Assembly: GCF_007753265.1 (NCBI RefSeq)
Contig: NZ_CP036349.1
Location: forward strand, 3,877,363 to 3,941,362
Source of the DNA: Botrimarina mediterranea
Lineage (GTDB): Bacteria > Planctomycetota > Planctomycetia > Pirellulales > Lacipirellulaceae
DNA length: 64,000 bases
Direction of reading: 5' to 3'
The position numbers were made by a program, and so were the translations under genes. Positions 1 to 64,000 of the stretch are shown here, one piece after another (the first letter of the stretch is position 1; every line of letters begins with the position of its first letter). The notes under the pieces were generated by a model. The model searched no databases, had not been told where the DNA came from, and was given only the letters and a program-made list of their open reading frames with translations.

Positions 1-1447
1 AATCGATAGGCGCCTCGTCGCCGTCGTCAAGCGACGCACGGGCGGGCGGCGTCGCTTCGCCCTCGCCGATCAACTCGCGCTGCGGCGCTGGCTCTTCGCC
101 TTCTTCAGCCGGAGGCGCGGTCCACTCGAGATCGACCCGCGCCAGCGCCAAGTTGTCCGTCGCCACGCCGGCGATCGCCACAATCGCGCGGGCCGTGACG
201 ACATCGTCCTCTTCCGTCGCGCGCCACTTAGCCTCGGGCGGCGCGTCGGCGACGACCTCGTAGCGGTGTGGGCCGACAATTCCCTTCACGCCCGAATCGC
301 CTTCGAGACGCACCTCGTAAGTCGGCTTGGCAGCGGCGTCCTCAACGACTTCGGCTCTCCAACCGAGCGGAAAGGACACAAACTGCTTCTTCTCATCGTC
401 AAGCCGTAGCTTGACTTCAGTGCCGCCCGGTAAGACGACCGTTGAAGCAGCTAACGGCTTATCCGACGCGCCTCGGAGGTTGATCTCAGAACCTGCCAGC
501 ACACGCAATGGCCCCGAGGATTCCATCAGCGTCGGTAAGCCGCTGTAGGCCGGTGGCTTTGCATAAACCGTATAACGCTCCGCGACAGGCGGGTCGATCA
601 CCTCAAGATCAATCCACGCCATCGTGTCGTCGTCGCCGCCGACGAAGCGATACGCGAACGCCCGCTGCACCCGCTCGCGCGTCGCGACGGCCTGATCGCC
701 GACGAGCTGCGCGGGCGCCGTCTCACGCCGGTTCGATCCTTCTTGGTCGGAGGCGAAGCGGTACTCGATCCGCACGTCGCCCGGCAGCGGACCCGATTCG
801 TTGACGGCGGTCGCCTCGAACGTCGCACCGCGGGCGAGCGTGGTCGGCGGATCGACCGCGCGGAGCGTCACCATTCGCGGCCACGGCGCGTGGGCCCACG
901 GCGCCGCCAAGCGGTACAGCCCCGTCCCGAGCGCCGTCCCCGACACCAACGCGACAATTGCCATCGCCGCGGCGGCGCCGGCGAGCCAGCGTGTCGCTCG
1001 CCACAGCGGCGTCCGATCGACGACCGCGTCAAAAGGCAGCGAGTCCGCCGCGTTCGAGGCTTCGACCACTACCGCCCGACGCAACTGCTCCGAGCCAGCG
1101 GTCGGGTCACCGGCGTCGCTCGCCGCGAACTCAACGGCGCTCGCCAAACGGCTGCCAAGTTCGGGACGCACTTGCTGAAGGCGCTGCGCGACGCCCAGTC
1201 GCGTGGCGTCAGGCGGCGTCAGGCGCCGCTTGGCCCACCCGGCGACGCCGATCGTCGCGCCGATGAGCGTCAAGGAGAACAACCAGCGGAGCCCCGGATC
1301 ATTGAAGCGCCCCAGCCAATCGACCAGTACCAGCAGCGCCGTCAGGCCGATCGCCGCGGCGGTGACCCAGCCGACGGTCGCCCAGCGTGCGACCGATCGC
1401 AAGCGGTTGGCGGTGGCGTCGAGTCGTTCTAGGAGCGGTTGTGACAC
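1..1447 (-). CDS. Large membrane protein of the MoxR/Bat cluster, 3' end missing
   Basis: The reading frame is open from a GTG start at 1447 to the window edge (482 complete codons), so the C-terminus is missing. Reading the translation, three hydrophobic segments lie near residues 24-45, 53-70 and 150-172, followed by a long extracytoplasmic-looking part with beta-sandwich character and acidic stretches. It is the last visible gene of the minus-strand MoxR - DUF58 - BatA-like run, 56 bp after the preceding gene. Planctomycete clusters of this kind often end with a very large membrane protein with coiled coils; this looks like that protein, but I do not recognise a named domain. The GTG has no close Shine-Dalgarno; a GGAGG lies about 18 bases upstream. 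The function is unknown, probably an envelope partner of the VWA proteins. Confidence 0.75.
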   Translation of the reverse strand, partial: MSQPLLERLDATANRLRSVARWATVGWVTAAAIGLTALLVLVDWLGRFNDPGLRWLFSLTLIGATIGVAGWAKRRLTPPDATRLGVAQRLQQVRPELGSRLASAVEFAASDAGDPTAGSEQLRRAVVVEASNAADSLPFDAVVDRTPLWRATRWLAGAAAAMAIVALVSGTALGTGLYRLAAPWAHAPWPRMVTLRAVDPPTTLARGATFEATAVNESGPLPGDVRIEYRFASDQEGSNRRETAPAQLVGDQAVATRERVQRAFAYRFVGGDDDTMAWIDLEVIDPPVAERYTVYAKPPAYSGLPTLMESSGPLRVLAGSEINLRGASDKPLAASTVVLPGGTEVKLRLDDEKKQFVSFPLGWRAEVVEDAAAKPTYEVRLEGDSGVKGIVGPHRYEVVADAPPEAKWRATEEDDVVTARAIVAIAGVATDNLALARVDLEWTAPPAEEGEEPAPQRELIGEGEATPPARASLDDGDEAPID

Positions 1448-1503
1448 GTTAGGTGGTTGCTTGTAACCTCCGACGACTAACGTCGCCGGCTCGCCATTGA
1501 GGA

Positions 1504-3798
1504 TTAGAGCATTGCACGGCGTTTGCGGAGGATCCATTCGGCGCAGAGGCAGGCCGTGATGCCCGCCAGCAGCGGCCAGCGGTTCCAGATTTCGATTGGT
1601 GGTAGTGATTCCAACGCCGTCGGTCTGCCTGGGGGGATCACTTCGTCAAGCCGTTGGGCTTCGTCGTGAGTGAGGAACACGCCGCGCGACCGCTCCGCCG
1701 CGGCGTTGAGGCCGGCGCGGTTCATCTCGGGCCGAGCGTCCTCACCCAGTGGCGCGATGACCTCGAACTCGGTCACCGTGGGCGTGGCGCCCGCTTCGGC
1801 GAGTAGCGCGCGATAGCGCCCCGGCGGCAGATCGCGGACGGTCGTCTCGAAGCGTCCCCCCTCGCCCCCGGCCGCTAACTCGATGCGTCGCTCCGCCTTG
1901 CCGGGCGATTGCAACACGACGGTCGCCGTCTCGGCCTTAGCGGCGCCGGGCCGCTGGTCGCGCAAACGCAACCGTACGGCTTCGCCCGGCTCGTAACGCC
2001 TCTTGTCGGCGGCGAGTTCGAGTCCCGCCGACGCTTCGTCCTGTTTGTTGCGCGCAAGCGATCGCAGCGTCTGCACCCAGTAGCGCGCGAAGTAGACGTC
2101 GCCCACCCGGTAACGCCAGCGGTACGTCGCGTCGAAGGCGTGCAGCAAAACGCGCCCAGCGCCGTAGTACTGCGACACGATCAGCGGCGCAGGTTCGCCG
2201 CGGTCCAGGCGGGCCGTCGGGTGAACCGCCAACACCTGCGCGGCGGGCTTAGGTGGACCCACATCGGCGCGCCAGTAAAGCGGCGCCAGCGAACGCCAGA
2301 TGCGTCCGCTATCGGCGGGCGAGTCGCCGAGCTCCATCGCCGGGTTCTGCTGGCCCAGCTCCGTCGGCAACGCCTCGAAGCCGCTCTTGTCGCCCCAGCC
2401 GCCGAACGAAGACTCACCCACTTCCGTCGGCGCCAGGGCGACGAACGACTCACGGCCGCGATAGGCGCCGGGCAGGTAACGCGGCCCCGCAACGAGCACG
2501 ACGCCACCACCCCGTTCGCTGACAAACTTCGCCACCTCGTCCCACAGCGACCGCGGCAACAGCGTCGGGTCGAGGTCCACCAGCACCAGCACGTCGTACT
2601 CGGCGAGCGCCTCCAGCCGTAGCGGCATCCGCGGCAGCGCCGCCAGGTCGGCTTCGGAGTACTCTGGGTCGGCCTCTTGCAAGTGCGTCGCGACGCGGAT
2701 CGTCTCGTCGCGCTCCAGCAGCTGCTTGAGATAGCGATACTCGTAGTTCGGGTACCCCGCCGCGAGCAGCACGCGGATCTGGTCGTCGCGCACGCGCAGC
2801 GAGTGCGTCAACTCGCTTGGAGCCGCAGACGCCTCGCCTTCATCGGGAGCGGTTGCGCGGAGCGTGTAGCGAAACTCGCCCGGCGTCGTAGGGCGATCGA
2901 TGAGGCGCACTTCTGCGGTCCCGCTCTTTGGCGTGACGGTCTCCGTAGCGACGGGCTTGCTCGACCCCTCTCGCAGCAATTCAACACGGATCGGCTTGCC
3001 TTCGAGCCCGCGCGTCGAGAGCGTCGCCTTGAACGCCACCAAGTCATCGACAAAGGCGGTGTCATCGGCGATCAGGTCCGACAGCCGGGCCTCGGGAGGC
3101 GCTTCCTCGCTGCCGAGCCCGACGACATAGAGCGGCACGCCCGAACGCCGCGCCGCCTCGGCCGCGTCGGCGAGCGACCGGCCAGCGGTCACTTGCCCGT
3201 CAGAAAGCACGAGCATCCCTTGCAGCGGCGCGGCAGGACCGCCGTCGAGCTGAGCCGCGATCGCGTCGCCGAGCCGCGTGGCGGTGTCGTCGGCCTCCGG
3301 CAAGGTCTCCGCGTCACCAAGCGACGCGGTGATCTGCTCGGCGCCCTTTGCTGCGTTCGCGATGGCGCCGTCCACAACCGCCAGCTCGAGCTCGTAGCCA
3401 CGCTGCAAGTCGCGGAGTAAATCGCCTTCATCGGCCGTGAGCAACTCCTTCGCCGCTTCGAGCCGTGTCTTTGATAAATCGCCCACGTCGGATCGCTCCA
3501 TGCTCGCCGAGCGGTCGAGCACAATCGCCAGCCGCGGCTTGCCGCTGCGGCTGCCGGAGAAGACAGCCTCGCTGAGCATCGCCAGGATCAACGCGATCGT
3601 TGTCAGCCGCAGCAGCGTCAGCGCCGTCCGGTAGGCGAAGCCCGCGGGCGTCGTCTCGTAGCGATAGCAGGCGATTACCGCCGCGACGGCGGCGACGACG
3701 AAGACGAGCGTCATCCACGGCGCCCAGGTCCAGTGCGTTTGCAAGCGCCAGACCTCGGTCTCAGCTTGCGCCAGTAGTGTTGGCAGGTAGCCGTTCAA
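1504..3798 (-). CDS. VWA membrane protein with glutamine-amidotransferase-like domain (BatA/BatB-like)
   Basis: About 764 residues. Two transmembrane helices lie near the N-terminus, followed by a von Willebrand factor A domain with an intact MIDAS start (VLDRSASM, the D-x-S-x-S pattern), then a long region resembling the class I glutamine amidotransferase-like fold common in these proteins. A final C-terminal helix ends in a basic tail (LRKRRAML). The start is a TTG at 3798: a GGGAGG sits 8 bases upstream, and the TTG overlaps the TGA stop of the upstream gene (TTGA), which implies translational coupling. An in-frame start further upstream would give a basic, non-membrane leader and is less likely. 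The family works in the cell envelope with MoxR ATPases; the substrate is unknown. Confidence 0.85.
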   Translation of the reverse strand: MNGYLPTLLAQAETEVWRLQTHWTWAPWMTLVFVVAAVAAVIACYRYETTPAGFAYRTALTLLRLTTIALILAMLSEAVFSGSRSGKPRLAIVLDRSASMERSDVGDLSKTRLEAAKELLTADEGDLLRDLQRGYELELAVVDGAIANAAKGAEQITASLGDAETLPEADDTATRLGDAIAAQLDGGPAAPLQGMLVLSDGQVTAGRSLADAAEAARRSGVPLYVVGLGSEEAPPEARLSDLIADDTAFVDDLVAFKATLSTRGLEGKPIRVELLREGSSKPVATETVTPKSGTAEVRLIDRPTTPGEFRYTLRATAPDEGEASAAPSELTHSLRVRDDQIRVLLAAGYPNYEYRYLKQLLERDETIRVATHLQEADPEYSEADLAALPRMPLRLEALAEYDVLVLVDLDPTLLPRSLWDEVAKFVSERGGGVVLVAGPRYLPGAYRGRESFVALAPTEVGESSFGGWGDKSGFEALPTELGQQNPAMELGDSPADSGRIWRSLAPLYWRADVGPPKPAAQVLAVHPTARLDRGEPAPLIVSQYYGAGRVLLHAFDATYRWRYRVGDVYFARYWVQTLRSLARNKQDEASAGLELAADKRRYEPGEAVRLRLRDQRPGAAKAETATVVLQSPGKAERRIELAAGGEGGRFETTVRDLPPGRYRALLAEAGATPTVTEFEVIAPLGEDARPEMNRAGLNAAAERSRGVFLTHDEAQRLDEVIPPGRPTALESLPPIEIWNRWPLLAGITACLCAEWILRKRRAML

Positions 3799-6050
3799 CC
3801 GCTTCCCCTCCCGAACAGGCACGCGACGGCCGGTTCCATGAGCGCGAGCGCCAGCGCGCCGTAGAGCAGCCAACGGTGGATCGGCGTCGGCGCCGCTGCG
3901 GCGGCCGACTCGCTTGCGGCGTCGCCAACTGCGCGGCGGACGGTGAGTGAATCGGGGAGCAACTCGACCGCGACGGTCATCGGATCACTCTCCGCCGAGT
4001 CGACGTTCACGGCGACCGCCGAGTCGGGCACGTCACCCGCGGGTCCGTAGCGATAGACGCCGGCGAGCTTCGTGGAAGCGAACGACCAAGAGCCTGCTTC
4101 ATCGGGAGCAACGCGTCCCACTTCGCCGCCCGTTGGCCCTTCGACAGCGATCTGTGCCGCCGAACCACTGGCGACGCGACCGTCGATCGGCTGCCCTACC
4201 AGCAGCGACTGCGCGCCGGCGTCGTTCGCCAGATACGTCACGAGGCCGCGCACGATCGGCAAGAAGCTCGGCCAAGCCGGCAACACCGTCCACGCCTGCC
4301 CCGTCGCCGGGTCGAGCGAACTAAGCGTCGCCGCCGTCGTCAACACCGCCACGCGCCCACGGCCAATCTCGCCCGTCACCAGCAGCGGGTCGCCGTTCTC
4401 CAGCGCCATCGCGACGGTTGCCGACGATGACTTCGGGAGTTCGATGGGCAAGTGCCGCATCACCGGAATGTTGAGCAGCCCGGCGCGTTCTTGGCCTTGG
4501 AACGGCCGGACGATCGGGTGCTTGTACTCGAGCGGATCGACACGGTACGACGGCGCGGCAACCGACGGTGACAACCACCCCGGCATTAGCGTCCCATCAG
4601 AGGCCACCTCCTCCTCGCCCTCAGCCGCTTGCGGCTTAACGTCCACCGACACGAGGCGCACGTCGGGCCGCGGCGTAGCGCCGAGCGTCTCCCGCCGTGG
4701 CCCCAAGGTTTCGTTGTAGCGCTGCGGACTAACACGGTCCCCAAGCAACCAAGCGACACCGCCGCCGCGTTCGACATAGTCGTGCAGGCGCTCGGCTTCG
4801 GGTCCGGAGAGTTCGCGCACGTTCGACAAGAAAACGCAAACGTACTCCGAAAGATCCACCGTCGGCAGGTCGGCGTCGCTGACGATGACCGGCTCGAACG
4901 CGCCCTCGCCCGTCGGGTCGAGCGCGTCGGCCAGATAGTCCGCCGCCCCCGGCGCGCCGGCGACGCACAGCACCCGCACGCGCGGACGCAGCGTCACGGC
5001 GACGTAGCGCGTGTTGTCATCGGCGAGGCGGTCCTCGGCGCCGGCTTCGTTGGCGATCCGTATCGCAATGGACCGGGCGCCGGGTTGATCGATCTTGTGC
5101 ACAAAGTCGATCGGCGTCGGCTTGTCGCCGGAGAGGGTCACGCGGCGCTCCGCGACAACGGCGTCGTCAACAAGTAGTTCAACGACCCGCTCGACTTCTT
5201 GACCGTCGTAAACGTGCGCCTCGGCCAGCACTTCAATCGGCGCCGCGAGCGTGGGGAAGCCGTTCACGAGCCCCGCGGACGTGATCGCGACGCTCGGCAA
5301 CGGCGAACCGCCCACGTCGAGGGCAGAGATCGTCGCCGCTTCATCGAGTTTCTTGTAAGCCTCCGCAGCGGTAGTGCCCTCGTCAGCGGCGAGCGGCCCC
5401 CAGCTGTTGGCGCCGAGGTCGCTGAGCAGCACGACTTCCTGGCGCTGCGTGGCGCCGATCTCGCCGGCGCTATCGACGAGACGCTGCGTCGTGGTGAGCG
5501 CTTGTGCGAGGTCGGCGACGCCTTGCGACGGCGTGATCGCTTCGATCGCGCGCTTTGCGGCGGCGGCGTCGGAGGTCGGCCGGCCCAGCGGCGAGCCGGC
5601 GTCGGCGCCCATCACCACGAGCGAATAGGTGTCGCCGGCTCGGGCGTTCTCCACGAGCTTGATCGCCAGTCGCTTCGCACGGTCGAGCGCCGAAGTTCCT
5701 TCCGCATCGACGGCGTTCATCGACAGCGACGCGTCCACCACCAGCACGCGGTGCGTCGGCGCGCCGCTTCCGAGCAGTCCGCTCTCCAGCAGCGGCTTCG
5801 CCGCCGCCAGAGCCACCAGCACTAAGAGCAGCGTCCGCATCGCCAGCAAGATCCAGTGCTGCAATCGCAGCTTGCGGGCTTGGCGTTCAAGAGCCGCCTT
5901 CAAGAACCGCACCGCCGCCCACGCCGTCTCACGGTGCGTCTGCCGCATCCACAAGTGAATCACTATCGGCGCAGCCGCCGCCGCCAACCAACCCAGCATG
6001 GCGAGGTTGACGAACGTAAAAGCGAGCAGCGGATTCTGTTCTGGTAGCAA
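3795..6050 (-). CDS. BatA-like aerotolerance-type VWA membrane protein
   Basis: 751 residues from a TTG start. The first ~90 residues match the BatA N-terminal module: a hydrophobic helix with PIVIHLWMR, a basic amphipathic stretch, then a second helix ending AAAKPLLES. A VWA domain follows with the MIDAS motif VVDASLSM (D-x-S-x-S). The C-terminus closes with another membrane helix. The family anchors in the inner membrane with the VWA domain in the periplasm and is linked to MoxR ATPases in envelope stress and metal or aerotolerance functions; here that is inference from context. The gene overlaps the downstream VWA gene by 4 bp. The start is not certain: no Shine-Dalgarno precedes the TTG, and an ATG 17 codons downstream would cut into the BatA module. 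Confidence 0.88.
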   Translation of the reverse strand: MLPEQNPLLAFTFVNLAMLGWLAAAAAPIVIHLWMRQTHRETAWAAVRFLKAALERQARKLRLQHWILLAMRTLLLVLVALAAAKPLLESGLLGSGAPTHRVLVVDASLSMNAVDAEGTSALDRAKRLAIKLVENARAGDTYSLVVMGADAGSPLGRPTSDAAAAKRAIEAITPSQGVADLAQALTTTQRLVDSAGEIGATQRQEVVLLSDLGANSWGPLAADEGTTAAEAYKKLDEAATISALDVGGSPLPSVAITSAGLVNGFPTLAAPIEVLAEAHVYDGQEVERVVELLVDDAVVAERRVTLSGDKPTPIDFVHKIDQPGARSIAIRIANEAGAEDRLADDNTRYVAVTLRPRVRVLCVAGAPGAADYLADALDPTGEGAFEPVIVSDADLPTVDLSEYVCVFLSNVRELSGPEAERLHDYVERGGGVAWLLGDRVSPQRYNETLGPRRETLGATPRPDVRLVSVDVKPQAAEGEEEVASDGTLMPGWLSPSVAAPSYRVDPLEYKHPIVRPFQGQERAGLLNIPVMRHLPIELPKSSSATVAMALENGDPLLVTGEIGRGRVAVLTTAATLSSLDPATGQAWTVLPAWPSFLPIVRGLVTYLANDAGAQSLLVGQPIDGRVASGSAAQIAVEGPTGGEVGRVAPDEAGSWSFASTKLAGVYRYGPAGDVPDSAVAVNVDSAESDPMTVAVELLPDSLTVRRAVGDAASESAAAAAPTPIHRWLLYGALALALMEPAVACLFGRGSG

Positions 6051-6192
6051 AAAGTATTCTTAGTTCGAAAAATGGAACGCGGATGGACGCGGATTTAAGA
6101 GATGAACGCAGATACAACGAGTGTTTGATCCCCTTCAATCCTCATATATCCCGTCAATCCGAGTCCCATTCTTAGGTAGTTGTGAAAGTGAG
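6051..6192. repeat. Dispersed imperfect palindromic repeat (GGACGCGGAT type)
   Basis: The gap between the DUF58 and BatA-like genes carries a quasi-periodic repeat starting near 6071 (AACGCGGATGGACGCGGAT) and a weakly complementary part near 6137-6170. A closely similar copy lies inverted near 14010-14047. It belongs to the group of short intergenic repeats seen throughout the window. No gene is seen here. Confidence 0.7.
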
Positions 6193-7167
6193 CTAGCGGA
6201 GGCGGGCTTGGCGTTGGTGGAGGTAGGCGGTGAGGGCGGCGTCGAGGGGGCGGTCGGTTCTTAGCAGCACGTAGTCGGCGCCTTGCGAGCGGCAACCGGC
6301 GGCGACCTCGTTGCGGAAGCGGTCGAACTCTTCTTTGTACGCTTTACGGAGCCGTGCCGGGTCCACCAGCAACTCGCCGAGGCTTTCGAGTCCCTTGAAC
6401 AGCGTCGGCTGTTGGAACGGGAACTCAAGCTCCGCCGGGTCGAGCACATGCATCACGATCACGTCGTGCCGACGGTGGCGGAAGTGCTTGAGGCCCGCCA
6501 GCAGCGGCTCGGGGTCGTCGAACAGGTCGCTGAGGATCATCACCACGCCGCGGCGGCTGAAGCGCTCGGCCAGCTCGTGGAAGATGGGCCCAGCGGAAGT
6601 CTTTTCGCGACCATCGCTCTTCGCGATGGCGTCGATCACCGGCGTCAGTTGCGAGGGGCTGCCGCTGGGTTTGAGCAGCGTGCGGACACGGTCGTCGAAC
6701 GTCGCCAGGCCGACGGCGTCTTGCTGCTTGAGGATCAGGTATGCGAGCGCGGCGGCGGCGGTTTGGGCGTATTCGAGTTTGGACATCGGGGCGGTTGCTG
6801 GTGATTCCACCGACGACTTACGTCGCCGGCTCGCCTCTTTCTGCCCACTGCCCACTGCCGACTGCCCACTCTGGTACGTCATGCTCTCCGACACGTCGAG
6901 CACGAGGTAACCAATCAGGTTGGTCTCTTCCTCGAACCGCTTCAGATAAATGCGGTCGCTCTTGCCGTACGCGCGCCAATCGACGTAACGCAGGTCGTCG
7001 CCGGGGACGTACTCGCGGTGCTCGGCGAACTCGTTGCTGAAACCCTGGTAAGGCGAGCGGTGCAAGCCGCTGACAAAGCCCTCGACGATCCGCTCAGCGC
7101 GCAGCCGTAGCCCCTTGAGCCGCGCGAGGACGGCGGGGTCGAGCAGGCGTTCGGGGGAAGGGGTCAT
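6193..7167 (-). CDS. DUF58 domain protein with an in-frame repeat insertion
   Basis: 324 residues. The DUF58 signature region is clear: residues 45-80 contain HREYVPGDDLRYVDWRAYGKS and the following LKRFEEETN. This family usually partners MoxR ATPases and Bat-type VWA proteins, as here, and its C-terminal half is VWA-like (VLDVSESMTYQ is the D-x-S-x-S pattern). Immediately after that MIDAS motif about 25 residues rich in Ser, Gly, Gln, Arg and Lys interrupt the expected sequence before MSKLEYAQTAAAALAYL. At DNA level this insert (6807-6871) is a copy of dispersed intergenic repeats found elsewhere in the window, and the frame is kept. The position next to the MIDAS loop could alter metal or ligand binding, or be tolerated as a surface loop. 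The start is ATG; the spacing to moxR is enlarged by the cassette at 7177-7718. Confidence 0.9.
   Translation of the reverse strand: MTPSPERLLDPAVLARLKGLRLRAERIVEGFVSGLHRSPYQGFSNEFAEHREYVPGDDLRYVDWRAYGKSDRIYLKRFEEETNLIGYLVLDVSESMTYQSGQSAVGSGQKEASRRRKSSVESPATAPMSKLEYAQTAAAALAYLILKQQDAVGLATFDDRVRTLLKPSGSPSQLTPVIDAIAKSDGREKTSAGPIFHELAERFSRRGVVMILSDLFDDPEPLLAGLKHFRHRRHDVIVMHVLDPAELEFPFQQPTLFKGLESLGELLVDPARLRKAYKEEFDRFRNEVAAGCRSQGADYVLLRTDRPLDAALTAYLHQRQARLR
6807..6871. repeat. Composite intergenic-type repeat inside the DUF58 coding sequence
   Basis: Two repeat modules lie side by side. Module 1 (6807-6835) contains ACGTCGCCGGCTCGCC with a matching GACGAC; near-identical text is found at 1471-1495 and 59758-59785. 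Module 2 (6841-6871) is a TGCCCACTGCC-type short tandem repeat also present at 58305-58332 beside sufD, where a GAGCCGG module follows in the same order. Both modules are otherwise intergenic. The 65 bp are translated in frame as part of DUF58. Confidence 0.85.
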
Positions 7168-7176
7168 TCTTTAAGG

Positions 7177-7718
7177 ATTTACCGCGGAGTGCGCGGAGGA
7201 CGCGGAGGACGAAGTCATTACCTCACCGCAGGCAAATCGATCGAATCTATATCCGTCACGAAAGTACTAAGAAGGTCTTTAGCTGCGAAACGACTGCTTG
7301 TGTGGCCAAGATCGGTACGAATTGCCGACATCAATTCCCCTACCAATGCGAGAACGTATTTGGTGTCAGCCGATTCTCCCATGTTCTTAAACTTCACCCA
7401 CAGATCGAGCACGTCGTCGGACGCGTAAATGGTCATATCACGTGCAACTTCGAAAAATCTCGTTTCAAGGTCGTCGCTTAAGCCACTGTTCTCAATAACC
7501 TTCTTACTCTGCTGGAGTATCGAGAACATTAACGTCATGAATCGCTTGTAAGTCTCTCTCTTCTCTTGCTCTAGCGCGCGATCCTTCTCATTCTTTCGCT
7601 GGTTCGCAGCGACCAATCCATGCCCAACCCATGTGAGAAGCGCTGTGATCGCGACAACTGCAACTGTCTGCCAGAAGTTCACATTTCCTCCGCGTCCTCC
7701 GCGCACTCCGCGGTAAAT
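7177..7718. mobile_element. ORF cassette bounded by 33-bp perfect inverted repeats
   Basis: The segment between the moxR stop and the DUF58 start is bounded by perfect inverted repeats at 7177-7209 and 7686-7718 (core ACCGCGGAGTGCGCGGAGGA). Between them lies a single 154-residue ORF of visibly lower GC than its neighbours. The arms resemble the GCGGAGGAC-type dispersed repeats, so the unit may be a repeat-mobilised gene cassette, or the arms may be two independent repeat copies. No transposase is present and no clear target duplication is seen. Confidence 0.6.
7218..7682 (-). CDS. Small single-pass membrane protein in the inverted-repeat cassette
   Basis: About 154 residues from the GTG at 7682. 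The N-terminus is one transmembrane helix (VAVVAITALLTWVGHGLVAA), then a charged helix rich in Lys, Glu and Arg, likely coiled coil, then a helical cytoplasmic domain. No family is recognised. Codons are AT-richer than in the flanking genes, suggesting acquisition. The GTG is chosen because a GGAGG from the right-hand inverted repeat sits 4 bases upstream, so the repeat appears to supply the ribosome binding site. An alternative ATG at 7706 lies inside the repeat itself and would add a Gly/Arg-rich leader. It sits between moxR and the DUF58 gene on the same strand, so it may be co-transcribed, but nothing links it to their function. Confidence 0.7.
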   Translation of the reverse strand: MNFWQTVAVVAITALLTWVGHGLVAANQRKNEKDRALEQEKRETYKRFMTLMFSILQQSKKVIENSGLSDDLETRFFEVARDMTIYASDDVLDLWVKFKNMGESADTKYVLALVGELMSAIRTDLGHTSSRFAAKDLLSTFVTDIDSIDLPAVR

Positions 7719-7722
7719 AAAC

Positions 7723-8742
7723 TTAAGCCGCGGCTTCGGCCGGCGTGCTTTCCAAGAGCCGGTCGATTACGTGGTCCGGCGTTACGCCATCCGCTTCGGC
7801 GTTGAAGTTCGTCACGATGCGGTGGCGTAGCACGGGGTGGGCGACCGCGCGAAGGTCGGCCATCTCGACGCAGTGCCGGCCTTGCAGGGCTGCGCGCGCC
7901 TTCGCGGCGAGCACCAGGAACTGGCTCGCGCGAGGGCCGGCGCCCCAGCTTAGGTAGCGGTCCACCATGTCGTTCTTAGACGGGCCGCTCTCGCCGCGGC
8001 CGACGCGGGTCTGCCGCACGATGCGGATCGCGTACTGCGCCAAATGGTCGGCCACCGGCACACGTCGCACCAGGTCGGCCATCGATTGCAAGTCTTCGGC
8101 GCTGAGCTGTGGCGTGACGCTTGTTTTCACGTCGGTCGTCGTCTGCTTGACGATCGCCAGCTCTTCGACTTCGCTGGGGTAATCGACCTTCACCATGAAC
8201 ATGAAGCGGTCGAGCTGCGCCTCGGGGAGCGGGTAGGTGCCCTCTTGCTCGATCGGGTTCTGCGTCGCAAGCACGAAGAACGGGTTGGGCAATTTGTGGC
8301 GTTCCCCGCCGACGGTGACTTGGCGTTCCTGCATCGCTTCCAGCAAAGCAGCCTGCGTCTTCGGCGGCGTGCGGTTGATCTCGTCGGCGAGCACGATGTT
8401 GGCGAACACCGGCCCCGGCAAGAAGCGGAACTCGCGGTGGCCGGTCGCCTTGTCCTCTTGGATGACCTCGGTGCCGGTGATGTCGGCGGGCATCAGGTCG
8501 GGCGTGAACTGCACGCGGCTGAACTGCAATGACAACGCGTCGGCGAGCGTGTGGATGAGCAGCGTCTTCGCCAGCCCCGGCACACCCTCCAGCACGCAGT
8601 GCCCGCGCGCGAACAGCGCGACGAGCAACTGCTCGACGACGTCTTGCTGCCCCACGATCACCTTGCCCAGCTCCGCCGTCAGCCGCTTGTGCGCAGCGCC
8701 GAGCTGCTGGATCGCTTCAAGGTCCGAATCAGGTAACGCCAT
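7723..8742 (-). CDS. MoxR-family AAA+ ATPase
   Basis: 339 residues, typical MoxR length. Walker A is GVPGLAKT near residue 54, Walker B is VLADEINR, and sensor 1 is [25 protein letters not shown], one of the most conserved MoxR signatures. The C-terminal lid domain follows. MoxR ATPases act as chaperone-like remodelling factors that work with VWA proteins; this one heads the minus-strand run with DUF58 and two VWA genes, the classical arrangement. An AAGG lies just ahead of the ATG. Its partner genes now lie beyond the inserted cassette at 7177-7718. Confidence 0.95.
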
Positions 8743-8770
8743 GCGACTTGCCTTCTATTTCAGTTATTAG

Positions 8771-8850
8771 CCACAGATGGACACAGATAAACACGGATGA
8801 GACAGCCACGGCCAAATCATCTATCGGTGTTTATCTGTGTTCATCTGTGG
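8771..8850. repeat. Inverted repeat of the CACAGATAAACACGGAT family
   Basis: Two 24-bp arms (8771-8794 and 8827-8850) match in 23 of 24 positions and enclose a 32-bp loop. The arm reads CCACAGATGGACACAGATAA and onward, a quasi-periodic sequence of the kind repeated between genes in this window. It lies between moxR and the propeller gene, both on the minus strand, and could fold into a long hairpin in the transcript. Confidence 0.85.
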
Positions 8851-8865
8851 TTGCTAAATTCAGTA

Positions 8866-11343
8866 CTACTGTTGAGCTAACTCAGCGGGCTCAGCTCCCC
8901 TTAAACGCGACACCGGCTCGGGTGGTTCCGGAGGGGCTACTACTTCGGCTCGGGCCAGTAGGCGCAGCCGCTGGGGGCCGCAGACTAAGAGGCCGTAGTC
9001 GGTGGCGGTGATGTTCGCGCCGGCGCCGCCGACAGGCGAGAGGTCGATCGGCGAGCGGGTGAGGCCGCCGGTGATCGGGTCGATTGCGAAGATCGCCTCG
9101 CGCGTCGGCCAGAACACCTCATCGCCGACGATCGCCGCTTCGCCGACGCCTCGCAGTCCCGAGCGCGGGCTTTCGGGCCACAGCATCCGCCGCTGGCCGG
9201 TGAGCGTGTCGTAGCTCGCCAACTGCCGACCCGCCAACACGACGGCCGAACCCGCCTTGCTCCGCACGACGCCCACCAGCGCGGCGTCACGCGGCCGGTC
9301 GGCGTCCCACAGCGGGGCGCCCGTCGCCGTGTCCCACGCCAAGAGGCGGCTCGAATCCGACGGCGCCGCGATGACTTGGTCCCCTGCGACGACACACCTC
9401 GTCGATTGCTGCGGCGGTTCTGCAGTGAATCGCGTCATCGGCTGCCCTTCACGCGGGTAGCGGGCGATCCAGCGCACGCGTCCCGTGGCGGCGTCGAGCG
9501 CCGCGACGGCGCCGAGATTGGTGGCGAGGTAGAGCGTATCGCCCGCTACGACAGGAGGCGATGCGTTGGCTCCGATGAGACGCTGGGAACTGTCCCCCGA
9601 TCCCAGCGGAGTCGTCCACAGCCGTCGACCACTCGTAGCCGAATAGCAGACGCCGGCGATCTCGGTGCGGGCGCCAGGACGCGCCACCGCGACATACAGG
9701 CGGTCGCCAACGACTGTCGGCGTGCTGACAAACTGAAAACCAAGGGCTTGTGCCGCGGGGCCTTGCGCATCAGCCGGCGCGTCGTCGCTGGGCGGCTCGA
9801 ACCGCACCGGCGTCTCTACCTCGCCTTCCAGCGGGATGGCGACGATTTCTTCCCTCGAGGGGAACGCGGCTTGTCGCGTCCGGGCGGGCCATTGCGTGTC
9901 CGCGATCCGCACATAGAGCGTGTCCCCGGCGATCGTGATCTCGGGGTCAACCTGTGACAAGCCCGCCGCGGCAGGACGGGCGCCTCCCCGCGCCCCCAAC
10001 ACCAACGGCCGCGCGCCGTTCGCTGCTGCGAGCCGACGCATAATCGCCTCGGCGTTGGCGATGTCGCCGGGCGCTGGCTGCGGACCTCGACGGAGTGGGT
10101 TGGAGACGCCGGGAACGGATTGACGATGTTTCTCCCCCGTAGCGAGGTCCAATCGCCGTAGCTGACCCGCTTCGACGAAATAGGCGGCCGTTCCGTGGAC
10201 CATCGCGTTGAGGGTCGGCGTCGGCACGTCCCCTTCACCGCCGGATTCGGGCGCCGCGATCAGTTGGCCGAACGCGTTGAGCTGGATGACATTCCGCCGC
10301 CGAACCGCCTCGGGCGCCGGCTCCTCTTGTTCGATTTCAACCGGGTCAGCCCAAGCCCAAACCAACTCGCCCCAACGCGCACTCGTCATCGCTGAGGAAC
10401 GCCGCGCTTCGATGAGCGCCTCCAGCGCCGGCGCCAACGGTTGAATGCGCCCGGCGATGCGGCCTTCGGCGTCGGTAGCGAGCGCCCGCAGCAAGCGTGT
10501 CTCGGCGGCCGCGCGCCGCAAGTCGCCTTCTCGGATCGACGTCAGCGCGAGGCGCGATAACGCTAAGGCAAGGAGCCCGTCGTCCGCCGGCGCGAGCGGC
10601 ATCCGCTCGGGGCGCTCACCATCGCGCCACGCCTCGGCGAGTTGAGCGGGATCGGCGCTGGGATCAAGCAACACCAGCGAGGTCGCGGCCGGGCGGCCGT
10701 AAGGGTCGCTCAGCAACGGATGGAGCCGCGTATGCCAGCGGCGTGAGGCGGCGTAGTCGCCCCGCTCTAGGGCGAGTTCCCCCAGCGCCAACAGGGCGTC
10801 CGCGGCGGGTTCACTAGCCTGGAATTCGCGCACCAGCTTCTCAAGCTCCGCCGCGTCGAGCCGCGCGGTCGCCCCGTCCAATCGCTCTCGGGCCGAACGA
10901 TCGACCCGCGCCCGGTAGGCGGCGAGCCCTTCCGGTGGGAGCGACGAGAGGAGTCGCTGGCAACGCTCGGCGATCGACACAAAGCGTTCGTGCCCATCGG
11001 CGTCCTCGAGGGGCGCCTCGCCGCTGGGGACGCTGGTCAGTTCGGCGCCCGCCTCGGTTTGGAGGCGCTCGACGAGCGCAATCGCTTCGTCCCATGCGCC
11101 GTCGGCGGCGAGCGCCTCGTATTGCAACAGCGTGCGACGGACCCGGCTGGAGACGCCGTGCGGCTCGAACGGAGTTAGCGCCGCCGACATCAGCAGGGCG
11201 TTGGCGGGCTGTTCGGGCGCCTCACGGAGCAGCCGCGGCGGGCCGAAATCGGGCTCTTCCGCGCCCGCCAGTGCGCCGGCCGATACCCAGACCGCCAGCG
11301 CAAGCAGTGCCGTGCGGCGGTCAGCGCGGGGGCGGGGCGGCAT
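8866..11343 (-). CDS. Exported PQQ-like beta-propeller protein
   Basis: About 825 residues. The N-terminus is a signal peptide (basic start, then TALLALAVWVSAGALAGAEE). Roughly residues 50-330 are helical and TPR-like. The C-terminal half shows repeated PQQ/pyrrolo-quinoline-like propeller blades with the recurrent pattern of aromatic, Gly and Asp residues (VVAGDTLYLATNLGAVAALDAATG; LLAWDTATGAPLWDADRP). The fold is probably a scaffold or sensor in the periplasm; no catalytic PQQ dehydrogenase residues can be assigned. The ATG at 11343 is preferred over a TTG five codons earlier because it gives a clean signal peptide; neither has a convincing Shine-Dalgarno. Large propeller proteins of this kind are common in planctomycetes and mostly uncharacterised. 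Confidence 0.82.
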   Translation of the reverse strand: MPPRPRADRRTALLALAVWVSAGALAGAEEPDFGPPRLLREAPEQPANALLMSAALTPFEPHGVSSRVRRTLLQYEALAADGAWDEAIALVERLQTEAGAELTSVPSGEAPLEDADGHERFVSIAERCQRLLSSLPPEGLAAYRARVDRSARERLDGATARLDAAELEKLVREFQASEPAADALLALGELALERGDYAASRRWHTRLHPLLSDPYGRPAATSLVLLDPSADPAQLAEAWRDGERPERMPLAPADDGLLALALSRLALTSIREGDLRRAAAETRLLRALATDAEGRIAGRIQPLAPALEALIEARRSSAMTSARWGELVWAWADPVEIEQEEPAPEAVRRRNVIQLNAFGQLIAAPESGGEGDVPTPTLNAMVHGTAAYFVEAGQLRRLDLATGEKHRQSVPGVSNPLRRGPQPAPGDIANAEAIMRRLAAANGARPLVLGARGGARPAAAGLSQVDPEITIAGDTLYVRIADTQWPARTRQAAFPSREEIVAIPLEGEVETPVRFEPPSDDAPADAQGPAAQALGFQFVSTPTVVGDRLYVAVARPGARTEIAGVCYSATSGRRLWTTPLGSGDSSQRLIGANASPPVVAGDTLYLATNLGAVAALDAATGRVRWIARYPREGQPMTRFTAEPPQQSTRCVVAGDQVIAAPSDSSRLLAWDTATGAPLWDADRPRDAALVGVVRSKAGSAVVLAGRQLASYDTLTGQRRMLWPESPRSGLRGVGEAAIVGDEVFWPTREAIFAIDPITGGLTRSPIDLSPVGGAGANITATDYGLLVCGPQRLRLLARAEVVAPPEPPEPVSRLRGAEPAELAQQ

Positions 11344-11515
11344 CCGTGTCGTGGGCAAGAGGGTCGCTCGGTCGCTCGTAGCGGTCCTTCCAGTCTACCG
11401 CGGCGCCCCGCCGGGGGGAAACAACCGGCAGGGGGAGGCGTTAGGGGCGAGGGGCTGAGGAAAGGATCGCAAGCCGCTTGCGCGTCCCCTCAGCCCCTAG
11501 TCCCTATTCCTCTTC

Positions 11516-11974
11516 CTACGAACGAATCGGCGGGAACCAGATGTAGAGCATCAGATAGACCAGCACCCCCGTGACGGAGACATAGAGCCAGATCGGGTAC
11601 GCCCAGCGGACCACCTGCTTGTGCCGCTTGCGGAACTCGAGCGAGGCGCCTTCGCCCGCGGACATCGCCTTCGTCCCCAGCCACGCCGACCAAAGCGCCA
11701 AGAACGGCACCGTGATCGCAAGCAGCACGTGGCTGATCAGGATCGCGAAGTAGACATACCGCACCGCGCCCTGCTCCGTAAAGCGAACGCTGCCGACGTG
11801 GTAGTGGTACCAGAGGTAGCAGCACAGGAATACTGCCGAGACGCCGAGGGCGGCGAACATCGTGTTGCGGTGCGCGCGTTCCCAGCGCAGCTTGATGAAC
11901 ACGAACGCCAGCACCAACAGCACTGTTGCGACAGAGTTGAGCAAGGCGTTGATGTGGACGATCGGATGGGCCAT
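11516..11974 (-). CDS. DUF420 membrane protein (cytochrome oxidase assembly associated)
   Basis: 152 residues with about four to five transmembrane helices. Conserved histidines typical of DUF420 are present (MAHPIVHINALLN at the N-terminus, YHYHVGS, ISHVLLAI, RRHKQVVRW-like RKRHKQVVRWAYPIWLYVSVTGVLVY near the end). DUF420 proteins (YozB/CtaM-like) are linked to haem-copper oxidase maturation. It sits downstream of the ABC transporter and the haem A/haem O synthase genes, supporting a role in that pathway. A frame-shifted alternative ORF over the same DNA is a shadow: only this frame has membrane helices. Confidence 0.88.
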   Translation of the reverse strand: MAHPIVHINALLNSVATVLLVLAFVFIKLRWERAHRNTMFAALGVSAVFLCCYLWYHYHVGSVRFTEQGAVRYVYFAILISHVLLAITVPFLALWSAWLGTKAMSAGEGASLEFRKRHKQVVRWAYPIWLYVSVTGVLVYLMLYIWFPPIRS

Positions 11975-12055
11975 GCAAAGGCGCTAGTTATTAGGCGCGA
12001 GGCGCTAGTTGATTTCGAGCCGCGCCCGTTAGGAAGCGGAGTTACTAACCGATGA

Positions 12056-12820
12056 CTAACTCTTCTTCCAACTCACGACCCACCAACTCGCCGCCAGCAT
12101 CAGCGCGGCGAAGCCAATAGTCACCATCCAGCAAAGCGGCTCCGGCGGCAGGCCGCTCGTGTCGCCCGCCTCGAGCCGGTACCGCAGCGCCGCGACACCG
12201 TAGGTGAGCGGATTCGCCGCGACCACGCCGCCTAGCCAGCCCTCCGCCCCACGGCGGAAGAACGCGCCGGAAAGCAGCCACATCGGCAAGAGGAACACGC
12301 TCATGATGGCGTGGAAACCCTGCGTGCTGTCCATCCGCCATGCGATCGCGAAGCCAAGACCGGTCAGCGCCATAGCGATCAACGTCATCGCGACTAGCAC
12401 CAACAGCACATCGAGCGGACCCGACACGGTCGCCGCGCCCGTCGCCAGTCCGAGGACGAGAAACAGCACCGCTTGAGCCATCGCAATCGCCGCCCCGCCA
12501 ACGACCTTGCCCAGTGCGATCGAAAGCCGCTGCGTCGGCGCCACGAGGACGCCTTGCAGGAAGCCGGCGTTGCGATCTTCGATCACGGAGATCGTCGCAA
12601 AGATCGCCGTGAACAGCAGGATCATCACCAGCGTGCCGGGAAAGAAATGGGCGTAACCCAGTTGGTTTGACTTGAGCCCCTCGCTAAACAGCAGCCAAAA
12701 CAGCACCGGCTGTACCAGGCCGCCGATGACGCGGTTCCGCTGGCGGAAGAACCGCACGAGCTCCCGCCAAGCGAGCGCGCCGATGACGCCAGTCGGTGAT
12801 GAGTAGGTTGAGCCTGTCAT
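12056..12820 (-). CDS. ABC-2 type transporter permease
   Basis: About 254 residues with six predicted membrane helices and the ABC-2 signature (RVIGGLVQPVLFWLLFSEGL; GVLVAPTQRLSIALGKVVGG; LTYGVAALRY). This is the DrrB/NodJ-type exporter permease. It forms a pair with the ATPase gene upstream (stop 12998). The ATG at 12820 is chosen because an ATG further upstream lies within a dispersed repeat and would add a leader that is not membrane-like. Such ATPase/permease pairs are often found next to CtaB/CtaA in planctomycetes and may export something needed for oxidase assembly; that is inference from position. Confidence 0.88.
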   Translation of the reverse strand: MTGSTYSSPTGVIGALAWRELVRFFRQRNRVIGGLVQPVLFWLLFSEGLKSNQLGYAHFFPGTLVMILLFTAIFATISVIEDRNAGFLQGVLVAPTQRLSIALGKVVGGAAIAMAQAVLFLVLGLATGAATVSGPLDVLLVLVAMTLIAMALTGLGFAIAWRMDSTQGFHAIMSVFLLPMWLLSGAFFRRGAEGWLGGVVAANPLTYGVAALRYRLEAGDTSGLPPEPLCWMVTIGFAALMLAASWWVVSWKKS

Positions 12821-12838
12821 GCTTGTCTTTTGAAATTG

Positions 12839-13000
12839 AACCACGGAGGGCACGGAGAACGGCACTAAGATTTATTAGACAGGATTTAAAGGATCAACAG
12901 GATGAATGAACTAGGCATTTCGTTTTCATCCAGTCGATCCTGCAAATCCTGTCTAGTTTTCTCTGTGTTGTCCTCCGTGCCCTCCGTGCCTCCGTGGTTA
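12839..13000. repeat. Nested inverted repeats between ABC permease and ATPase genes
   Basis: The outer arms are CCACGGAGGGCACGG type (12839-12860) and its complement (12971-13000). Nested inside is a second pair based on GACAGGATTTAAAGGATCA (about 12877-12908) with its complement at 12926-12955. Both motif types are dispersed repeats. The right outer arm overlaps the TAA stop of the ATPase gene, so the repeat begins exactly at a gene end. Confidence 0.85.
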
Positions 13001-13933
13001 ATCCTGTTCCTCAAACCGTGACCCAGTCCGAGCGATGAAGACGTCTTCGAGCGTCGGTTTGCCGATCGAGAGTTCGTCGATCTGGTCGCGGAAGCGGCTA
13101 TAGAGTTGTGAGGCGAGGTCGGGGCCGGCGCCGCCGGTGGCTTCGACACGGACGGCGCCGTCGAGCGCGGTGGTCTTGAGCTGCAACGCTGATTCGATCG
13201 CGGCGGCGAGTTGCCCCGGCTCGGTGGTGCGGAGCGTAATCGTGTCCCCGCCGACCGAGGCTTGGAGCGCCTGCGGCGTGTCGAGCGCGGCGAGTTGGCC
13301 TTGGTGAACGATCGCGATACGATCGGCGCGTTCGGCTTCTTCGAGCAGGTGCGTCGTGGCGACGACGGTGACTCCCTGACGACGCGCCTCACCAATCGCC
13401 CGCCACAAGTCGGCCCTCGCGCCGGGGTCGAGGCCCGTCGAGGGCTCGTCGAGCAGCAGCACCCGCGGGCGGTGCATCAGGCACATTGCCAGTTCGACGC
13501 GCCGTTGCAATCCGCCCGAGAGCGTCTCGACATAGTCGCGGCGTCGGTCGGCAACGTTGAAGCGGCCGAGACCTTCGTTAATCCGCTCGCGCAGCTCGGC
13601 GCCCTTGAGCCCGTACAACCGGCCGTGGCACCAGAGGTTCTCCTCAACGCGCAGCTTCTTATCGAGCGCCGGCGACTGGAACACGACGCCGAGCATCGAC
13701 CGCACGACGGCGGGCTCGCGCGTCACGTCGTGGCCGAAGAGCGAGATCATCCCCGACTGCACCGGCGCGAGCGTCGAGAGCAACTTGAAGAGCGTCGTCT
13801 TACCGCTGCCGTTAGGCCCCAATAGCGCGAATACTTCGCCCGCCCCTACGTCGAACGACACGCCCCGCAACGCCTCACGCTCGCCATACGCATGGCGGAC
13901 ATCACGGATCGAGATGGCAGGATTGTCCGTCAT
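12998..13933 (-). CDS. ABC transporter ATP-binding protein (DrrA/CcmA-like)
   Basis: 311 residues. Walker A is GPNGSGKTT, the signature motif is LSGGLQRRVELAM (ETLSGGLQRRVE), Walker B is VLLLDEPSTGLDPGAR, and the H-loop is ATTHLLEEAERAD. The C-terminal ~80 residues are the typical extra domain of DrrA-type exporters. Pairs with the permease at 12056-12820. Its stop codon lies in a dispersed repeat. It precedes nothing but the permease and DUF420 genes downstream, and CtaB lies upstream on the same strand, so the genes probably form one transcription unit dedicated to respiratory enzyme maturation. Confidence 0.93.
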   Translation of the reverse strand: MTDNPAISIRDVRHAYGEREALRGVSFDVGAGEVFALLGPNGSGKTTLFKLLSTLAPVQSGMISLFGHDVTREPAVVRSMLGVVFQSPALDKKLRVEENLWCHGRLYGLKGAELRERINEGLGRFNVADRRRDYVETLSGGLQRRVELAMCLMHRPRVLLLDEPSTGLDPGARADLWRAIGEARRQGVTVVATTHLLEEAERADRIAIVHQGQLAALDTPQALQASVGGDTITLRTTEPGQLAAAIESALQLKTTALDGAVRVEATGGAGPDLASQLYSRFRDQIDELSIGKPTLEDVFIARTGSRFEEQD

Positions 13934-14009
13934 TCAGGCGAAGCCAAACTCATTCAAGAAAGAAGACATGAATTAAGGCGGATAGAAAGATTGGTAGAAA
14001 GCGATCGGC

Positions 14010-14047
14010 TTGAATCTCTTCGATCCGCGTACATCCGCGTCCCATTC
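14010..14047. repeat. Dispersed GACGCGGAT-type repeat (inverted copy)
   Basis: Read on the minus strand this is close to the sequence at about 6068-6106 (AATGGGACGCGGATGTACGC against AATGGAACGCGGATGGACGC). It fills most of the 117-bp gap between CtaB and the ABC ATPase gene. Confidence 0.65.
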
Positions 14048-14051
14048 GCTA

Positions 14052-14978
14052 CTAGCCCACACAGCACCACAGCGCCACGAGCCACACCGGCACATAGAGC
14101 AAGCTGACTCGCATCAACCGGCGGGCCAGCGCGTCGTTGCGGTCGGCGAGGAACGCCGCGGAGGACTGGAGCATCGCCACGCCAGCGAGGCCGACGACGA
14201 TCGTGTACGCGACTGGCGCCGCGGCGGCCCACAGAACCGGCGCCAAGCTGACCGGCAGCAGAATCGCCGAACCGATCACCGCTTGCAGACCCGCCCATCG
14301 GCCGCTCGGGTCGAGCTTCGTCGACATCTCATAGCCGGCGATAGTGTAGTCGTCGCGACACAACCAAGCGATCGCCATGAAGTGAGGGAACTGCCAGACG
14401 TACATCGTCGCCAGCATCGCGATCGCGATCGGGTGCGTCAGCTCGCCGCCACCGGCGGTCCAACCGATGAGGAGCGGCGTCGCGCCGCTCACCGCGCCGA
14501 CCGCCGTGTTCAGCCAAGTCCGCGTCTTCAGCGGCGTGTAGAAGGCGACATAAACCAGCCACGTGAACACCGCCACGAACGTCGCCATTGGCGTGGTGAA
14601 CGACAGCAGCAGCGACGCGCCGAGCGCCAGCGACAACGTGCCAAACCATAGCGCTTCGTCGGGCGTCAGCCGACCCGAAGGCAACGGCCGGCCCATCGTG
14701 CGCGGCATCTTGGCGTCGCGTTCGCGCTCGACCCACATGTTCAGCGCGTTGGCGCTTGCCGCCACAAGGCCCGTGCCGACCGCGGTGGCGAGCACCAGCG
14801 CAGCCGACCATGGCGAGCCCGGCGCCCCATAGCCGGTGGCCATGTGCAGCGCGATCAACACGGCAACGAGTTCAAGCAGCACGATCTTCGGCTTGGTCAG
14901 CCCGAGGTACGCGCTGAGCTTCGCCGTGGGGCTGGAGCAATCAGCAGTGGCCGGCAACGTCGTGACGCCTGGGTTCAT
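14052..14978 (-). CDS. ctaB: Protoheme IX farnesyltransferase (haem O synthase)
   Basis: 308 residues, UbiA-superfamily membrane prenyltransferase with nine hydrophobic helices. The first Asp-rich motif is present as NMWVERERDAKMPRT (N-x-x-x-D-x-x-x-D-like, the CtaB/CyoE form) and the second loop carries YDDYTIAGYEM-type residues (CRDDYTIAGY). It transfers a farnesyl group to haem B to give haem O for cytochrome oxidase. The ATG overlaps the stop of ctaA (ATGA, 14975-14978), so the two are translationally coupled and act in sequence in haem A synthesis. Confidence 0.95.
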   Translation of the reverse strand: MNPGVTTLPATADCSSPTAKLSAYLGLTKPKIVLLELVAVLIALHMATGYGAPGSPWSAALVLATAVGTGLVAASANALNMWVERERDAKMPRTMGRPLPSGRLTPDEALWFGTLSLALGASLLLSFTTPMATFVAVFTWLVYVAFYTPLKTRTWLNTAVGAVSGATPLLIGWTAGGGELTHPIAIAMLATMYVWQFPHFMAIAWLCRDDYTIAGYEMSTKLDPSGRWAGLQAVIGSAILLPVSLAPVLWAAAAPVAYTIVVGLAGVAMLQSSAAFLADRNDALARRLMRVSLLYVPVWLVALWCCVG

Positions 14979-16054
14979 GCGGGATGACTAGCGGTAGCGC
15001 TGGTCCCTTCGCGGAGGGAGTCGGTGGGGGAATCGGTAAGCGAGAGCGTGCGGGATCGTCGGCGACCTACGACAGCCTGAGCAGTCGCCAGAGCCAACAG
15101 CAGCGAGCCCGTGGCGCTGTGGCCGGTGACGACATAGGTCTCGGTCCAGCCGCCGGAAGTTGAAGGAGACATCGTACCCGGCCCGGCGACGGTCTCCCAG
15201 GCGTCGGCTGCGACTCCGTTCTGGGCCCAGTCGGGGAGGCGGTACTTGGCGACCCAGGTGGCGACGCCCATCACGACCTGCAGGATCAGGATCACCAGCA
15301 TCTGCGTCGAGAGCATCCGCCGAGCCACGCCGACCGGCTTGCGCCAGGCGTAGATGACATTCGCGAGCACCGCCAGCGAGACCACCAGCGCGAGCCACAA
15401 GTGCATCTGCACGTGCATCGCGAAGGTGTTGAACGAGCTGTCCTCGGGGACGTGCCGCACCGCCGCGCCGGCGATGACTTGGATGTAAATCAGCAGCGGT
15501 AGCCACATCCAGCGCCAGCCGCTTGTCGGCTTAGCGGCGTGAGTCCCCACTTCACCGCTACCTTCCGGTCGCGGCTGAGGTCCTCTTGAGGTCAAAGCGA
15601 CTAGCGCTGCGGTTAGTGCGAAGAACGCCGGTCCCGTCGCGCCGTGCGCGAAGGCTAACAAGCGTTCGTTGAGCACCACGCGCATGCCGCCGAGCACGCC
15701 TTGCCAAATCACTAAAGCCAGCGCCAATAGCGCAAGCCCCCGTAGCCACCGCCGCTTGTCACAGCGGAACACGACGACCACCAGAACGATCGTCAGCAAT
15801 CCGACGCCCGACGCGAACAGCCGGTGGCCGTGCTCGACGAACAGGTCCCACGGGCCGAAGAACCAGGTGCTCCATGGATAGAGCCAGAGATTGTAGCCGA
15901 AGGTGCCGGGCCAGTCGGGGACAGCCATGCCGGCGTCGGTCGTCGTGATCAAGCCACCGAGCCAGAGGAGCGGGTACGTCGCGCAGCACAGCACCCAAGC
16001 CCAGCGGTGCGGCCAGGGGGAGTAGCAGTCGGCGGTGGCGGCGGCTTGCGTCAT
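14975..16054 (-). CDS. ctaA: Haem A synthase (COX15/CtaA family)
   Basis: 359 residues with eight predicted helices. Conserved histidines that bind haem are in context: FVEHGHRLFAS near residue 75, LAFAHGATGPAFF, and a third in MHVQMHLWLALVV; the GGLITTTDAGMAVPDWP motif near residue 33 is characteristic of COX15. It converts haem O to haem A in the membrane. A basic-poor N-terminus and the AAATADCYSPWPHRWAW start fit the ATG at 16054. Upstream is a cytochrome c gene 9 bp away; downstream ctaB overlaps by 4 bp. Confidence 0.94.
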   Translation of the reverse strand: MTQAAATADCYSPWPHRWAWVLCCATYPLLWLGGLITTTDAGMAVPDWPGTFGYNLWLYPWSTWFFGPWDLFVEHGHRLFASGVGLLTIVLVVVVFRCDKRRWLRGLALLALALVIWQGVLGGMRVVLNERLLAFAHGATGPAFFALTAALVALTSRGPQPRPEGSGEVGTHAAKPTSGWRWMWLPLLIYIQVIAGAAVRHVPEDSSFNTFAMHVQMHLWLALVVSLAVLANVIYAWRKPVGVARRMLSTQMLVILILQVVMGVATWVAKYRLPDWAQNGVAADAWETVAGPGTMSPSTSGGWTETYVVTGHSATGSLLLALATAQAVVGRRRSRTLSLTDSPTDSLREGTSATASHPA

Positions 16055-16063
16055 TGCGATCGG

Positions 16064-17242
16064 TCAATCACCGGGAACCGGGTCCTTCTCCATCCACGCT
16101 TTGGTGATGTGCACGAGGTTCCATATTTGTTGCTCCGACAACACACCACGCTCGCCGGGCCTCAAACTACCGTAGGCCGGCATGGGCGTGCCGGCGATGC
16201 CCTGGTGGAGGCGGCGGTAGAGGTCTCCGGTCGAAGCGCCGCCGTGCGGGATCACGAGCCCGCCGCTTCCTGGCTCAACGAGTTCTCGTGGCGTCGTTGG
16301 CCGAACCGGAAGGTCGCGCGCCAGAACTCGCTGCAACTCTTCGTTGGGCTTGAGGACGAGGCGGTCACGGTTCCAGATGTCGTAATCGACTTGGTAGTTC
16401 GCCATCCCTTGCGCGCCGCCTTGTCCATTGACTCCGTGACAAGCGGCGCACCCTGCGATGTTGCCGTGAAATGCTTCAACGCCGACGAGCAAGCCCTCGT
16501 CGGTCCTAGGCGGTTCGGGTGAAGGCTCGACGACAAGCGTGCCGGCATCCGCCCACCTATTAACGATTGGCGTGAGGTAGTCTGCGACGATCTCGTCACG
16601 CAAATCGCCCTCGAACTCGAGCGGCTCACCTGCCGGCAGTTCGTTGGCGACGAAGTCCACCAGCACACGCTCCGTCTGGCCGCGGATCGCCAAGTACACG
16701 ACGTACTGGCGGAGGATGTCGCGTTCCTCTTGGCTCACGAGGCGGAACGACGGCATCGCCGTCCCTGGGACGCCGTGCTCGAGCACCCGGTCGAGGTCGG
16801 CCGCGGTGGGCGCGGCGTCCCGGTAGGTGCTCTTCCACTTGAAGACACCGCGGCGGTAGTCGCGCGGATAAGGGGCCTGATAACGCGCCGTCGGCCCGCG
16901 ACCGTCGCCCGTGACGCCGTGGCACCGCGCGCAGTGCCGCCGGTAAAGCCCGTGGACGACGCCCACCTCATGGCTCGCAACGGGACCGGCCGCTTGCTCC
17001 AGCGCCGCTAAGCCGCAAAGCTCCGCCATCCTCGGCAGGTCGGCGGGGAGTCTTGGTTCGTTCGGCGAACCGAACAGCTCGACGAGGGCCGCGTCGATCG
17101 ACGCCGACTGCTCCGCCGTCAAACCATTGACGGCCCGCAGCACGGCGTCGGGCTCGAACTCGACGACGCGATCTCGACATCCCCCAGCGCCGAGCACGAT
17201 GCAGAGCATCGCGGCGAGGCGGCGGTGGCGGGCGAGACGCAT
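16064..17242 (-). CDS. Di-haem c-type cytochrome lipoprotein
   Basis: About 392 residues. A lipoprotein signal is seen with lipobox LGAGGC (Cys 22). Two haem-binding motifs follow: CARCHG (Cys 104, Cys 107, His 108) and CAACHG (Cys 265, Cys 268, His 269), with downstream methionines (GTAMPSFRL; GTPMPAYGSL) that could be the second axial ligands. The two halves look like tandem cytochrome c domains. It is probably a membrane-tethered periplasmic electron carrier or oxidase-associated subunit. It stands 9 bp upstream of ctaA. The ATG at 17242 is chosen over one at 17287 because it gives the lipobox at the right distance. Confidence 0.87.
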   Translation of the reverse strand: MRLARHRRLAAMLCIVLGAGGCRDRVVEFEPDAVLRAVNGLTAEQSASIDAALVELFGSPNEPRLPADLPRMAELCGLAALEQAAGPVASHEVGVVHGLYRRHCARCHGVTGDGRGPTARYQAPYPRDYRRGVFKWKSTYRDAAPTAADLDRVLEHGVPGTAMPSFRLVSQEERDILRQYVVYLAIRGQTERVLVDFVANELPAGEPLEFEGDLRDEIVADYLTPIVNRWADAGTLVVEPSPEPPRTDEGLLVGVEAFHGNIAGCAACHGVNGQGGAQGMANYQVDYDIWNRDRLVLKPNEELQRVLARDLPVRPTTPRELVEPGSGGLVIPHGGASTGDLYRRLHQGIAGTPMPAYGSLRPGERGVLSEQQIWNLVHITKAWMEKDPVPGD

Positions 17243-17343
17243 ACTGTGAAGCCGGCGACAACGGGGGAAACCATTCAGCGTACCCAACTGCGGCCCCGAG
17301 CGGCGCCGCCACAGCCGGCGGTTTGCCGCGGCGATTCGTCGCG

Positions 17344-18096
17344 TCAGCGGAGCGTGTCGGCGGCGACTTTGAGATCTCTGAGGTCGAGGCCGTCATTGGG
17401 GATTGTGAGGACGGCTTCGCCGCGGTCGTCGGTGGATTGGTCGCCCACCGCTAAGCCGACCAGCGGCTGGCCCTCGCGCCAGAACCGCAGGCGCCACTCG
17501 CCGGGGGGGAGGTCGGGGAGCTCGAAACGGCCCGTCTTGTCCGTCACGGCGGCGTGGGGGTCGTCGCGGACCATGATCCACGCCCGCATGTAGGTGTGGA
17601 CGTTGCACCGCACGGCGACGGGCCGGCTTTCGGGCTTCTGGAGGTCAATACGCCGCTCGCCGTCGGGTTCGACGACGACGTTTACTGACCGATTGCGGAC
17701 AAAGTTGATATCGACGTTGTGCATCGTCGGATCGCTGTTGGCGAGCACCAGCGGCTGCCCAACCCGCACCATCAAGGCCCGGGGCGAGAAGGCACAACCG
17801 TGGTTGGTGAGCGTCACGGGCTCGTTGGGCCCCGAATTAGCGACATCGCTGGCCGCCGGGGGTTGCGGCTCCCCACGACGCGGCTCAACCGAGACGAACA
17901 CGTTCGCCAGCCCCCCTTCGGGCCCAACCACCACACGCTCGTCCACCGGTCCCGCTTCCTGACAGCAAACGTCCTTCCCCGGCGGCAGCGGCTCCGCCGC
18001 CGGAACGTCCCCCACCACCACGACCCGCCCCGACACGCCCCCCGCGTAGGCGACGGCTGAGACCGAGAGAATCGTCAGGGCGAGGATGAACTTCAT
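17344..18096 (-). CDS. Exported cupredoxin-like protein with carboxypeptidase-regulatory-like tail
   Basis: About 250 residues from the ATG at 18096, chosen for its signal peptide (FILALTILSVSAVAYAGG). The central part is plastocyanin-like: HGCAFSPRALMVRVGQPLVLANSDPTMHNVDI and VRCNVHTYMRAWIMV provide Cys/His/Met residues in the order expected of a cupredoxin-like site. The C-terminal ~60 residues have a transthyretin-like fold signature (TDKTGRFELPDLPPGEWRLRFWREG). Similar proteins in planctomycetes precede cytochrome c and oxidase genes. Copper binding is inference; no Shine-Dalgarno is obvious. Confidence 0.75.
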   Translation of the reverse strand: MKFILALTILSVSAVAYAGGVSGRVVVVGDVPAAEPLPPGKDVCCQEAGPVDERVVVGPEGGLANVFVSVEPRRGEPQPPAASDVANSGPNEPVTLTNHGCAFSPRALMVRVGQPLVLANSDPTMHNVDINFVRNRSVNVVVEPDGERRIDLQKPESRPVAVRCNVHTYMRAWIMVRDDPHAAVTDKTGRFELPDLPPGEWRLRFWREGQPLVGLAVGDQSTDDRGEAVLTIPNDGLDLRDLKVAADTLR

Positions 18097-18393
18097 TGCG
18101 GGGCGCAACTTAAGAAAGGAGAGAGGGGGATAGATGGAGATACGCGGGATCGCAAGCGGACGAGATACTCCAAATAACTGCGAGCCGCTTCCGACGCGTC
18201 GAATCAATCGTGGGTAAATTTCTCCTTCATTCTAGACGCTTAGCCATCCGCATGGCGCCGCCCCTCCAGAAGTCCATCCCCCCATCCCCAGCAATCTCCT
18301 TATCCACCTCCTAAACCCTGCCACCGCGTACCGCTCACCCCGCCCCTACGCTAGAATGCCCCCGTTCTTTGGCAGTCCGGTTGGAGCGTCGCG
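18097..18393. other. Divergent intergenic region upstream of purD
   Basis: About 297 bp between the divergently transcribed cupredoxin-like gene and purD. A TAGAAT near 18352 could serve as a -10 box for purD but no matching -35 is visible. Otherwise C-rich sequence without a recognised gene or repeat. Confidence 0.4.
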
Positions 18394-19731
18394 ATGAAAG
18401 TCTTGGTCGTTGGGAATGGCGGGCGTGAACACGCCCTGTGTTGGAAGCTCGCGCAGAGCCCGCGGGCCGATATCGTCTTCTGCGCCCCGGGCAACGCCGG
18501 CACGGCTCGGGAAACGGGTCTACCGATCCAGAACGTCGATATCGCCGCTACCGACACGGCCCGGCTCGTGGAGTTCGCCAAGGCGAACGAGATCGGCCTG
18601 ACGGTCGTCGGCCCCGAGGCGCCGCTGGTGGCGGGTCTCGTGGACGCCCTACAAGACGCCGGGCTCAAAGTGTTCGGCCCCTCGAAGGTCGCCGCCGAGC
18701 TCGAGGGCTCCAAGGTCTTCTGCAAAGAGCTGCTCCGGCACGGCGACATCCCCACCGGCGATTTCCACACGTTCCGCACCGCCGAAGAAGCGGTGCTGTT
18801 CCTCAACGAGCGTGAGAGCCAAACCCTCGTCGTGAAGGCCGACGGCCTCGCCGCGGGCAAGGGCGTCGTGGTCTGCGACAACCGCGACGAGGCGCTCGAC
18901 GCCGTCCAGCGCATCGCCGGCGACAAGGAGTTCGGCGCCGCGGGCAATCGGATCCTCATCGAGGAGCGGCTGCACGGCCAAGAGGTGAGCATCCTGGCGA
19001 TTACGGACGGCAAGTCGATTGTCGCTCTTCCGGCCGCCCAGGACCACAAGGCGGCCTACGACGGCGACAAAGGCCCCAACACGGGCGGCATGGGCGCGTA
19101 CTCCCCTGCCCCGATCGTTGACGACGCCCTCTTGCGCCGCGTCGAGGAAGAGATCCTCATCCCGACGGTCCACCACATGAAGCGCAAGCGCCGCCCCTTC
19201 CGCGGTGTCCTTTACGCGGGCCTGATGCTCACCAAGCAAGGCCCGAAGGTGCTGGAGTACAACGTCCGCTTCGGCGACCCCGAATGCCAACCGGTACTGA
19301 TGCGGCTCAAGAGCGACCTGCTCGACGTTCTCGAGGCGACCGCCGACGGCCGGCTCGACGAGGCGCCGCCGATGGAGTGGGACCCGCGACCGTCGGTCTG
19401 CGTTGTGATGGCAAGCGAGGGTTATCCGGGCAATTACGAGAAGGGCCATGTCATCAGCGGCCTCGAAGAAGCGGCGAAGGTCCCCAACGTGAAAGTGTTC
19501 CACGCCGGCACTGCGTCGATCGACGGCGACGTGGTGAACGTCGGCGGCCGCGTGCTAGGCGTCACGGCCCTGGGCGAAACGATCCCTGCCGCAAAGCTCG
19601 CCGCCTACACCGCCGTGAAGGCGATCCGCTGGCGCGGCGCCTGGTGCCGCAAGGACATCGCCGACAAGGCGGTGTGGGAGGAGAAGGTGAAGGTGAAGGA
19701 TGAGCGGACGCGGTTTGGGTTGAAGGAGTGA
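18394..19731 (+). CDS. purD: Phosphoribosylamine-glycine ligase
   Basis: 445 residues. The start MKVLVVGNGGREHAL is diagnostic for PurD (ATP-grasp fold), as are VVGPEAPLVAGLVDAL, VKADGLAAGKGVVV, DHKAAYDGDKGPNTGGMGAY (residues 226-246) and EYNVRFGDPECQPVLMRL. It joins glycine to phosphoribosylamine in purine synthesis. No other pur gene is adjacent. The next gene starts 26 bp after its stop. Confidence 0.97.
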   Translation: MKVLVVGNGGREHALCWKLAQSPRADIVFCAPGNAGTARETGLPIQNVDIAATDTARLVEFAKANEIGLTVVGPEAPLVAGLVDALQDAGLKVFGPSKVAAELEGSKVFCKELLRHGDIPTGDFHTFRTAEEAVLFLNERESQTLVVKADGLAAGKGVVVCDNRDEALDAVQRIAGDKEFGAAGNRILIEERLHGQEVSILAITDGKSIVALPAAQDHKAAYDGDKGPNTGGMGAYSPAPIVDDALLRRVEEEILIPTVHHMKRKRRPFRGVLYAGLMLTKQGPKVLEYNVRFGDPECQPVLMRLKSDLLDVLEATADGRLDEAPPMEWDPRPSVCVVMASEGYPGNYEKGHVISGLEEAAKVPNVKVFHAGTASIDGDVVNVGGRVLGVTALGETIPAAKLAAYTAVKAIRWRGAWCRKDIADKAVWEEKVKVKDERTRFGLKE

Positions 19732-19757
19732 TGTCCCTTACTCTCGGAGGAGGCGCG

Positions 19758-20351
19758 ATGAGCGCTCGACGCGCCGTATCACTGGGGGTTGGAATCTCCG
19801 CCATCGGTTTGACCCTTCTTGCGTTCGCTCTTCGCCCAAAGAGTGTCGAATCTCCCAACACGAAACGCGACGCACCTGCTCGAATGAAACTCGGCCAAGT
19901 GATCGAAGATATTGACTCGCTAACGCTCATTAAGTTCGACTTTGTCTTCGACGGCGGTAGTTTGATCTTCGGCTTTTCATCTCGCTCGGCGAATGAGCTT
20001 GAGGGTGCACCAAAATCCGACGTCTTCGTGTTCCTCCCTAGCCCAAGAAGTCTCTATTTGAATCAAGAGACATCGAATCCAAACCTAACGCAGCCTGTCT
20101 ACACTTACCCGCCCAAGATGCTTGAGCAGGCAGCCATCGTTAGCGACGACGACCCCGACTACGAGTCGTTTGTCCGACTGATCCGCAACGCGGGAACACG
20201 GAATCCCACTGAAGAAACGCCTAGTGAGGAATGGCAGGAGGCTCTTGAGATTGTCAAAGCAGCGGTCGTTGACGGCAAAGAGCCTAGGTGGGGCGGCAAC
20301 GCTTTCGCTGGATACCGTGATCTCTCCGTTGAATCTCTCGATGTAAAGTGA
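19758..20351 (+). CDS. Hypothetical membrane-anchored protein
   Basis: About 197 residues. The start is the ATG at 19758, preceded by GGAGG 7 bases upstream. The N-terminus is one hydrophobic helix (AVSLGVGISAIGLTLLAFAL), then a charged linker and a globular region rich in Asp and Glu. No family is recognised. Base composition is lower in GC than purD, suggesting a different history. Although it lies 26 bp after purD it has no obvious link to purines. Confidence 0.7.
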   Translation: MSARRAVSLGVGISAIGLTLLAFALRPKSVESPNTKRDAPARMKLGQVIEDIDSLTLIKFDFVFDGGSLIFGFSSRSANELEGAPKSDVFVFLPSPRSLYLNQETSNPNLTQPVYTYPPKMLEQAAIVSDDDPDYESFVRLIRNAGTRNPTEETPSEEWQEALEIVKAAVVDGKEPRWGGNAFAGYRDLSVESLDVK

Positions 20352-20554
20352 GTCAGAATTCTCATTCAGTGGATTGGGCGATTTCAAGAACCCTTAATAA
20401 CAAGATGGAGGTGAGCAACCACGCGACAACTCACGTAAATTGACATCACGTCAACTCACCAGTGCCGCCGACTAGCAAAAGGTACGCCGCTGCGGGTGCG
20501 ACTTCCTGTCGCCACGCCCGGCCTTGCTAGCACCCCTCCACCGTGAGGCAGACG

Positions 20555-21388
20555 ATGGCCGGGTTTCGCCGCTTCAAGCGCCGCTATCTCCCCTTCCTCA
20601 TGGAAGGCTACGAGGTGCGACGGCTCCGTGACCGACTTTTGCGGAAGATCGGCCTCACCCGGGCCTACGAGCCCGAGGCGCTGACGATCGATCCGACGCT
20701 GCGTTTCGACGGCCTGCTCTCGTTGGTTGCGGCGGCCCACGTGCTGGAGCACGGTGAGATCACCTTCTTGCAGGTCGGCGCCTTCGATGGTGAGGAGGGG
20801 GACGCCATCGTCCACCTCATTGAGAACTACCCGGCCCGCGGCGTTTTAGTCGAGCCGCAGCCACGCGTCTTCGCGCGACTCTGCAAGCGGCACGAACGCC
20901 GCAACGACTTGACGCTCGTCAACGCGGCGATCGACAGCGAGGGCGGATCGCGGCCGTTCTACCTGGCGAAGAACGCCGATGTGCAGTTCGCTTCGTTCGA
21001 CCGTGGTCACTTGCTGCGGCACGGCTTGAATCACAACGAGATCGAGGCGGTCGAGGTCGAGTGCCTGACGATCAACGACGTGCTCGATCGGGCCGGCATG
21101 GAATCGGTGGACCTCGTCCAGGTCGACGCCGAAGGGCACGACTACGCGATCCTCCGCTCGATCGACCTGGAGCGCGTCGCGCCGCGGGTCATCCGCTTCG
21201 AGCACCGCCACTTCGACCGCGGCGACCTCACGGAATGGGTCGATACGCTCGCCGAACACAACTATCGTTTCCTGACAGAGAAGCTTGACGTGCTTGCGAT
21301 CCGGTCGGAAGTTGAGGAACCCGCCATCTTAAAGATGGAGAGACCGGCTGCGCTCGGTGAACCGGCGCAAAGCCGCCGAGCGGCGTGA
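20555..21388 (+). CDS. FkbM-family SAM-dependent methyltransferase
   Basis: About 277 residues. Features of the FkbM fold: FLQVGAFDGEEGD (motif I, residues ~70-82), GVLVEPQPRVFARL (motif II, acidic residue after the second strand), NAAIDSEGG, and SVDLVQVDAEGHDYAIL-RSID near residue 190, the most diagnostic stretch. It methylates a hydroxyl of an unknown substrate, often a sugar. The ATG is preceded by GAGG 6 bases upstream; a GTG 12 bases earlier is possible. It stands alone, with no glycosyltransferase cluster. Confidence 0.88.
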   Translation: MAGFRRFKRRYLPFLMEGYEVRRLRDRLLRKIGLTRAYEPEALTIDPTLRFDGLLSLVAAAHVLEHGEITFLQVGAFDGEEGDAIVHLIENYPARGVLVEPQPRVFARLCKRHERRNDLTLVNAAIDSEGGSRPFYLAKNADVQFASFDRGHLLRHGLNHNEIEAVEVECLTINDVLDRAGMESVDLVQVDAEGHDYAILRSIDLERVAPRVIRFEHRHFDRGDLTEWVDTLAEHNYRFLTEKLDVLAIRSEVEEPAILKMERPAALGEPAQSRRAA

Positions 21389-21420
21389 GGTTGACGATTC
21401 GCTGAACCAGTGAGGCCCGC

Positions 21421-22011
21421 TTGCTATCATTCGATTACCCTTGGGCCGGCCTCGAAGATCATCTCGCCGCGCATCACAACGGCCGGCTGCCGCTGTTCGC
21501 GTATGGCTCGTTGCTCAACGCCGCGTCGGCGGTGCGGACGATGCCGGGTTGGCGTGGTGAAGAGTGCCGCCCCGCGAATGCGGTGGGCTTAGTTCGGGTC
21601 TTCAACTATCCGCTGACGCCCGACGCAATCGAGCGTTACGGCCCCGGCCCGACGCCACAGCACGTCGCCGCGCTCGGTGTGAGAGCAACGGGCCTGCCGA
21701 CCGACCGCGTCAACGGACTCGTCTACTCGCTCGCAGCGGAAGACCTCAAAGGCTTTCGCCAACGTGAGACGGGTTATCGGTTGGCCGAGGTCTCGATAAC
21801 GCCGTGGGGCGAAGGAGCCTCCGACAACTCTTCTTCGAAAGCGTTCGCGCTGGAGTATCTCGGGCCCGATGATCCGCAGTTGCTGCCGCACCCAGAGTAT
21901 CTCGTCGTCTGCCGTAAAGGCGCCGCGAGCTTTGGTGAAAGCTTTCGCGACGATTTCGATAGAACGACGTTTCTCGCCGATGGCCGTCGTTTGATCGATT
22001 ACCTCTCGTAA
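21421..22011 (+). CDS. Gamma-glutamylcyclotransferase-like (AIG2-type) protein
   Basis: 196 residues from a TTG start with GAGG 5 bases upstream. The substrate-loop motif LFAYGSLLN (residues 24-33) is characteristic of the GGCT fold. A Glu that could act as catalytic acid lies in FRQRETGYRLAEV near residue 117. The substrate is not predictable. It follows the FkbM gene by about 30 bp. Confidence in the family is good, in the reaction low. Confidence 0.8.
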   Translation: MLSFDYPWAGLEDHLAAHHNGRLPLFAYGSLLNAASAVRTMPGWRGEECRPANAVGLVRVFNYPLTPDAIERYGPGPTPQHVAALGVRATGLPTDRVNGLVYSLAAEDLKGFRQRETGYRLAEVSITPWGEGASDNSSSKAFALEYLGPDDPQLLPHPEYLVVCRKGAASFGESFRDDFDRTTFLADGRRLIDYLS

Positions 22012-22029
22012 TCTTTGTCAGCACGAGTT

Positions 22030-22115
22030 GTGGGAGGGGTCTCCAGACCCCGATTACGGTGTGTTGGCCGAACACGGCTTGGTGCGCGTAATCCGGGTCC
22101 GCAGACCCCTTCCAC
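22030..22115. repeat. 86-bp palindromic repeat, copy 1
   Basis: The ends are GTGGGAGGGGTCTCCAGACC on the left and its near complement on the right. The same family occurs at 28051-28136 (86 bp) and 46253-46337 (85 bp). The whole unit can fold into one long hairpin. It sits between the GGCT-like gene and the amidohydrolase gene. Confidence 0.9.
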
Positions 22116-22235
22116 AGCAAAGCTTCCGCTCAGCAGCAATCGCGCATTTGCGCTGCCGTCTCGCCCGCTGCTCGACTTCATGGGCGCCGCATGCTTATCC
22201 TCGGCGAGGTTTCCTAACCCCAGCCGAGAAGTTCC

Positions 22236-23846
22236 ATGCCGCGACTTCGTTCTGTCTTCATAGCACTTGCCGCACTCGGTGTGCTCACTCCGGGTTCACT
22301 CGCCATCGAAGCCGACTACGTCCTAACCGGTGGCATGATCGTCGACGGCTCGGGCGAGAAGGGTTACGTCGGTGACTTAGCGATCCTCGGCGACAAGATC
22401 GTCGCGGTCGGTGAGTTCACGGTCGAAGGCGACACCGAGCAAATCGACTGCACGGGCCTCGTCGTCACGCCGGGGTTCATTGACCTGCACAACCACAGCG
22501 ACTCCTCCACCACGGTCGAAGATAAGGAGACTGGCAAGGACATCTCGACGCGCGCGATTCTAGCCGACGACACGCGGCCCTCGGCTTGTTATCTGACGCA
22601 GGGCTGCACGACAATTGTCACCGGAAACTGCGGCGGTGGGGCGCTCGATGTCGCCGAGTACTACGACGCCCTCGAGAAGACACCGTCGGGCGTCAACGTC
22701 GCGCACCTCGTGCCCCAAGGCGCGGTGCGGGAGAAGATCATCGGTTCGACGCGTCGCGCGCCGTCGGAGGACGAACTCATGCGGATGCAGCAGCTCGTCG
22801 ATGACGGCATGGCGGCGGGCGCGTGGGGCATGACCACCGGCCTACAGTACGTCCCGTCGGCCTACGCCGACACCGACGAGATCGCCGCGCTCGCCAAGGT
22901 CGTCGCTAACTACAACGGCATCTACGCCAGCCACATCCGTGACGAGGGAGACACGCTCCTCGAATCGATCGACGAGGCGATCGAGATCGGCCGTCTGAGC
23001 GGCGCAGCGGTACACATCTCGCATCTTAAGGCGAGCAAACGCCGCAACTGGGGCAAGGTCCGCGCCGCCGCCGAGTTGATCGAGGCGACCCGCGCCAAGG
23101 GCCTTCGCGTCACTGCCGACCAGTACCCCTACGAAGCGAGCAGCACGTCGATCTCGGCGATGCTGCTCCCCGACGAAGAGCGTGAAGGCGGGAACAGGGC
23201 CGTCATCAAACGGCTCGAGGACCCCGCCGAAGTCGAGCGTTTGCGGCCGATCGTCGCCGAGTCGCTCGCCCAGCGCGACCGCATCCTCGTCGCCAGTTGC
23301 CGCAAGCGCCCCGAATGGAACGGCCGACTCGTGCAGGAGATCGCGCGGTCCGAGGGCCGGGAACCGATCGAAATCGCGTTCGAGCTCCTTACGATGGGCG
23401 ACGTGCCGGGCGTCAACTTCGGCATGGACCCGCGCGACGTGGAGTGGCTAATGCCCCGGCCGTGGCTAGCGACCGCCTCGGACGGCGGCGTCAAAGTCGA
23501 GGACGGCACGAAGCCCCACCCACGCAGCTTCGGCACGTTCTCACGCAAGATCGGCCACTACGCGATCGGCGAAGGGACGATGCCACTCGAACAAGCCGTC
23601 CGCAGCTCCAGCGGCCTCCCCGCCGATATCCTCAGCATGACGGATCGCGGCTACCTGCGACCGGGCCTGTACGCCGACATCGTCGTGCTCGACCCCGCGA
23701 CCTACCGCGACACGGCGACGTACGAGGCGCCGTTCGGCATGTCCACCGGCGTGAAGTGGTTGCTGGTGAATGGCTCGCTGGCGATCCGCGACGGCGAGCT
23801 TGCCGACCTCACCGCGGGGCGGCCGTTGCGGAAGCCAGCGCCATGA
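22236..23846 (+). CDS. Exported D-aminoacylase/N-acyl-D-amino-acid deacylase-like amidohydrolase
   Basis: 536 residues. A signal peptide is present (MPRLRSVFIALAALGVLTPGSLA). The amidohydrolase start is LTGGMIVDGSGEKGY, then GFIDLHNHSDSS (metal-binding HxH near residue 82), GNCGGG, ASHIRDEGDTLLESIDEAIEIGRLSGAAVHISHLKAS with further His ligands, and TVVLDP-type closing strand (ADIVVLDPATY). The family releases acyl groups from N-acyl-D-amino acids, and related members cleave other amides. Export to the periplasm is suggested by the signal peptide. No AraC-type regulator is nearby. Confidence 0.9.
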   Translation: MPRLRSVFIALAALGVLTPGSLAIEADYVLTGGMIVDGSGEKGYVGDLAILGDKIVAVGEFTVEGDTEQIDCTGLVVTPGFIDLHNHSDSSTTVEDKETGKDISTRAILADDTRPSACYLTQGCTTIVTGNCGGGALDVAEYYDALEKTPSGVNVAHLVPQGAVREKIIGSTRRAPSEDELMRMQQLVDDGMAAGAWGMTTGLQYVPSAYADTDEIAALAKVVANYNGIYASHIRDEGDTLLESIDEAIEIGRLSGAAVHISHLKASKRRNWGKVRAAAELIEATRAKGLRVTADQYPYEASSTSISAMLLPDEEREGGNRAVIKRLEDPAEVERLRPIVAESLAQRDRILVASCRKRPEWNGRLVQEIARSEGREPIEIAFELLTMGDVPGVNFGMDPRDVEWLMPRPWLATASDGGVKVEDGTKPHPRSFGTFSRKIGHYAIGEGTMPLEQAVRSSSGLPADILSMTDRGYLRPGLYADIVVLDPATYRDTATYEAPFGMSTGVKWLLVNGSLAIRDGELADLTAGRPLRKPAP

Positions 23847-23864
23847 CGTCGTCATGCGTCGGCT

Positions 23865-25112
23865 CTAATTGATCCAGAAGGCGAAACCGATGAAGTTGCC
23901 ACGGAAGACACGCTGGAGCATCATCCAGGTTTCTTCTTCGGTCTTTGGGCCTTCTTCAAGATAGGGCGCGGCCGCCGAACCTTGGACCCAGAGCACCAGG
24001 TCGAGTTGAGTCGGCTCATAGAACACGCGGCGTAGATTGACGCCCTGGTCGCTTTCACGCCAAAACGGAGCGAGCTTCTCGCCCTCAAGCAACGACTCGG
24101 CCTCGTCCAGAAACGTTTGCCAGGCGTCGATCTGTTCTTGCGAGAGAGCGCCACGCGGCAATACGCTTTGTTGCTCTGGGCCAGGAATCCACTCGTGGTC
24201 GTTGTCGGTCTCGGCGAGGATCGACCGCCAGCTGTCGCGGCTGGTCTCTACCATCAGCAGCAGGTGACCGTGAGCTCTCTTGAGCCGTTCCGGTTCTGCC
24301 AGGGGCCAGTCCACCAAGTGGATCATCGCAATCGCATCGGCAAACTGGTACTGCCAGCGTTTGCTTCGCTGCTGCCTTTCATCGGCTCCTGGGGTGTCGT
24401 GCGTAAGGAAGTCGTGCTTCAACTCTGACTTCGGGAAGACCAGTTGCGCCGTATGGTCGAACATCCGCTGCTGATCGTAGGCAAGCAGCGACTCGCCGAG
24501 GGCGCATAGCACGTGACAATATCCCCGCAGCCAATACACGTCCGCCGTATCGAGACCGACGACGAAGGCGTCCTCCTCCGCCTTCTCGTCACGCATTCTT
24601 GTCATCGACCGGTAGGCCGCGCCGAGCGACTCGCTAGCTTCTGCCTTGCCGTCGGCGTTGAAGTCCATCCGCAGCGCGGCGATATCCACTAGCCACTTAA
24701 CGTCACGGTCGCCAACCTTCACGAGGATTGCTTCGACCTCGGCGAGGTCCGCGACGAATTGCTCAAGGACTTCGCGGACATCCTCGTAACCGACTTTTTG
24801 AGGTTCGTCGTTGGGTGGGACCGGCAAGCGGAAGAAAGGCATCGCCCGCATCAATGAGTCGCCCGTCCCGAATCGGTAGCTCGCTTGCCCAAGACGTTCA
24901 ACGGCGCCGAGAAACTTCACGGCCCCGAGTTGGGTTAGCGCCAGGGCGTCGTTCGGAGTGGCGTCAAGCGATTCTTGTAGTGACTTCTCGGCCGCCGCCA
25001 ACTCTCCGTTGGCGAGCATCTCGTCGACCGAAGCGGCATGGGCGTGTGTAGAGACAAGCAGTCCAGCGACGACAAGAATCGCCTTGCTGAAATGAGGACG
25101 GTTGAAGTTCAT
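23865..25112 (-). CDS. Exported hypothetical protein with TPR-like N-terminus
   Basis: About 415 residues. The start at 25112 gives a signal peptide (AILVVAGLLVSTHAHAASV). Residues 25-70 look TPR-like (NGELAAAEKSLQESLDATPNDALALTQLGAVKFLGAVE). Later parts are helical; a stretch MDFNADGKAEASESLG resembles a single EF-hand-like Asp loop. No family is recognised. It converges with the D-aminoacylase gene at 23846 and is divergent from the aldo/keto reductase. Confidence 0.75.
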   Translation of the reverse strand: MNFNRPHFSKAILVVAGLLVSTHAHAASVDEMLANGELAAAEKSLQESLDATPNDALALTQLGAVKFLGAVERLGQASYRFGTGDSLMRAMPFFRLPVPPNDEPQKVGYEDVREVLEQFVADLAEVEAILVKVGDRDVKWLVDIAALRMDFNADGKAEASESLGAAYRSMTRMRDEKAEEDAFVVGLDTADVYWLRGYCHVLCALGESLLAYDQQRMFDHTAQLVFPKSELKHDFLTHDTPGADERQQRSKRWQYQFADAIAMIHLVDWPLAEPERLKRAHGHLLLMVETSRDSWRSILAETDNDHEWIPGPEQQSVLPRGALSQEQIDAWQTFLDEAESLLEGEKLAPFWRESDQGVNLRRVFYEPTQLDLVLWVQGSAAAPYLEEGPKTEEETWMMLQRVFRGNFIGFAFWIN

Positions 25113-25325
25113 TCGCTCGACGCCTGTCGTATGGTGATGAAACGGAGGGGTCCGCGGGTGGCTTCTCAGCAACGACCCTCCATCAGGATAGCCTCAGAAG
25201 TCGGCGTCGTGTTGATCCGGCGGAGCTATCGAAACGTGGCGCCGGCGAGCTTTCCCTGTCGGCATCGCTGGAATAGGCTAGGGTTCGGGTCATACCACGC
25301 CCTTTTCGCCTTTTGGAGCGACGCC

Positions 25326-26270
25326 ATGAGCGACCCCACCATTGAACTGGACCGCCGCCGATTCTTGGGTACCGCTGCTGGCATCGGCGCGGGACTCGGT
25401 GTCGGCGCCCTCGCCCACGGCAAGACGGCCGAGAACGCTGCGCAGCCAGAGTTCGGCGCCGTCCCGCCGCCGCCGATGGTCACGCTCGGCAACACCGGCA
25501 TCCGCACCACGCGGCTCGCCCAGGGGACCGGCGTCGCCGGCGGCAATCGGCAATCAAACCAGACGCGGCTGGGCTTCGAGAAATTTGTCGGGCTCATTCA
25601 ACACGCCTACAACCGCGGCGTCCGCTTCTTCGACCTCGCCGACCTCTACGGCACGCACCTCTACTTCCGCGAGGCCCTGCGAACGATCCCGCGCGACGAG
25701 GTGACGATCCTCAGCAAGCTGTGGTGGCGCTACGACGGCCCCGAGGCCAACACGTCCGCCGCGTTCCGTGAGCAGGTCACCAAGAGTGCGCTGGAACGTT
25801 TCTGCCACGAGCTCTCGACCGACCGCGTCGACATCGTACTCCTGCACTGTTTGATGGATGCGAAGTGGCCCGAGCAGATGAAGCCGTACCGCGCGGCGCT
25901 CGAAGACGCCAAGTCTCGTGGACAAGTGAAGGCTATGGGCGTCTCGTGCCATGACTTTGGCGCGCTAAAGACGGCGGCCCAGACCGACTGGGTCGAGGTG
26001 ATCCTCGCCCGTACGAACCCCGAAGGGGTAAAGATGGACGCGTCGCCCGCCGAGGTCGAAGCGGTCCTCGCCGACGCCCACGCCGCCGGCAAGACGATCA
26101 TTGGCATGAAGATCATCGGCGAAGGCCAGCTCGCCGACGACCGCGACCGCTGCATCGCCTACGCCCAGCAGCACGAGTGGCTCGACGCGATGACGATCGG
26201 CTTCGAGAAGCCCGAGCAGATCGACGACATCCTCCGGCTCTTGGCGAAGCACCCCGCGGTGAACGCGTAG
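25326..26270 (+). CDS. Tat-exported aldo/keto reductase
   Basis: 314 residues. The N-terminus carries a twin-arginine signal (LDRRRFLGTAAGIGAGLGVGALAHG). The aldo/keto reductase fold is seen with FFDLADLYGTHLYFREAL (catalytic Asp and Tyr in the DxxxxYG region), the catalytic Lys in TILSKLWW and RVDIVLLHCL (the His of the tetrad). A GGAG lies about 9 bases before the ATG. It probably uses NADPH; how a cofactor would be available if exported is unclear, but planctomycetes contain many such Tat-tagged AKRs. It stands alone between two hypothetical/propagated intergenic regions. Confidence 0.88.
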   Translation: MSDPTIELDRRRFLGTAAGIGAGLGVGALAHGKTAENAAQPEFGAVPPPPMVTLGNTGIRTTRLAQGTGVAGGNRQSNQTRLGFEKFVGLIQHAYNRGVRFFDLADLYGTHLYFREALRTIPRDEVTILSKLWWRYDGPEANTSAAFREQVTKSALERFCHELSTDRVDIVLLHCLMDAKWPEQMKPYRAALEDAKSRGQVKAMGVSCHDFGALKTAAQTDWVEVILARTNPEGVKMDASPAEVEAVLADAHAAGKTIIGMKIIGEGQLADDRDRCIAYAQQHEWLDAMTIGFEKPEQIDDILRLLAKHPAVNA

Positions 26271-26296
26271 GATACGGGTCGCTACCTCATTTGATC

Positions 26297-26368
26297 TGAG
26301 CCGTGGGCGTTAGCCCTCGGTGGGAAGCTGGTACCAGCAATCCACCGAGGGCTACCGCCCACGGCTCA
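26297..26368. repeat. Palindromic repeat TGAGCCGTGGGCG type, intact copy
   Basis: The left arm TGAGCCGTGGGCGTTAGCCC and onward pairs with the right arm ending GGGCTACCGCCCACGGCTCA, with an 18-bp loop near 26324-26341. It follows the aldo/keto reductase stop by 26 bp and may act as a hairpin at the transcript end. A second copy at 48350-48557 is interrupted by an inserted element. Confidence 0.9.
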
Positions 26369-26492
26369 GGTCGCTTCTGCTGGCGGAGTTCTCCGCCGCC
26401 GCCCCGCCCCCTCAACCGCCGGGGCGCTCTGTGCTACGTTGCTGCGCAGACCCCAAATCAACCTGCCCACCCCCTGTCGAAGGAACGCCCCC

Positions 26493-27878
26493 ATGAGCGT
26501 CACCCCCGATCAAATGAAGGCCTTCTGCGAGACCGTCGTCCGAGGTCGCGAGGCGAATCCGGACCTCTCGCTAAACGATTACCTGACGGACGTGCCGCGG
26601 CTCGACTCGCTCGCCGACCTGCCCTTGGGCACGGTCGTCCTGGTGCGTGGCGACACCGACGCTAAGCCCGGCGCCAAGGTCGGCGAGGGGGACATCCGCC
26701 TCCGCTCGATGGCCGACACCCTCAAGTACGGCCAAGAGAAGGGCTGGGTCCAGGTCGTCTTCGGGCACATCGGCCGTGAGCCCGAGAAGTCGCTCGACAA
26801 GGTCGCCAAGCGTCTCGGCGAGTTGCTCGGTACGAACATTCCGATGATCGAGGACTGGCTCGACCCAGCGACGACGACCGTCACGCCCGCCGTCACCGAG
26901 GCGATCGCCGCCGCTAAGCCCGGCGACGTGATCGTGTTGCAGAACACCCGCAAGTACGACATCGAGCGCGTCCTTTGGAAGGCGAAGCCCGAGCAGCTCG
27001 CCGACCTCGCGCCGCAATTGGCGAAGCTCGCCAACGAGCTGGCCGAGAAGGTCGGTACGGTCTACGTCCACGAGGCCTTCAGCGCCGGCTCGCTCGACGC
27101 GTCGAGCGTCGCCGTGCCCGCCGCCATGAAGCGCGTCGCGCTGGGCAAGTACGCGGCCGGCGAGTTCGACGGCCCGATGCAGCAGTGCCTCAAGGCGGCG
27201 CTTGCCGTGTTCAGCGGCATCAAGATCGACAAGCTCGACGACATGGAAGCCATGATCTCGCGCGGCACGATCAAGCAGATCTTCGCATCGGGCTCACTCG
27301 CCATGGCGATCCGCAAGGCGATCGGCGAGCTCGACGACAAGCCCGTCTGCCTCGGCGCCGCCGAAGACCCGGCCAACTCGAAGGCCCCCTGGTACATCCC
27401 GCCGGCGCGCGTCGAGCAGGCCAAGGCGATTGTCGCCGACGGCCGTGAGAAGGGCATCACGTTCACGGTGCCGTGCGACTCGGTCATCGAGGACGGCTCA
27501 GCGAAGGACGAACTCTCGCCCAGCGACCAGCAGTTCGACATCGGCCCCAAGTCGATCCAGCACTTCCACGACGCGGTGACCAAGTTCATCGAGACCGCCC
27601 CGAAGGGCTCGGTGGCGTTCCACAACGGCGTCTTCGGCATGTTCGAGGACCCACGGTTCGAGAACGGCACCAAGTCGTGGGTCCCCGAGCTCAAGCGGAT
27701 GCAAGACGCCGGGATCAACGTCTACGTCGGCGGCGGCGAGGGCGGCAAAGCCCTTGAGCTCTACGGCGAAGAGAGCTGGGTCACGCACAACTTCACGGCC
27801 GGCGGCACGGTGCTCAACGCCCTGGGCAGCGAGCCGGTGCCGTACCTCGTGGCGCTCCGCGAAGCGGCGAAGGACTGA
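26493..27878 (+). CDS. Divergent phosphoglycerate kinase
   Basis: 461 residues, longer than typical PGK (about 390-415). The two-domain PGK fold is clear: VLVRGDTD (residues 49-56; usual VRVDFN), GDIRLRSMADTLKY (Arg 39 region), FGHIGREP (usual SHLGRP), VLQNTRKYD (usual LENTRF), then VHEAFSAGSL (usual NDAFGTAHR) and VYVGGGEGG (usual GGGDS). It should interconvert 1,3-bisphosphoglycerate and 3-phosphoglycerate, but the Arg of the AHR motif and the Asn of DFN are replaced. AAGGA lies before the ATG. It may be a planctomycete-type enzyme or a paralogue; a second pgk cannot be excluded. The ~40-residue N-terminal extension is unusual. Confidence 0.85.
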   Translation: MSVTPDQMKAFCETVVRGREANPDLSLNDYLTDVPRLDSLADLPLGTVVLVRGDTDAKPGAKVGEGDIRLRSMADTLKYGQEKGWVQVVFGHIGREPEKSLDKVAKRLGELLGTNIPMIEDWLDPATTTVTPAVTEAIAAAKPGDVIVLQNTRKYDIERVLWKAKPEQLADLAPQLAKLANELAEKVGTVYVHEAFSAGSLDASSVAVPAAMKRVALGKYAAGEFDGPMQQCLKAALAVFSGIKIDKLDDMEAMISRGTIKQIFASGSLAMAIRKAIGELDDKPVCLGAAEDPANSKAPWYIPPARVEQAKAIVADGREKGITFTVPCDSVIEDGSAKDELSPSDQQFDIGPKSIQHFHDAVTKFIETAPKGSVAFHNGVFGMFEDPRFENGTKSWVPELKRMQDAGINVYVGGGEGGKALELYGEESWVTHNFTAGGTVLNALGSEPVPYLVALREAAKD

Positions 27879-27908
27879 AGCTGTTCGTTCGCTAATGACT
27901 AACGACCA

Positions 27909-27945
27909 AGGCCGTCGTCGCAAGTGCGACGACGGCCTTTCTTTC
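27909..27945 (+). terminator. Possible pgk terminator hairpin
   Basis: AAGGCCGTCGTCGCA and TGCGACGACGGCCTT form a near-perfect inverted repeat with a very short loop, followed by TCTTTC. It starts about 30 bp after the pgk stop. The stem is GC-rich and the tail is T-rich, as expected of an intrinsic terminator. Confidence 0.75.
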
Positions 27946-27967
27946 ATGCGAGCGCAGCGAGCAGTAA

Positions 27968-28231
27968 TTCCCCTCCTTTTCAGGGAGGGGCTAGGGGAGG
28001 GTCTAACCGTTCCCAAAGAGAACGGTGTGCATTGGCTATACAGCACAATTGTGGGAGGGGTCTCCAGACCCCGATTTCGCGCAGCATGTCGTGTTCAGCC
28101 AGCAAACCGTAAGCGGCGTCTGGAGACACCTCCCACAGAACGAACTGCTCGGCAATTCACTTATCGGCAACCCTTGCGATACTGGACACGGCTGACCCTC
28201 CCCTAACCCCTCCCTAAAAAGGGAGGGGGAA
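27968..28231. repeat. Nested inverted repeat (CCCTCC outer arms)
   Basis: Outer arms at 27968-28003 (CCCTCCTTTTCAGGGAGGGG and onward) and 28194-28231 (CCCCTCCCTAAAAAGGGAGG) are each themselves small hairpins and are complementary to one another. The 86-bp palindrome copy 2 lies between them. Confidence 0.75.
28051..28136. repeat. 86-bp palindromic repeat, copy 2
   Basis: Same ends and same length as the copy at 22030-22115. The centre differs, as expected where only the hairpin arms are under constraint. Confidence 0.9.
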
Positions 28232-28251
28232 AGCGCGCAAGCGGCGACGAC

Positions 28252-29046
28252 ATGCAACCTGAGAACGGCGAACTAAAGAACAGCGCCGCCGACCCCCTCG
28301 TCGTCTCCTACCTCTCCATCCGCCGCGCGGTCGGCGTCACGGGCCTCGCGCTCCCCCTGCTCCTCTGGCCCGGCGCATGGCTCGTCTTTGGCGTCCCGGT
28401 GCAGGACAACATGAGCGCCTACTACCACACGCCCGCGCGGGACGTGTTCGTCGGCGCCCTGTTTACGATGGGCGTCTTCCTCTACTGCTACCGCGGCCAC
28501 GACTGGATCGAGAACGCCTCGGCGAACCTCGGCAGTATCTCCGCATTGGGCCTTGCCCTCTTCCCGCTCGACGCCGGCAAGAACCCGCTCGAGCAGCAAT
28601 CGTGGGTGGGGTACATGCACATGGCGTTCGGCGCCGCGCTGTTCCTGACGTTGGCGTTCTACTCGCTGGTGCACTTCCCAAACTATCATTGGCCCAATTG
28701 GCGCTGGCTCACTTGGCTCGTGCCCAATTGGCTGAGGGAGCGATCGCAACAAGAGCCCGCCGAAGAACTCGACTCACACGAACTCGAACGCAACCTCATC
28801 TACTGGGCGAGCGGCCTGGTGATCCTCACCAGCATGGCGGCGATGGGCGCCTACCTCGTCATGCCCGCTTGGCTAAAGGCGTACTTCAACGACTACCGCT
28901 TCCTGTTCTGGATGGAATGGGTCGCATTATGGGCGTTCGCCGCGGCGTGGCTCACGAAGGGCCGGGCGATCGTCGCCGACCTGGCGGTCGCGGCGCTAGC
29001 GCTGCCGACAGAGTTCTTGAAACGCCACGCAGGCCATAAATGGTGA
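28252..29046 (+). CDS. Hypothetical multi-pass membrane protein
   Basis: 264 residues with about six membrane helices. Conserved-looking features are MSAYYHTPARDVFVGALFTMG after the first helix and CYRGHDWIENASANLGSISALGLALFPLDAG, both with charged residues in or next to helices. I have seen the pattern YYHT...RDVFVG in uncharacterised bacterial membrane proteins but can assign no function. The ATG has no strong Shine-Dalgarno. It stands alone. Confidence 0.72.
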   Translation: MQPENGELKNSAADPLVVSYLSIRRAVGVTGLALPLLLWPGAWLVFGVPVQDNMSAYYHTPARDVFVGALFTMGVFLYCYRGHDWIENASANLGSISALGLALFPLDAGKNPLEQQSWVGYMHMAFGAALFLTLAFYSLVHFPNYHWPNWRWLTWLVPNWLRERSQQEPAEELDSHELERNLIYWASGLVILTSMAAMGAYLVMPAWLKAYFNDYRFLFWMEWVALWAFAAAWLTKGRAIVADLAVAALALPTEFLKRHAGHKW

Positions 29047-29169
29047 GGCGACGCTGGTTTACTTCTTGGATGACTTAGCCACCGAGGGCACAATAGGCAC
29101 GAAGAAGGACTCAGGGAGCCGAGCCGTCGGGGCAGCACGCCAACAACTACTTGGGTACAATTCGAACCC

Positions 29170-30009
29170 ATGAGCGAACTGTCTTCTACTAACGCCGAAA
29201 TGTCGCCGCCGATCGTCAACATCGCGGCGTACAAGTTCGCGCCGCTCGATGAGCTCACGCAGCGTCGTGAAGCGTTGCGTGCACTCACCCGTCGGCTGGA
29301 GCTCAAGGGGACCATCTTGCTTAGCCCCGAGGGGATCAACTTCTTTCTTGCCGGCGCACGGGCCGCGGTTGATGAGTTCGTCGCCGTGCTGCAAGCCGAT
29401 CCGCAAGTCGGCGCGCTCGATATCAAAGAGAGCTACACCGAACGGCAGCCCTTCGGGCGGATGCTGGTGAAGCTCAAGCGTGAGATCATCGCCTTCGGCG
29501 TCGAGGGGATCGACCCGTCGCAGCGGACCTCGCCCAAGCTGCCGGCAAAGCAGCTCAAGCAGTGGCTCGACGAGGGACGCCCCGTCACGCTGCTCGACGT
29601 GCGCAACGACTACGAGGTCGCGTTAGGAACCTTTGCCGGCGCCGAGCCGATTGGCGTCGCTCACTTCCGCGACTTCCCCAAGGCGGTGGACGCCCTGCCC
29701 GACGACCGCAAGGAAGAGACGGTCGTCATGTTCTGCACCGGCGGCATCCGCTGCGAGAAGGCGGGCCCCTACATGGAACGGGCCGGCTTCAAGAACGTCT
29801 TCCAGCTCGAAGGAGGCATCCTCAAGTACTTCGAGGAGTGCGGCGCCGCCCACTACACGGGCGAGTGCTTTGTGTTCGACGACCGCGTCGCCGTCGATGG
29901 GGACCTCCAAGCCACCGACGCCGCCGACCGCTTAGCCGGCGAGCAACTCGGATCGCGCCCCGTGTACGAACGGGCCGAGGCCGAAGCCTGGCGCGCGCGG
30001 CAGGCGTGA
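29170..30009 (+). CDS. trhO: tRNA uridine-34 hydroxylase (TrhO, rhodanese-type)
   Basis: 279 residues. The N-terminal ~100 residues are the UPF0176 acylphosphatase-like domain ([22 protein letters not shown]). The C-terminal half is a rhodanese domain with the active-site loop [13 protein letters not shown] (Cys 189). TrhO uses oxygen to form 5-hydroxyuridine at position 34 of some tRNAs. The stop TGA is the first part of a dispersed repeat (30007-30029). Confidence 0.93.
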
Positions 30010-30029
30010 GCCGTCGGCGCTAGCCGCGG
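30007..30029 (+). repeat. TGAGCCGTCGGCGCTAGCCG repeat at the trhO stop
   Basis: The trhO stop TGA is the first three bases of this repeat. The identical sequence in reverse lies at 31251-31273, at the stop codon of the vsr-like gene. Confidence 0.85.
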
Positions 30030-30126
30030 GTAGCGTCCCGATTCTCTCGCCATCATGAGACGCCAGCCCCCTTTCACCAACGGAAAGATCGTCTGAACGG
30101 CGGCGCTGGTAGGCACCTCGGTTTTG

Positions 30127-30158
30127 AACCACAAAGGGCACAAAGGACACGAAGAAGT
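30127..30158. repeat. AACCACAAAGGGCACAAAGG-type repeat
   Basis: A quasi-periodic repeat unit of the type found near 29080 and in the CACGG families. It sits in the gap between trhO and the convergent hypothetical gene. Confidence 0.6.
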
Positions 30159-30212
30159 CCGGCATTGGACACGGCGCCGTAGGGTGTCGATGCAATCGCA
30201 CCTTCCAAGCTG

Positions 30213-30797
30213 TCAGTTAGACAGGTGCGCGCGAATATGCCCAATCACGATGGCCTGCTTCGATTCGGGTGAAACGAAGACCGCACCGTCAACATAAAAA
30301 TTACCCATGGGATCGTGCCACTCGTTACGAGAAGATTGCACCTTTCCGATGACAACCCCCTGCGATCCTCGGCGACTAAGCCCAATTTTCTCCAGTCCGC
30401 CGAAATAATGGTTCAGCAAGACAGTCGCCGCCATCGTTTCCGAGCTTCCTTGCTTTTCCGCTGGCAAGGCGGAGGGAGTCAGCTCGAGAAGAAGCTGAAA
30501 TTGGCTGCTCTCTTGCCAATCGCGTTGATTGAGGACGCTGCGAATGTGCGCTTCGTCTGAAAGTGGATTTACAAATCCGGCCAGCTTGTCATTCGTAGGC
30601 GGGAGAATGACGGCCACGCCCTGAGGCTGCGTGTTCACACTCGCATGTAGCGTTGCGTTGATGGCGTTACGGAATCTAACTCCGTCATCGACGCGCGAAG
30701 AAGCGGCTGCTTCGCGGTAAACGATCATCGCTACCGCTACTGCGATGACGAGACCAGCCGAGACCGCAGCAGGTTTAGACAGCCTAAGCGCGCTCAT
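30213..30797 (-). CDS. Hypothetical membrane-anchored or exported protein
   Basis: 194 residues. The ATG is preceded by GGAGG 8 bases upstream. The N-terminus is one hydrophobic segment (AAVSAGLVIAVAVAMIVY), then a globular domain with no recognised family. Base composition is lower in GC than neighbours. It converges with trhO. Confidence 0.72.
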   Translation of the reverse strand: MSALRLSKPAAVSAGLVIAVAVAMIVYREAAASSRVDDGVRFRNAINATLHASVNTQPQGVAVILPPTNDKLAGFVNPLSDEAHIRSVLNQRDWQESSQFQLLLELTPSALPAEKQGSSETMAATVLLNHYFGGLEKIGLSRRGSQGVVIGKVQSSRNEWHDPMGNFYVDGAVFVSPESKQAIVIGHIRAHLSN

Positions 30798-30958
30798 CGG
30801 AATGCCTCCAAGCTTAACGGACTAACGTTCGATTGCCGTCACCACAGCTAGCCATTGGCACTTTATCACGATGCTCGGCATTGTGGCGACGATCGTGGGG
30901 CGGACCTTCACCTTCCAAGATCGGCGGGCACGCGTCAAGCGGGCAGCCAGAGCCTGCC

Positions 30959-31189
30959 CTACGACACGTGCTCGCTCTCGTCATCATCAAACACCACCAC
31001 CATCTCCTCCCCTTCGAAGAGAACCACGTCGCCCTGCCGGAGTTGGCGGCGGCGGCGGGTTTCGACTTCGCCGTTCACCTGGACCTCGCCCCCCTGGATG
31101 ACTTGCTTCGCTTGGCCGCCGGTGCCGACGAGGTTTTGGACTTTGAGGAATTGGTCGAGGTGGATCGTCGTTTGATTGGCGTGCGACAT
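30959..31189 (-). CDS. Small S4-type RNA-binding protein (YbcJ/RqcP-like)
   Basis: 76 residues from the ATG at 31189. The S4 motif is clear: IHLDQFLKVQNLVGTGGQAKQVIQGGEVQVNGEVETRRRRQLRQGDVVLFEGE. It resembles the YbcJ group (single S4 domain, RNA-binding). An upstream ATG at 31240 would add an unstructured leader. Neither start has a Shine-Dalgarno. It may act at the ribosome, but that is family inference. The gene reads away from the vsr-like gene downstream on the same strand. Confidence 0.82.
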   Translation of the reverse strand: MSHANQTTIHLDQFLKVQNLVGTGGQAKQVIQGGEVQVNGEVETRRRRQLRQGDVVLFEGEEMVVVFDDDESEHVS

Positions 31190-31250
31190 CGGGAGGCGAG
31201 CGTGATTGGAATGGTGAGTTGATTCGCGGGCCATTGCCAAGGAGACGTGG

Positions 31251-31273
31251 CCGCGGCTAGCGCCGACGGCTCA
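31251..31273 (-). repeat. TGAGCCGTCGGCGCTAGCCG repeat at the vsr stop
   Basis: Inverted relative to the copy at 30007-30029. Read on the minus strand it encodes the final Ser-Arg-Arg-Arg residues and supplies the TAG stop of the Vsr-like protein. Confidence 0.85.
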
Positions 31274-31724
31274 CGACGTAGTCTTTTAAGCGAGCGGTGA
31301 GCCTGGGGGGAAGGCGGCGTGATTTGAGGCGGCATTCCCAGATGGTCCAGACGGAGTAGCCCAGCTCGCGCAGTTCACGGGTGACGCGGCGGTCGCGGCG
31401 GCGGTTGCGGGTGATCTTGGCGGTCCAGTAGGCGCGGTTCGTCTTGGGCGTTCGGGCGCCGCGCGGACAGTCGTGGGCGTGCCACCAGCAGCCGTGCACG
31501 AACAGCGCCAGCGGTTGGCGGCCGCGTTTCTCGACGACCCGGCCCCGCCCTGTGATCACAAAGTCGGGCTTGCCGGGGAGCGCAGCGACTTCGCGACGGT
31601 AAGCGACGCCCAACTCATCGAGCAGCGCTGCGACGAGCAACTCGGGCTTCGTGTCGCGGCTCTTCACCGCCCGCATCGTACGGCTGCGCTCGGCGGACGG
31701 TTTAGCGATGCGCGCTGTGGGCAT
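31257..31724 (-). CDS. Very-short-patch mismatch endonuclease (Vsr-like)
   Basis: 155 residues. Signature segments of Vsr: MRAVKSRDTKPELLVAALLDELG near residue 17, LPGKPDFVI with the metal-binding Asp near residue 52, then ALFVHGCWWHAHDCP near residue 76, and KTNRAYWTAKITRNRRRDRR. Vsr cuts next to T:G mismatches that arise from deamination of methylated cytosine. Normally it sits beside a cytosine-5 methylase; none is visible here, so it is an orphan. A ~10-residue insertion (GRGRVVEKRG) lies before the FVHGC strand. Its C-terminus is set by a dispersed repeat. Confidence 0.88.
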   Translation of the reverse strand: MPTARIAKPSAERSRTMRAVKSRDTKPELLVAALLDELGVAYRREVAALPGKPDFVITGRGRVVEKRGRQPLALFVHGCWWHAHDCPRGARTPKTNRAYWTAKITRNRRRDRRVTRELRELGYSVWTIWECRLKSRRLPPRLTARLKDYVVSRRR

Positions 31725-31781
31725 AGTGGGGCGGTGGTGAGATTCGTCGAACCCTCACGTTAACGCACTATCACGATTGAC

Positions 31782-31857
31782 GGCGAGCCCACGATGTTAA
31801 TCGTGGGTGTGAGCTTGGTACCCACTTCCCACCCACGATTAACATCGTGGGCTCGCC
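31782..31857. repeat. 27-bp perfect inverted repeat
   Basis: Arms at 31782-31808 and 31831-31857 (GGCGAGCCCACGATGTTAAT and onward) are perfectly complementary, with a 22-bp loop. It lies 6 bp after the stop of the VKOR-DsbA gene (minus strand) and could form a terminator-like hairpin, though there is no T-run. Confidence 0.9.
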
Positions 31858-31863
31858 ATCGGA

Positions 31864-33228
31864 TTAGAACGGGACCGGGTCCGTTGGCGTCTGTAACCCA
31901 AACGCCTCCGCCCAGGTCTCGCACAACTCATCGACGGTGTCGGGGGGCCCCGCGATTACTTTGTTGCCGAGGATCTGCGCCGGCAGACCGAAGCGGCCTT
32001 GCTTGGCGATCGCGGCGGAGAGCGCGACGTGGTTCTTCACGCGCGCGGCGAGCGAGCCGTCTTCATCCACCAGCGCGCGGCTGAGCTTGTCGCCATCGAC
32101 GTGATTGCGGGCCTCGATCAAGGACGCTGTGCTGTTGGGTATCGAGTCGCCGCGGAGCATCCACTCGTGGAAGGACTCGAACTCATCGGGGGCCAGCGTC
32201 GATACGGCGAGCGCTAGCTTGGCCGCGTAACAGGCGCCGAGCGACTGCTTGCGGGCCTTCTGCACGTAGGGGTTGCAGGCGATCTCGTTCGGCACGGGCA
32301 TCACGACGACGGCGATCTGGCCATCGAAACGCTGCAGCGCCTCGGTGAGCTTCTCATGGAACTCACGGCAGTGGGGGCACGCGTAGTCCATCATCTCGAT
32401 GACGATGTGCGGCGCGTCGGGCGAGCCGAGCACGGCCTGCTCGTAAGTGTCGAACTTGAGCCGGCCGTTGAGCGCGGAGAACATCCGCGAACCGCCCTTC
32501 CGCCGGGCCGGCTTGGCTACCTCTCGTGGCGCGACAGGTTCATCAGCAACCGTTGCTTCGGACTCGGGCTCTTCGATTGCTTCGACATTTTCGTTAAGTG
32601 TGGCGTCACCGAGGTCGAACTGCTCGTTGATCTCGGCCGTGTACTCAGAGACCGTTGGGGCGGCGAACATCGTCTGCCCGCCGGCTAGCACGATGACGCC
32701 CAGAAGGCCTAGCACCGTCGGCAGGCCGAGCGTCGGCGGGCCTTCGGCGGCGTGGGCAATCGTCGGCGACGCGGCAATCGGCGAGAGGGCGACCGGTCGG
32801 GGGCCGTCCACCGACGCCTTGTTGCGCCAGACGATCATCGCGATCGCCATGGCTAAGCCGCAGGCGTGCGTCGCCAGGCACCAGACGCAGAGGGAGCCGA
32901 CCTCGACGAACTGGACGCCGGTGAACCAGAGCCCTGCCCCGATCGCTAGCGGCGCCGTGAACTCCATCAGTCGCCATCCAGCGGTCGCCAGCGCGCCACG
33001 GCCTCCGGCCAAGAATGATCCAACGAGCGCCAGCGCGTAGCAAACCACTCCGCCCGCCGCGACCGGCACGCCAAGCCACTTGGCCCAAGGGCTAGCGAGC
33101 ACCGCATCGCAGTCCGCGCCCGAGAAGGCGTTGCAACCAACGACGGGCTGTAGCGTCGCGCTGGCCCACAGCAGGTAAGCCGACAGGCCCACCGCGGCAG
33201 CCGCTAGCAGTCGAGTGATCCAAGCCAT
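31864..33228 (-). CDS. VKOR-DsbA fusion (disulfide bond formation)
   Basis: 454 residues. The N-terminal ~130 residues are a VKOR domain with the loop cysteines Cys 32 and Cys 40 and the CxxC active site CVWC (Cys 114, Cys 117). Four to five helices span the membrane. After a ~130-residue linker with acidic and Pro-rich parts comes a thioredoxin-fold DsbA-like domain with CPHC (Cys 284 and Cys 287) and cis-Pro-type context near residue 420. The protein would oxidise periplasmic thiols and hand electrons to quinones. Fusion of VKOR with a thioredoxin-type domain is known in several bacteria. It may serve cytochrome c and exported protein maturation in this organism. Confidence 0.92.
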   Translation of the reverse strand: MAWITRLLAAAAVGLSAYLLWASATLQPVVGCNAFSGADCDAVLASPWAKWLGVPVAAGGVVCYALALVGSFLAGGRGALATAGWRLMEFTAPLAIGAGLWFTGVQFVEVGSLCVWCLATHACGLAMAIAMIVWRNKASVDGPRPVALSPIAASPTIAHAAEGPPTLGLPTVLGLLGVIVLAGGQTMFAAPTVSEYTAEINEQFDLGDATLNENVEAIEEPESEATVADEPVAPREVAKPARRKGGSRMFSALNGRLKFDTYEQAVLGSPDAPHIVIEMMDYACPHCREFHEKLTEALQRFDGQIAVVVMPVPNEIACNPYVQKARKQSLGACYAAKLALAVSTLAPDEFESFHEWMLRGDSIPNSTASLIEARNHVDGDKLSRALVDEDGSLAARVKNHVALSAAIAKQGRFGLPAQILGNKVIAGPPDTVDELCETWAEAFGLQTPTDPVPF

Positions 33229-33498
33229 CGAAGAAGCCGCCCAGCCGAGGGGGTAGCAAGAGGAAACGGGCGATCGTCGGCGCCGTGGGCGCGCGTGAAT
33301 CCGCCAGTATACGTCGGGCGTGAGGAGTTTGCCGGCGCCGGCGCCGGCACGACCGGACTAAGGGCGCGACCGGTTCAATCGTGCTGACCGCAACGCCGAT
33401 AAGAAGTAGGTCGCCACGAGGCGCCATCCAGACCGCTGCTGGTCCCTTCCGCGGACCGCCGGTCGAATCGAAGGCCTTTTTGCAGGGAAGTGCTGGCT

Positions 33499-34602
33499 AT
33501 GAACATGGCCCCGAAGGTCCGTCCGCTATGGCAACGCGCCCCGATCGTCGGCGCCCTGAGCGCCCTGCGGGCCTACCAGGCCATGCGGCTGCCGACGCGC
33601 ATCCTGCCGCGCGACATCAAGGCGATCGTCCGCAACTGGGACCCGCGGATGTTCCACCAGCTGATTCGCTCGGGCGTGACGTCGGCGTACATCGACCAGC
33701 CCTGCGAGTTCCGCCAGCCGGCCGTCGTCGCCCCCAAGGCCGAGGTCGCGCCGGAGTACCGGCTGACCCAGGAGCAGCTCGAGTCGTTCTACACCCGCGG
33801 GTTCATCGGCCCGATCGACGTGTTCACGCCCGAGCAGATGCGGGACTTCAAGAAGGACCTGCTGGCGATCGAGGGTGAGAAGTCGCAGACCTACGGTTTC
33901 GTGACGCCGCGTGACCGTCATTTCGAGATGCCGCGGCTGTGGTACTACATGAAGTCGCCGGCGGTGACGGACCGGATCGCCCAATTGCTGGGCCCGGACC
34001 TCAACTGCTGGCGTTCGCAGATTTTCTACAAGGGCCCGGGCTCGCCCGCCATTCAGTGGCACCAGGCAAGCACGTTCATGGTCGAGGACTACCAAGACCC
34101 GGCCCTGTTCCCCGCCGACCGGAACGAGCTGTTCCAGATCACGGCCTGGATCGCCGTCGATGACTCGACCCACGAGAACGGCGCCCTAAAGTTCGCCTCC
34201 GGGACGCACAGCCGCATCCGTACGATCAATTTCGGCGGCAAGGAAGGGTTCTACAACGCGGCGTTCGAGCTCGACTTCCGTGAAGAGGACCAAGAGATCG
34301 TCGAGATCCCCTGCCGTGCGGGCCAGATGATCCTGTTCACCGAGCGCTGCATCCACGGCTCGGCGGCGAACAAGACCGACAAGCACCGGATCGCTTTCAA
34401 CCTCCGGGCGGTCCCGACGAACGTCGCTGTTTATCCCGGCAAGAAGTACTACCGCAGCGTTTACAACGGCGGCAAGTACCACCTCGACAAGTGGGGCGTC
34501 GCGCTGCTGCGCGGTGAGGACCGTCACCAGCTGAGCCGCACCATTCCGGCCGAGATGCTCGAGCGCGGCTACGACGCCATGCCGACACGGCTGGCCGCCT
34601 AA
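33499..34602 (+). CDS. Phytanoyl-CoA dioxygenase family; SyrB2-like halogenase candidate
   Basis: About 367 residues. The catalytic core is an Fe(II)/2-oxoglutarate cupin: IQWHQASTF holds His 188 and Ala 190, the second His is His 286 (CIHGSA), and Arg 297 (KHRIAFNLR) should bind 2-oxoglutarate. In hydroxylases of the PhyH family the third residue is Asp (HxD); here it is Ala, as in SyrB2-type chlorinating enzymes (H-x-A), where chloride takes the vacant iron site. As I recall SyrB2, other segments also match its layout: GFIGPIDVFTPEQM near the start of the core, LLGPDLNCWRSQIFYKGPG and VPTNVAVYPGKKYY. The first ~85 residues are an extra N-terminal extension. It is followed by an SDR gene 26 bp away. 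Starts at 33490 or 33505 are also possible; AGGGA precedes 33499. Confidence 0.85.
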   Translation: MNMAPKVRPLWQRAPIVGALSALRAYQAMRLPTRILPRDIKAIVRNWDPRMFHQLIRSGVTSAYIDQPCEFRQPAVVAPKAEVAPEYRLTQEQLESFYTRGFIGPIDVFTPEQMRDFKKDLLAIEGEKSQTYGFVTPRDRHFEMPRLWYYMKSPAVTDRIAQLLGPDLNCWRSQIFYKGPGSPAIQWHQASTFMVEDYQDPALFPADRNELFQITAWIAVDDSTHENGALKFASGTHSRIRTINFGGKEGFYNAAFELDFREEDQEIVEIPCRAGQMILFTERCIHGSAANKTDKHRIAFNLRAVPTNVAVYPGKKYYRSVYNGGKYHLDKWGVALLRGEDRHQLSRTIPAEMLERGYDAMPTRLAA

Positions 34603-34628
34603 CTCCTCCCCGGGCAGCCGGAACCTCA

Positions 34629-35537
34629 ATGCGACCCCTCGCCGGTAAGACCGCACTCGTGACCGGCGCCGCCCGCGGCATCGGCCGGGCGATCGCATTG
34701 CGGCTGGCGGTGAAGGGCATGCGGCTGGCGCTGGCGGACCGCGACATGGCGCGGCTGGCGCTGACGGTGCGGGAGGTCCAGGGCTACGGCGTCGAGACCC
34801 ACGCCTGCGACTGTGAGCTAACCGACCCGGCGTCGGTCGATGACCTGGCCGGGTCGATGCTGCGGCGCTGGGCGGGCGTGGACCTGCTGGTGAACAATGC
34901 CGGGATCGCCCATTACGGCCCGGTCCATGCGATGACCGAGGCGCAGATCGATCGGCTGTTGGCGGTCAACTTCCACGCCCCGATCCGGCTGACGCACGCT
35001 CTGCTGCCGGCGCTGCTGGCCCGGCCCGAGTCGCACGTGCTGAACGTGGGGAGCGTCCTGGGGCTGGCGGTGATGCCGAAGGTGGCCCTGTACTGCGCGT
35101 CCAAGCACGGCTTGGTGGGCTTCAGCGAGACGCTGCGGCTGGAGTACGGCCGTCAGGGGCTCGGCGTGACGACGCTCTGCCCGGGCTTCGTCCGCACGGC
35201 GATGATCGACTCGGCGCCGGTTGCGGGGGCGCCGCTGCGGCAACCGCCGTGGGTCCTCTGCGTGACGCCCAATCAAATCGCCCGCGCGGCGGTGGCGGGC
35301 GTCGAGCGGAACCGTCGCCGCGTCGTGGTCGATCCCGTCGGCCGCTGGTTGCGGGGCGCGATGGGGCTGGCGCCGGGCGTGTTCGACTGGATGAACTCGC
35401 TCGGCCGATCGAAACGGGTGGCCGAGAAGCGGGCCGAGCTGGCGGCGCTCGGCGCTAATAGAGAAGCGGCTCTGCGGATCAAGCTGGGGATTGCCCCAGA
35501 AGAGACGCCGCTAAGCGGCAAGCCGATGGCGGCTTAG
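34629..35537 (+). CDS. Short-chain dehydrogenase/reductase
   Basis: 302 residues. The SDR motifs are complete: TGAARGIG (residues 14-21, NAD(P)-binding), NNAGIAHYG near 90, LNVGSVLG with the catalytic Ser near 139, and YCASKHG (Tyr and Lys). The C-terminal extension of ~60 residues after the core is typical of the family with a membrane-associating tail (GRWLRGAMGLAPGVFDWMNSL). Spacing of 26 bp to the halogenase-like gene suggests one operon, so it may oxidise or reduce the same substrate. Which cofactor is used is unclear; the first acidic residue after strand 2 (LADRD) favours NADH. Confidence 0.92.
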   Translation: MRPLAGKTALVTGAARGIGRAIALRLAVKGMRLALADRDMARLALTVREVQGYGVETHACDCELTDPASVDDLAGSMLRRWAGVDLLVNNAGIAHYGPVHAMTEAQIDRLLAVNFHAPIRLTHALLPALLARPESHVLNVGSVLGLAVMPKVALYCASKHGLVGFSETLRLEYGRQGLGVTTLCPGFVRTAMIDSAPVAGAPLRQPPWVLCVTPNQIARAAVAGVERNRRRVVVDPVGRWLRGAMGLAPGVFDWMNSLGRSKRVAEKRAELAALGANREAALRIKLGIAPEETPLSGKPMAA

Positions 35538-35559
35538 CGGCGTCAACAGCGACGCCAGC

Positions 35560-36282
35560 TCAACACGCATGGTGCCGCCGCTTGACCTTCTGCTTCGGCC
35601 GACGCGACGCGGCGCCGCCGGTGCCGCGGTAGCCGTACTCGGTGGCGAACCACTCGGCGTAGCGCTCACGATCGATATAGCTGCTGTTGCGGTCGTCGAG
35701 CAGGTGGCCCAGCTCGTGGATTAGGATGTTGTTGAGGTAGAAGTCGCGGATCGCGGACTCACTCCAGGTGAGCGTCCAATAGCCGCCGTCCCCCTCGTTC
35801 CACTTCCCGCCGTACATCTTCGATTCGTTGTAGATGGCGGGCGTCGGCGGTTGGCCGAAGTACTCGACGAGCGTCTCGTCGATCGGATAGAGGTACAGCG
35901 CGGGCCCCCACTGCATGCCATAGCACGGCAGGGACTGCTTCTTGCGGGTCATCCGGCTGAATTGGACCACTTCGAGGTCGACGAGGAACGATTCGGGCAA
36001 TTGCGACAGCCGTTCACGCACGTCCTCGGGCGTGAGGACGTGGCGATAGCCCTCACCGGGCCGCTGCACGATGACGCGGTAGCCGTCGCACTCTTCGGAT
36101 GGCTCGTGCCAGTCTTCAGGCGGTGAGAATGGTAGCGCGAGGTTGCGCTTGGCGACGCCGCGACGTGACTTGGGCTGCGAGTCACGCGCGATGCGCGCTG
36201 AAACGTTGGTATTGCTACGACGTGCCTGTCGCGCGGGCTGCTTCCCGCGGAAGTCGCTGCGTGTTGATCGAGAGGCGGCCAT
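35560..36282 (-). CDS. HEXXH protein, possible metalloprotease
   Basis: 240 residues from the ATG at 36282. The N-terminal ~55 residues are basic and low-complexity. The rest is a globular domain ending with ILIHELGHLLDD (His 189, Glu 190, His 193) and a downstream Glu in RERYAEWFATEYG, the arrangement of gluzincin metalloproteases. No signal peptide is seen. Convergent with the SDR gene. No family is assigned; the match is to the zinc motif only. Confidence 0.68.
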   Translation of the reverse strand: MAASRSTRSDFRGKQPARQARRSNTNVSARIARDSQPKSRRGVAKRNLALPFSPPEDWHEPSEECDGYRVIVQRPGEGYRHVLTPEDVRERLSQLPESFLVDLEVVQFSRMTRKKQSLPCYGMQWGPALYLYPIDETLVEYFGQPPTPAIYNESKMYGGKWNEGDGGYWTLTWSESAIRDFYLNNILIHELGHLLDDRNSSYIDRERYAEWFATEYGYRGTGGAASRRPKQKVKRRHHAC

Positions 36283-37005
36283 GACGTCGGGGGGATAACG
36301 TTCATCTTCACGGTGACAACGCCGAACTCGATCAATTGGCCTCCTCTCCAATCGCGCTCGTCACGTGACATGCGCGGCGTGTGTTGACTCGACGTACCTG
36401 TCGAGATGCGGCCGCTCGTGCCTTCCACTGCCGTGGGTGTTTGGGCGATCTAGCGAGCCACATCTTCATGCTATGCAGCTGGGAAACGGGGAAGCAAATA
36501 AACACATAAGTCACTACTGAATAATAACTTACGTTATTTCGACAGGCTGAAATCGGTGTGCAACCCCCCGGGAGGAAAACCACCCCACAGAGGGGATTGC
36601 GGTCCCCGTGCGTGACCCCGCAATCCGCAACTCCGGGCCCTGTCCCGAGTTATCGAAAGTGGTTTCTGAACGACCAGCCCGCCTTGCTCGACCCCCTCTT
36701 TCGGACCATGCGCAAAGCCGCACGTCGGAATAGGCGGAAAGGGCTGATCAGCGGGTGGCGCCGGGACGGCCACCCCCTCCGTAGAGGGTGTCCCCGGAGT
36801 AGCGTGCGCTGGCTGGACACCTCCGCCGACTCGCTAGTTCCGCCTCCGAGCAGCCGTTGGATGGCGTCCGGAGGGGACGGACACGCTACGCGACCGCACT
36901 TGCCGCGCCCCCGGTTCGATCGTGGGTAACGCTGATACGATGTAGCGCGGCCTGCGCCATTGAATGCGTCACCGATCGATTCTCTCCCACAGAACACCAC
37001 GTCGT
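36283..37005. other. Long intergenic region with palindromes
   Basis: About 720 bp between divergent genes (HEXXH protein minus, ThiO plus) with no coding signal. It includes an AT-rich island near 36496-36540 with the palindrome AATAAC-TTAC-GTTATT (36523-36538), a 9-bp inverted repeat GGATTGCGG (36594-36602) / CCGCAATCC (36618-36626), and a possible ~100-bp imperfect hairpin at about 36780-36897. No known riboswitch motif such as THI-box was recognised although thiO follows. Confidence 0.55.
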
Positions 37006-38091
37006 ATGCCCAGCCGCGCCACTGCCACCGACCTCATCGTTATCGGCGGAGGCATCGTCGGTCTCTCCGTGGCGTATGAGTTGGCGGGCGCGGGGATGCG
37101 TATCACGCTGCTGGAACGCGGCGAGATCGGCCGTGAGGCGTCGTGGGCGGGGGCCGGCATCCTGCCTCCGGCGTCGTGGTATGTCGATCACCCGGCGCTC
37201 GACGCCTTCGCCATCGAAGCCAGCGCCGCCCACGCCGAGCTGTCGCAGCGATTGCTCGACGAGACCGGCGTCGATGACGAGTACACACGCTGCGGCGCCG
37301 TCTACCACCAGACGCCCGAGAACGCGGCCTGTCTTGCCGCCACCTTCGCGCGCTGGCGTTCGCTGGGCATCGAGGTGATCGACGAGGGCCCGACCTACCA
37401 CGTCCCCGCCGAAGCGCAGGTCCGCAACCCGCGGCGGCTGCGGGCCCTGGCGGCGGCGTGTGCGGGGCGTGGCGTGCACTTGGTGACCGACACCCCCGTC
37501 AACGGCTTCGAGGTCGGCGCGGATGGCGTGATCGCCACGGTGCGGACGCCTAGCGGAACGATCCCGTGCGGAGGACTTTGCCTCTGCGCCGGCGCTTGGA
37601 CGCCGGAACTCGCGCAGCTTGGTTATTCGCATGCCCCAGGCCGGCCGGTGACGGGGCAGATGCTGCTGCTGAGACCGGAAAAGCCGTTGGAGCAGATCGT
37701 CCATCGCTACCCGCACTACGCGGCGCCGCGTCGGGATGGGCTGGTGCTCGTTGGTGCGACGGTCGAGGAAGCCGGGTTCGACAAGCAAGTGACCGAATCG
37801 GCCCGCACCGAGCTCTTGCGGGCGGCGGAGCAGATCGACCCGGCACTAGCGAACGCCACGCTCATGCGGCACTGGGCGGGGCTGCGGCCTGCGTCGGGGG
37901 ACGCGTTGCCGCAGATCGGACTCTTGCCCGGGTACAGCAACGCCTGGGTCGCCAGCGGGCACCACCGCAGCGGTCTGCAATTGGCGCCGCCGACGGCGCG
38001 GCTGGTGAGCGCCATGATCCGCGGCGAGCCATGTGATCTGCCGGCCGCGCCGTTCGATCCATCGCGGTTCGCGAGCGCTACGGTAGCGTGA
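37006..38091 (+). CDS. thiO: Glycine oxidase ThiO-like FAD enzyme
   Basis: 361 residues. The start TDLIVIGGGIVGLSVAYELAGAGMRITLLERG is the FAD-binding Rossmann motif (GxGxxG plus Glu). Later ThiO/DAO-type segments include EASWAGAGILPP near residue 45, GGLCLCAGAWTPEL, HYAAPRRDGLVLVGATVEEAGFDK and RHWAGLRPASGDALPQIG...HHRSGLQLAPPTA. It oxidises glycine to the imine used in thiazole formation of thiamine in aerobes without ThiH. No other thi gene is in the window, so a role as a general amino acid oxidase is not excluded. Confidence 0.9.
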   Translation: MPSRATATDLIVIGGGIVGLSVAYELAGAGMRITLLERGEIGREASWAGAGILPPASWYVDHPALDAFAIEASAAHAELSQRLLDETGVDDEYTRCGAVYHQTPENAACLAATFARWRSLGIEVIDEGPTYHVPAEAQVRNPRRLRALAAACAGRGVHLVTDTPVNGFEVGADGVIATVRTPSGTIPCGGLCLCAGAWTPELAQLGYSHAPGRPVTGQMLLLRPEKPLEQIVHRYPHYAAPRRDGLVLVGATVEEAGFDKQVTESARTELLRAAEQIDPALANATLMRHWAGLRPASGDALPQIGLLPGYSNAWVASGHHRSGLQLAPPTARLVSAMIRGEPCDLPAAPFDPSRFASATVA

Positions 38092-38195
38092 CTCACACTG
38101 GTTGAATCGGCCGGTAATAGTGGCTATTTCGATTCGAAGGCCGCCTCGGGATGCGTTAAAATACGCCTTCACAAGGTTGCCTCTCTTCCACGGTC

Positions 38196-39776
38196 ATGCG
38201 AGCCCTCCCGATGCGATTGACGCCTGTCGTTTGCTCCCTCCTTCTCGCGCTCGTCGCTACCTGCGTCGCGACGGCGGAGGTCCGCCTGCCGTTTCTCTTC
38301 ACGCACCACATGGTGCTGCAACGCGACCAGCCGGCGCCGGTCTGGGGGAAGGCGGCGGCGGGCGAGACCGTGACGGTACGGTTTGGGAATCAGGAGCAAG
38401 TGGCGACGGCCGACGAGTCGGGCAAGTGGAGCGTGACGCTCGACCCGCTGTCGCTCGGCCGGCCGCGGGAGCTGACGGTCACCGGGTCCGAGACCGACGA
38501 ACCCGTCGTGGTGCGTGACGTGCTGGTGGGCGACGTCTGGATTTGCTCGGGTCAATCGAACATGGAATGGTCGATCGAGAACTCCAAGGACGGCGACCTC
38601 GACCTCACCGCGGCCAATCGGCGGCGAATCCGGCTACTCCAGGTCAATCAGATGGGCTCACCGACGCCGCTGGACGATGTCGACCAAGCCTGGAGCGTCG
38701 CCAACCGCGAGTCGGTCAAGTCGTTTTCGGCGGTTGGGTACCACTTCGGCGTGCAGTTGCAGCAGTCGCTCCACGTGCCGATCGGCCTGATCCGCAACGC
38801 CTGGGGCGGTTCGTCGTGTGAGACCTGGGTCCCGCTCGACAAGCTACAAGACGCGGCGATGTACGGCCCGCTGTTGGAACGCTGGAAAAAGGTCGAGGGA
38901 GAGCACGACGAGGCCGCGTTGCGAGCCGACTACGCTACAAAGCTCGCCGGCTTCTACGAGCAGCGCGACGCCGCGTACGCCGCCGGCAAGCCGTCGGGAC
39001 GGGCGCCGTGGGTCGATAACCCGCTGTTCCACCAGCACCGCCCGGCGAATCTCTACAACGCCCGCGTGCTGCCGATCGTGCCCTTCGCGATCAAGGGCGT
39101 GATCTGGTACCAGGGCGAGTCGAACGCCGGCCGGGCGTACCAGTACCGCGACCTGTTCCCGCGGATGATTACGTCGTGGCGCGAGGCGTGGGGCCAGGGC
39201 GATTTCCCGTTCTACTGGGTCCAGCTCGCCGACTTCACGCCCGAAACCGCCGACCCGGTGAAGGGCTCCGACTGGGCCGAGCTCCGCGAAGCCCAGACAA
39301 TGACCATCGACGCCGTCCCCAACGCGGGCGAGGCGGTCATCATCGACATCGGCGAGGCGAACGACATCCACCCGCGCAACAAGCGCGAGGTCGGCCTCCG
39401 GCTGGCGCGGCTGGCGCTCGCCGACACTTACGGCAAGAAGATCAAAGCGGCGAGCCCGCGTTACGAGAGCCTCTCCATCGACGGCGAGAAGGCGACGGTC
39501 ACCATCGGCGACGTCGGCGACGGGCTCAAGACGTTCGACGGCGTCGCGCCGCGAGGATTTACCATTGCGGGCGAAGACCAAGTCTTCCATGCCGCGGCGG
39601 CCGAGATCGTCGATAAGTCGAAGGTCGTCGTCCACTCCGACGCGGTCCCGAACCCCGTCGCGGTCCGTTACGGCTGGGCCAACAACCCGGTGGTGAACGT
39701 TTTCGACTCTGCTTGGTTGCCGCTGACTCCGTTCCGCACCGACGATTGGCCGGGCGTGACGGCAGAGGCTCGGTAG
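38196..39776 (+). CDS. Sialate O-acetylesterase-like exported esterase
   Basis: 526 residues. Signal peptide at the N-terminus (VVCSLLLALVATCVATAE). The SGNH-type esterase begins LPFLFTHHMVLQRDQPAPVWGKA, a typical sialate 9-O-acetylesterase opening. The nucleophile Ser is in VWICSGQSNMEWS near residue 118 and the C-terminal Asp/His pair is in DIGEANDIHPRNKREVG near residue 390. Removes acetyl groups from sugars in the periplasm. It follows thiO at 104 bp but is unlikely to share its function. Confidence 0.92.
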   Translation: MRALPMRLTPVVCSLLLALVATCVATAEVRLPFLFTHHMVLQRDQPAPVWGKAAAGETVTVRFGNQEQVATADESGKWSVTLDPLSLGRPRELTVTGSETDEPVVVRDVLVGDVWICSGQSNMEWSIENSKDGDLDLTAANRRRIRLLQVNQMGSPTPLDDVDQAWSVANRESVKSFSAVGYHFGVQLQQSLHVPIGLIRNAWGGSSCETWVPLDKLQDAAMYGPLLERWKKVEGEHDEAALRADYATKLAGFYEQRDAAYAAGKPSGRAPWVDNPLFHQHRPANLYNARVLPIVPFAIKGVIWYQGESNAGRAYQYRDLFPRMITSWREAWGQGDFPFYWVQLADFTPETADPVKGSDWAELREAQTMTIDAVPNAGEAVIIDIGEANDIHPRNKREVGLRLARLALADTYGKKIKAASPRYESLSIDGEKATVTIGDVGDGLKTFDGVAPRGFTIAGEDQVFHAAAAEIVDKSKVVVHSDAVPNPVAVRYGWANNPVVNVFDSAWLPLTPFRTDDWPGVTAEAR

Positions 39777-39957
39777 CGAGAGTCGCGTCGCACTCTTCGT
39801 GCGGCATGCGCCGTTGGCGCCGGCTACGCGGGCCTCCGCAGGGCCGTGGTGAGTGTGGCTTTCCCGTTACGGTGACGTACGGTTCGGCAGAAGTTGTGTC
39901 GCCACTCGGCGCCGGATTTACCGGCGGAGAGAGGCGACGTTCCGACTGCCGACGCCG

Positions 39958-41322
39958 ATGGTCTCGCTCGACTCTGCTTTCACCGATGGCGCTTTCACCG
40001 AAGGCGCCTTCGCCGACAACCAGCTCTTCTCGCCGCTACTGTCGGACGAGGAGTTCTGCCCGCGCGAACCCACGGACCTTGCGGAGACGGGGGTCAGCCG
40101 CGTGCTGCTCGAGGAGCTAGCGCTGAAGCTGCTGCTGCAGGTCGGCTCGGCCGCGGGGCGCGAGATCGGCCGGCGGATGTGCCTGCCCTTCTGTCTGGTC
40201 GAGCCGCTGTTAGGCGATTTGCGGTCGCGGCAGCTGATGTTCCACGAGCGGCAGGCGCCGCTGAACGACTACTACTACGCGCTGACCGACAGCGGTCGCG
40301 ACCGCGCGGCGTCGGCGATGAAGACCTCGGCGTACGTCGGCCCGGCGCCGGTGCCGATGGACGACTACGTCCTGGCGGTCGAGGCGCAGACCATCCGCGC
40401 CGAAGCGGTCCAGCGTCAGCAGCTCGTGCGGGCGTTCTCCGACATCAGCGTCGAACCGGCGCTGCTCGATGTGCTCGGCCCGGCGGTGAACTCCGGCGCC
40501 GGCCTGTTCCTCTACGGCGCGCCGGGCAACGGCAAGACGACCCTCGCTAAGCGAATCACGGCCTGCTTCGGCAAGAACATCTGGGTCCCGCACGCCCTGA
40601 TCGAAGACGGCCAGATCATCAAGTTCTACGACACCGCGATCCACACCCGGGCCGGCTCTGGGGACGACGACCTGGGGATGCTCGCCGAGGACGGCGTCGA
40701 TCCGCGTTGGATCAAGATCCGTCGGCCGACGGCGATCGTTGGCGGTGAGCTGACGATGGACAGCCTCGAGATCCGCCACGACCCGGCGTCGAAGGTCAGC
40801 GAGGCGCCGCTACAGCTCAAGAGCAACTGTGGCTGCCTCTTGATCGACGACTTCGGCCGCCAACGCGTCGAGCCGACCGAGCTGCTCAACCGCTGGATCA
40901 TCCCGCTGGAAAACCGCTGTGACTACCTGACGCTCGCCAGCGGCAAGAAGGTTCAGACGCCGTTCGACCAGCTGATCATCTTCTCGACGAACCTCGAACC
41001 CCACGAACTAGCGGACGAGGCGTTCCTACGCCGCATCCCTTACAAGGTGGAGGTGACGGACCCAACGGTCGATGAGTTCCGCTCGTTGTTCCGGGCGAGC
41101 TGCGAGTCGATCGGCTGCGCATACCGACCCGAAGCGGTCGACTACCTGCTGCAGAAGCACTACCACCCGCGGAAGATGCCGCTGCGGCGTTGCCACGCGC
41201 GCGACCTGTTGATGCAGGTGCGGAACTTCTGCGCGTACCAGGGCCTGCCCGTTGAGTTGCGGCCCGACTACCTCGACCGCGCGGTGGGGGCGTACTTCAC
41301 GGCCCTCGGCGGCGCGAGATGA
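39958..41322 (+). CDS. AAA+ ATPase of the kinase-tubulin operon
   Basis: About 454 residues. The N-terminal part has a helical section near residues 45-100 that could be a winged helix. The AAA core holds Walker A GAPGNGKT (187-194), Walker B LLIDD (294-298) and sensor 1 FSTN (342-345). The C-terminus carries an Arg-rich lid (HPRKMPLRRCHARDLL). No family name can be assigned; the length and the very large insert between Walker A and B differ from MoxR. The start is the ATG at 39958. It overlaps the kinase-tubulin gene by 4 bp (ATGA), the tightest possible coupling, so it probably remodels or delivers that protein. Confidence 0.85.
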   Translation: MVSLDSAFTDGAFTEGAFADNQLFSPLLSDEEFCPREPTDLAETGVSRVLLEELALKLLLQVGSAAGREIGRRMCLPFCLVEPLLGDLRSRQLMFHERQAPLNDYYYALTDSGRDRAASAMKTSAYVGPAPVPMDDYVLAVEAQTIRAEAVQRQQLVRAFSDISVEPALLDVLGPAVNSGAGLFLYGAPGNGKTTLAKRITACFGKNIWVPHALIEDGQIIKFYDTAIHTRAGSGDDDLGMLAEDGVDPRWIKIRRPTAIVGGELTMDSLEIRHDPASKVSEAPLQLKSNCGCLLIDDFGRQRVEPTELLNRWIIPLENRCDYLTLASGKKVQTPFDQLIIFSTNLEPHELADEAFLRRIPYKVEVTDPTVDEFRSLFRASCESIGCAYRPEAVDYLLQKHYHPRKMPLRRCHARDLLMQVRNFCAYQGLPVELRPDYLDRAVGAYFTALGGAR

Positions 41323-44300
41323 ATCTCATGAACGACCCGCGAGAAAGCGTCGTGAACGACAACCACCAAAAGCCCGACGTGCTGCTCCCCGGCTACGAGC
41401 TGATCGAGAAGATCGGCGCGGGCGGTTACGGCGAGGTGTGGAGCGCCATGGCGCCGGGCGGGCTGCACAAGGCGGTCAAGTATGTCTTCGGCAATGAGTT
41501 CGACAAGCGCGCCATCAGCGAGATGAACGCGCTGCAGAAGGTGAAGTCGGTGCGGCACCCGTTCTTGCTCTCGCTCGAGCGGATCGAGGTGGTCGACGGC
41601 CGGTTGATCGTGGTGTCGGAGCTCGCCGACGGCAGCCTGCGCGACCGCTTCCGTGAGTGCTTCGCGGAGGGTCTCCCGGGCATCCCGCGCGACGAGCTGC
41701 TCGGCTATCTAGCCGACGCCGCCGACGCGCTCGACTACCTTGCGGACCGGCATGAGCTGGCGCACCTCGACATCAAGCCCGAGAACCTGCTGCTCGTGGC
41801 GGGGCACGTCAAGGTGGCCGACTTCGGCCTCGTGAAGAGCCTGAGTCTCCAGACGCAGGCGTCGCTGGTGGGCGGCATGACGCCCGCGTACGCAGCGCCC
41901 GAGGTGTTCCGCGGTGTGCCGACTCGCCATAGCGATCAGTACAGCCTAGCGATCCTCTACCAAGAGATGCTGACGGGCGCCCCGACGTTCGCCGGCGCCA
42001 ACGCGGCGGAGCTGACGCTGCAGCACATGAAGGACGACCCGGACCTCCACTCGCTCGGCGGGGCGGACCGGTTCGCCGTGGCGCGGGCGCTGTCGAAGGA
42101 CCCCGCGAACCGTTTCGACTCGGCCCGCGCGTTTGTCGCGGCGTTGCGATCGCAACCGACTTCCTCGGCGTTCGATGGCGCGGCGTGCAACGTCGCGAGC
42201 CCTCCCGAAAGCCGTGAAGCTTTCACGGCCCCGGCGGCGAATCGCTTTTCGGTGACCGAGGTCTTCGAGGACAACCCGGCCGAAACGGGTCCTGGCGGGT
42301 CGGAGCTCGCGACGGTGCGGCCCGCGCCGCTCGTCACGCCCAAGCCAAGCGAGGTCTCGGCGCCCGACGCCGACGCCTCGCCCTTCGCCGCGGCGCCGGC
42401 GGTCTTCATCGGCGTCGGCGGGACCGGCGCGCGGGTGCTCCGCGCCTTGCGCGCGCAGATGCGCGAGCGTCTCGGCGCCACCGCGCCGTTGCCAGCGGCA
42501 CCGATGCTGCTCTTCGATACGGACTCGCGAACGCTGGCCGCTGCTTCCATCGGCGGCGATCGCGGCATCGGACTCGACGCCGGCGAAACGGTGTCGCTGC
42601 CCCTCCGGCGGCCGCAGGCGTACCGCGACAAGTCGGAGCTGCTGCTGCGTTGGCTCGGCCGCCGCTGGTTGTACAACGTCCCGCGCTCGCTACAGACCGA
42701 GGGCATCCGCCCGCTCGGTCGCCTGGCGCTGGTAGACCACGCGCGCCAAGCGTTCCAACGACTGCGATCGGTGGTCTCCGGCGCGATCGAGCCCGACAGC
42801 CGCGACGCCTCGACCGAGGCGATTGGCCTCTCGTTCGATCAACCCGGGTTACGGGTGTACGTTGTCGGTTCAACGGCCGGCGGGACCGGGTCGGGCATGT
42901 CGATCGACATCGCTTACGCGGTGCGTTCGATTGTGAAGCGACTAGGCGTCGAGGACGCGACGGTCATCGGTGTGATGACGCACTCGACTTTCCGAGAGAA
43001 CAGCCGATCCGAACTCGCCCGGGTGAACTCTTACGCCTGGCTCAGCGAGTTTGAGCAGTTCCGCCAGAGCGATCAGGGCTACCCAGGCGACTCGAGTGTT
43101 GGGCTGCCCGAACACGAACGCGGCGTCGAGGCGTTCGACCACACTTACTTCGTGCCGCTGGGCGAGCAGATCGATACGCCCGCTCTGGAGTCCGCCGCCG
43201 AAGCGGTTGCGGAGTACCTGTTCGCCGACGCGTTCACCACGGGGCAACGCCTGCTCGACGCGTTCCGCGCCCAGCGCGCGGACGCCAAGGGTTCGACGCT
43301 GCGTTCGTTCGCCGTCCGTCACCGCGACAGCCAAGGCGATACGACACTCAGCCCGCTGGAGAGCGCTGCGGTTTCGCGGATGCTCGATCGGTGGGTTGGC
43401 GTCACTACGGACGAGCCCCCAGCGACGGACCTCAACTCGACCGACCAGGTGGTGCACGGCGCTGTGGCGTTCTTGGGTCGCACGCAGCTCGACGCCTCGA
43501 CACTTGCGTCGAACTGCCGCTCGATCCTGGAAGCGTCGCTGGGCGGCGACGCGTCGGCGTACTTCGAGGCCCGCTTCGGCGCCGATCGGTCGCGCAACCT
43601 CGCCGCGCTCGGCGGCAAGATCGATGAAGGCTTCGGGATCGTCTCCGCCGACGACGAACCGACCAAGCTCGAACAGAAAGTGATCGACACGATCATCGAG
43701 CCGATGGTCAACAAGCTGGCGGAAGAGTCGATCGCCTGGACAATCGGCCGCGTCAACGACACGCAAGAACGCCTCGAGGGCGCCGATCGGGCGATCCGTT
43801 GGCTCGAAGATCACTTGAATGCCGTCGAGGCCGACCTGCAGAAGGTGATGGCCAACGTCGTTGCGGATCGCGCGCGGGTTGTGAAGAACAACGCCAAGGG
43901 CGACAAGTTCAAGCTCTTCCGTCTGAGGCTCGATCACGCCGCACTCGTCGCCGCCCGCCGGATCAGCCAGCGGTTGCGTGAACAATTGCGGGAGCTGCCG
44001 GCCGAGCTGACAACGCTAAGGGACGTGATCGAGTCGTTGCGTCCGGCAGTGAACCTTGAGGCGTTGGACGCCCCGCCGTCGGAGATCGAGCGGTTCTCGA
44101 TCGCGCTCGAGCAGCGTCTGCAGGCGGATTACCTGACGTCGCACGGGGGGCTGCTCGGCGCACTCGCCGAAGAGACCCGCTCGCCATCGCTGGCGGGGAC
44201 GATCGCTCACGGCGCGAAGCGGGTCGCCCGCGACGGGGCAAACGCCTCTCGGGCCGCCGCCGACGCCGCTTTGACGGCCGGCTTTGCCGAACCACCGCTG

Positions 44301-44591
44301 CAGGATTGCGGCGGCGACTACTGCCATCTGACGATCCAGCAAACGTCGCCCACCGACACCACCGAGGAGAGCGAGCTGCTGCTCGTCACCGAGATGGCGG
44401 GCGTCTCGCTGCCGCACCTCGCCGCGTCGCTGATTGGCGGACGCCGTGACTACGCCGCGTACGCCGAGCGCGTCCGCACACGTCGTGACATCGAGTGGCG
44501 CGACCCTGTTCTGTCGGCAGACAAGACGCCTTCGCCGCTGGTCTCGACGGTCGGCGTCTGCGCCGGCCCGATGGTGACCGCCGTCCTTTAA
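41319..44591 (+). CDS. Ser/Thr protein kinase fused to tubulin-like GTPase (Tubulin_2 type)
   Basis: 1090 residues. Residues 26-285 form a eukaryote-type kinase: G-loop IGAGGYGEV (32-40), Lys 54, catalytic loop HLDIKPEN (149-156, Leu instead of Arg in HRD), DFG at 168-170 and APE after MTPAY. A low-complexity linker follows. From residue ~362 a second domain begins IGVGGTGARVLRAL, and GGTGSG (521-526) matches the tubulin/FtsZ nucleotide loop. The C-terminal ~250 residues are strongly helical with coiled-coil character. The closest family I can name is Tubulin_2 (PF13809), of unknown function. The kinase is probably active despite the HLD loop. No transmembrane helix is evident. The adjacent AAA+ and FHA-EAL genes suggest one signalling unit. 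Confidence 0.88.
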   Translation: MNLMNDPRESVVNDNHQKPDVLLPGYELIEKIGAGGYGEVWSAMAPGGLHKAVKYVFGNEFDKRAISEMNALQKVKSVRHPFLLSLERIEVVDGRLIVVSELADGSLRDRFRECFAEGLPGIPRDELLGYLADAADALDYLADRHELAHLDIKPENLLLVAGHVKVADFGLVKSLSLQTQASLVGGMTPAYAAPEVFRGVPTRHSDQYSLAILYQEMLTGAPTFAGANAAELTLQHMKDDPDLHSLGGADRFAVARALSKDPANRFDSARAFVAALRSQPTSSAFDGAACNVASPPESREAFTAPAANRFSVTEVFEDNPAETGPGGSELATVRPAPLVTPKPSEVSAPDADASPFAAAPAVFIGVGGTGARVLRALRAQMRERLGATAPLPAAPMLLFDTDSRTLAAASIGGDRGIGLDAGETVSLPLRRPQAYRDKSELLLRWLGRRWLYNVPRSLQTEGIRPLGRLALVDHARQAFQRLRSVVSGAIEPDSRDASTEAIGLSFDQPGLRVYVVGSTAGGTGSGMSIDIAYAVRSIVKRLGVEDATVIGVMTHSTFRENSRSELARVNSYAWLSEFEQFRQSDQGYPGDSSVGLPEHERGVEAFDHTYFVPLGEQIDTPALESAAEAVAEYLFADAFTTGQRLLDAFRAQRADAKGSTLRSFAVRHRDSQGDTTLSPLESAAVSRMLDRWVGVTTDEPPATDLNSTDQVVHGAVAFLGRTQLDASTLASNCRSILEASLGGDASAYFEARFGADRSRNLAALGGKIDEGFGIVSADDEPTKLEQKVIDTIIEPMVNKLAEESIAWTIGRVNDTQERLEGADRAIRWLEDHLNAVEADLQKVMANVVADRARVVKNNAKGDKFKLFRLRLDHAALVAARRISQRLREQLRELPAELTTLRDVIESLRPAVNLEALDAPPSEIERFSIALEQRLQADYLTSHGGLLGALAEETRSPSLAGTIAHGAKRVARDGANASRAAADAALTAGFAEPPLQDCGGDYCHLTIQQTSPTDTTEESELLLVTEMAGVSLPHLAASLIGGRRDYAAYAERVRTRRDIEWRDPVLSADKTPSPLVSTVGVCAGPMVTAVL

Positions 44592-44641
44592 CTCACCCCA
44601 CGCTGCTTCGCCTCGACCGCGACCAGCCATCGACCATCTCC

Positions 44642-45739
44642 ATGAGCGTTGCCACCCCCGAAGCCACGACCGGCGCCTGGATGCTTAGCGGCCAGGTCAG
44701 CGACGACGAGCCGATGCGTAGCTACGCCATCGACGCGTCGCCGTTCACCGTCGGGCGCCGCCCCGACCAGAAGCTCTGCCTCACCTCGCCAACGGTCTCC
44801 GGGGCTCATGCCGAGATCCTCTTCGTCGAAAAAGGGCTGGTGGTCCGTGACCTCGGCAGCACCAACGGCACCTTCGTCAACGGCGAACGGGTCCACGGCG
44901 AATGCCCGATCGGGCACGGCGACCTCGTGCAGTTCGCCCAGGTGGTGTTCCGCACAGGGCGCAACGCCGCGACGAACCACTGCCAGACGATCAAGGACGA
45001 CTCCGCTGACCGTGCGTTATCGCTGATCCAATTCGACAAGCTGATGACCGAGCGGGCGGTCGTGCCGCACTTTCAGCCGATCGTGTCGATGAAGTCTCAG
45101 CAGGCGTTTGGCTACGAGATCCTCGGCCGCAGCCGGCTGTTCGGCCTGAGCGATCCGCAGACGATGTTCGGCGCCGCGGCGGTGCTCAATCTTGAGTCGG
45201 AGCTGAGCCGCATCTTCCGCGAAGAGGGCCTGCACCTCGGTTCGGTCTTGCCGGAACAGCACCTGCTGTTCGCCAACACGCATCCCAACGAGATCGAAGA
45301 GCCCGAGCTGTTGGAGTTCTCGCTGCGTGAGTTGCGTGAGTCGGCGCCGACGCGGCCGCTGGTGCTAGAGATCCACGAGAAGACCGCGACCCAAACGCAG
45401 CCGATGCGCGAGCTGCGGGCCAAGCTCAACGACCTGAACATCGGCCTGGCGTACGATGACTTCGGCGCCGGCCAGGCGCGGTTGATCGAGCTCGTGGAGG
45501 TCCCGCCCGACTACTTGAAGTTCGACATGGCGCTGGTGCAGAACATCCACGCCGCCTCGACTGAGCGGCAGAAGATGGTCGAGCGCCTGGTGCAGATGAC
45601 GGCAGAGCTGGGCATCATCCCGCTCGCCGAAGGGATTGAGACACGCGAAGACCACGAGGTCTGCGCGCAGATGGGCTTCTTGTGCGGGCAGGGCTTTTAC
45701 TACGGAAGGCCGGCGGCGGCGCAAACGCTCATCGGCTAA
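44642..45739 (+). CDS. FHA-EAL protein (phospho-Thr reader fused to c-di-GMP phosphodiesterase)
   Basis: 365 residues. The FHA domain spans about 28-110 with GRR (38-40), SGAHAEI (His of the phospho-Thr pocket near 57) and GSTNGTFVNG. The EAL domain follows from about 125. Key residues that can be seen: Glu 159 in GYEILGRS (EAL position, here EIL), Asn in FANTHP, Glu in LEIHEKT, Asp 272-Asp 273 in DDFGAG, Lys 293 in LKFD and EGIET near the end, so hydrolysis of c-di-GMP is plausible. A GGDEF domain is absent. It is 50 bp after the kinase-tubulin gene. Kinase output on its own FHA partner or another protein could set phosphodiesterase activity; that is inference. Confidence 0.92.
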   Translation: MSVATPEATTGAWMLSGQVSDDEPMRSYAIDASPFTVGRRPDQKLCLTSPTVSGAHAEILFVEKGLVVRDLGSTNGTFVNGERVHGECPIGHGDLVQFAQVVFRTGRNAATNHCQTIKDDSADRALSLIQFDKLMTERAVVPHFQPIVSMKSQQAFGYEILGRSRLFGLSDPQTMFGAAAVLNLESELSRIFREEGLHLGSVLPEQHLLFANTHPNEIEEPELLEFSLRELRESAPTRPLVLEIHEKTATQTQPMRELRAKLNDLNIGLAYDDFGAGQARLIELVEVPPDYLKFDMALVQNIHAASTERQKMVERLVQMTAELGIIPLAEGIETREDHEVCAQMGFLCGQGFYYGRPAAAQTLIG

Positions 45740-45744
45740 CGCCC

Positions 45745-45803
45745 AAATGACCAAATCCGAATGACGAAGACATCAGAGCTTTCGTTATTCGGATTTCGTC
45801 ATT
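45745..45803. repeat. Inverted repeat between convergent genes (AATGACGAA type)
   Basis: Left arm about AAATGACCAAATCCGAATGA (45745-45768) pairs with the right arm ending TTCGTCATT (45781-45803). It lies between the FHA-EAL stop and the STAS stop and could terminate both transcripts. A related repeat lies at 61285-61358 between suf genes. Confidence 0.75.
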
Positions 45804-45809
45804 CGTCAT

Positions 45810-46172
45810 TCACCCAAACAGTCCTTTCTTCAAAAACGCCTTCCGCGCCGTCTCCACATCGGGTTCGATGCTGAAGAGCTTGTCGAGCCTTGTGATCTTG
45901 AAAACTTCTTTGATATCGGGCGAGACGTTGGCGAGTTTCATTTTCGCCTTGTAGCTGGTGACCTTCTTCTGGGTCTTCACCAGCTTGCCGAGCATGGAGG
46001 ACGACATGAACTGGACTTTGGAAAAGTCTACGATGACGCGGCTTTCGGTGGAGGCGTCGATCGCTTCGTCGAGTTCCTGCTCGAGCTTGCCGATCTTCGT
46101 CTCGTCGAGCAGACGGACGTCATCGATCTGGATGAAGAGGATGCCGTCGCGGATCGCGGTGGTGATCGCCAT
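45810..46172 (-). CDS. STAS-domain protein (anti-sigma factor antagonist)
   Basis: 120 residues, one STAS domain. The phosphorylatable Ser motif is VQFMSSSMLGKL (Ser 57-59), in the position of SpoIIAA Ser 58. Such proteins bind anti-sigma factors or other partner-switching kinases when unphosphorylated. No anti-sigma factor or sigma factor gene is adjacent. It converges with the kinase-tubulin/FHA-EAL operon, and the convergent position makes a direct link uncertain. Confidence 0.92.
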   Translation of the reverse strand: MAITTAIRDGILFIQIDDVRLLDETKIGKLEQELDEAIDASTESRVIVDFSKVQFMSSSMLGKLVKTQKKVTSYKAKMKLANVSPDIKEVFKITRLDKLFSIEPDVETARKAFLKKGLFG

Positions 46173-46252
46173 GGTAGGGCCCGGAGTGGGGTGTGCAGGG
46201 GCGTGCAGTCTACTCCCTTTGCACTAGATTGCACGCCTTATGGCGTGGAACT

Positions 46253-46337
46253 GCGGGAGGCGTCTCCAGACACGGATTACGCGCACCATGCCTGAACGGT
46301 CTGGACGCCAAGATCGGGGTCTGGAGACCCCTCCCAC
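46253..46337. repeat. 86-bp-family palindromic repeat, copy 3
   Basis: The left end GCGGGAGGCGTCTCCAGAC and right end CTGGAGACCCCTCCCAC match the copies at 22030 and 28051, with a few arm changes. It lies in the gap between the STAS start and the PSP1 stop. Confidence 0.88.
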
Positions 46338-46356
46338 AATCAACCCGCCCAACCGG

Positions 46357-46896
46357 CTAACGAGAGCACGCCGCCGCGACCGAGCAGGTGGCGCAGCCGC
46401 CGGCCGTTCCGCAGCCGTTCTTCGCCTCGGCGGTGCCGCATCCGGGGCCGCAGCCTTGCTCCAGCGTGTCGGCGAACTGCCCGAAGCGGGCCTCCGCGTC
46501 GTAGGCGGCGGCGAGCTCGGCGGAGATAGCCTCGGTCGCTGGGTCGACTTCTCCCAAGAAGTAGAAGTAGAGCCCGCGGCCGTCGAAGAGATGCTCCACG
46601 TCGAGCAGCACGGCGTCGGAACCGCGCTCAGCGAGCACTCGGAGACAGGCCCCGTAGGCGGCGTCGCGGTTCCGCTGGAGCCGTTCGGCGACCATCTCGT
46701 CCGAATCGGTCATCCGCCGCAAGAGAGGGCCGTCGGCGTCGCCAGGTCCTTGAGGGTCGTCGGCGAGGACCTCGCCCACCTCCAAGCCGCGGGCCGTGCG
46801 GACAACCACGCGCTGGCCTCGGGCGTATCGCAGGCCGTCCGCCGAGCGGAAGCGGCCGACGTGGCCCATGGCGCCGACGCGGATGAGGTGGTTCAT
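46357..46896 (-). CDS. PSP1-domain protein with cysteine-rich tail
   Basis: 179 residues. The PSP1 (YaaT-like) domain is seen in MNHLIRVGAMGHVGRFRSADGLRYARGQRVVVRTARGLEVGEVL and DAVLLDVEHLFDGRGLYFYFLGEVDP. The last ~35 residues contain eight cysteines (CGPGCG, GCGTAGGCATCSVAAAC), possibly a metal or Fe-S site. In Bacillus YaaT is linked to RNA decay and phosphorelay; in planctomycetes its role is unknown. The Cys tail is a clear distinguishing feature. Confidence 0.88.
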   Translation of the reverse strand: MNHLIRVGAMGHVGRFRSADGLRYARGQRVVVRTARGLEVGEVLADDPQGPGDADGPLLRRMTDSDEMVAERLQRNRDAAYGACLRVLAERGSDAVLLDVEHLFDGRGLYFYFLGEVDPATEAISAELAAAYDAEARFGQFADTLEQGCGPGCGTAEAKNGCGTAGGCATCSVAAACSR

Positions 46897-47105
46897 ATTG
46901 AAATGGTAGGGGATGCGAGTACTTTCTTCACTCCGGTCGCTGACGCTCCCGGCTCGCCGTTCATTTTGCCCCGGTCATTGACCGGGGGCTAAGTGGCCAG
47001 TGGCGCGATCGACCGGTGTGGCGCCACGCTGACACGTGGCATTGGTACGAGTTATCATGCCATGCCACGCCATACGAGCGAACCCCGCGAATTGACGATC
47101 TGCCG

Positions 47106-48149
47106 ATGACCGCGATGCCGACGCAAGCTCCCCCCTGCCCCGCCCCGACCACCGAGCGGACCGACTGGTCGGCCCTAGCCGACCGCGTCCTGGCCGGTGA
47201 CCACCTCACAGTGGAAGAGGCACGGGCGGTGCTGGCCTGCCCGGACGACGAACTACTGGCCCTGATCGACGCCGCCTACCGGGTCCGCCGTGAGCACTTC
47301 GGCAAGCGGGTCCAGCTCTACTTCTTGATGAACGCCAAGAGCGGGCTTTGCCCCGAGGACTGCTCGTACTGTTCACAGTCCAAGGTCTCTGACGCCGAGA
47401 TCCCCAAATACAACCTGCTGAGCCGCGACAAGCTGCTGTCCGGCGCGAAAATGGCGGCCGAGCGTGGCGCCTGCACGTACTGCATCGTGATTTCTGCCCG
47501 CGGGCCCAACGAGCGGGAGATCCGCGCCGTTGAGGAGATCGTTCCGCAGATCAAGGCCGAGCACAACCTGAAGGTGTGCGCATGCCTGGGCCTGTTGACC
47601 GACGAACAGGCCAAGCGGCTCGCCGCGGCGGGCGTGGACCGTGTCAACCACAACCTCAACACCAGCGCCGAACATTACGCGACGATCTGCTCGACCCACA
47701 CACACGCCGACCGGGTGCGGACGCTCGAGTCGGTGCGCGACGCCGGCATGGAGATGTGCTCGGGAGGGATCGTCGGCATGGGTGAAAAGCCGACCGATGT
47801 GGTCGCCATGGCGATCCAGCTGCGCGAGCTGGGCGTCCACTCGATCCCCGTGAACTTCCTGATCCCGATCGAGGGCGCGGTCATCGGCGAGCCAATTGAT
47901 TTGGACCCGCGCTACTGCCTGAAGGTCCTGGCGATGTTCCGCCTCGTGAACCCGGACCGCGAACTCCGCATCGCCGGCGGCCGCGAGCTGCACCTGCGGA
48001 GCTTGCAGGCGCTTGGCCTCTACATGGCAAACTCCGTCTTTGTCGGCGACTACCTGACGACCGCAGGCCAGACGCCCCAAGCAGACTACGACATGATCGA
48101 AGACCTGGGGTTCGAGCCGGTGCTGCGCGAAGAGGTTGGCGCCTGCTAG
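47106..48149 (+). CDS. bioB: Biotin synthase
   Basis: 347 residues. The radical-SAM motif C-x3-C-x2-C is CPEDCSYC near residue 85 and is followed by SQSK. The core continues with MAAERGACTYCIVISARGP, RVNHNLNTSAEHY, EMCSGGIVGMGEKPTDVV and IAGGRELHLRSLQ. BioB inserts sulfur into dethiobiotin using two Fe-S clusters. No other bio gene is adjacent. The ATG at 47106 is chosen because an upstream start at 47016 would add a leader with no family match. Confidence 0.96.
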   Translation: MTAMPTQAPPCPAPTTERTDWSALADRVLAGDHLTVEEARAVLACPDDELLALIDAAYRVRREHFGKRVQLYFLMNAKSGLCPEDCSYCSQSKVSDAEIPKYNLLSRDKLLSGAKMAAERGACTYCIVISARGPNEREIRAVEEIVPQIKAEHNLKVCACLGLLTDEQAKRLAAAGVDRVNHNLNTSAEHYATICSTHTHADRVRTLESVRDAGMEMCSGGIVGMGEKPTDVVAMAIQLRELGVHSIPVNFLIPIEGAVIGEPIDLDPRYCLKVLAMFRLVNPDRELRIAGGRELHLRSLQALGLYMANSVFVGDYLTTAGQTPQADYDMIEDLGFEPVLREEVGAC

Positions 48150-48349
48150 CAGGAGTGAGGCTTGAGATTTAAGGCGTGGGGGTTGATGGGCCGGAGCTGA
48201 GCGTCTTGCTTAGTGTTACCCCAATGCAAAGAACCGGACGCCAAGGCGTGCCGGCTGATACTTTCGGCAGCGACGAATCAGCCGCGGGGCCTTAGCCCCC
48301 GGATAGTGCGGGCTACGCCTAGGCTTAGCGGCTCCCATCCGTGAACGCC

Positions 48350-48557
48350 TGAGCCGTGGGCGGTAGCACTCGGAGTGGAGGACGAGTTGCGCTGCACTCC
48401 GAGGGCTACCCAGGATTATGCAAGGGCTAGCAGTTACCACGTTCAGATAAGGACTTAAGCGTCGTCGGACTGCTATCGCAGCAGTGCATCATCGACGTAA
48501 GTCCTTTGTTAAACGTCCATTTGCTAGCAGTTGCATAATCCTGTACCGCCCACGGCT
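48350..48557. repeat. TGAGCCGTGGGCG palindrome, interrupted copy
   Basis: The same palindrome as at 26297-26368 (GAGCCGTGGGCGGTAGC left, TACCGCCCACGGCT right) but split by a 133-bp insert at 48411-48543. The interruption is in the right arm. Confidence 0.9.
48411..48543. mobile_element. 133-bp MITE-like element with 13-bp terminal inverted repeats
   Basis: Ends are perfect 13-bp inverted repeats CAGGATTATGCAA (48411-48423) and TTGCATAATCCTG (48531-48543). It is flanked by a 4-bp direct repeat TACC on both sides (48407-48410 and 48544-48547), as expected for a target-site duplication. Inside, AAGGACTTA and TAAGTCCTT form a further hairpin. It has no ORF of size, so it should depend on a transposase elsewhere. 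The family is not recognised. Confidence 0.9.
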
Positions 48558-48833
48558 ATGACGCTTGGGTTTGGTTCAGCGTGCTCTAGGCGCCACCATC
48601 CTTCGCCTATCCATGCCCTTCGGTCTGACGACCAACCCTCTGGACTCAAGCCTCAAATCCGCCTACCAGCCAACGCCGCAATTTACGCACACCACCCGTC
48701 TTCTCTGACCGGAAGATTCGTAGCTTTCGGCTCAATCCCCACCCCTCGCCGTGCCGATGTCGGGAAGGAGTGAGTGTCGATCCGTGCGCGGTTGCTAGCA
48801 GCGCCGCGCGCCACCAAGCAGGGATGTCTTGGC

Positions 48834-51143
48834 ATGAAGCGGCTGATTGGAAGTCTGTTGACCGTTCTGTCCCTCGCCTACGCGCCCACCGCGACGGCCC
48901 AGGGTCAATCCGCCGCGGCGTCGCAAGGCGACCTCTACCCGGTGATGGCGACCGATCAGAAAGTCTCCATGCCGCGGATCAATCCGCGCGAGTTGTTGCC
49001 ACGCAACTGGTTCGGAGCTGGTTCGCCGCGCCCTGCCACGCCGAAGCCCGCGGCAGTAAACGCAGCCGCAGGCGGTCCGACGGGCAGCGCCCAGTCACGA
49101 CTGCTGCACGACGTCCGACGGAATGATGTCGCGATGGCGACCGACGGCCGAGTGCCGACGGCCCGCGCAGGCAGCGCTCTCTCGCCGGGCGCACCGCGCT
49201 CGGGCGCTGAGGCGGCTACGAGAGCTTCGACAAACGCCCGACTTGCGCGGTCGATCGCCGCCGAGGCCGCGAGCGCGGTGTCAAACACCTCGCCCACCCC
49301 GCGGCCCGTCCGCACGCACACGCCGGACGACATCGCCCCGCTTGTTGCCGGAACCAACGAGATCGGGCCAGCCCCCAGCGAAGCCACCCCACCGCCGGCG
49401 CCGATTCCCGCACCCGCTGAGGAAATCACGCCCATCCCCGCGGACGATTCCGCCGCCAACGACGCCCCTGTAGACGACGCCCCCGCCGAAGAGGAATCGG
49501 ATCAGTTCGCCGAGACGGATTCCGGCCGCGTCAGCGTCGCCTCGAAGCCCAGCGCCACGACCAAGCTGCCGATGTTCATCGGCGATCGCTACAGCACATC
49601 CGACAAGGGTTCGTCCCTCGGCGCAACGGCGGCTGTCGATAAGAGCACGATTGAAGAGTCCCCGGCCGAGAGTCCCAAGGCGGGCAAGAACGCCGAGGAA
49701 GAGGACTTCTTGATGACGCAGAAGATGCCGGTGCTGGTGTCCAAGGTCGGCGGTCCGCGCACGATTGTCGTCGGCCGAGAGGCGACCTACCGTGTGCTGC
49801 TCGCCAACCGTGGCGATATCGCCGCCGAAGAAGTCGTCACCAACGTCAACGTCCCCGAGGGCGCCGAAGTCGTCGGCGTCGATTCGGTCGATGGCGTCAT
49901 CGAACAGCAAGGGACGAGCGGCGTGGTTGTCTGGCGCACCAAGCGGCTGGACGTCGGCGCGGTCGCCAAGCTCGACCTGCGCCTCATCGCCCGCACCGGC
50001 ACGCCGATTGAGCTGGGCGTGACCCACACCCACAAGCCGATCGACGGCACGACGCTGGTCCAAGTCCAAGAGCCGAAGCTCGCGCTGGCGATCGTCGGAC
50101 CCGAAGAGGTGCTGTATGGCAAGCCGCAAACGTTCCGTCTGACGATCTCCAACCCGGGCACCGGCGTCGCGGAGAACGTCGCGTTGCACCTGACGCCGCC
50201 CGGCGGCGACGCCGACCGCCGCACCAGTCACGAGTTCGGCAACATCGGCGCCGGTGAAGAACGCACGGTCGAAATCGAGCTTACCGCCCGCGAGGCGGGC
50301 CAGCTCGCTGTTAACGCCTCGGCCAGCGCCCTCAACGGCGTCGCCGCCGAGCTTACAAAACAAGTCTTCTGTCGCAAGGCCGAGCTGGTGGTTGATTGGC
50401 GCGGCCCGGCAGACCGCTACGCCGGCGCCCCGACGGCCTATTACTTCCGTGTGAGCAACCCCGGCACCGCCGCCGCGCCTGACGTGGTGCTCGATGTCGC
50501 GTTGCCGGAGGGCTTCGAGGTGCTCCCCACCGAGGGAACGCCCGCGGCAAAGAACAACACCCTTGCGTACCGCGTTGGCTCGCTTGAGCCGGGCGCCGAA
50601 CGGGTGGTCGAGCTGCGTGGCGTTCTGCGTCAGGCCGGAGCTAACACGATTGGCCTCCGTGCCGCAGCGACGGACGAGACGCGTTCCGAGGCTGTCGACG
50701 CCGTCACCGAGGTCGTCGCCCTGGCGGACCTGAAGCTCGACGTCATCGATCCGAAGGGACCCGTGGCGACCAACCAAGAGGTCGTTTACGAGATCCGCAT
50801 CACCAACCGCGGATCGAACGACGCCCACGATGTGCGGGTCGTTGGCCTCTTCTCGGAAGGGGTCGATCCGCACCACGTCGATGGCGAGACGACCGACATC
50901 CGCGACGGACGGGTTGCCTTCCAAACGATTGAGCGTCTCGCGGCGGGCGAGAAGCGGGTCTTCAAGATCTACGCCCGGGCCCACGAGGAAGGGACTCACC
51001 TCTTCCGTGCCGAGGTGCTGTGTCGAGACCTGGAGATCAAGCTCGCCGCCGAAGAGACGACGCGATTCTTCACCGACGACGCGGTCAATGTCGCCGCCGA
51101 AGCGTACCCCACCAGCGTGGGGGCCCCGGTTTTTCCGCGGTAA
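48834..51143 (+). CDS. Exported protein with DUF11/CARDB-like repeats
   Basis: About 769 residues. The start at 48834 gives a signal peptide (LIGSLLTVLSLAYAPTATA). Residues ~40-310 are low-complexity, rich in Pro, Ala and Thr. From ~320 on come repeated beta-sandwich modules of the DUF11/CARDB kind: VLLANRGDIAAEEVVTNVNVPEGAEVVGV, FRLTISNPGTGVAENV, FRVSNPGTAAAPDVVLDVALPEGFEVL and IRITNRGSNDAHDVRVVGLFSEGV, each about 110 residues. Such proteins are typical planctomycete cell-envelope components; function unknown. An upstream TTG at 48774 is possible but gives no signal peptide. Confidence 0.85.
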   Translation: MKRLIGSLLTVLSLAYAPTATAQGQSAAASQGDLYPVMATDQKVSMPRINPRELLPRNWFGAGSPRPATPKPAAVNAAAGGPTGSAQSRLLHDVRRNDVAMATDGRVPTARAGSALSPGAPRSGAEAATRASTNARLARSIAAEAASAVSNTSPTPRPVRTHTPDDIAPLVAGTNEIGPAPSEATPPPAPIPAPAEEITPIPADDSAANDAPVDDAPAEEESDQFAETDSGRVSVASKPSATTKLPMFIGDRYSTSDKGSSLGATAAVDKSTIEESPAESPKAGKNAEEEDFLMTQKMPVLVSKVGGPRTIVVGREATYRVLLANRGDIAAEEVVTNVNVPEGAEVVGVDSVDGVIEQQGTSGVVVWRTKRLDVGAVAKLDLRLIARTGTPIELGVTHTHKPIDGTTLVQVQEPKLALAIVGPEEVLYGKPQTFRLTISNPGTGVAENVALHLTPPGGDADRRTSHEFGNIGAGEERTVEIELTAREAGQLAVNASASALNGVAAELTKQVFCRKAELVVDWRGPADRYAGAPTAYYFRVSNPGTAAAPDVVLDVALPEGFEVLPTEGTPAAKNNTLAYRVGSLEPGAERVVELRGVLRQAGANTIGLRAAATDETRSEAVDAVTEVVALADLKLDVIDPKGPVATNQEVVYEIRITNRGSNDAHDVRVVGLFSEGVDPHHVDGETTDIRDGRVAFQTIERLAAGEKRVFKIYARAHEEGTHLFRAEVLCRDLEIKLAAEETTRFFTDDAVNVAAEAYPTSVGAPVFPR

Positions 51144-51341
51144 TCGCGCCGATCCGGCCAATCCGGATGGCTGAGTGGACGAACGATCGTCTCATAACGC
51201 AATCTTCATCAAAAATACTGAGGATTTGCCCAGCTAAGGGTGTTTCCGCGGTTGCAGAACGCAATTAGCATGGATCGACTGTCGCCCTCCGTAGCGAACG
51301 GATTTGGGCGCTCGACAGCAGCTTGTCCGGAACACCTCCTG

Positions 51342-52742
51342 ATGTCGATGCAATCCACTTCTCGCCGCATTATCACGGCGACCTTGTTGGCTACTGTCTC
51401 TGCGCTGGGAATCTCAGCGTCTACGACCTTGGCTGCGCCGGGCGTACCCGCGTTGCCATCGACGAACGCCGACTATGTCGGCTACGCCGTCACGAATCTG
51501 CCAACCCATTTCAGTACGGGTCAGCTGGCTCTCTTCAACAACACACCGGTCGATAACCCGATCACCAACGCCGGCGCGACGCTGGGTCGGGTGCTCTTTT
51601 ACGACAAGCGGGTTTCCCACGACAACGGCACGGCGTGCGCCTCCTGTCACCAACAGGAGTTCGCCTTCGACGATCCCGGCGAGAAGAGCACGGGGTTCGA
51701 GGGGGGCCTCACCGGGCGCCATTCGACGCCGTTGTCGAACGCGGCGTACTACGCCAATGGCCGGGCTTTCTGGGATGAGCGAGCCGCTTCGCTTGAAGAG
51801 CAGGCGTTGATGCCGATCCAAGATCCCGTCGAGATGGGAACGGACCTCGACCAGCTCCGCGGAGAGCTAGCCGCCACGGACTTCTACCCCCAGCTGTTCC
51901 AGGAAGCATTCGGCGACTCAGAAATCACCAACGAAAAGATCGGCAAGGCGCTGGCGCAGTTTGTCCGCTCGATGGTGTCGTACCAATCGAAGTTCGATGT
52001 CGCGCTCGCCGCCGGCCCGCCCGGATCGCCTGGATTCAACTCGGTGCTCACGCCGCAAGAGAAGCGGGGGCACGATGTCTTCAACAGCGTCGGCCGTTGC
52101 AACATGTGCCACGCGTCACCGGCCCAGATCGGGACCGAGCCGCATAACATCGGCCTCGATGCCGACAACTCCGCGGACGAAGGCGCCGGCGATGGTCGTT
52201 TCAAGACGATGTCGCTCCGCAACGTGGCGGTGCGTGAACACTTCATGCACGACGGTCGGTTCAGCTCGCTAGAAGAGATCGTCGAGTTCTACAACAGCGG
52301 CGTGCAGGACAACCCGGACCTGGACTTCCGGCTGAAGACAAGCACCGGTGACCCACTACGTTTGAACCTCACTGAGGACGACAAGGCGGCGTTGGTGGCT
52401 TTCATGGAGACGCTCACCGACACGGCCTTTTTGACCAGTGATCTGTTTACCGACCCCTTCGTGGCCCTATCGGGTGACTACGACGGCGACGGGCTCGTCA
52501 ATGATGATGACTACGCTGTCTGGCAAGCGGACTACGGTTCCTCCGAGTCGCTCCTGGCCGATGGCAATGGCGACGGGGTCGTCGACGCCGCCGACTACAC
52601 CGTCTGGCGGGACAACTACGGCGCGAGTTGGGAAGACTTCTTCTACTCAGCATCCGCCGCCATCCCCGAGCCCACCTCGGTCGCCAGCCTGCTGTTGGCG
52701 CTCTTGGTCGCCTTGCGCCCAGGCGTGCGCAAGCGCGTCTGA
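51342..52742 (+). CDS. Di-haem cytochrome c peroxidase with dockerin repeats and PEP-CTERM tail
   Basis: 466 residues. Signal peptide at the N-terminus (RIITATLLATVSALGISASTTLA). The MauG/CcpA-type core has two haem motifs, CASCHQ (Cys 99, Cys 102, His 103) and CNMCHA (Cys 253, Cys 256, His 257). After the core, two dockerin-type Ca loops occur: DYDGDGLVNDDDYAVWQADYG and DGNGDGVVDAADYTVWRDNYG. The C-terminus is PEP-CTERM-like (IPEPTSVASLLLALLVALRPG, then Arg/Lys). So a redox enzyme would be displayed in the envelope or handled by an exosortase system. Starts at 51342 and 51348 are both reasonable. Confidence 0.92.
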   Translation: MSMQSTSRRIITATLLATVSALGISASTTLAAPGVPALPSTNADYVGYAVTNLPTHFSTGQLALFNNTPVDNPITNAGATLGRVLFYDKRVSHDNGTACASCHQQEFAFDDPGEKSTGFEGGLTGRHSTPLSNAAYYANGRAFWDERAASLEEQALMPIQDPVEMGTDLDQLRGELAATDFYPQLFQEAFGDSEITNEKIGKALAQFVRSMVSYQSKFDVALAAGPPGSPGFNSVLTPQEKRGHDVFNSVGRCNMCHASPAQIGTEPHNIGLDADNSADEGAGDGRFKTMSLRNVAVREHFMHDGRFSSLEEIVEFYNSGVQDNPDLDFRLKTSTGDPLRLNLTEDDKAALVAFMETLTDTAFLTSDLFTDPFVALSGDYDGDGLVNDDDYAVWQADYGSSESLLADGNGDGVVDAADYTVWRDNYGASWEDFFYSASAAIPEPTSVASLLLALLVALRPGVRKRV

Positions 52743-53113
52743 CAATCGCTAGATTGGCTGCCAACGCTGAATTAAGCTGAGTTAACGACCTTCCCCCTCC
52801 ACCGCTTCTTGCTAATGCCGCCGAAGGGCAGCCGTTCCAGCGCCGACCTCGCTGTGACGATTGCCGCGTCTCTCGACCCCGCCAGCACTCATCTGAATCG
52901 AGTGCAACACGATCGCCACAGCGATCACGCGCGGTTGGTGGCAACCTCACACTCTCTCAGTCGCGTTCTCCCTCCCACGACCTGATAGCGTCGAGAAGGA
53001 GAATCGCTCCGAGAGATTGTTGTCAGCGAGACCCGGTTTCAGGCGCCCCGATGGCGGTCCGCTCCCACACCGTGCAAATCTTCGACCACCCGTTCCCCTT
53101 CGGCGCACCCACC
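52743..53113. other. Intergenic region before the PEP-CTERM gene
   Basis: 371 bp between two plus-strand genes. No ORF with a plausible start or family and no inverted repeat of note is seen. It probably holds the terminator of the peroxidase gene and a promoter for the next gene, but no motif stands out. Confidence 0.4.
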
Positions 53114-53734
53114 ATGAATCGATTAGGCATCTATTTCCGAGCTACCTTACTTATCGCGCTATTGGCGTCGCTGTCGGCCACCTACGCTTCGGCGGCAAGC
53201 TGGATTGAAGCCGATGATGGGGACCTCTCGGGGGACTACCAGAACCCCACCGAGATCAATCTCGACTTGGGCGTCAACACGATCCGCGCGACGTCAGGCG
53301 CTACCACATCGCTCGACCTCGAGTACTTCCGCTTGAACTTGCCGGCTCAGGGACAGATCGACGCCATCATCTTGCGCGCCTTCGAGACCCTCTTCGACGG
53401 CACGGCTTTTATTGGCGTGCAAGAAGGAACCAGCTTTAGCTTTCCTGCCGATGAGGCCAACATGAAAGTTGGCGAGTTGCTCGGCTGGTCCCACTTCGGC
53501 TTGTTCGAAGGGGGCATCGATGGCGATATCCTGCCGGGAATGGGCACGAACTTTGGTGCGATCGGCTTCACGGGTCCGCTCACCGGTTCGAGCTACACGT
53601 TCTGGACACAGCAGCAAGGCATGGAGATCACGTACGAACTCGACTTTGTCGTGTCAGCTGTTCCCGAACCGGCGTCCGCCATGGCGGCGCTGAGCGCGAT
53701 CGCGCTGTGCGGCATGCGCCGACGACGGGTTTGA
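53114..53734 (+). CDS. Small exported PEP-CTERM protein
   Basis: 206 residues. Signal peptide (LLIALLASLSATYASAASW), a beta-rich central domain with no family, and the PEP-CTERM motif VPEPASAMAALSAIALCGMRRRR at the end. PEP-CTERM proteins are processed by exosortase and anchored or exported; the exosortase gene is not in the window. It follows the di-haem peroxidase, which also has such a tail. Confidence 0.88.
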   Translation: MNRLGIYFRATLLIALLASLSATYASAASWIEADDGDLSGDYQNPTEINLDLGVNTIRATSGATTSLDLEYFRLNLPAQGQIDAIILRAFETLFDGTAFIGVQEGTSFSFPADEANMKVGELLGWSHFGLFEGGIDGDILPGMGTNFGAIGFTGPLTGSSYTFWTQQQGMEITYELDFVVSAVPEPASAMAALSAIALCGMRRRRV

Positions 53735-53774
53735 GAGGATCGCCCTCGGGCCGCGCTCACCGGGCCGCCTCTCC

Positions 53775-55178
53775 TCACACCGGCTCACACCGGCTCCCTA
53801 CTGCGGCGGAGGTGGACGCTCGAGCGGCGCCGAGTTCGGTGCGCAGAGCGACCTCCATCGACAACAGCGCTGTGAGCCGCTCGCCGGTCGTGTTCAACAG
53901 CTCGATGATGTCGTCGCAGTCTCGGCGCGCCTCGGCGACGATCCTGGCCACGTCCTCGAAGATCGCCTCGAAGCCCTGGGCGTTCTTCCGAGACGCGATG
54001 TCAATCTTGCCGTTGAGTTGGGCGGTCCGCATTTGATCAACCCGCCCGACGAGGTTGCACGCGGCGTGCTTCATCACGCCGATGTCGTCCCGGAGCGAGT
54101 GCAGCGCTACCAGCACCTTGTGGCACCGATCAACAAGTTCCTCGATAAGCGAGTCGAGGCTCTCGGCCACGAGCGCCTGATCACCGCCCGAGTCGCCTTC
54201 GAGCAGTTCCTCGACAAACGAACTGCAGACCTCGGACTCAAGTTGGGCGACGGCGACATCGAACGCAATCGCGCGGGCCGCGTCGCAAGCCGGGGTCATG
54301 CGTTGCATCAAGGTGGCGATCAGCCGGTCCGCGTCCTTCGATCGCTCGCCCAGGTTGCGTGACACCACCGAGAGCACGGCGCCGTCGTCTCCCAAACGCG
54401 ACGCGCTGATGTGCGTGTTGAGGGACAGGAACGTCAGAGACGGGCCAAGCTCCTCCATGGCCTCGTGTTTCTCGACCAGCCGTGTGCTAAGCGATTCGAA
54501 CACGTCGAGCGATCGAAAGATTTCGCCGAGCTGCTCGCGTAGATTCGCGAGCGACGCGTGCAAGTCGAGCAGGTCGCCCGCGGCGGTCGATTCCGATACG
54601 CGGAGCGAACTCGTAGGCCGGGCGTCGGCAATCCGCGACCGCGCCGTTAGCTCGGCGCAGAGAGCGGCGCGCATGAAGTCGTCGTAGCACTTGTATCCCA
54701 GAGACTCGACCGCGCCGCACAAGTGCTCCAGGGACTTCTGAATGGCGTACGGCTTGCCGTGTTCAATCTCAAGCGGCGATTCCACTGAGAGCGTATCGGC
54801 GTAAGCCTTCTTGACGACATCGAACATCGGGCTCGACGGGTTGAGCCTCACCGAGAGATACCCGTCACGACACGGCGTCACCGCGGCAAGGACCCAATAG
54901 TAACGCCCGTCGGCGGCAAGGTTCTTGACATACGCCGCAATCGTCTTGCCCTCTCCGAGATAGTCCCAGAGCAAGCGGAAGACGCCCCGCGGCATGTCCG
55001 GGTGGCGGATGATGTTGTGCGGCTGGCCGAGCAAATCGTGCTCGCTGTACCCCGACACCCGGGTAAAGACTTGGTTGCCGTAGCGGATTCGGCCCTTGTC
55101 GTCGGTGAGTGAGAAAAAAAGCTCCTGCGGCGCGAAGTGTCGCGACTCGTTGATGGGGCTGACTCGCGCTGTGATCAT
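53775..55178 (-). CDS. PAS-domain signalling protein, Aer-like
   Basis: 467 residues from the ATG at 55178 with GGAG 9 bases upstream. The first ~110 residues form a PAS domain like that of Aer (FSLTDDKGRIRYGNQVFTRVSGYSEHDLLGQPHNIIRHPDMPRGVFRLLWDYLGEGKT), which in Aer binds FAD. The rest is all-helical and long; DGAVLSVVSRNLGERS resembles part of a chemotaxis receptor signalling helix, but no complete MCP tip motif can be confirmed. No membrane helix is seen. It may sense redox state. Confidence 0.8.
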   Translation of the reverse strand: MITARVSPINESRHFAPQELFFSLTDDKGRIRYGNQVFTRVSGYSEHDLLGQPHNIIRHPDMPRGVFRLLWDYLGEGKTIAAYVKNLAADGRYYWVLAAVTPCRDGYLSVRLNPSSPMFDVVKKAYADTLSVESPLEIEHGKPYAIQKSLEHLCGAVESLGYKCYDDFMRAALCAELTARSRIADARPTSSLRVSESTAAGDLLDLHASLANLREQLGEIFRSLDVFESLSTRLVEKHEAMEELGPSLTFLSLNTHISASRLGDDGAVLSVVSRNLGERSKDADRLIATLMQRMTPACDAARAIAFDVAVAQLESEVCSSFVEELLEGDSGGDQALVAESLDSLIEELVDRCHKVLVALHSLRDDIGVMKHAACNLVGRVDQMRTAQLNGKIDIASRKNAQGFEAIFEDVARIVAEARRDCDDIIELLNTTGERLTALLSMEVALRTELGAARASTSAAVGSRCEPV

Positions 55179-55367
55179 TCCTGGAACTCCGCCTTGGCCG
55201 GCGCCGACGTACGCGTCGCGCCTTCGTAAACGATACGTCACAGCGAGGCACAGCGTGTCGAGGCCGCCGATGCTGGTCGTCATCGGCGGGCGAATGCGGA
55301 TCCCACCATCATCTAGTCGGTACGCGCGTTACCGTCGCGCAGAAGCTTGGGGGGGGCGTTGGGCGTT

Positions 55368-56705
55368 TCATGCCGTCGAAGCCGGATTCTGTGCAAGCGC
55401 ATCCACCGCAGAGCCAAAGAAGTCTTCAATGTCCTTGATATCCCCGTCGGTATGCCCCGCGGTTCGGGCGCCCGCAAGGATCATCTCGGCCTGACGTCGC
55501 AGGGCGGCGAGCGACTCGGCATTACGCGGCGCGGAGGCGATTGCCTCGATGGATTGCAACAACCGCACCGTCACGGCGACGTCCGAGCGGCAGTGCTGGC
55601 GGATCTGGTTGAACGCCGCGTCGACAACGTCGGCGAACGCCCGGGGCTTCACGACCAGCCGGGGTGCCTCGTCGTCGTCACGCCAAAGCGATTGCGCGGG
55701 CTTCCTGCCGGCGAGACGCCGCAGCGTGCCGCTCAATCGATCGATGCAGGTGATGGCGGTGAACGGGTCGTTCACTCCGGGCGACAACGCGCGGACGGCG
55801 ATCTCGACGAGTTCGACCACCGCACACTCGACGTCCTGCTGGGGCGTCCGCAGGTTGCCGATCATGAAGACGCTGCGGATGCGTTTGGCGTCATCCTCCT
55901 CGAGTCGATCGCCCGGCGACGCCGACACGAGCCGATCGCCATCGCGGACATAATCCCCAGGCCGGGCCTCGATCCTCAAGAGCACGTCGCGGCGTGTGGC
56001 AATATCGACGAGCGAATCGACATCGATTGCTTGCACGTAGCCGTCATACGAAGAAGGCGCCCCTTGTGACGATTCTTCATCGAAGCCCTCCCAGCATTCT
56101 CGCCAAGCAGGCGAATCCCCCCCCTCCTCGGCTTCGTCGTCGAGCGGGTCGGGGTAAAGACGACCGACGGCGTTGTCCAGTTCGTCGGCGACATCGGACG
56201 CGACGTTCTGCGTCTGCATCAGGCTCGCCACCTGGTGCGTGAAGAAGATGATGGCGACCAACGCGACAAGCACGAAGAGGTAAGCCGCATGGACCGAAAT
56301 CTGTGGTATGAAGATTTCACCCTCGCGCTCGTCCACCGTCCGGAGCAGCAGCAAGCAATACACGCTCACCGAGAGGCAGATGCCGAGAGTCGCCTGCGTC
56401 ACCGACTTGGCGAAGAAGTTCCTCAGCAGCCGCGGGCCGTGCTGTGCGGCGGTGATTGAGATCGCGACCGTGGTGGTCGAGAAGACAATGCCGGTGACCG
56501 TCACCATCGCCCCGGCGAGCGTACTGATAGTGGTTCGGGCCGTCTCGCCAGACACCTGGAAGCGGCCTGGTAGATTCCATTGAATCACCCGGTCAATCTC
56601 GGGCAACAACACGGCGAGCACGACGCCCGCCGCCATCATCAGCCCCGGCACAAACCAGAAGCTCGACGAGATGGCCACCCAAACGTTGACGGTACGGGCG
56701 CGCAA
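55368..56705 (-). CDS. DUF2254 membrane protein
   Basis: 445 residues from a TTG start with GGAG 6 bases upstream. Four hydrophobic helices lie in the first ~170 residues, including MVTVTGIVFSTTTVAISITAAQHGPRLLRNF, the signature part of DUF2254. The cytosolic C-terminal ~270 residues are acidic, with AVRALSPGVNDPFTAITCIDRL being another conserved stretch. Function unknown; possibly a channel or regulator. Base composition is as for the neighbours. It stands between the PAS protein and the suf-linked sufT gene. Confidence 0.9.
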   Translation of the reverse strand: MRARTVNVWVAISSSFWFVPGLMMAAGVVLAVLLPEIDRVIQWNLPGRFQVSGETARTTISTLAGAMVTVTGIVFSTTTVAISITAAQHGPRLLRNFFAKSVTQATLGICLSVSVYCLLLLRTVDEREGEIFIPQISVHAAYLFVLVALVAIIFFTHQVASLMQTQNVASDVADELDNAVGRLYPDPLDDEAEEGGDSPAWRECWEGFDEESSQGAPSSYDGYVQAIDVDSLVDIATRRDVLLRIEARPGDYVRDGDRLVSASPGDRLEEDDAKRIRSVFMIGNLRTPQQDVECAVVELVEIAVRALSPGVNDPFTAITCIDRLSGTLRRLAGRKPAQSLWRDDDEAPRLVVKPRAFADVVDAAFNQIRQHCRSDVAVTVRLLQSIEAIASAPRNAESLAALRRQAEMILAGARTAGHTDGDIKDIEDFFGSAVDALAQNPASTA

Positions 56706-56757
56706 TCGAAGCTCCTTATTGCTAGGCCAGGTTCAGCGACGCGATGCAGGTTGCGCC

Positions 56758-57078
56758 TCAAAAGATGCCGAGCTGGTCGCGGGCGTCTTCGGTCATGCGG
56801 TCGGGCGTCCACGGCGGGGTCATCACGACCTTCACCTCGACCTCGCCGACGCCCTCGATCTTCTTGATCGCCGCGTGCGAGTTGCTCACCAGCTGTGGCC
56901 CGGCGGGGCACGCGGGACTGGTCATCGTCATGTCGATCGCCACGTCCTCGGCGCCACTCGCCTCGTTCGGCGTGATAGTCACGTCGTAGATCAGTCCCAG
57001 ATCGACGATGTTGACGAAAAGCTCGGGGTCGATGACCTCTTTGAGCGCTTCACGGACGTGGTCTTCGGCGATGGGCAT
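56758..57078 (-). CDS. sufT: SufT/DUF59 metal-sulfur cluster assembly factor
   Basis: 106 residues, a single DUF59 (MIP18-like) domain. IDPELFVNIVDLGLIYDV (DPE motif) and MTMTSPACPAGPQLVSNSHAAI with the conserved Cys are clear. SufT helps mature Fe-S proteins under high demand. It is the most downstream gene of the minus-strand run with suf genes, but the Uma2 gene and a repeat separate it from them, so co-transcription is uncertain. Confidence 0.92.
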   Translation of the reverse strand: MPIAEDHVREALKEVIDPELFVNIVDLGLIYDVTITPNEASGAEDVAIDMTMTSPACPAGPQLVSNSHAAIKKIEGVGEVEVKVVMTPPWTPDRMTEDARDQLGIF

Positions 57079-57100
57079 GGGTAGCTCTTGGTTCGGTTGG

Positions 57101-57176
57101 GAACCACGAATGACACGGATAGCACGGATGAGTCTGCAGCAATCTCTTTCCGTGTGATCCGTGCAATCCGTGGTTC
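57101..57176. repeat. CACGGATTGCACGGAT-type inverted repeat
   Basis: GAACCACGAATGACACGGAT at 57101 pairs with ATCCGTGCAATCCGTGGTTC ending at 57176. This is another member of the quasi-periodic CACGG/ATGGACACGG repeat group. It lies just before the sufT start and after the Uma2 stop. Confidence 0.8.
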
Positions 57177-57199
57177 TAAAGTTCTTCGTAAACGTCGAT

Positions 57200-57805
57200 T
57201 TATGAGCTTATGTCTTCGGGATCGCCGGGCTCGGGCGTAAAGTCGACGCCTTGATAGAGTTCGGCGAGTGGCAACTGTGCGTCGATCTCGGGCAAGTCGA
57301 TCACCGCCTCAAGACCTGCATAAGCCTCGATCGAAAACCCAGCCTCGGTCCGTCGGTAAACCTTGACGGCCGCCTTATCCTGCTCTGCCAGGAGGTAGAC
57401 CAGCAGGGTTGGGACCGAGAAATACGCCTCGCGTTTCTCGCCGTCGTCGATACGCCGCGTGGAGTGCGACAAGACTTCGACGATCACGACCGGCCGGTCT
57501 TGGAAGACGTCGCTGTTGGCGTTGGAGTCGCAAACGACCGAGACGTCCGGGTAATAAAAGTGGGGACGCCCGGGAGTGATGACCCGGACCTTCATGTCCG
57601 AACCAAAGGGGCGGCACTTCTTACCGCGTAGGCCAGTATGGAGAGAAGCGAGAGCATTGGCTTGCACCAATGCGTGGCTGACCGTCCCGCCAGCCATCGC
57701 GTAAACACGGCCATCGACATACTCATGGCGGACCTCGGCGACTTCCTCGCCAGCGAGGTAGTCTTCAACCGAGATCGTGTCGAAACGTAGGGCGCCGGTG
57801 CTCAT
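57200..57805 (-). CDS. Uma2-family (DUF820) restriction endonuclease-like protein
   Basis: 201 residues. The start MSTGALRFDTISVEDYLAGEEVAEVRHEYVDGRVYAMAGGT and YYPDVSVVCD plus VVIVEVLSHSTRRID are the classic Uma2 signature (PD-(D/E)XK nuclease fold; the D..EV pair in PDV...IVEV). The biological role of the family is unclear. It sits in an Fe-S biogenesis run, which is probably incidental. Confidence 0.93.
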   Translation of the reverse strand: MSTGALRFDTISVEDYLAGEEVAEVRHEYVDGRVYAMAGGTVSHALVQANALASLHTGLRGKKCRPFGSDMKVRVITPGRPHFYYPDVSVVCDSNANSDVFQDRPVVIVEVLSHSTRRIDDGEKREAYFSVPTLLVYLLAEQDKAAVKVYRRTEAGFSIEAYAGLEAVIDLPEIDAQLPLAELYQGVDFTPEPGDPEDISS

Positions 57806-57878
57806 ACCTTCAGCTTAGTGCCGTTCGCCTCGGGCTTCAATCACAGAGCCGTCTCGGGGAACTTTGCCGCTTACTTCT

Positions 57879-58205
57879 CTATACAGTGAGTTTTACCAAG
57901 ACTTGGCCGTCTTCGACTTTCACTTCGTGGACGCGGGTGGGTTGGGTGGCGGGCATCGTCAGGGCGGCGCCGGTGGTGAGGGCGAATTTGGCGCCGTGGC
58001 GTGGGCAAGCGATCGCCGGCGGGTTCTCGTCCTCGTGCAGCGGGCCGTCCGATAGCGGGCCGCCGTCGTGCGTGCAAACGTCGTCGAGTGCGTAGAAGCT
58101 GCCCGCGGCGTGGATCAATGCAACCGATTCGTCATCGACCTCAACGAGCGTTGACGACGGATCGGCAAAGTCGGTGATGGGGCCGACAGGGATGAACTCG
58201 GACAC
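57879..58205 (-). CDS. Rieske [2Fe-2S] ferredoxin-like protein
   Basis: 108 residues from a GTG start with GGAG 5 bases upstream. The Rieske ligands are CTHDGG (Cys 44, His 46) and CPRHGAKF (Cys 67, His 70). It resembles the ferredoxin component of non-haem iron oxygenases. A small Rieske protein next to sufB/sufD is common in suf clusters of several phyla and may serve as electron carrier for assembly; the exact role is not established. Confidence 0.92.
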   Translation of the reverse strand: MSEFIPVGPITDFADPSSTLVEVDDESVALIHAAGSFYALDDVCTHDGGPLSDGPLHEDENPPAIACPRHGAKFALTTGAALTMPATQPTRVHEVKVEDGQVLVKLTV

Positions 58206-58304
58206 GATTGCTCCGGATGCTGACGCTTGGCTGAGCGACCGTGCTCTACAGCCGGCGCTGACGCTTACTCCGGGCGCTTACGCTTCCGGCTCACCTCTAA
58301 ACTT

Positions 58305-58332
58305 ACTGCCCACTGCTGACTGCCCACTCACT
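58305..58332 (-). repeat. GAGTGGGCAGT repeat overlapping the sufD stop
   Basis: Read on the minus strand, the sufD stop TGA opens the repeat (TGAGTGGGCAGTCAGCAG and onward). Next to it GAGCCGG-type palindromic modules extend to about 58240. The same two modules in the same order are found inside the DUF58 gene (6807-6871). Confidence 0.8.
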
Positions 58333-59656
58333 GATTCGGCAAATCCTGCACCCGCTGGCCGATCGCTTCGCCCAGCGCTTCGCGGACGCTGTCGATCGTG
58401 ATGCGGTCGAAGACCTGTTGGAAGAAGCCGGTGACGATCATCCGCACCGCTTCTTGACGCGTGTAGCCGCGGCTCATCGCGTAGTAGATCATTGTGTCAT
58501 CGACGCGGCCGCTGGTGCTGCCGTGCGTGCAGCGGACGTCGTCGGCTTCGATCTCGAGACCGGGGATCGAGTCGGCCCGCGCCGTGGCGGCGAGCATCAG
58601 GTTGTCGTTGCGTTGGTAGGCGTCGGTGCGCTGGCCGGCCTCATCGACTTGGATCATGCCGCGCCAGACGGTGCGTGAACTGTCCTGCAGGGCGTTCTTG
58701 TAGAGCAGGTCGCTGCGGCAGTAGGGCGCCTCGTGGTGCTGGTGCGTGTTGTAGCAGAGGTGCTGCTTGCCCTGCGTGAACATCACGCCGTTGACCTGCG
58801 CCTCGGCGTCGGCGCCGGCGAGGGCGACGCGCTGGTTGACCTTCGCCAAACGGGCGCCGAGCGCGCCGATGGTCCACTGGAGTTGTGCTTCCTTGCCAAC
58901 CACCGCCTTCTGGTGGGCGAAGTGCCAGGTGCGGTTGTTCCAGTTCTGGAGGTTCACATAGCGGAGCTTCGCGCCGCGGCCGACGACGATCTCGATCGTG
59001 CCGTTGTGGAGGCCCGCCGACTCGGCGTCGGTCGAGGCGGACTCCATGAGGAGCGTCGCTTCGGCGCCCTCCTCGAGCACGACGATTGTCTTGGTCATAT
59101 CCGTGGCGCCAGCGCCGCTGAGCCGTGAGACGGCGTGCAGCGGCTTCTCGATCCGTACGCCCTTGGGGACGTACAGCACAACGCCGCCCGTCCAGCAGGC
59201 GTCGTTGAGCATCGCGAAGCGATCGTAGGTGGGGCTTACCACCTCGCGGTCGAACGCCTTCTGCAGCCGATCGCCGTGCTGCGTAACGGCTTCGCTCAGA
59301 CTGCCGAAGACGACGCCCTTCGCGATGATCTCGCCATCGAGTTCCGAGAGTGTCGCTGCGCCGTTGACCGACTCGACACGGCCGCCGAGATCAACGCCAT
59401 GCGACAGCAGCGGCTGCTCGCCAGCGATGGCAACGGGGACACCGGCGGTCGGCTTGAAGGCGTCGAGCTTGAAGAGGCGGATGTCGGTGCGCATCCACTC
59501 CTCGTCCTTACTCGACGGCCAGTTGGCGGCTTCGAAGGCTTGCCAAGAGACTTTCCGGCGCTCGGTGAGCCAAGCGGGCTCGCCGGCGCGCTCGGCGAGG
59601 AGGGCTTCGAAGCCGGCGGCGTCGAATTTGGTCGTGTTAGAGATCGCGGTGGTCAT
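58328..59656 (-). CDS. sufD: Fe-S cluster assembly scaffold subunit SufD
   Basis: 442 residues. Conserved SufB/D C-terminal core: KVNQRVALAGADAEAQVNGVMF, HLCYNTHQHHEAPYCRSDLLYK, GMIQVDEAGQRTDAYQRNDNLML, and ADDVRCTHGSTSGRVDDTMIYYAMSRGYTRQEAVRMIV. The N-terminal half is divergent, as is usual for SufD. It forms SufBC2D with SufB and SufC, which builds Fe-S clusters in the cytoplasm. It follows sufB (stop 59811) with a 154-bp repeat-filled gap. Confidence 0.95.
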   Translation of the reverse strand: MTTAISNTTKFDAAGFEALLAERAGEPAWLTERRKVSWQAFEAANWPSSKDEEWMRTDIRLFKLDAFKPTAGVPVAIAGEQPLLSHGVDLGGRVESVNGAATLSELDGEIIAKGVVFGSLSEAVTQHGDRLQKAFDREVVSPTYDRFAMLNDACWTGGVVLYVPKGVRIEKPLHAVSRLSGAGATDMTKTIVVLEEGAEATLLMESASTDAESAGLHNGTIEIVVGRGAKLRYVNLQNWNNRTWHFAHQKAVVGKEAQLQWTIGALGARLAKVNQRVALAGADAEAQVNGVMFTQGKQHLCYNTHQHHEAPYCRSDLLYKNALQDSSRTVWRGMIQVDEAGQRTDAYQRNDNLMLAATARADSIPGLEIEADDVRCTHGSTSGRVDDTMIYYAMSRGYTRQEAVRMIVTGFFQQVFDRITIDSVREALGEAIGQRVQDLPNQ

Positions 59657-59705
59657 GCTGAGCTTGTGGAGTTGCGTCGTAGGAGACGCTTAGCTTTACG
59701 GTTTG

Positions 59706-59787
59706 GCGAGCCGACGACGCGAGTCGTCGGTGGGTGGCGGTGTTGATCGTGATTCACACCGACGACTAACGTCGCCGGCTCGCCGTC
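59706..59787. repeat. GGCGAGCCG palindromic repeat between sufB and sufD
   Basis: GGCGAGCCGACGACGCGAGT on the left and ACTAACGTCGCCGGCTCGCC on the right are near-complementary and form a long hairpin. Related single modules are at 1471-1495 and 6807-6835. Confidence 0.8.
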
Positions 59788-59810
59788 TATTCAGAAGCAA
59801 CGTCGAACAA

Positions 59811-61247
59811 TTAGCCGACGCTGCCTTCCATCTGCAGTTCGATCAAACGGTTCATCTCGACGGCGTACTCCATCGGCAGTTCCTTGACGAGCGGCTCGAT
59901 GAAGCCCGAGACGATCATCGAGCTCGCCTCTGCTTCGGTGAGGCCGCGGCTCATCAGGTAGAAGAGCTGCTCCTCGCCGATGCGCGAGACGCTGGCCTCG
60001 TGCTCGATCTGCACGTCCTGCTCTTCGACTTCGATATACGGGTACGTGTCGCTGCGGCTCTGCGGGTCGAGGATCAGCGCGTCGCAGACGACGTTGCTCT
60101 TCACGCCCGTGGCGCCCTTCTCGACTTTGCAGAGGCCGCGGTAGCTGCTGCGGCCGCCGTTCTTGCTGATGCTCTTCGAGACGATGCGGCTGGAGGTGTT
60201 CGGCGCGCAATGGACGACCTTGGCGCCGGCGTCTTGGTGCTGGCCGGTGCTGCTGAACGCGATCGAGAGGATCTCACCGCGGGCGCCGGGCTCCATCATG
60301 TAGACGGCCGGATACTTCATCGTCAGGTGGCTGCCGAGGTTGCCATCGACCCACTCCATCAGCGAGTCTTGGTAAGCGACGGCGCGCTTGGTCACCAGGT
60401 TGTAGATGTTGTTCGCCCAGTTCTGGATCGTCGTGTAACGGGCGCGGCCGTTCTTCTTGACGATCACTTCGACGACGGCCGAGTGGAGGCTTTCGGTCGT
60501 GTACATCGGGGCCGTGCAGCCCTCGACGTAGTGAACCGACGCGCCTTCATCGACGATGATCAATGTCCGCTCGAACTGGCCCATGCTCTCGGCGTTGATG
60601 CGGAAGTAGGCCTGGAGCGGGAACTCGATGTGCACGCCCGGCGGCACGTAGATGAACGAACCGCCCGACCAGACGGCCGAGTTGAGCGCGGCGAACTTGT
60701 TGTCCTCAGGCGGGATGATCTTGCCGAAGTACTCACGCAGGAGTTCGGGGTGCTCACGGACGGCGGTATCGGTGTCGGTGAAGATGACGCCCATCTTGGC
60801 GACCTCTTCCTGAAGCGAGCCGTAGACGACCTCGCTCTCAAACTGCGCCTTCACGCCGGCGACGAGCCGCTTCTGCTCGGCCTCGACGATGCCGAGCTTG
60901 TCGTAGGTGTCCTTGATCTCCTGGGGCACGTCGTCCCAGCTCTTGCTCTGACCCTCGGTGGGCTTGAGATAGTAGTAGACGTCTTCGAAGTCGATGGCGA
61001 TGTCGCCGCCCCACTTGGGCATCGGCTTCGACTCGAAGATTTCGAGCGATCGCAGCCGGAAGTCGCGCATCCACGCCGGCTCGCTCTTCATCTCCGAGAT
61101 CTGCGCAACGACCTCGCGCGAGAGACCCTTCTTCGCTTTGAAGATGTCCTTCGTCTGCGTGATGAAGTTGTACTTGTTGATCTCGTGCGGCACGTCATCG
61201 ACGGGACGTTCGAGGTCGGCCGGTGTGGGAATTGTGTCGGTTGCCAT
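59811..61247 (-). CDS. sufB: Fe-S cluster assembly scaffold subunit SufB
   Basis: 478 residues, typical length. Clear SufB segments are [40 protein letters not shown] near residue 40, [49 protein letters not shown] with the sulfur-relay Cys, and [29 protein letters not shown]. It receives sulfur from SufS/SufE or SufU; neither is in the window. The start ATG at 61247 fits family alignments. Confidence 0.96.
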
Positions 61248-61284
61248 GATATTTGTCGCTGTTCGCTAGTGAACGCTATTTGCG

Positions 61285-61358
61285 AATGACGAAGCCCGAA
61301 TGACGAATGACGAAGAAGCGTCCGCTTGCGTTCGTCATTCGTGCTTCGTAATTCGTCA
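61285..61358. repeat. AATGACGAA-type inverted repeat between sufC and sufB
   Basis: AATGACGAAGCCCGAATGAC on the left pairs with GTCATTCGTGCTTCGTAATT on the right. It belongs to the same family as 45745-45803. It lies in the 137-bp sufC-sufB gap. Confidence 0.75.
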
Positions 61359-61384
61359 CTACCTGTTTAATTGAGTTCTAATCG

Positions 61385-62233
<849 letters not shown>

Positions 62234-62486
62234 CGCTGGACTCGCTTGAAGCTTCGCTGAAGTGATGGTTTGTGGGTGACTGCTAGAGGGAACCGCGAAT
62301 GGACGCGAATTCTCGCGAATGAAGGAACTGCCCACGAATGACACGAACTATCTCGAATCTTCCGGAACTGTATTCACTCGCTTGCTTCTGGCAGTCAGGT
62401 CTCGCCTAGTGGTTCGATGGTCGCAGTACTTGTTTTCTATTCGTTCTTGTTCGCGTTGATTCGTGGGCTCCATCCTTTCACAAGGA

Positions 62487-63215
62487 TTACGCTTTCGACG
62501 CCGCTTTGATTTGGTCGGTGATCTGCTGGTGATGGCGGACCGGCTCGAGGTCGATCGCGGGAATCGTGTGGCCCGAGTGGTGCGGCATCGGCAACTCTTC
62601 GGCGTCGGTGACGCCAACCGCTGCGCCAGCAACGCGCGCGATCCGGTGGCTACGGATCTTGTCCTGCACCCGCATGAGCCCCTCGAGCAGTGACTCGGGC
62701 CGCGGCGGGCAGCCGGGGATGTAAACATCCACCGGCACCACCAAGTCGACGCCCTTCACCACGTGGTAACCGTGCTTGAAGTACGGCCCGCCACCGACGG
62801 TGCAGGCGCCCATCGCGATGACGTACTTCGGGTCGGGCATCAGGTTGTAGAGCCGGCGGATCCGGCTCGCCATTTTGTAGGTAACGGTCCCGGCGACGAT
62901 CATCAGGTCGGCCTGCCGCGGCGTCGCGCGGAAGGCGCCGGCGCCGAAGCGGTCGAGGTCGTACTTGCCGGCGCCGGTCGCCATCATCTCGATCGCACAG
63001 CAAGCGATGCCGAAGGTCATCGGCCAGAGGCTCGACTCGCGGGCCCAGTTGATCGCTTGCTCGAGGGTCGTAGTAATGACGTTCTCCTCGAAGCGCCCCT
63101 CGATCCACGGCCGACCGTCGGCGGTGTAAGTGACGCCATCAGCGCCGAGCGTCGTGGGGAGCACGTCGCCCGTTTCGGTGTAACTGGTCGAGTTGAAAGT
63201 GGCGGGGGTTTTCAT
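62487..63215 (-). CDS. nuoB: NADH-quinone oxidoreductase subunit B (NuoB)
   Basis: 242 residues, longer than usual (~160-200) because of an N-terminal ~35-residue extension and a ~35-residue tail. The N2 cluster ligands are in [18 protein letters not shown] and [16 protein letters not shown], all four Cys present. Complex I subunit B ties the peripheral arm to the membrane arm. Normal nuo neighbours (nuoA, C, D) are absent. It overlaps the SufR-like gene by 4 bp (ATGA), so it is translated from the same message as the regulator and sits ahead of sufC. Why it is here is not explained. Confidence 0.93.
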
Positions 63216-63949
63216 TCCGTCGCCCCCTCCGTCGCGAACTCAGCCGATGGGCTAAACGTGCAGCAACCGCCACCGTCCAAGCGGCACTCGCTGAGCCGCA
63301 TGCCCTGCCCGACGATCTCGCTGATCATCGCTTTCTCGACGGCGCAGATGCTGCGGTCCTGCTCGGCGAGTTGTGGGTAGGGACACGCCAGCATCGTCAA
63401 CACCGGCAGGCCGTTCGTCTCATCGACATCGACCGGCACTTCGCGCTCGCCCATCAACCGCATAAGGTGACGCATCCGCTCGGCGACGTCTTCGCCGCCG
63501 ACTTGGCTGGAGTAACGCTGGGCGAGCCGCTCGGCGACTCGCTTCACGAGGCCCACCCGAACGCGGGGTTCCTCGATCTGGCGGATTTCCTGCCAGAGGA
63601 CCTCGGCGAGGTCGTGGAAGTTGTCGCCCGCGGACTGACGCCCGCGGTCGGTGAGGCGGTAGTCATAGCTCGGTCGCCCACGGCCGTTCTTGCTCCTTGG
63701 CGGCGTCGGGTCCCGACGGACCCCCTGAGAGGCCTCTAGGAGCTCCTCAGAGGCCTCCTGCGGGCCGTTTGTGACCGCCGGGTGCCTAAGTTGCCTCTCG
63801 ATCAAACCCTCCGCCATAAGCCTCGTGAGACGCTGGCGGATGGCGGTGGCGGTGACGCCGAGCAAATCGCCCAACTCCCCCACCGACGCCGTGCGGTGGC
63901 GGCGGAGATAGTCGAGTAACAGGCGGTCGGAGTCGTCGCTGGTAACCAT
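63212..63949 (-). CDS. sufR: SufR-like iron-sulfur transcriptional repressor
   Basis: 245 residues. N-terminal winged helix: [37 protein letters not shown] and [15 protein letters not shown]-terminal Cys cluster: Cys in [28 protein letters not shown], suited to bind an Fe-S cluster. It probably represses the suf operon when clusters are plentiful. Between the HTH and the wing an unusual ~30-residue insert (near residues 54-85) is encoded by a palindromic DNA stretch (63730-63768). It overlaps nuoB by 4 bp. Confidence 0.9.
63730..63768. repeat. Palindrome within the sufR-like coding sequence
   Basis: GAGAGGCCTCTAGGAGCTCC and TCAGAGGCCTCCTG form an imperfect palindrome. It encodes part of an extra loop between the HTH and the wing of the regulator. 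Confidence 0.6.
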
Positions 63950-64000
63950 GGCTGACTCAATCGTAAAGCAGTCCGCATTTTCGACAACCCATAATGTTTT

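Follow-up and report, generated by a model that had tools for sequence, protein, structure and literature searches.

Introduction

SyrB2 and CytC3, the nearest solved structures and tree neighbours of the protein described here, act on substrates that are bound to a carrier protein. To our knowledge, the SyrB2-type halogenases that have been characterised belong to antibiotic or phytotoxin clusters, mostly with carrier-bound substrates of this kind. Papers are cited below by PMC number. Chloride binding has been attributed to a conserved His, Phe, Arg and Ser (PMC4859513). HctB halogenates a fatty acyl group, and His111, Val113, His227, Glu223 and Arg245 are described as its residues; its authors argue that Glu223, unique among the halogenases reported, favours halogenation (PMC6218459). 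An HXG site occurs in a natural 2-oxoglutarate hydroxylase, human AspH (PMC10947486), and a pipeline paper warns that searches with the HXA/G motif yield false positives (PMC12871659). In the available text of PMC6299022, planctomycetes are named for flavin halogenases only. Our own literature search, which had most subscription journals outside its coverage, found no non-heme iron halogenase from a planctomycete. Here we describe a candidate from Botrimarina mediterranea.

Results

A PhyH-fold protein with a SyrB2-type iron site

The open reading frame at 33499..34602 (+) of the window, by which we mean the whole stretch of 64,000 nucleotides that was analysed, starts with an ATG at 33499 and encodes a PhyH-fold protein of 367 residues. 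We call this candidate Fe(II)/2-oxoglutarate halogenase HALO; its source genome is a single contig of 5.87 Mb. The choice of start codon is backed by an invariant M1-N2-M3 in eight of eight aligned proteins. An earlier note on this DNA had reported the frame, an Ala190 in place of the iron-binding Asp, His286 and Arg297, and our translation confirms each of them at the same position.

His188-Gln189-Ala190 (34060..34068, +) comprises the first iron His and the Ala that replaces the Asp, and His286 (34354..34356, +) is the second iron His. Alignment with SyrB2 places Arg297 (34387..34389, +), the 2-oxoglutarate Arg, at Arg248 and Arg303 (34405..34407, +) at Arg254, while SyrB2 Phe121, Thr143 and Trp145 fall on Phe193, Thr215 and Trp217. 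The SyrB2 numbers carry with them the roles that we presume for the aligned HALO pocket positions. Among 41 orthologues, one per genome, the residues kept without exception are His188, Ala190, His286, Arg297, Arg303, Glu282, Gln174, Thr215 and Trp217; Phe193 is kept in 39 and is Tyr in the other two. The SyrB2-type site (HxA/HxG ... His, no acidic ligand) is therefore present in 41 of 41. Since Ala190, both His and Arg297 are universal, and dN/dS of HALO against three orthologues is low (0.144, 0.165 and 0.269, purifying selection), the pattern is not due to chance.

The pocket departs from SyrB2 at two positions. Glu282 (34342..34344, +) takes the place of SyrB2 Ser231, which we take to line the chloride pocket. 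The chlorinase pair Glu102/Ser231 is Gln174/Glu282 throughout the planctomycete clade, and therefore the HALO pocket is not identical; two chlorinase rows with an HxV site have Ala at the Ser position. Glu282 stands four residues before His286, as Glu223 of HctB does before His227 (PMC6218459), a comparison by residue numbers only. By this analogy, Glu282 is compatible with halogenation and no proof of it.

Family profiles and the N-terminal extension

The earlier note had named two profiles against which the protein could be checked, and they gave different answers. Pfam PhyH (PF05721) matches residues 99-298 with 85.2 bits, well above its gathering score of 22. TIGR01762 (chlorinating enzyme) is the top NCBIfam match, over residues 87-344 (E 2.8e-44), and its 151.6 bits lie under the curated cut-off of 226.3; matches over that cut-off were found in none of the 392 phylum genomes. 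Scores of 111-133 bits, near that of HALO, are reached by eight planctomycete relatives that have the Asp, and a plasmid chlorinase scores 452, so the profile is not decisive. We call HALO a halogenase-like enzyme outside TIGR01762 as drawn.

The extension of about 85 residues at the N terminus, which the earlier note had found missing from SyrB2, is real. Alignments begin at residue 12 or before in 40 of 41 orthologues, and the matches of both SyrB2 and CytC3 start only at residues 84-87. Residues 1-84 (33499..33750, +) are specific to the clade, with a helix predicted at 10-28 in a poor full-length model.

Chlorinases are the closest relatives by sequence and tree

In the PDB, the best sequence matches to HALO are CytC3 (4.4e-33) and SyrB2 (3.9e-32), and the next family follows at 1.1e-12. 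The best plasmid matches are mostly annotated as chlorinating enzymes, at 28-32% identity. A core model of residues 84-354 built from nine rows (pLDDT 67.7, pTM 0.73, last 40 residues weak) was used for fold comparison; the full-length model from eight orthologues had a pLDDT of 52.2 and was excluded from the fold search. SyrB2 ranks first both in Foldseek (3.6e-22) and in VIA-align (Z 23.8, rmsd 3.1, 252 aligned, 29% identity). The hydroxylases GriE and H11 come next in VIA-align, with Z 22.6-22.5 and 20% identity, and therefore the fold alone does not separate halogenase from hydroxylase. AspH is absent from the VIA-align matches listed and from the nearest sequences found. Scans of viral contigs for additional rows of the alignment each yielded at most one, distant, row.

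Two trees were built. The first, with the Ala190 column removed, had 59 rows, among them 19 of the 41 orthologues and 14 of the 37 plasmid records with matches, and omitted eight near-duplicate Asp rows. It grouped the planctomycete clade with the chlorinases at 96/90; one long Vibrio row, which has Glu, also fell inside this group. For the second tree, of 52 rows, seven long-branch rows were also omitted (L130 with HxE, L132 with HxH, and the HxD rows L002, L003, L043, L049 and L075). The planctomycete clade and the SyrB2/CytC3-type chlorinases form one side of a branch supported at 96/93, and all Asp rows fall on one side at 99/90. Constraining this tree to join the planctomycete clade with its nearest Asp-bearing relatives was rejected (p 0.0107). 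HALO and the characterised chlorinases thus share a common descent. The groupings and the rejected rival clade are most simply explained by a single old loss of the Asp, common to the planctomycete clade and the chlorinases. Within this group the planctomycete clade is a deep, separate branch, set apart by scores under the TIGR01762 cut-off, the 85-residue extension and the absence of a nearby carrier protein. The suggestion in the earlier note that HALO may be a halogenase is accordingly supported by iron site, nearest structures and tree, the TIGR01762 cut-off being the part that was not reached, and we keep it as an inference.

Other variants of the site were seen among the relatives. A planctomycete protein of 911 residues (L097 11875-14610, genome G192) carries an HxG site in its C-terminal PhyH part, is followed by sulfotransferase and hydrolase genes, and falls on the chlorinase/planctomycete side of the second tree; it is another candidate halogenase, whose product may be sulfated. 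Chlorinating-enzyme homologues on a Nostoc plasmid (L125 6001-6828, 352 bits on TIGR01762) and a Streptomyces plasmid (L134 529-1482) have HxV, like Val113 of HctB. PhyH proteins with HxE (L130 490-1608, Vibrio plasmid) or HxH (L132 571-1350, Halorussus plasmid) at the Asp position also occur.

HALO is kept across most of the family

Matches at 1e-15 or better occur in 36 of the 43 family genomes, and 35 of these are near-full-length orthologues with 60-100% identity; the remaining match, in G026, is a paralogue that has the Asp. Identity to HALO is 90% for the Botrimarina colliarenosi orthologue and likewise for that of G007, of the same genus. HALO is absent from eight of the 43 (G022, G026, G027, G029, G030, G031, G035 and G037), most of them incomplete drafts. 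Phylum-wide, 68 of 392 genomes have a match at 1e-10, in nearly every case a relative with less than 35% identity; those that were read retain the Asp, the HxG protein of G192 being the exception. At 1e-30, 24 of 397 genomes of the class match: 18 of the family and six (4 + 2) of another family, namely four from one genus at 59-65% identity and two from another genus at 41%. The HALO proteins of the four (L030, L031, L032 and L102, three of which were tree rows) nest within the sequences of family f1 and occur without the SDR orthologue, which suggests that they arrived by horizontal transfer.

A short-chain dehydrogenase is the constant neighbour

Downstream of HALO by 26 bp lies a gene for a classical short-chain dehydrogenase (SDR; 34629..35537, +; PF00106, 174.4 bits). 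It is directly downstream in 34 of the 35 HALO-bearing family genomes, and in the exception, G023, the contig with HALO stops at this point, and a different contig carries the best SDR match. Orthologues of the SDR (205 bits or more) are found in 37 of 43 family genomes. Six of the eight genomes that lack HALO also lack the SDR (best match 130 bits or less), and the other two, G027 and G031, have it. The site in G027 reads VKOR-DsbA gene, a gap of 409 bp, then SDR, with no trace of HALO; this site (L259, C97:15000-24000, about 4755-5165) offers a ready comparison strain. In G031 the contig starts 429 bases before the SDR, and that stretch contains no HALO 3' end. In another family, HALO occurs without this SDR in six of six genomes. 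The gene that follows HALO in G403 and G503 encodes a protein of 533 or 531 residues, and the G403 one weakly resembles a PapA5 acyltransferase.

No carrier protein is encoded near HALO, as the earlier note had observed: the five PP-binding matches of the genome all lie at a distance of about 793 kb or more. The same note had proposed a free or lipid-linked substrate. The missing carrier protein agrees with this proposal, and for a lipid there is the weak hint of the acyltransferase-like gene in G403. As a partner enzyme this candidate was rejected, with 36.8 bits for PapA5 and 31.2 bits for WS/DGAT, both far below their cut-offs, and its counterpart in G503 has no Pfam match; the lipid link is therefore weak. 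SASA-esterase, DAO and VKOR genes were set aside as pathway partners, as they adjoin HALO in some loci only. Halohydrin dehalogenases have lost the NAD-binding motif. The SDR was rejected as one of them, its translation having an intact TGxxxGxG (TGAARGIG) and YxxxK. Two further genes in the window lie nearby: one for a fused VKOR and DsbA-like thioredoxin protein (31864-33228, -), a frequent divergent upstream neighbour of HALO, and one for a Vsr-type mismatch endonuclease (31257-31724, -), which several genomes of the genus have close to HALO.

Both enzymes end in a conserved Ala-Ala tail

HALO ends in Arg-Leu-Ala-Ala (34588..34599, +) and the SDR in Pro-Met-Ala-Ala (35523..35534, +), and both tails are degron-like. 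An Ala-Ala end is found in 38 of 39 HALO orthologues, mostly preceded by Arg or Lys, with Val-Ala in the remaining one, and in 20 of 21 SDR orthologues, so that the two proteins share a conserved basic-x-Ala-Ala tail. In the same 20 stretches, five of 281 other ORFs end in Ala-Ala and one of 281 has the basic form. Each of the four Ala codons and three stop codons is used among the tails, and the sequence ahead of them is divergent; the tail is therefore selected as a peptide. The relatives with 41% identity in G403 and G503 end in Ala-Gly-Ala. In the HALO-less G027 and G031, the SDR ends in ISA and QPR, that is, Ala-Ala in none of two, a small number.

A review lists LAA, NAA, PAA, EAA, RAKKVA and HARKVA as C-motifs for ClpXP (PMC9775585 Table 2), and both tails have ends of this kind, xAA or basic-rich. 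The tmRNA tag of this genome ends in ALAA. The genome also has an open frame that encodes a ClpB_D2-small domain and, at 427 residues, has the length of ClpX, which we infer it to be. The simplest reading of the tail sequences is that they may be a shared ClpXP degron; a common sorting or docking signal is the alternative.

We also considered RRAA as a genome-wide tag and rejected it (99 pattern sites against 48 in a backward control). When all 99 were examined, 17 lay in ORFs of at least 100 aa, about 6-7 of which had coding-type base use; six of these were scanned, and two had Pfam matches (MscS channel and FkbM methyltransferase), both unrelated. The FkbM methyltransferase gene (window 20543-21385, +) ends in SRRAA. 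Its best matches to relatives stop before the tail, which does not seem to be kept in them.

Discussion

A proposed radical halogenase and its rivals

We consider HALO to be probably, and by no means certainly, a mononuclear iron halogenase that would act on aliphatic carbon by a radical route dependent on 2-oxoglutarate and oxygen. The caution in this estimate arises because the TIGR01762 cut-off was failed, AspH hydroxylates with two His, and HXA/G false positives are known. If HALO works as SyrB2-type enzymes are known to do, Fe(II) would be held by His188 and His286, 2-oxoglutarate would bind iron and Arg297, and chloride or bromide would occupy the gap left by Ala190. Oxygen and decarboxylation would then give a haloferryl; this would abstract a hydrogen at an unactivated carbon, which would in turn receive the halogen. 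The absence of a nearby carrier protein makes a free or lipid-like substrate probable. The genomic context further suggests that the adjacent SDR may oxidise or reduce a hydroxyl or keto group of HALO's molecule, and that the Ala-Ala tails probably let ClpXP remove both enzymes together. Several observations count against a halogenase: the missing carrier, whereas SyrB2 and CytC3 have carrier-bound substrates, the nearness of GriE and H11 by fold, the Gln174/Glu282 pocket, the Glu-bearing Vibrio row inside the clade of the first tree, and the six other-family genomes in which HALO lacks this SDR.

The main competing explanation is that HALO hydroxylates with a two-His site, as human AspH does: water would fill the Ala190 gap and the product would be an alcohol. 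AspH itself is a precedent (PMC10947486), the motif is prone to false positives (PMC12871659), and both the replaced Glu/Ser pair and the hydroxylases near by fold would suit such an enzyme. We nevertheless regard it as unlikely, as chlorinases are closest by sequence and tree and the residue fixed in all 41 orthologues is Ala and not Gly; in FIH, changing the Asp to Gly but not to Ala kept some activity (PMC10947486). A hydroxylase with the same Ala, which the earlier note had regarded as damaging to its proposal, was sought, and none was found.

An ordinary hydroxylase with a moved carboxylate, in which Glu282, one turn before His286, binds iron instead of the Asp, seems improbable. Its presence in every orthologue, at the Ser231 position, is what such a ligand would require. 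Yet in the nearest Asp clade all 10 rows that bear the Asp have Glu282 as well; this Glu is therefore older than the loss of the Asp, and not a moved ligand. The halogenase HctB also has a Glu at this offset (PMC6218459). The earlier note had pointed to a replacement acid as a danger to the halogenase reading, and the acid nearest the second His, Glu282, leaves that reading in place. Least probable of all is that HALO has lost its redox chemistry and serves the SDR as a pseudoenzyme or scaffold. Its iron site is incomplete by hydroxylase standards, and the SDR link holds in 34 of 35 genomes; against this, all 41 orthologues keep both His and the 2-oxoglutarate Arg, and in six genomes of another family HALO does without this SDR.

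Possible role

If HALO is a radical halogenase, its chemistry would be known, and what would be new is how deeply it branches, its setting without a carrier protein, its retention with an SDR across the family, and the matched tails. Because most of the family keeps this halogenase-like enzyme beside one partner, HALO may serve everyday life and not antibiotic making. A wider picture, which we offer tentatively and would not expect to hold in every part, is that nearly all Lacipirellulaceae pair a radical halogenase that needs no carrier with an SDR, and that the two together produce some halogenated small molecule or lipid as part of normal physiology. Co-degradation through the matching Ala-Ala tails would switch this pathway off, and the SDR would lose its tail where the halogenase is lost. 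If this is true, C-H halogenation by a radical route would be able to form part of routine metabolism, the pair would hint at a halogenated planctomycete metabolite as yet unknown, and the enzyme might serve as a stand-alone biocatalyst. Gln174/Glu282 is a natural pocket variant with which to ask what decides between halogen and oxygen transfer in halogenases and hydroxylases. In giving two adjoining enzymes one shared conserved C-terminal signal, the matched tails would be unusual.

Comparison with known systems

The tails resemble the C-motif degrons of ClpXP in their xAA ends and in basic-rich ends such as RAKKVA (PMC9775585). They differ in being conserved in two adjoining enzymes across a family. 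With AspH, HALO shares the lack of an acidic iron ligand, AspH having an HXG site (PMC10947486). HctB, a halogenase of hectochlorin biosynthesis, is alike in its two His, the Glu four residues before the second of them, the Arg that follows and a non-acidic residue at the Asp position, all compared by residue numbers only; it has Val where HALO has Ala, and carries its own acyl carrier domain (PMC6218459).

The closest likeness is to SyrB2 and CytC3, with which HALO shares the fold, the HQA...H iron site, the 2-oxoglutarate Arg, the second Arg, and the Phe, Thr and Trp of the pocket. It is unlike them in sequence (29% identity in the structure alignment), in having Gln174/Glu282 for Glu/Ser and the 85-residue extension, and in a setting where no carrier protein is near, the enzyme is kept across most of a family, and the protein ends in an Ala-Ala tail.

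Follow-up and report, generated by a model that had tools for sequence, protein, structure and literature searches.

The window analysed here, a stretch of 64,000 nucleotides from the planctomycete Botrimarina mediterranea (family Lacipirellulaceae, order Pirellulales), carries three co-directional genes on its forward strand, as confirmed from the sequence and from the list of open reading frames (positions are those of the window, and features lie on the forward strand unless stated otherwise). The first (39958–41322) encodes an AAA+ ATPase of 454 residues counted from the ATG at 39958, with a further in-frame GTG upstream at position 39853. It shares an ATGA stop-start overlap (41319–41322) with the second gene (41319–44591), whose product of 1090 residues is a fusion of a Ser/Thr kinase with a Tubulin_2 (FtsZl1) domain. 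The third gene (44642–45739), which starts 50 bp after the stop codon of the kinase-tubulin gene, encodes an FHA-EAL protein of 365 residues. The sequence and the reading frames bear out the first-pass annotation, which had described three same-strand genes with this overlap and this gap. Its domain calls also held, on Pfam matches for the kinase-tubulin and FHA-EAL proteins and on motifs and a modelled fold for the AAA+ protein.

Convergent with the FHA-EAL gene, on the reverse strand, lies a STAS-domain gene (45810–46172), recognized by Pfam and synteny. A STAS gene adjoins FHA-EAL in several genomes, even at a locus (L065) where the AAA+ and kinase-tubulin genes are gone. It was considered as a component of the trio and rejected: since one genome of the same genus (G009) has the STAS gene and no trio, its position probably reflects synteny rather than membership of the module. 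The host genome, 5.87 Mb on one contig, contains a single Tubulin_2 gene and gave no match to the FtsZ/tubulin profile (Pfam Tubulin, PF00091); many planctomycetes divide without FtsZ. Among c-di-GMP proteins, the same genome has seven matches to GGDEF and three to EAL.

The AAA+ core spans approximately residues 157–450 and contains a Walker A motif, GAPGNGKT (residues 187–194; 40516–40539), and a Walker B motif, LLIDD (residues 294–298; 40837–40851). It is preceded by an N-terminal alpha/beta region (about residues 36–125) that appears, from its secondary structure, to be winged-helix-like. Walker A, Walker B, the sensor N and the Arg residues were kept in 27 of 27 aligned sequences, an alignment that takes in the host genome's two deeper AAA+ paralogues, and a structural model of the protein adopts an AAA+ fold (mean pLDDT 75.7). 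No curated Pfam AAA family scored above its cut-off, and attempts to assign a subfamily by Pfam, NCBIfam and PDB sequence searches returned sub-threshold P-loop matches only. Fold neighbors of the model were Pyrococcus Q8U0N8, Lon, sigma-54 activators, NorQ and RuvB, which are too generic for a substrate to be assigned. The two deeper paralogues (G000:C1:1895409-1896659 and 5821034-5822266; loci L063 and L064) are common to most genomes of the family; one of them has an HDOD gene beside it in divergent orientation and a globin-like gene nearby, and the surroundings of the two gave no functional clue.

The kinase domain of the second protein (residues 26–238; 41394–42032) was recognized by Pfam with 103 bits and by alignment. 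The Hanks-type Ser/Thr kinase motifs GAGGYGEVW, KAVK, HLDIKPEN and DFG are all present, and HLD marks the kinase as non-RD. The catalytic Lys, HLDIKPEN and DFG are conserved among the aligned homologues, one of which has DYG. The tubulin-like domain follows (residues 362–642; 42402–43244), matching the FtsZl1 profile Tubulin_2 (PF13809) at 128.6 bits against a cut-off of 27. Its T4 signature GGTGSG (residues 521–526; 42879–42896) corresponds to the GTP loop GGGTG(S/T)G, which reads AGGTGSG in the window, with A replacing the first G. The T7 catalytic loop was not identified in the protein. A model of the tubulin region and C-terminus, built with 20 sequences, reached a mean pLDDT of 82.8 and a pTM of 0.59 and resembled CetZ, BtubB and gamma-tubulin, with Z scores of 22–25 over 278–319 residues. 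Since the structural alignments extend to model residues 707–726, beyond the long helical region, the model suggests a near-complete tubulin fold in which this alpha-helical region (residues ~708–990; 43440–44288) would be inserted in the second subdomain. A conserved C-terminal strand-helix segment (44301–44471) is predicted to pack back as the end of the fold; the exact strand assignment is one we infer from the alignment ranges only. The predicted fold and the T4 glycine loop thus resemble those of canonical FtsZ, tubulin and CetZ, but the long helical insertion and the fused kinase set the protein apart from them. The second half of the FtsZl1 fold had not been found in the 2010 analysis, as given in the main text of PMC2875224.

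In the third protein, Pfam and alignment place an FHA domain (44747–44935; 64 bits) ahead of an EAL domain (45047–45712; 136 bits). The FHA domain retains the phosphopeptide-binding residues GRR, SxxH and STNGT, and G38, R39, S53, H56 and N75 of the phosphothreonine pocket are invariant in the alignment. All the EAL residues are likewise present (E159, N212, E243, E246, D272, D273, K293, E330, E333 and Q350). The EAL domains of the trio keep the metal-binding and catalytic residues and align to solved EAL phosphodiesterases, and we predict that they are phosphodiesterases themselves. Between the two domains, conservation points to Thr116 (codon 44987–44989) as a candidate phospho-acceptor. It is kept in 36 of the 38 trio-type FHA-EAL proteins, and its column has an entropy of 0.35 bit, compared to 3.2–3.5 bits for the seven columns before it. 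Among representatives of catalytically intact FHA-EALs (<70% identity) the position is Thr in 58 of 62, against a background Thr frequency of 8% in the linker, a count made softer by gaps in the linker alignment of distant FHA-EAL groups. In the trio proteins, position +1 relative to this Thr is hydrophobic and positions +3/+4 are often acidic or Asn.

A conserved threonine of this kind is what a switch of the DgcB, OdhI or GarA type would use, the flexibility of the segment being read from sequence variability only. We therefore regard Thr116 as a candidate phospho-switch, although it could have a structural role, for example in capping the following helix. The residue is also kept in FHA-EALs that are not linked to the trio, which rules out specificity for this kinase. 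OdhI and GarA of Actinobacteria are kinase-controlled FHA proteins with an intramolecular phospho-Thr ligand that inhibit metabolic enzymes by binding; unlike the trio, they involve no EAL domain and no tubulin-fused kinase. In DgcB of Bdellovibrio bacteriovorus, an FHA-GGDEF protein, the FHA domain recognizes a phosphopeptide of the same chain and thereby gates a c-di-GMP enzyme (PMC6733907). FHA gating of a c-di-GMP enzyme by an intramolecular phosphopeptide would be common to the two, the phosphopeptide of FHA-EAL being a candidate. DgcB, however, makes c-di-GMP and carries its phosphopeptide at the N-terminus, whereas in FHA-EAL the enzyme is an EAL domain, the candidate Thr sits in the linker that joins the two domains, and the neighboring gene encodes a kinase. 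Given DgcB, the same logic with the opposite enzymatic sign would be the most economical reading.

The inheritance of the three genes was followed in 44 genomes of the window's family, with tallies compiled manually on the basis of identity levels in the search output. The long kinase-tubulin found in the window (type A) and its AAA+ were present together in 20 genomes and absent together in 24. FHA-EAL was at least partly present in all 20 type-A genomes except G039, where the gene region falls on a truncated contig, and 22 of the 24 genomes without type-A kinase-tubulin also lacked this FHA-EAL. Fisher tests against type-A kinase-tubulin over the 44 genomes, with shared ancestry ignored, gave p values of 6e-13 for AAA+ and 4e-9 for FHA-EAL. 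Presence and absence agree inside four genera (g1, g3, g4 and g7) with the single exception of G006, in which FHA-EAL lies between SASA and STAS genes without AAA+ or type-A kinase-tubulin and a type-B kinase is present. G009, whose genome is one contig, lacks the entire trio and retains SASA, STAS, PSP1 and biotin synthase, the genes that flank the locus on both sides.

Three gene orders were found. In the window's family the order is AAA+, kinase-tubulin, FHA-EAL (layout 1), an uninterrupted co-directional run in 17 further genomes (18 rows minus the duplicates L171 and L172, plus L044, in which the EAL is frame-split; the trio loci L041 and L061 are interrupted by contig ends). At nine loci, mostly from Pirellulaceae (e.g. 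K23_9, Laterigemmans, Pirellula sp. and Mariniblastus sp.), FHA-EAL stands head-to-head with AAA+ followed by kinase-tubulin (layout 2). At six more, from family f6 of the same class or from genomes named Planctomycetaceae, the order is FHA-EAL, AAA+, kinase-tubulin (layout 3). Since the same genes stay close after rearrangement, these orders are strong evidence for joint function. Kinase and AAA+ trees, made by a quick method, recovered the same main clades and differed in deeper branching. In the kinase and AAA+ trees, respectively, SH-aLRT support was 98/98 for layout 1, 98/99 for five of the six layout-3 loci, and, for type B, 100/99 in the window's family and 100/98 in f2 (L061, labelled B in the trees, is type A).

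Neither kinase-tubulin nor FHA-EAL needs the other in every lineage, as is evident from the kinase-tubulins of family f8 and from 29 of the loci examined, in which FHA-EAL had no recognized trio or type-C partner. The f8 kinase-tubulins (L154, L156, L157, L167 and L168) occur several per genome, and no recognized AAA+ or FHA-EAL was found near them in the five loci examined. In family f6, intact FHA-EALs L134-L138 and L142-L147 have no recognized kinase, AAA+ or tubulin neighbor. Taken together, the recurrence of the trio, its three gene orders and its joint presence and absence support the single functional unit proposed in the first-pass annotation, and we consider it nearly certain that AAA+, kinase-tubulin and FHA-EAL form one unit. 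Kinase-tubulin co-occurs with FHA-EAL and AAA+ in Pirellulales and in family f6, which contradicts an accidental association.

A paralogous locus, type B, is seen with all its parts 11 times in the window's family and 6 times in f2. It comprises an AAA+ gene, an opposite-strand receiver/GGDEF protein, an FHA protein with an EAL remnant and a shorter kinase-tubulin. Catalytic residues are gone from the EAL remnant, whereas the phosphopeptide pocket of FHA and the motifs of the kinase are preserved. The motif GG[DE][DE][FY] was found in 0 of 18 type-B GGDEF-like proteins. The opposite-strand protein (L055 11527-12912; homologues L051-L062, L160-L164, L169 and L201) combines a degenerate receiver, a degenerate GGDEF domain and a weak CBS match, and stands beside the FHA protein with the dead EAL; the two have the look of a c-di-GMP enzyme pair turned non-catalytic. 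Since the AAA+, FHA and kinase-tubulin parts persist in type B although its EAL is dead, c-di-GMP hydrolysis is not the glue of the module. As far as sequence can tell, linkage to FHA is the constant feature and hydrolysis of c-di-GMP an optional one, so that hydrolysis as the obligatory end point of the chain, as first supposed, is contradicted for type B.

Additional support for a link between kinase and FHA-EAL comes independently from type C, in which an intact FHA-EAL follows an unrelated kinase. At six loci in f1 and f2 (L067 4405-10171; L068 5215-9970; L148-L150; L170) it lies directly downstream of a large kinase fused to a START-like region (a weak match), DUF5939 and a cyclase-like domain. 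Relatives of FHA-EAL are also found in gammaproteobacterial bins. In one Competibacteraceae bin (L193 5830-12566) FHA-EAL is clustered with a PP2C phosphatase, a HEAT-repeat kinase and two type II/IV secretion (PilT-like) ATPases, suggesting that in Gammaproteobacteria the protein is connected with pilus retraction.

Planctomycete FtsZl1 proteins with an N-terminal kinase were reported by Makarova and Koonin in 2010 (main text of PMC2875224), and the statement on this fusion is repeated in PMC9871819. Among the domains exclusive to cytoplasmic planctomycete kinases, the tubulin-like domain is the commonest associated one (PMC11032199). A reviewer of the 2010 paper had pointed to a diguanylate phosphodiesterase gene adjoining one kinase-FtsZl1 in Pirellula staleyi, and the authors set this neighbor aside, on the grounds that too few genomes had such genes and that their conservation was insufficient (PMC2875224, reviewers' exchange). 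In the kinase-fused branch of Pirellulales and family f6, the FHA-EAL and AAA+ neighbors are conserved after all. The window's protein shares with published FtsZl1 the same tubulin-superfamily domain and a coiled-coil or helical stretch that follows the GTPase core, but the published genomic context consists of vWA, GTPase and OmpA genes, and the AAA+/FHA-EAL module is absent from the main text (PMC2875224). Among the neighbor genes examined here, vWA, GTPase and OmpA were not seen; AAA+ and FHA-EAL are there instead. Searches of the open-access literature found no published description of the conserved trio, nothing relevant among papers on FHA-EAL with kinases, and no experimental study of FtsZl1 proteins. 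So far as these searches show, the trio is undescribed as a module and its parts are of known kinds. The first-pass statement that no characterized system has this composition thus stands, but novelty does not extend to all of the parts, given the kinase-FtsZl1 fusions reported in the main text of PMC2875224.

The best explanation of the whole, which we favor with moderate confidence, is a Ser/Thr-kinase signaling module whose reader and output would be an FHA-gated c-di-GMP phosphodiesterase. In this scheme, a kinase attached to a scaffold of tubulin fold (FtsZl1/Tubulin_2), with a dedicated AAA+ alongside, would phosphorylate a threonine, for which Thr116 in the FHA-EAL linker is the first candidate and a Thr in the kinase-tubulin linker the second. 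Binding of the phosphothreonine by the FHA domain, whether in cis or from one subunit to another, would shift the activity or location of EAL and hence the local c-di-GMP level. The GGDEF proteins of the genome could make c-di-GMP, and there are only three EAL matches, which we count in favor of this explanation. The substrate of the kinase, the sign of the effect, and control of the kinase by tubulin assembly or AAA+ remodeling are parts of the scheme that we infer; gating of the kinase by polymerization or GTP state, as supposed in the first-pass annotation, would be a conjecture of the same order. That the kinase controls FHA-EAL seems reasonably probable; a role of tubulin assembly in the module is doubtful. 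A bolder version, in which the tubulin-fold kinase would be a cytoskeletal or scaffold sensor, its AAA+-set assembly switching the c-di-GMP phosphodiesterase via FHA-read phosphorylation in planctomycetes without FtsZ, we think unlikely.

Equally unlikely in our estimate is a cytoskeletal or membrane-remodeling machine in which the tubulin fold would assemble, AAA+ would disassemble or load it, kinase and FHA would regulate it, and c-di-GMP would be a side branch. This would follow the FtsZl1 proposal of Makarova and Koonin (main text of PMC2875224) and is consistent with the predicted near-complete tubulin fold, with the lack of FtsZ matches in the host genome and with type B, which keeps all but EAL catalysis. 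However, the AAA+, kinase-tubulin and FHA-EAL proteins showed no hydrophobic window of the sort expected for a transmembrane segment, and the vWA and OmpA partners of that proposal were not seen among the neighbor genes examined. Moreover, several type-A members have a partly degenerate GTP-binding T4 signature (e.g. CGGSGGG, AGATGGG), whereas the kinase motifs are near-invariant.

We consider it rather improbable that FHA-EAL is a phospho-dependent scaffold only, recruited to the autophosphorylated kinase with its EAL domain serving as a c-di-GMP sensor and not as an enzyme. The type-B proteins, with dead EALs and a kept FHA, would fit such a role, as would a possible FHA docking site in the variable linker of layout-1 kinase-tubulins, a T-[EQ]-[VF]-F-[DE] motif (Thr313) in which Thr is present in 16 of 19 proteins. 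Yet no catalytic residue is missing from the EALs of the trio, which is what selection for hydrolysis would produce, and no conservation of the Thr313 motif (TxVF) was found in layouts 2 and 3. Since the motif is confined to layout 1, we have not used it as main evidence.

An anti-phage or conflict system is very improbable, and we rejected it. Kinase and AAA+ genes do occur in defense systems, and the kinase domain matches kinase models of the defense library, but this library of described systems and NCBIfam returned kinase-domain and short P-loop matches only, with none for FHA-EAL in the defense library. The trio is, moreover, coherently inherited and syntenic, not island-like, and its kinase and AAA+ genes yield trees with the same main clades. 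An accidental juxtaposition of unrelated regulatory genes, all three from large families common in planctomycetes, is scarcely credible and is refuted for Pirellulales and family f6 by the recurrence in three gene orders and the joint loss.

With these results, the kinase-fused planctomycete branch of FtsZl1 gains specific partners and, in c-di-GMP, an output that can be tested. Thr116, as a candidate phospho-switch, is testable by one mutation, and types A and B, with intact and dead EAL domains respectively, constitute a natural experiment on what the module needs. If the tubulin-fold kinase were indeed a sensor, the trio would connect a tubulin-like structure directly with a second messenger, and in its paralogous copy the c-di-GMP enzymes would have been turned into non-catalytic readers. 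The finding bears on the use of tubulin-fold proteins in planctomycetes that divide without FtsZ.
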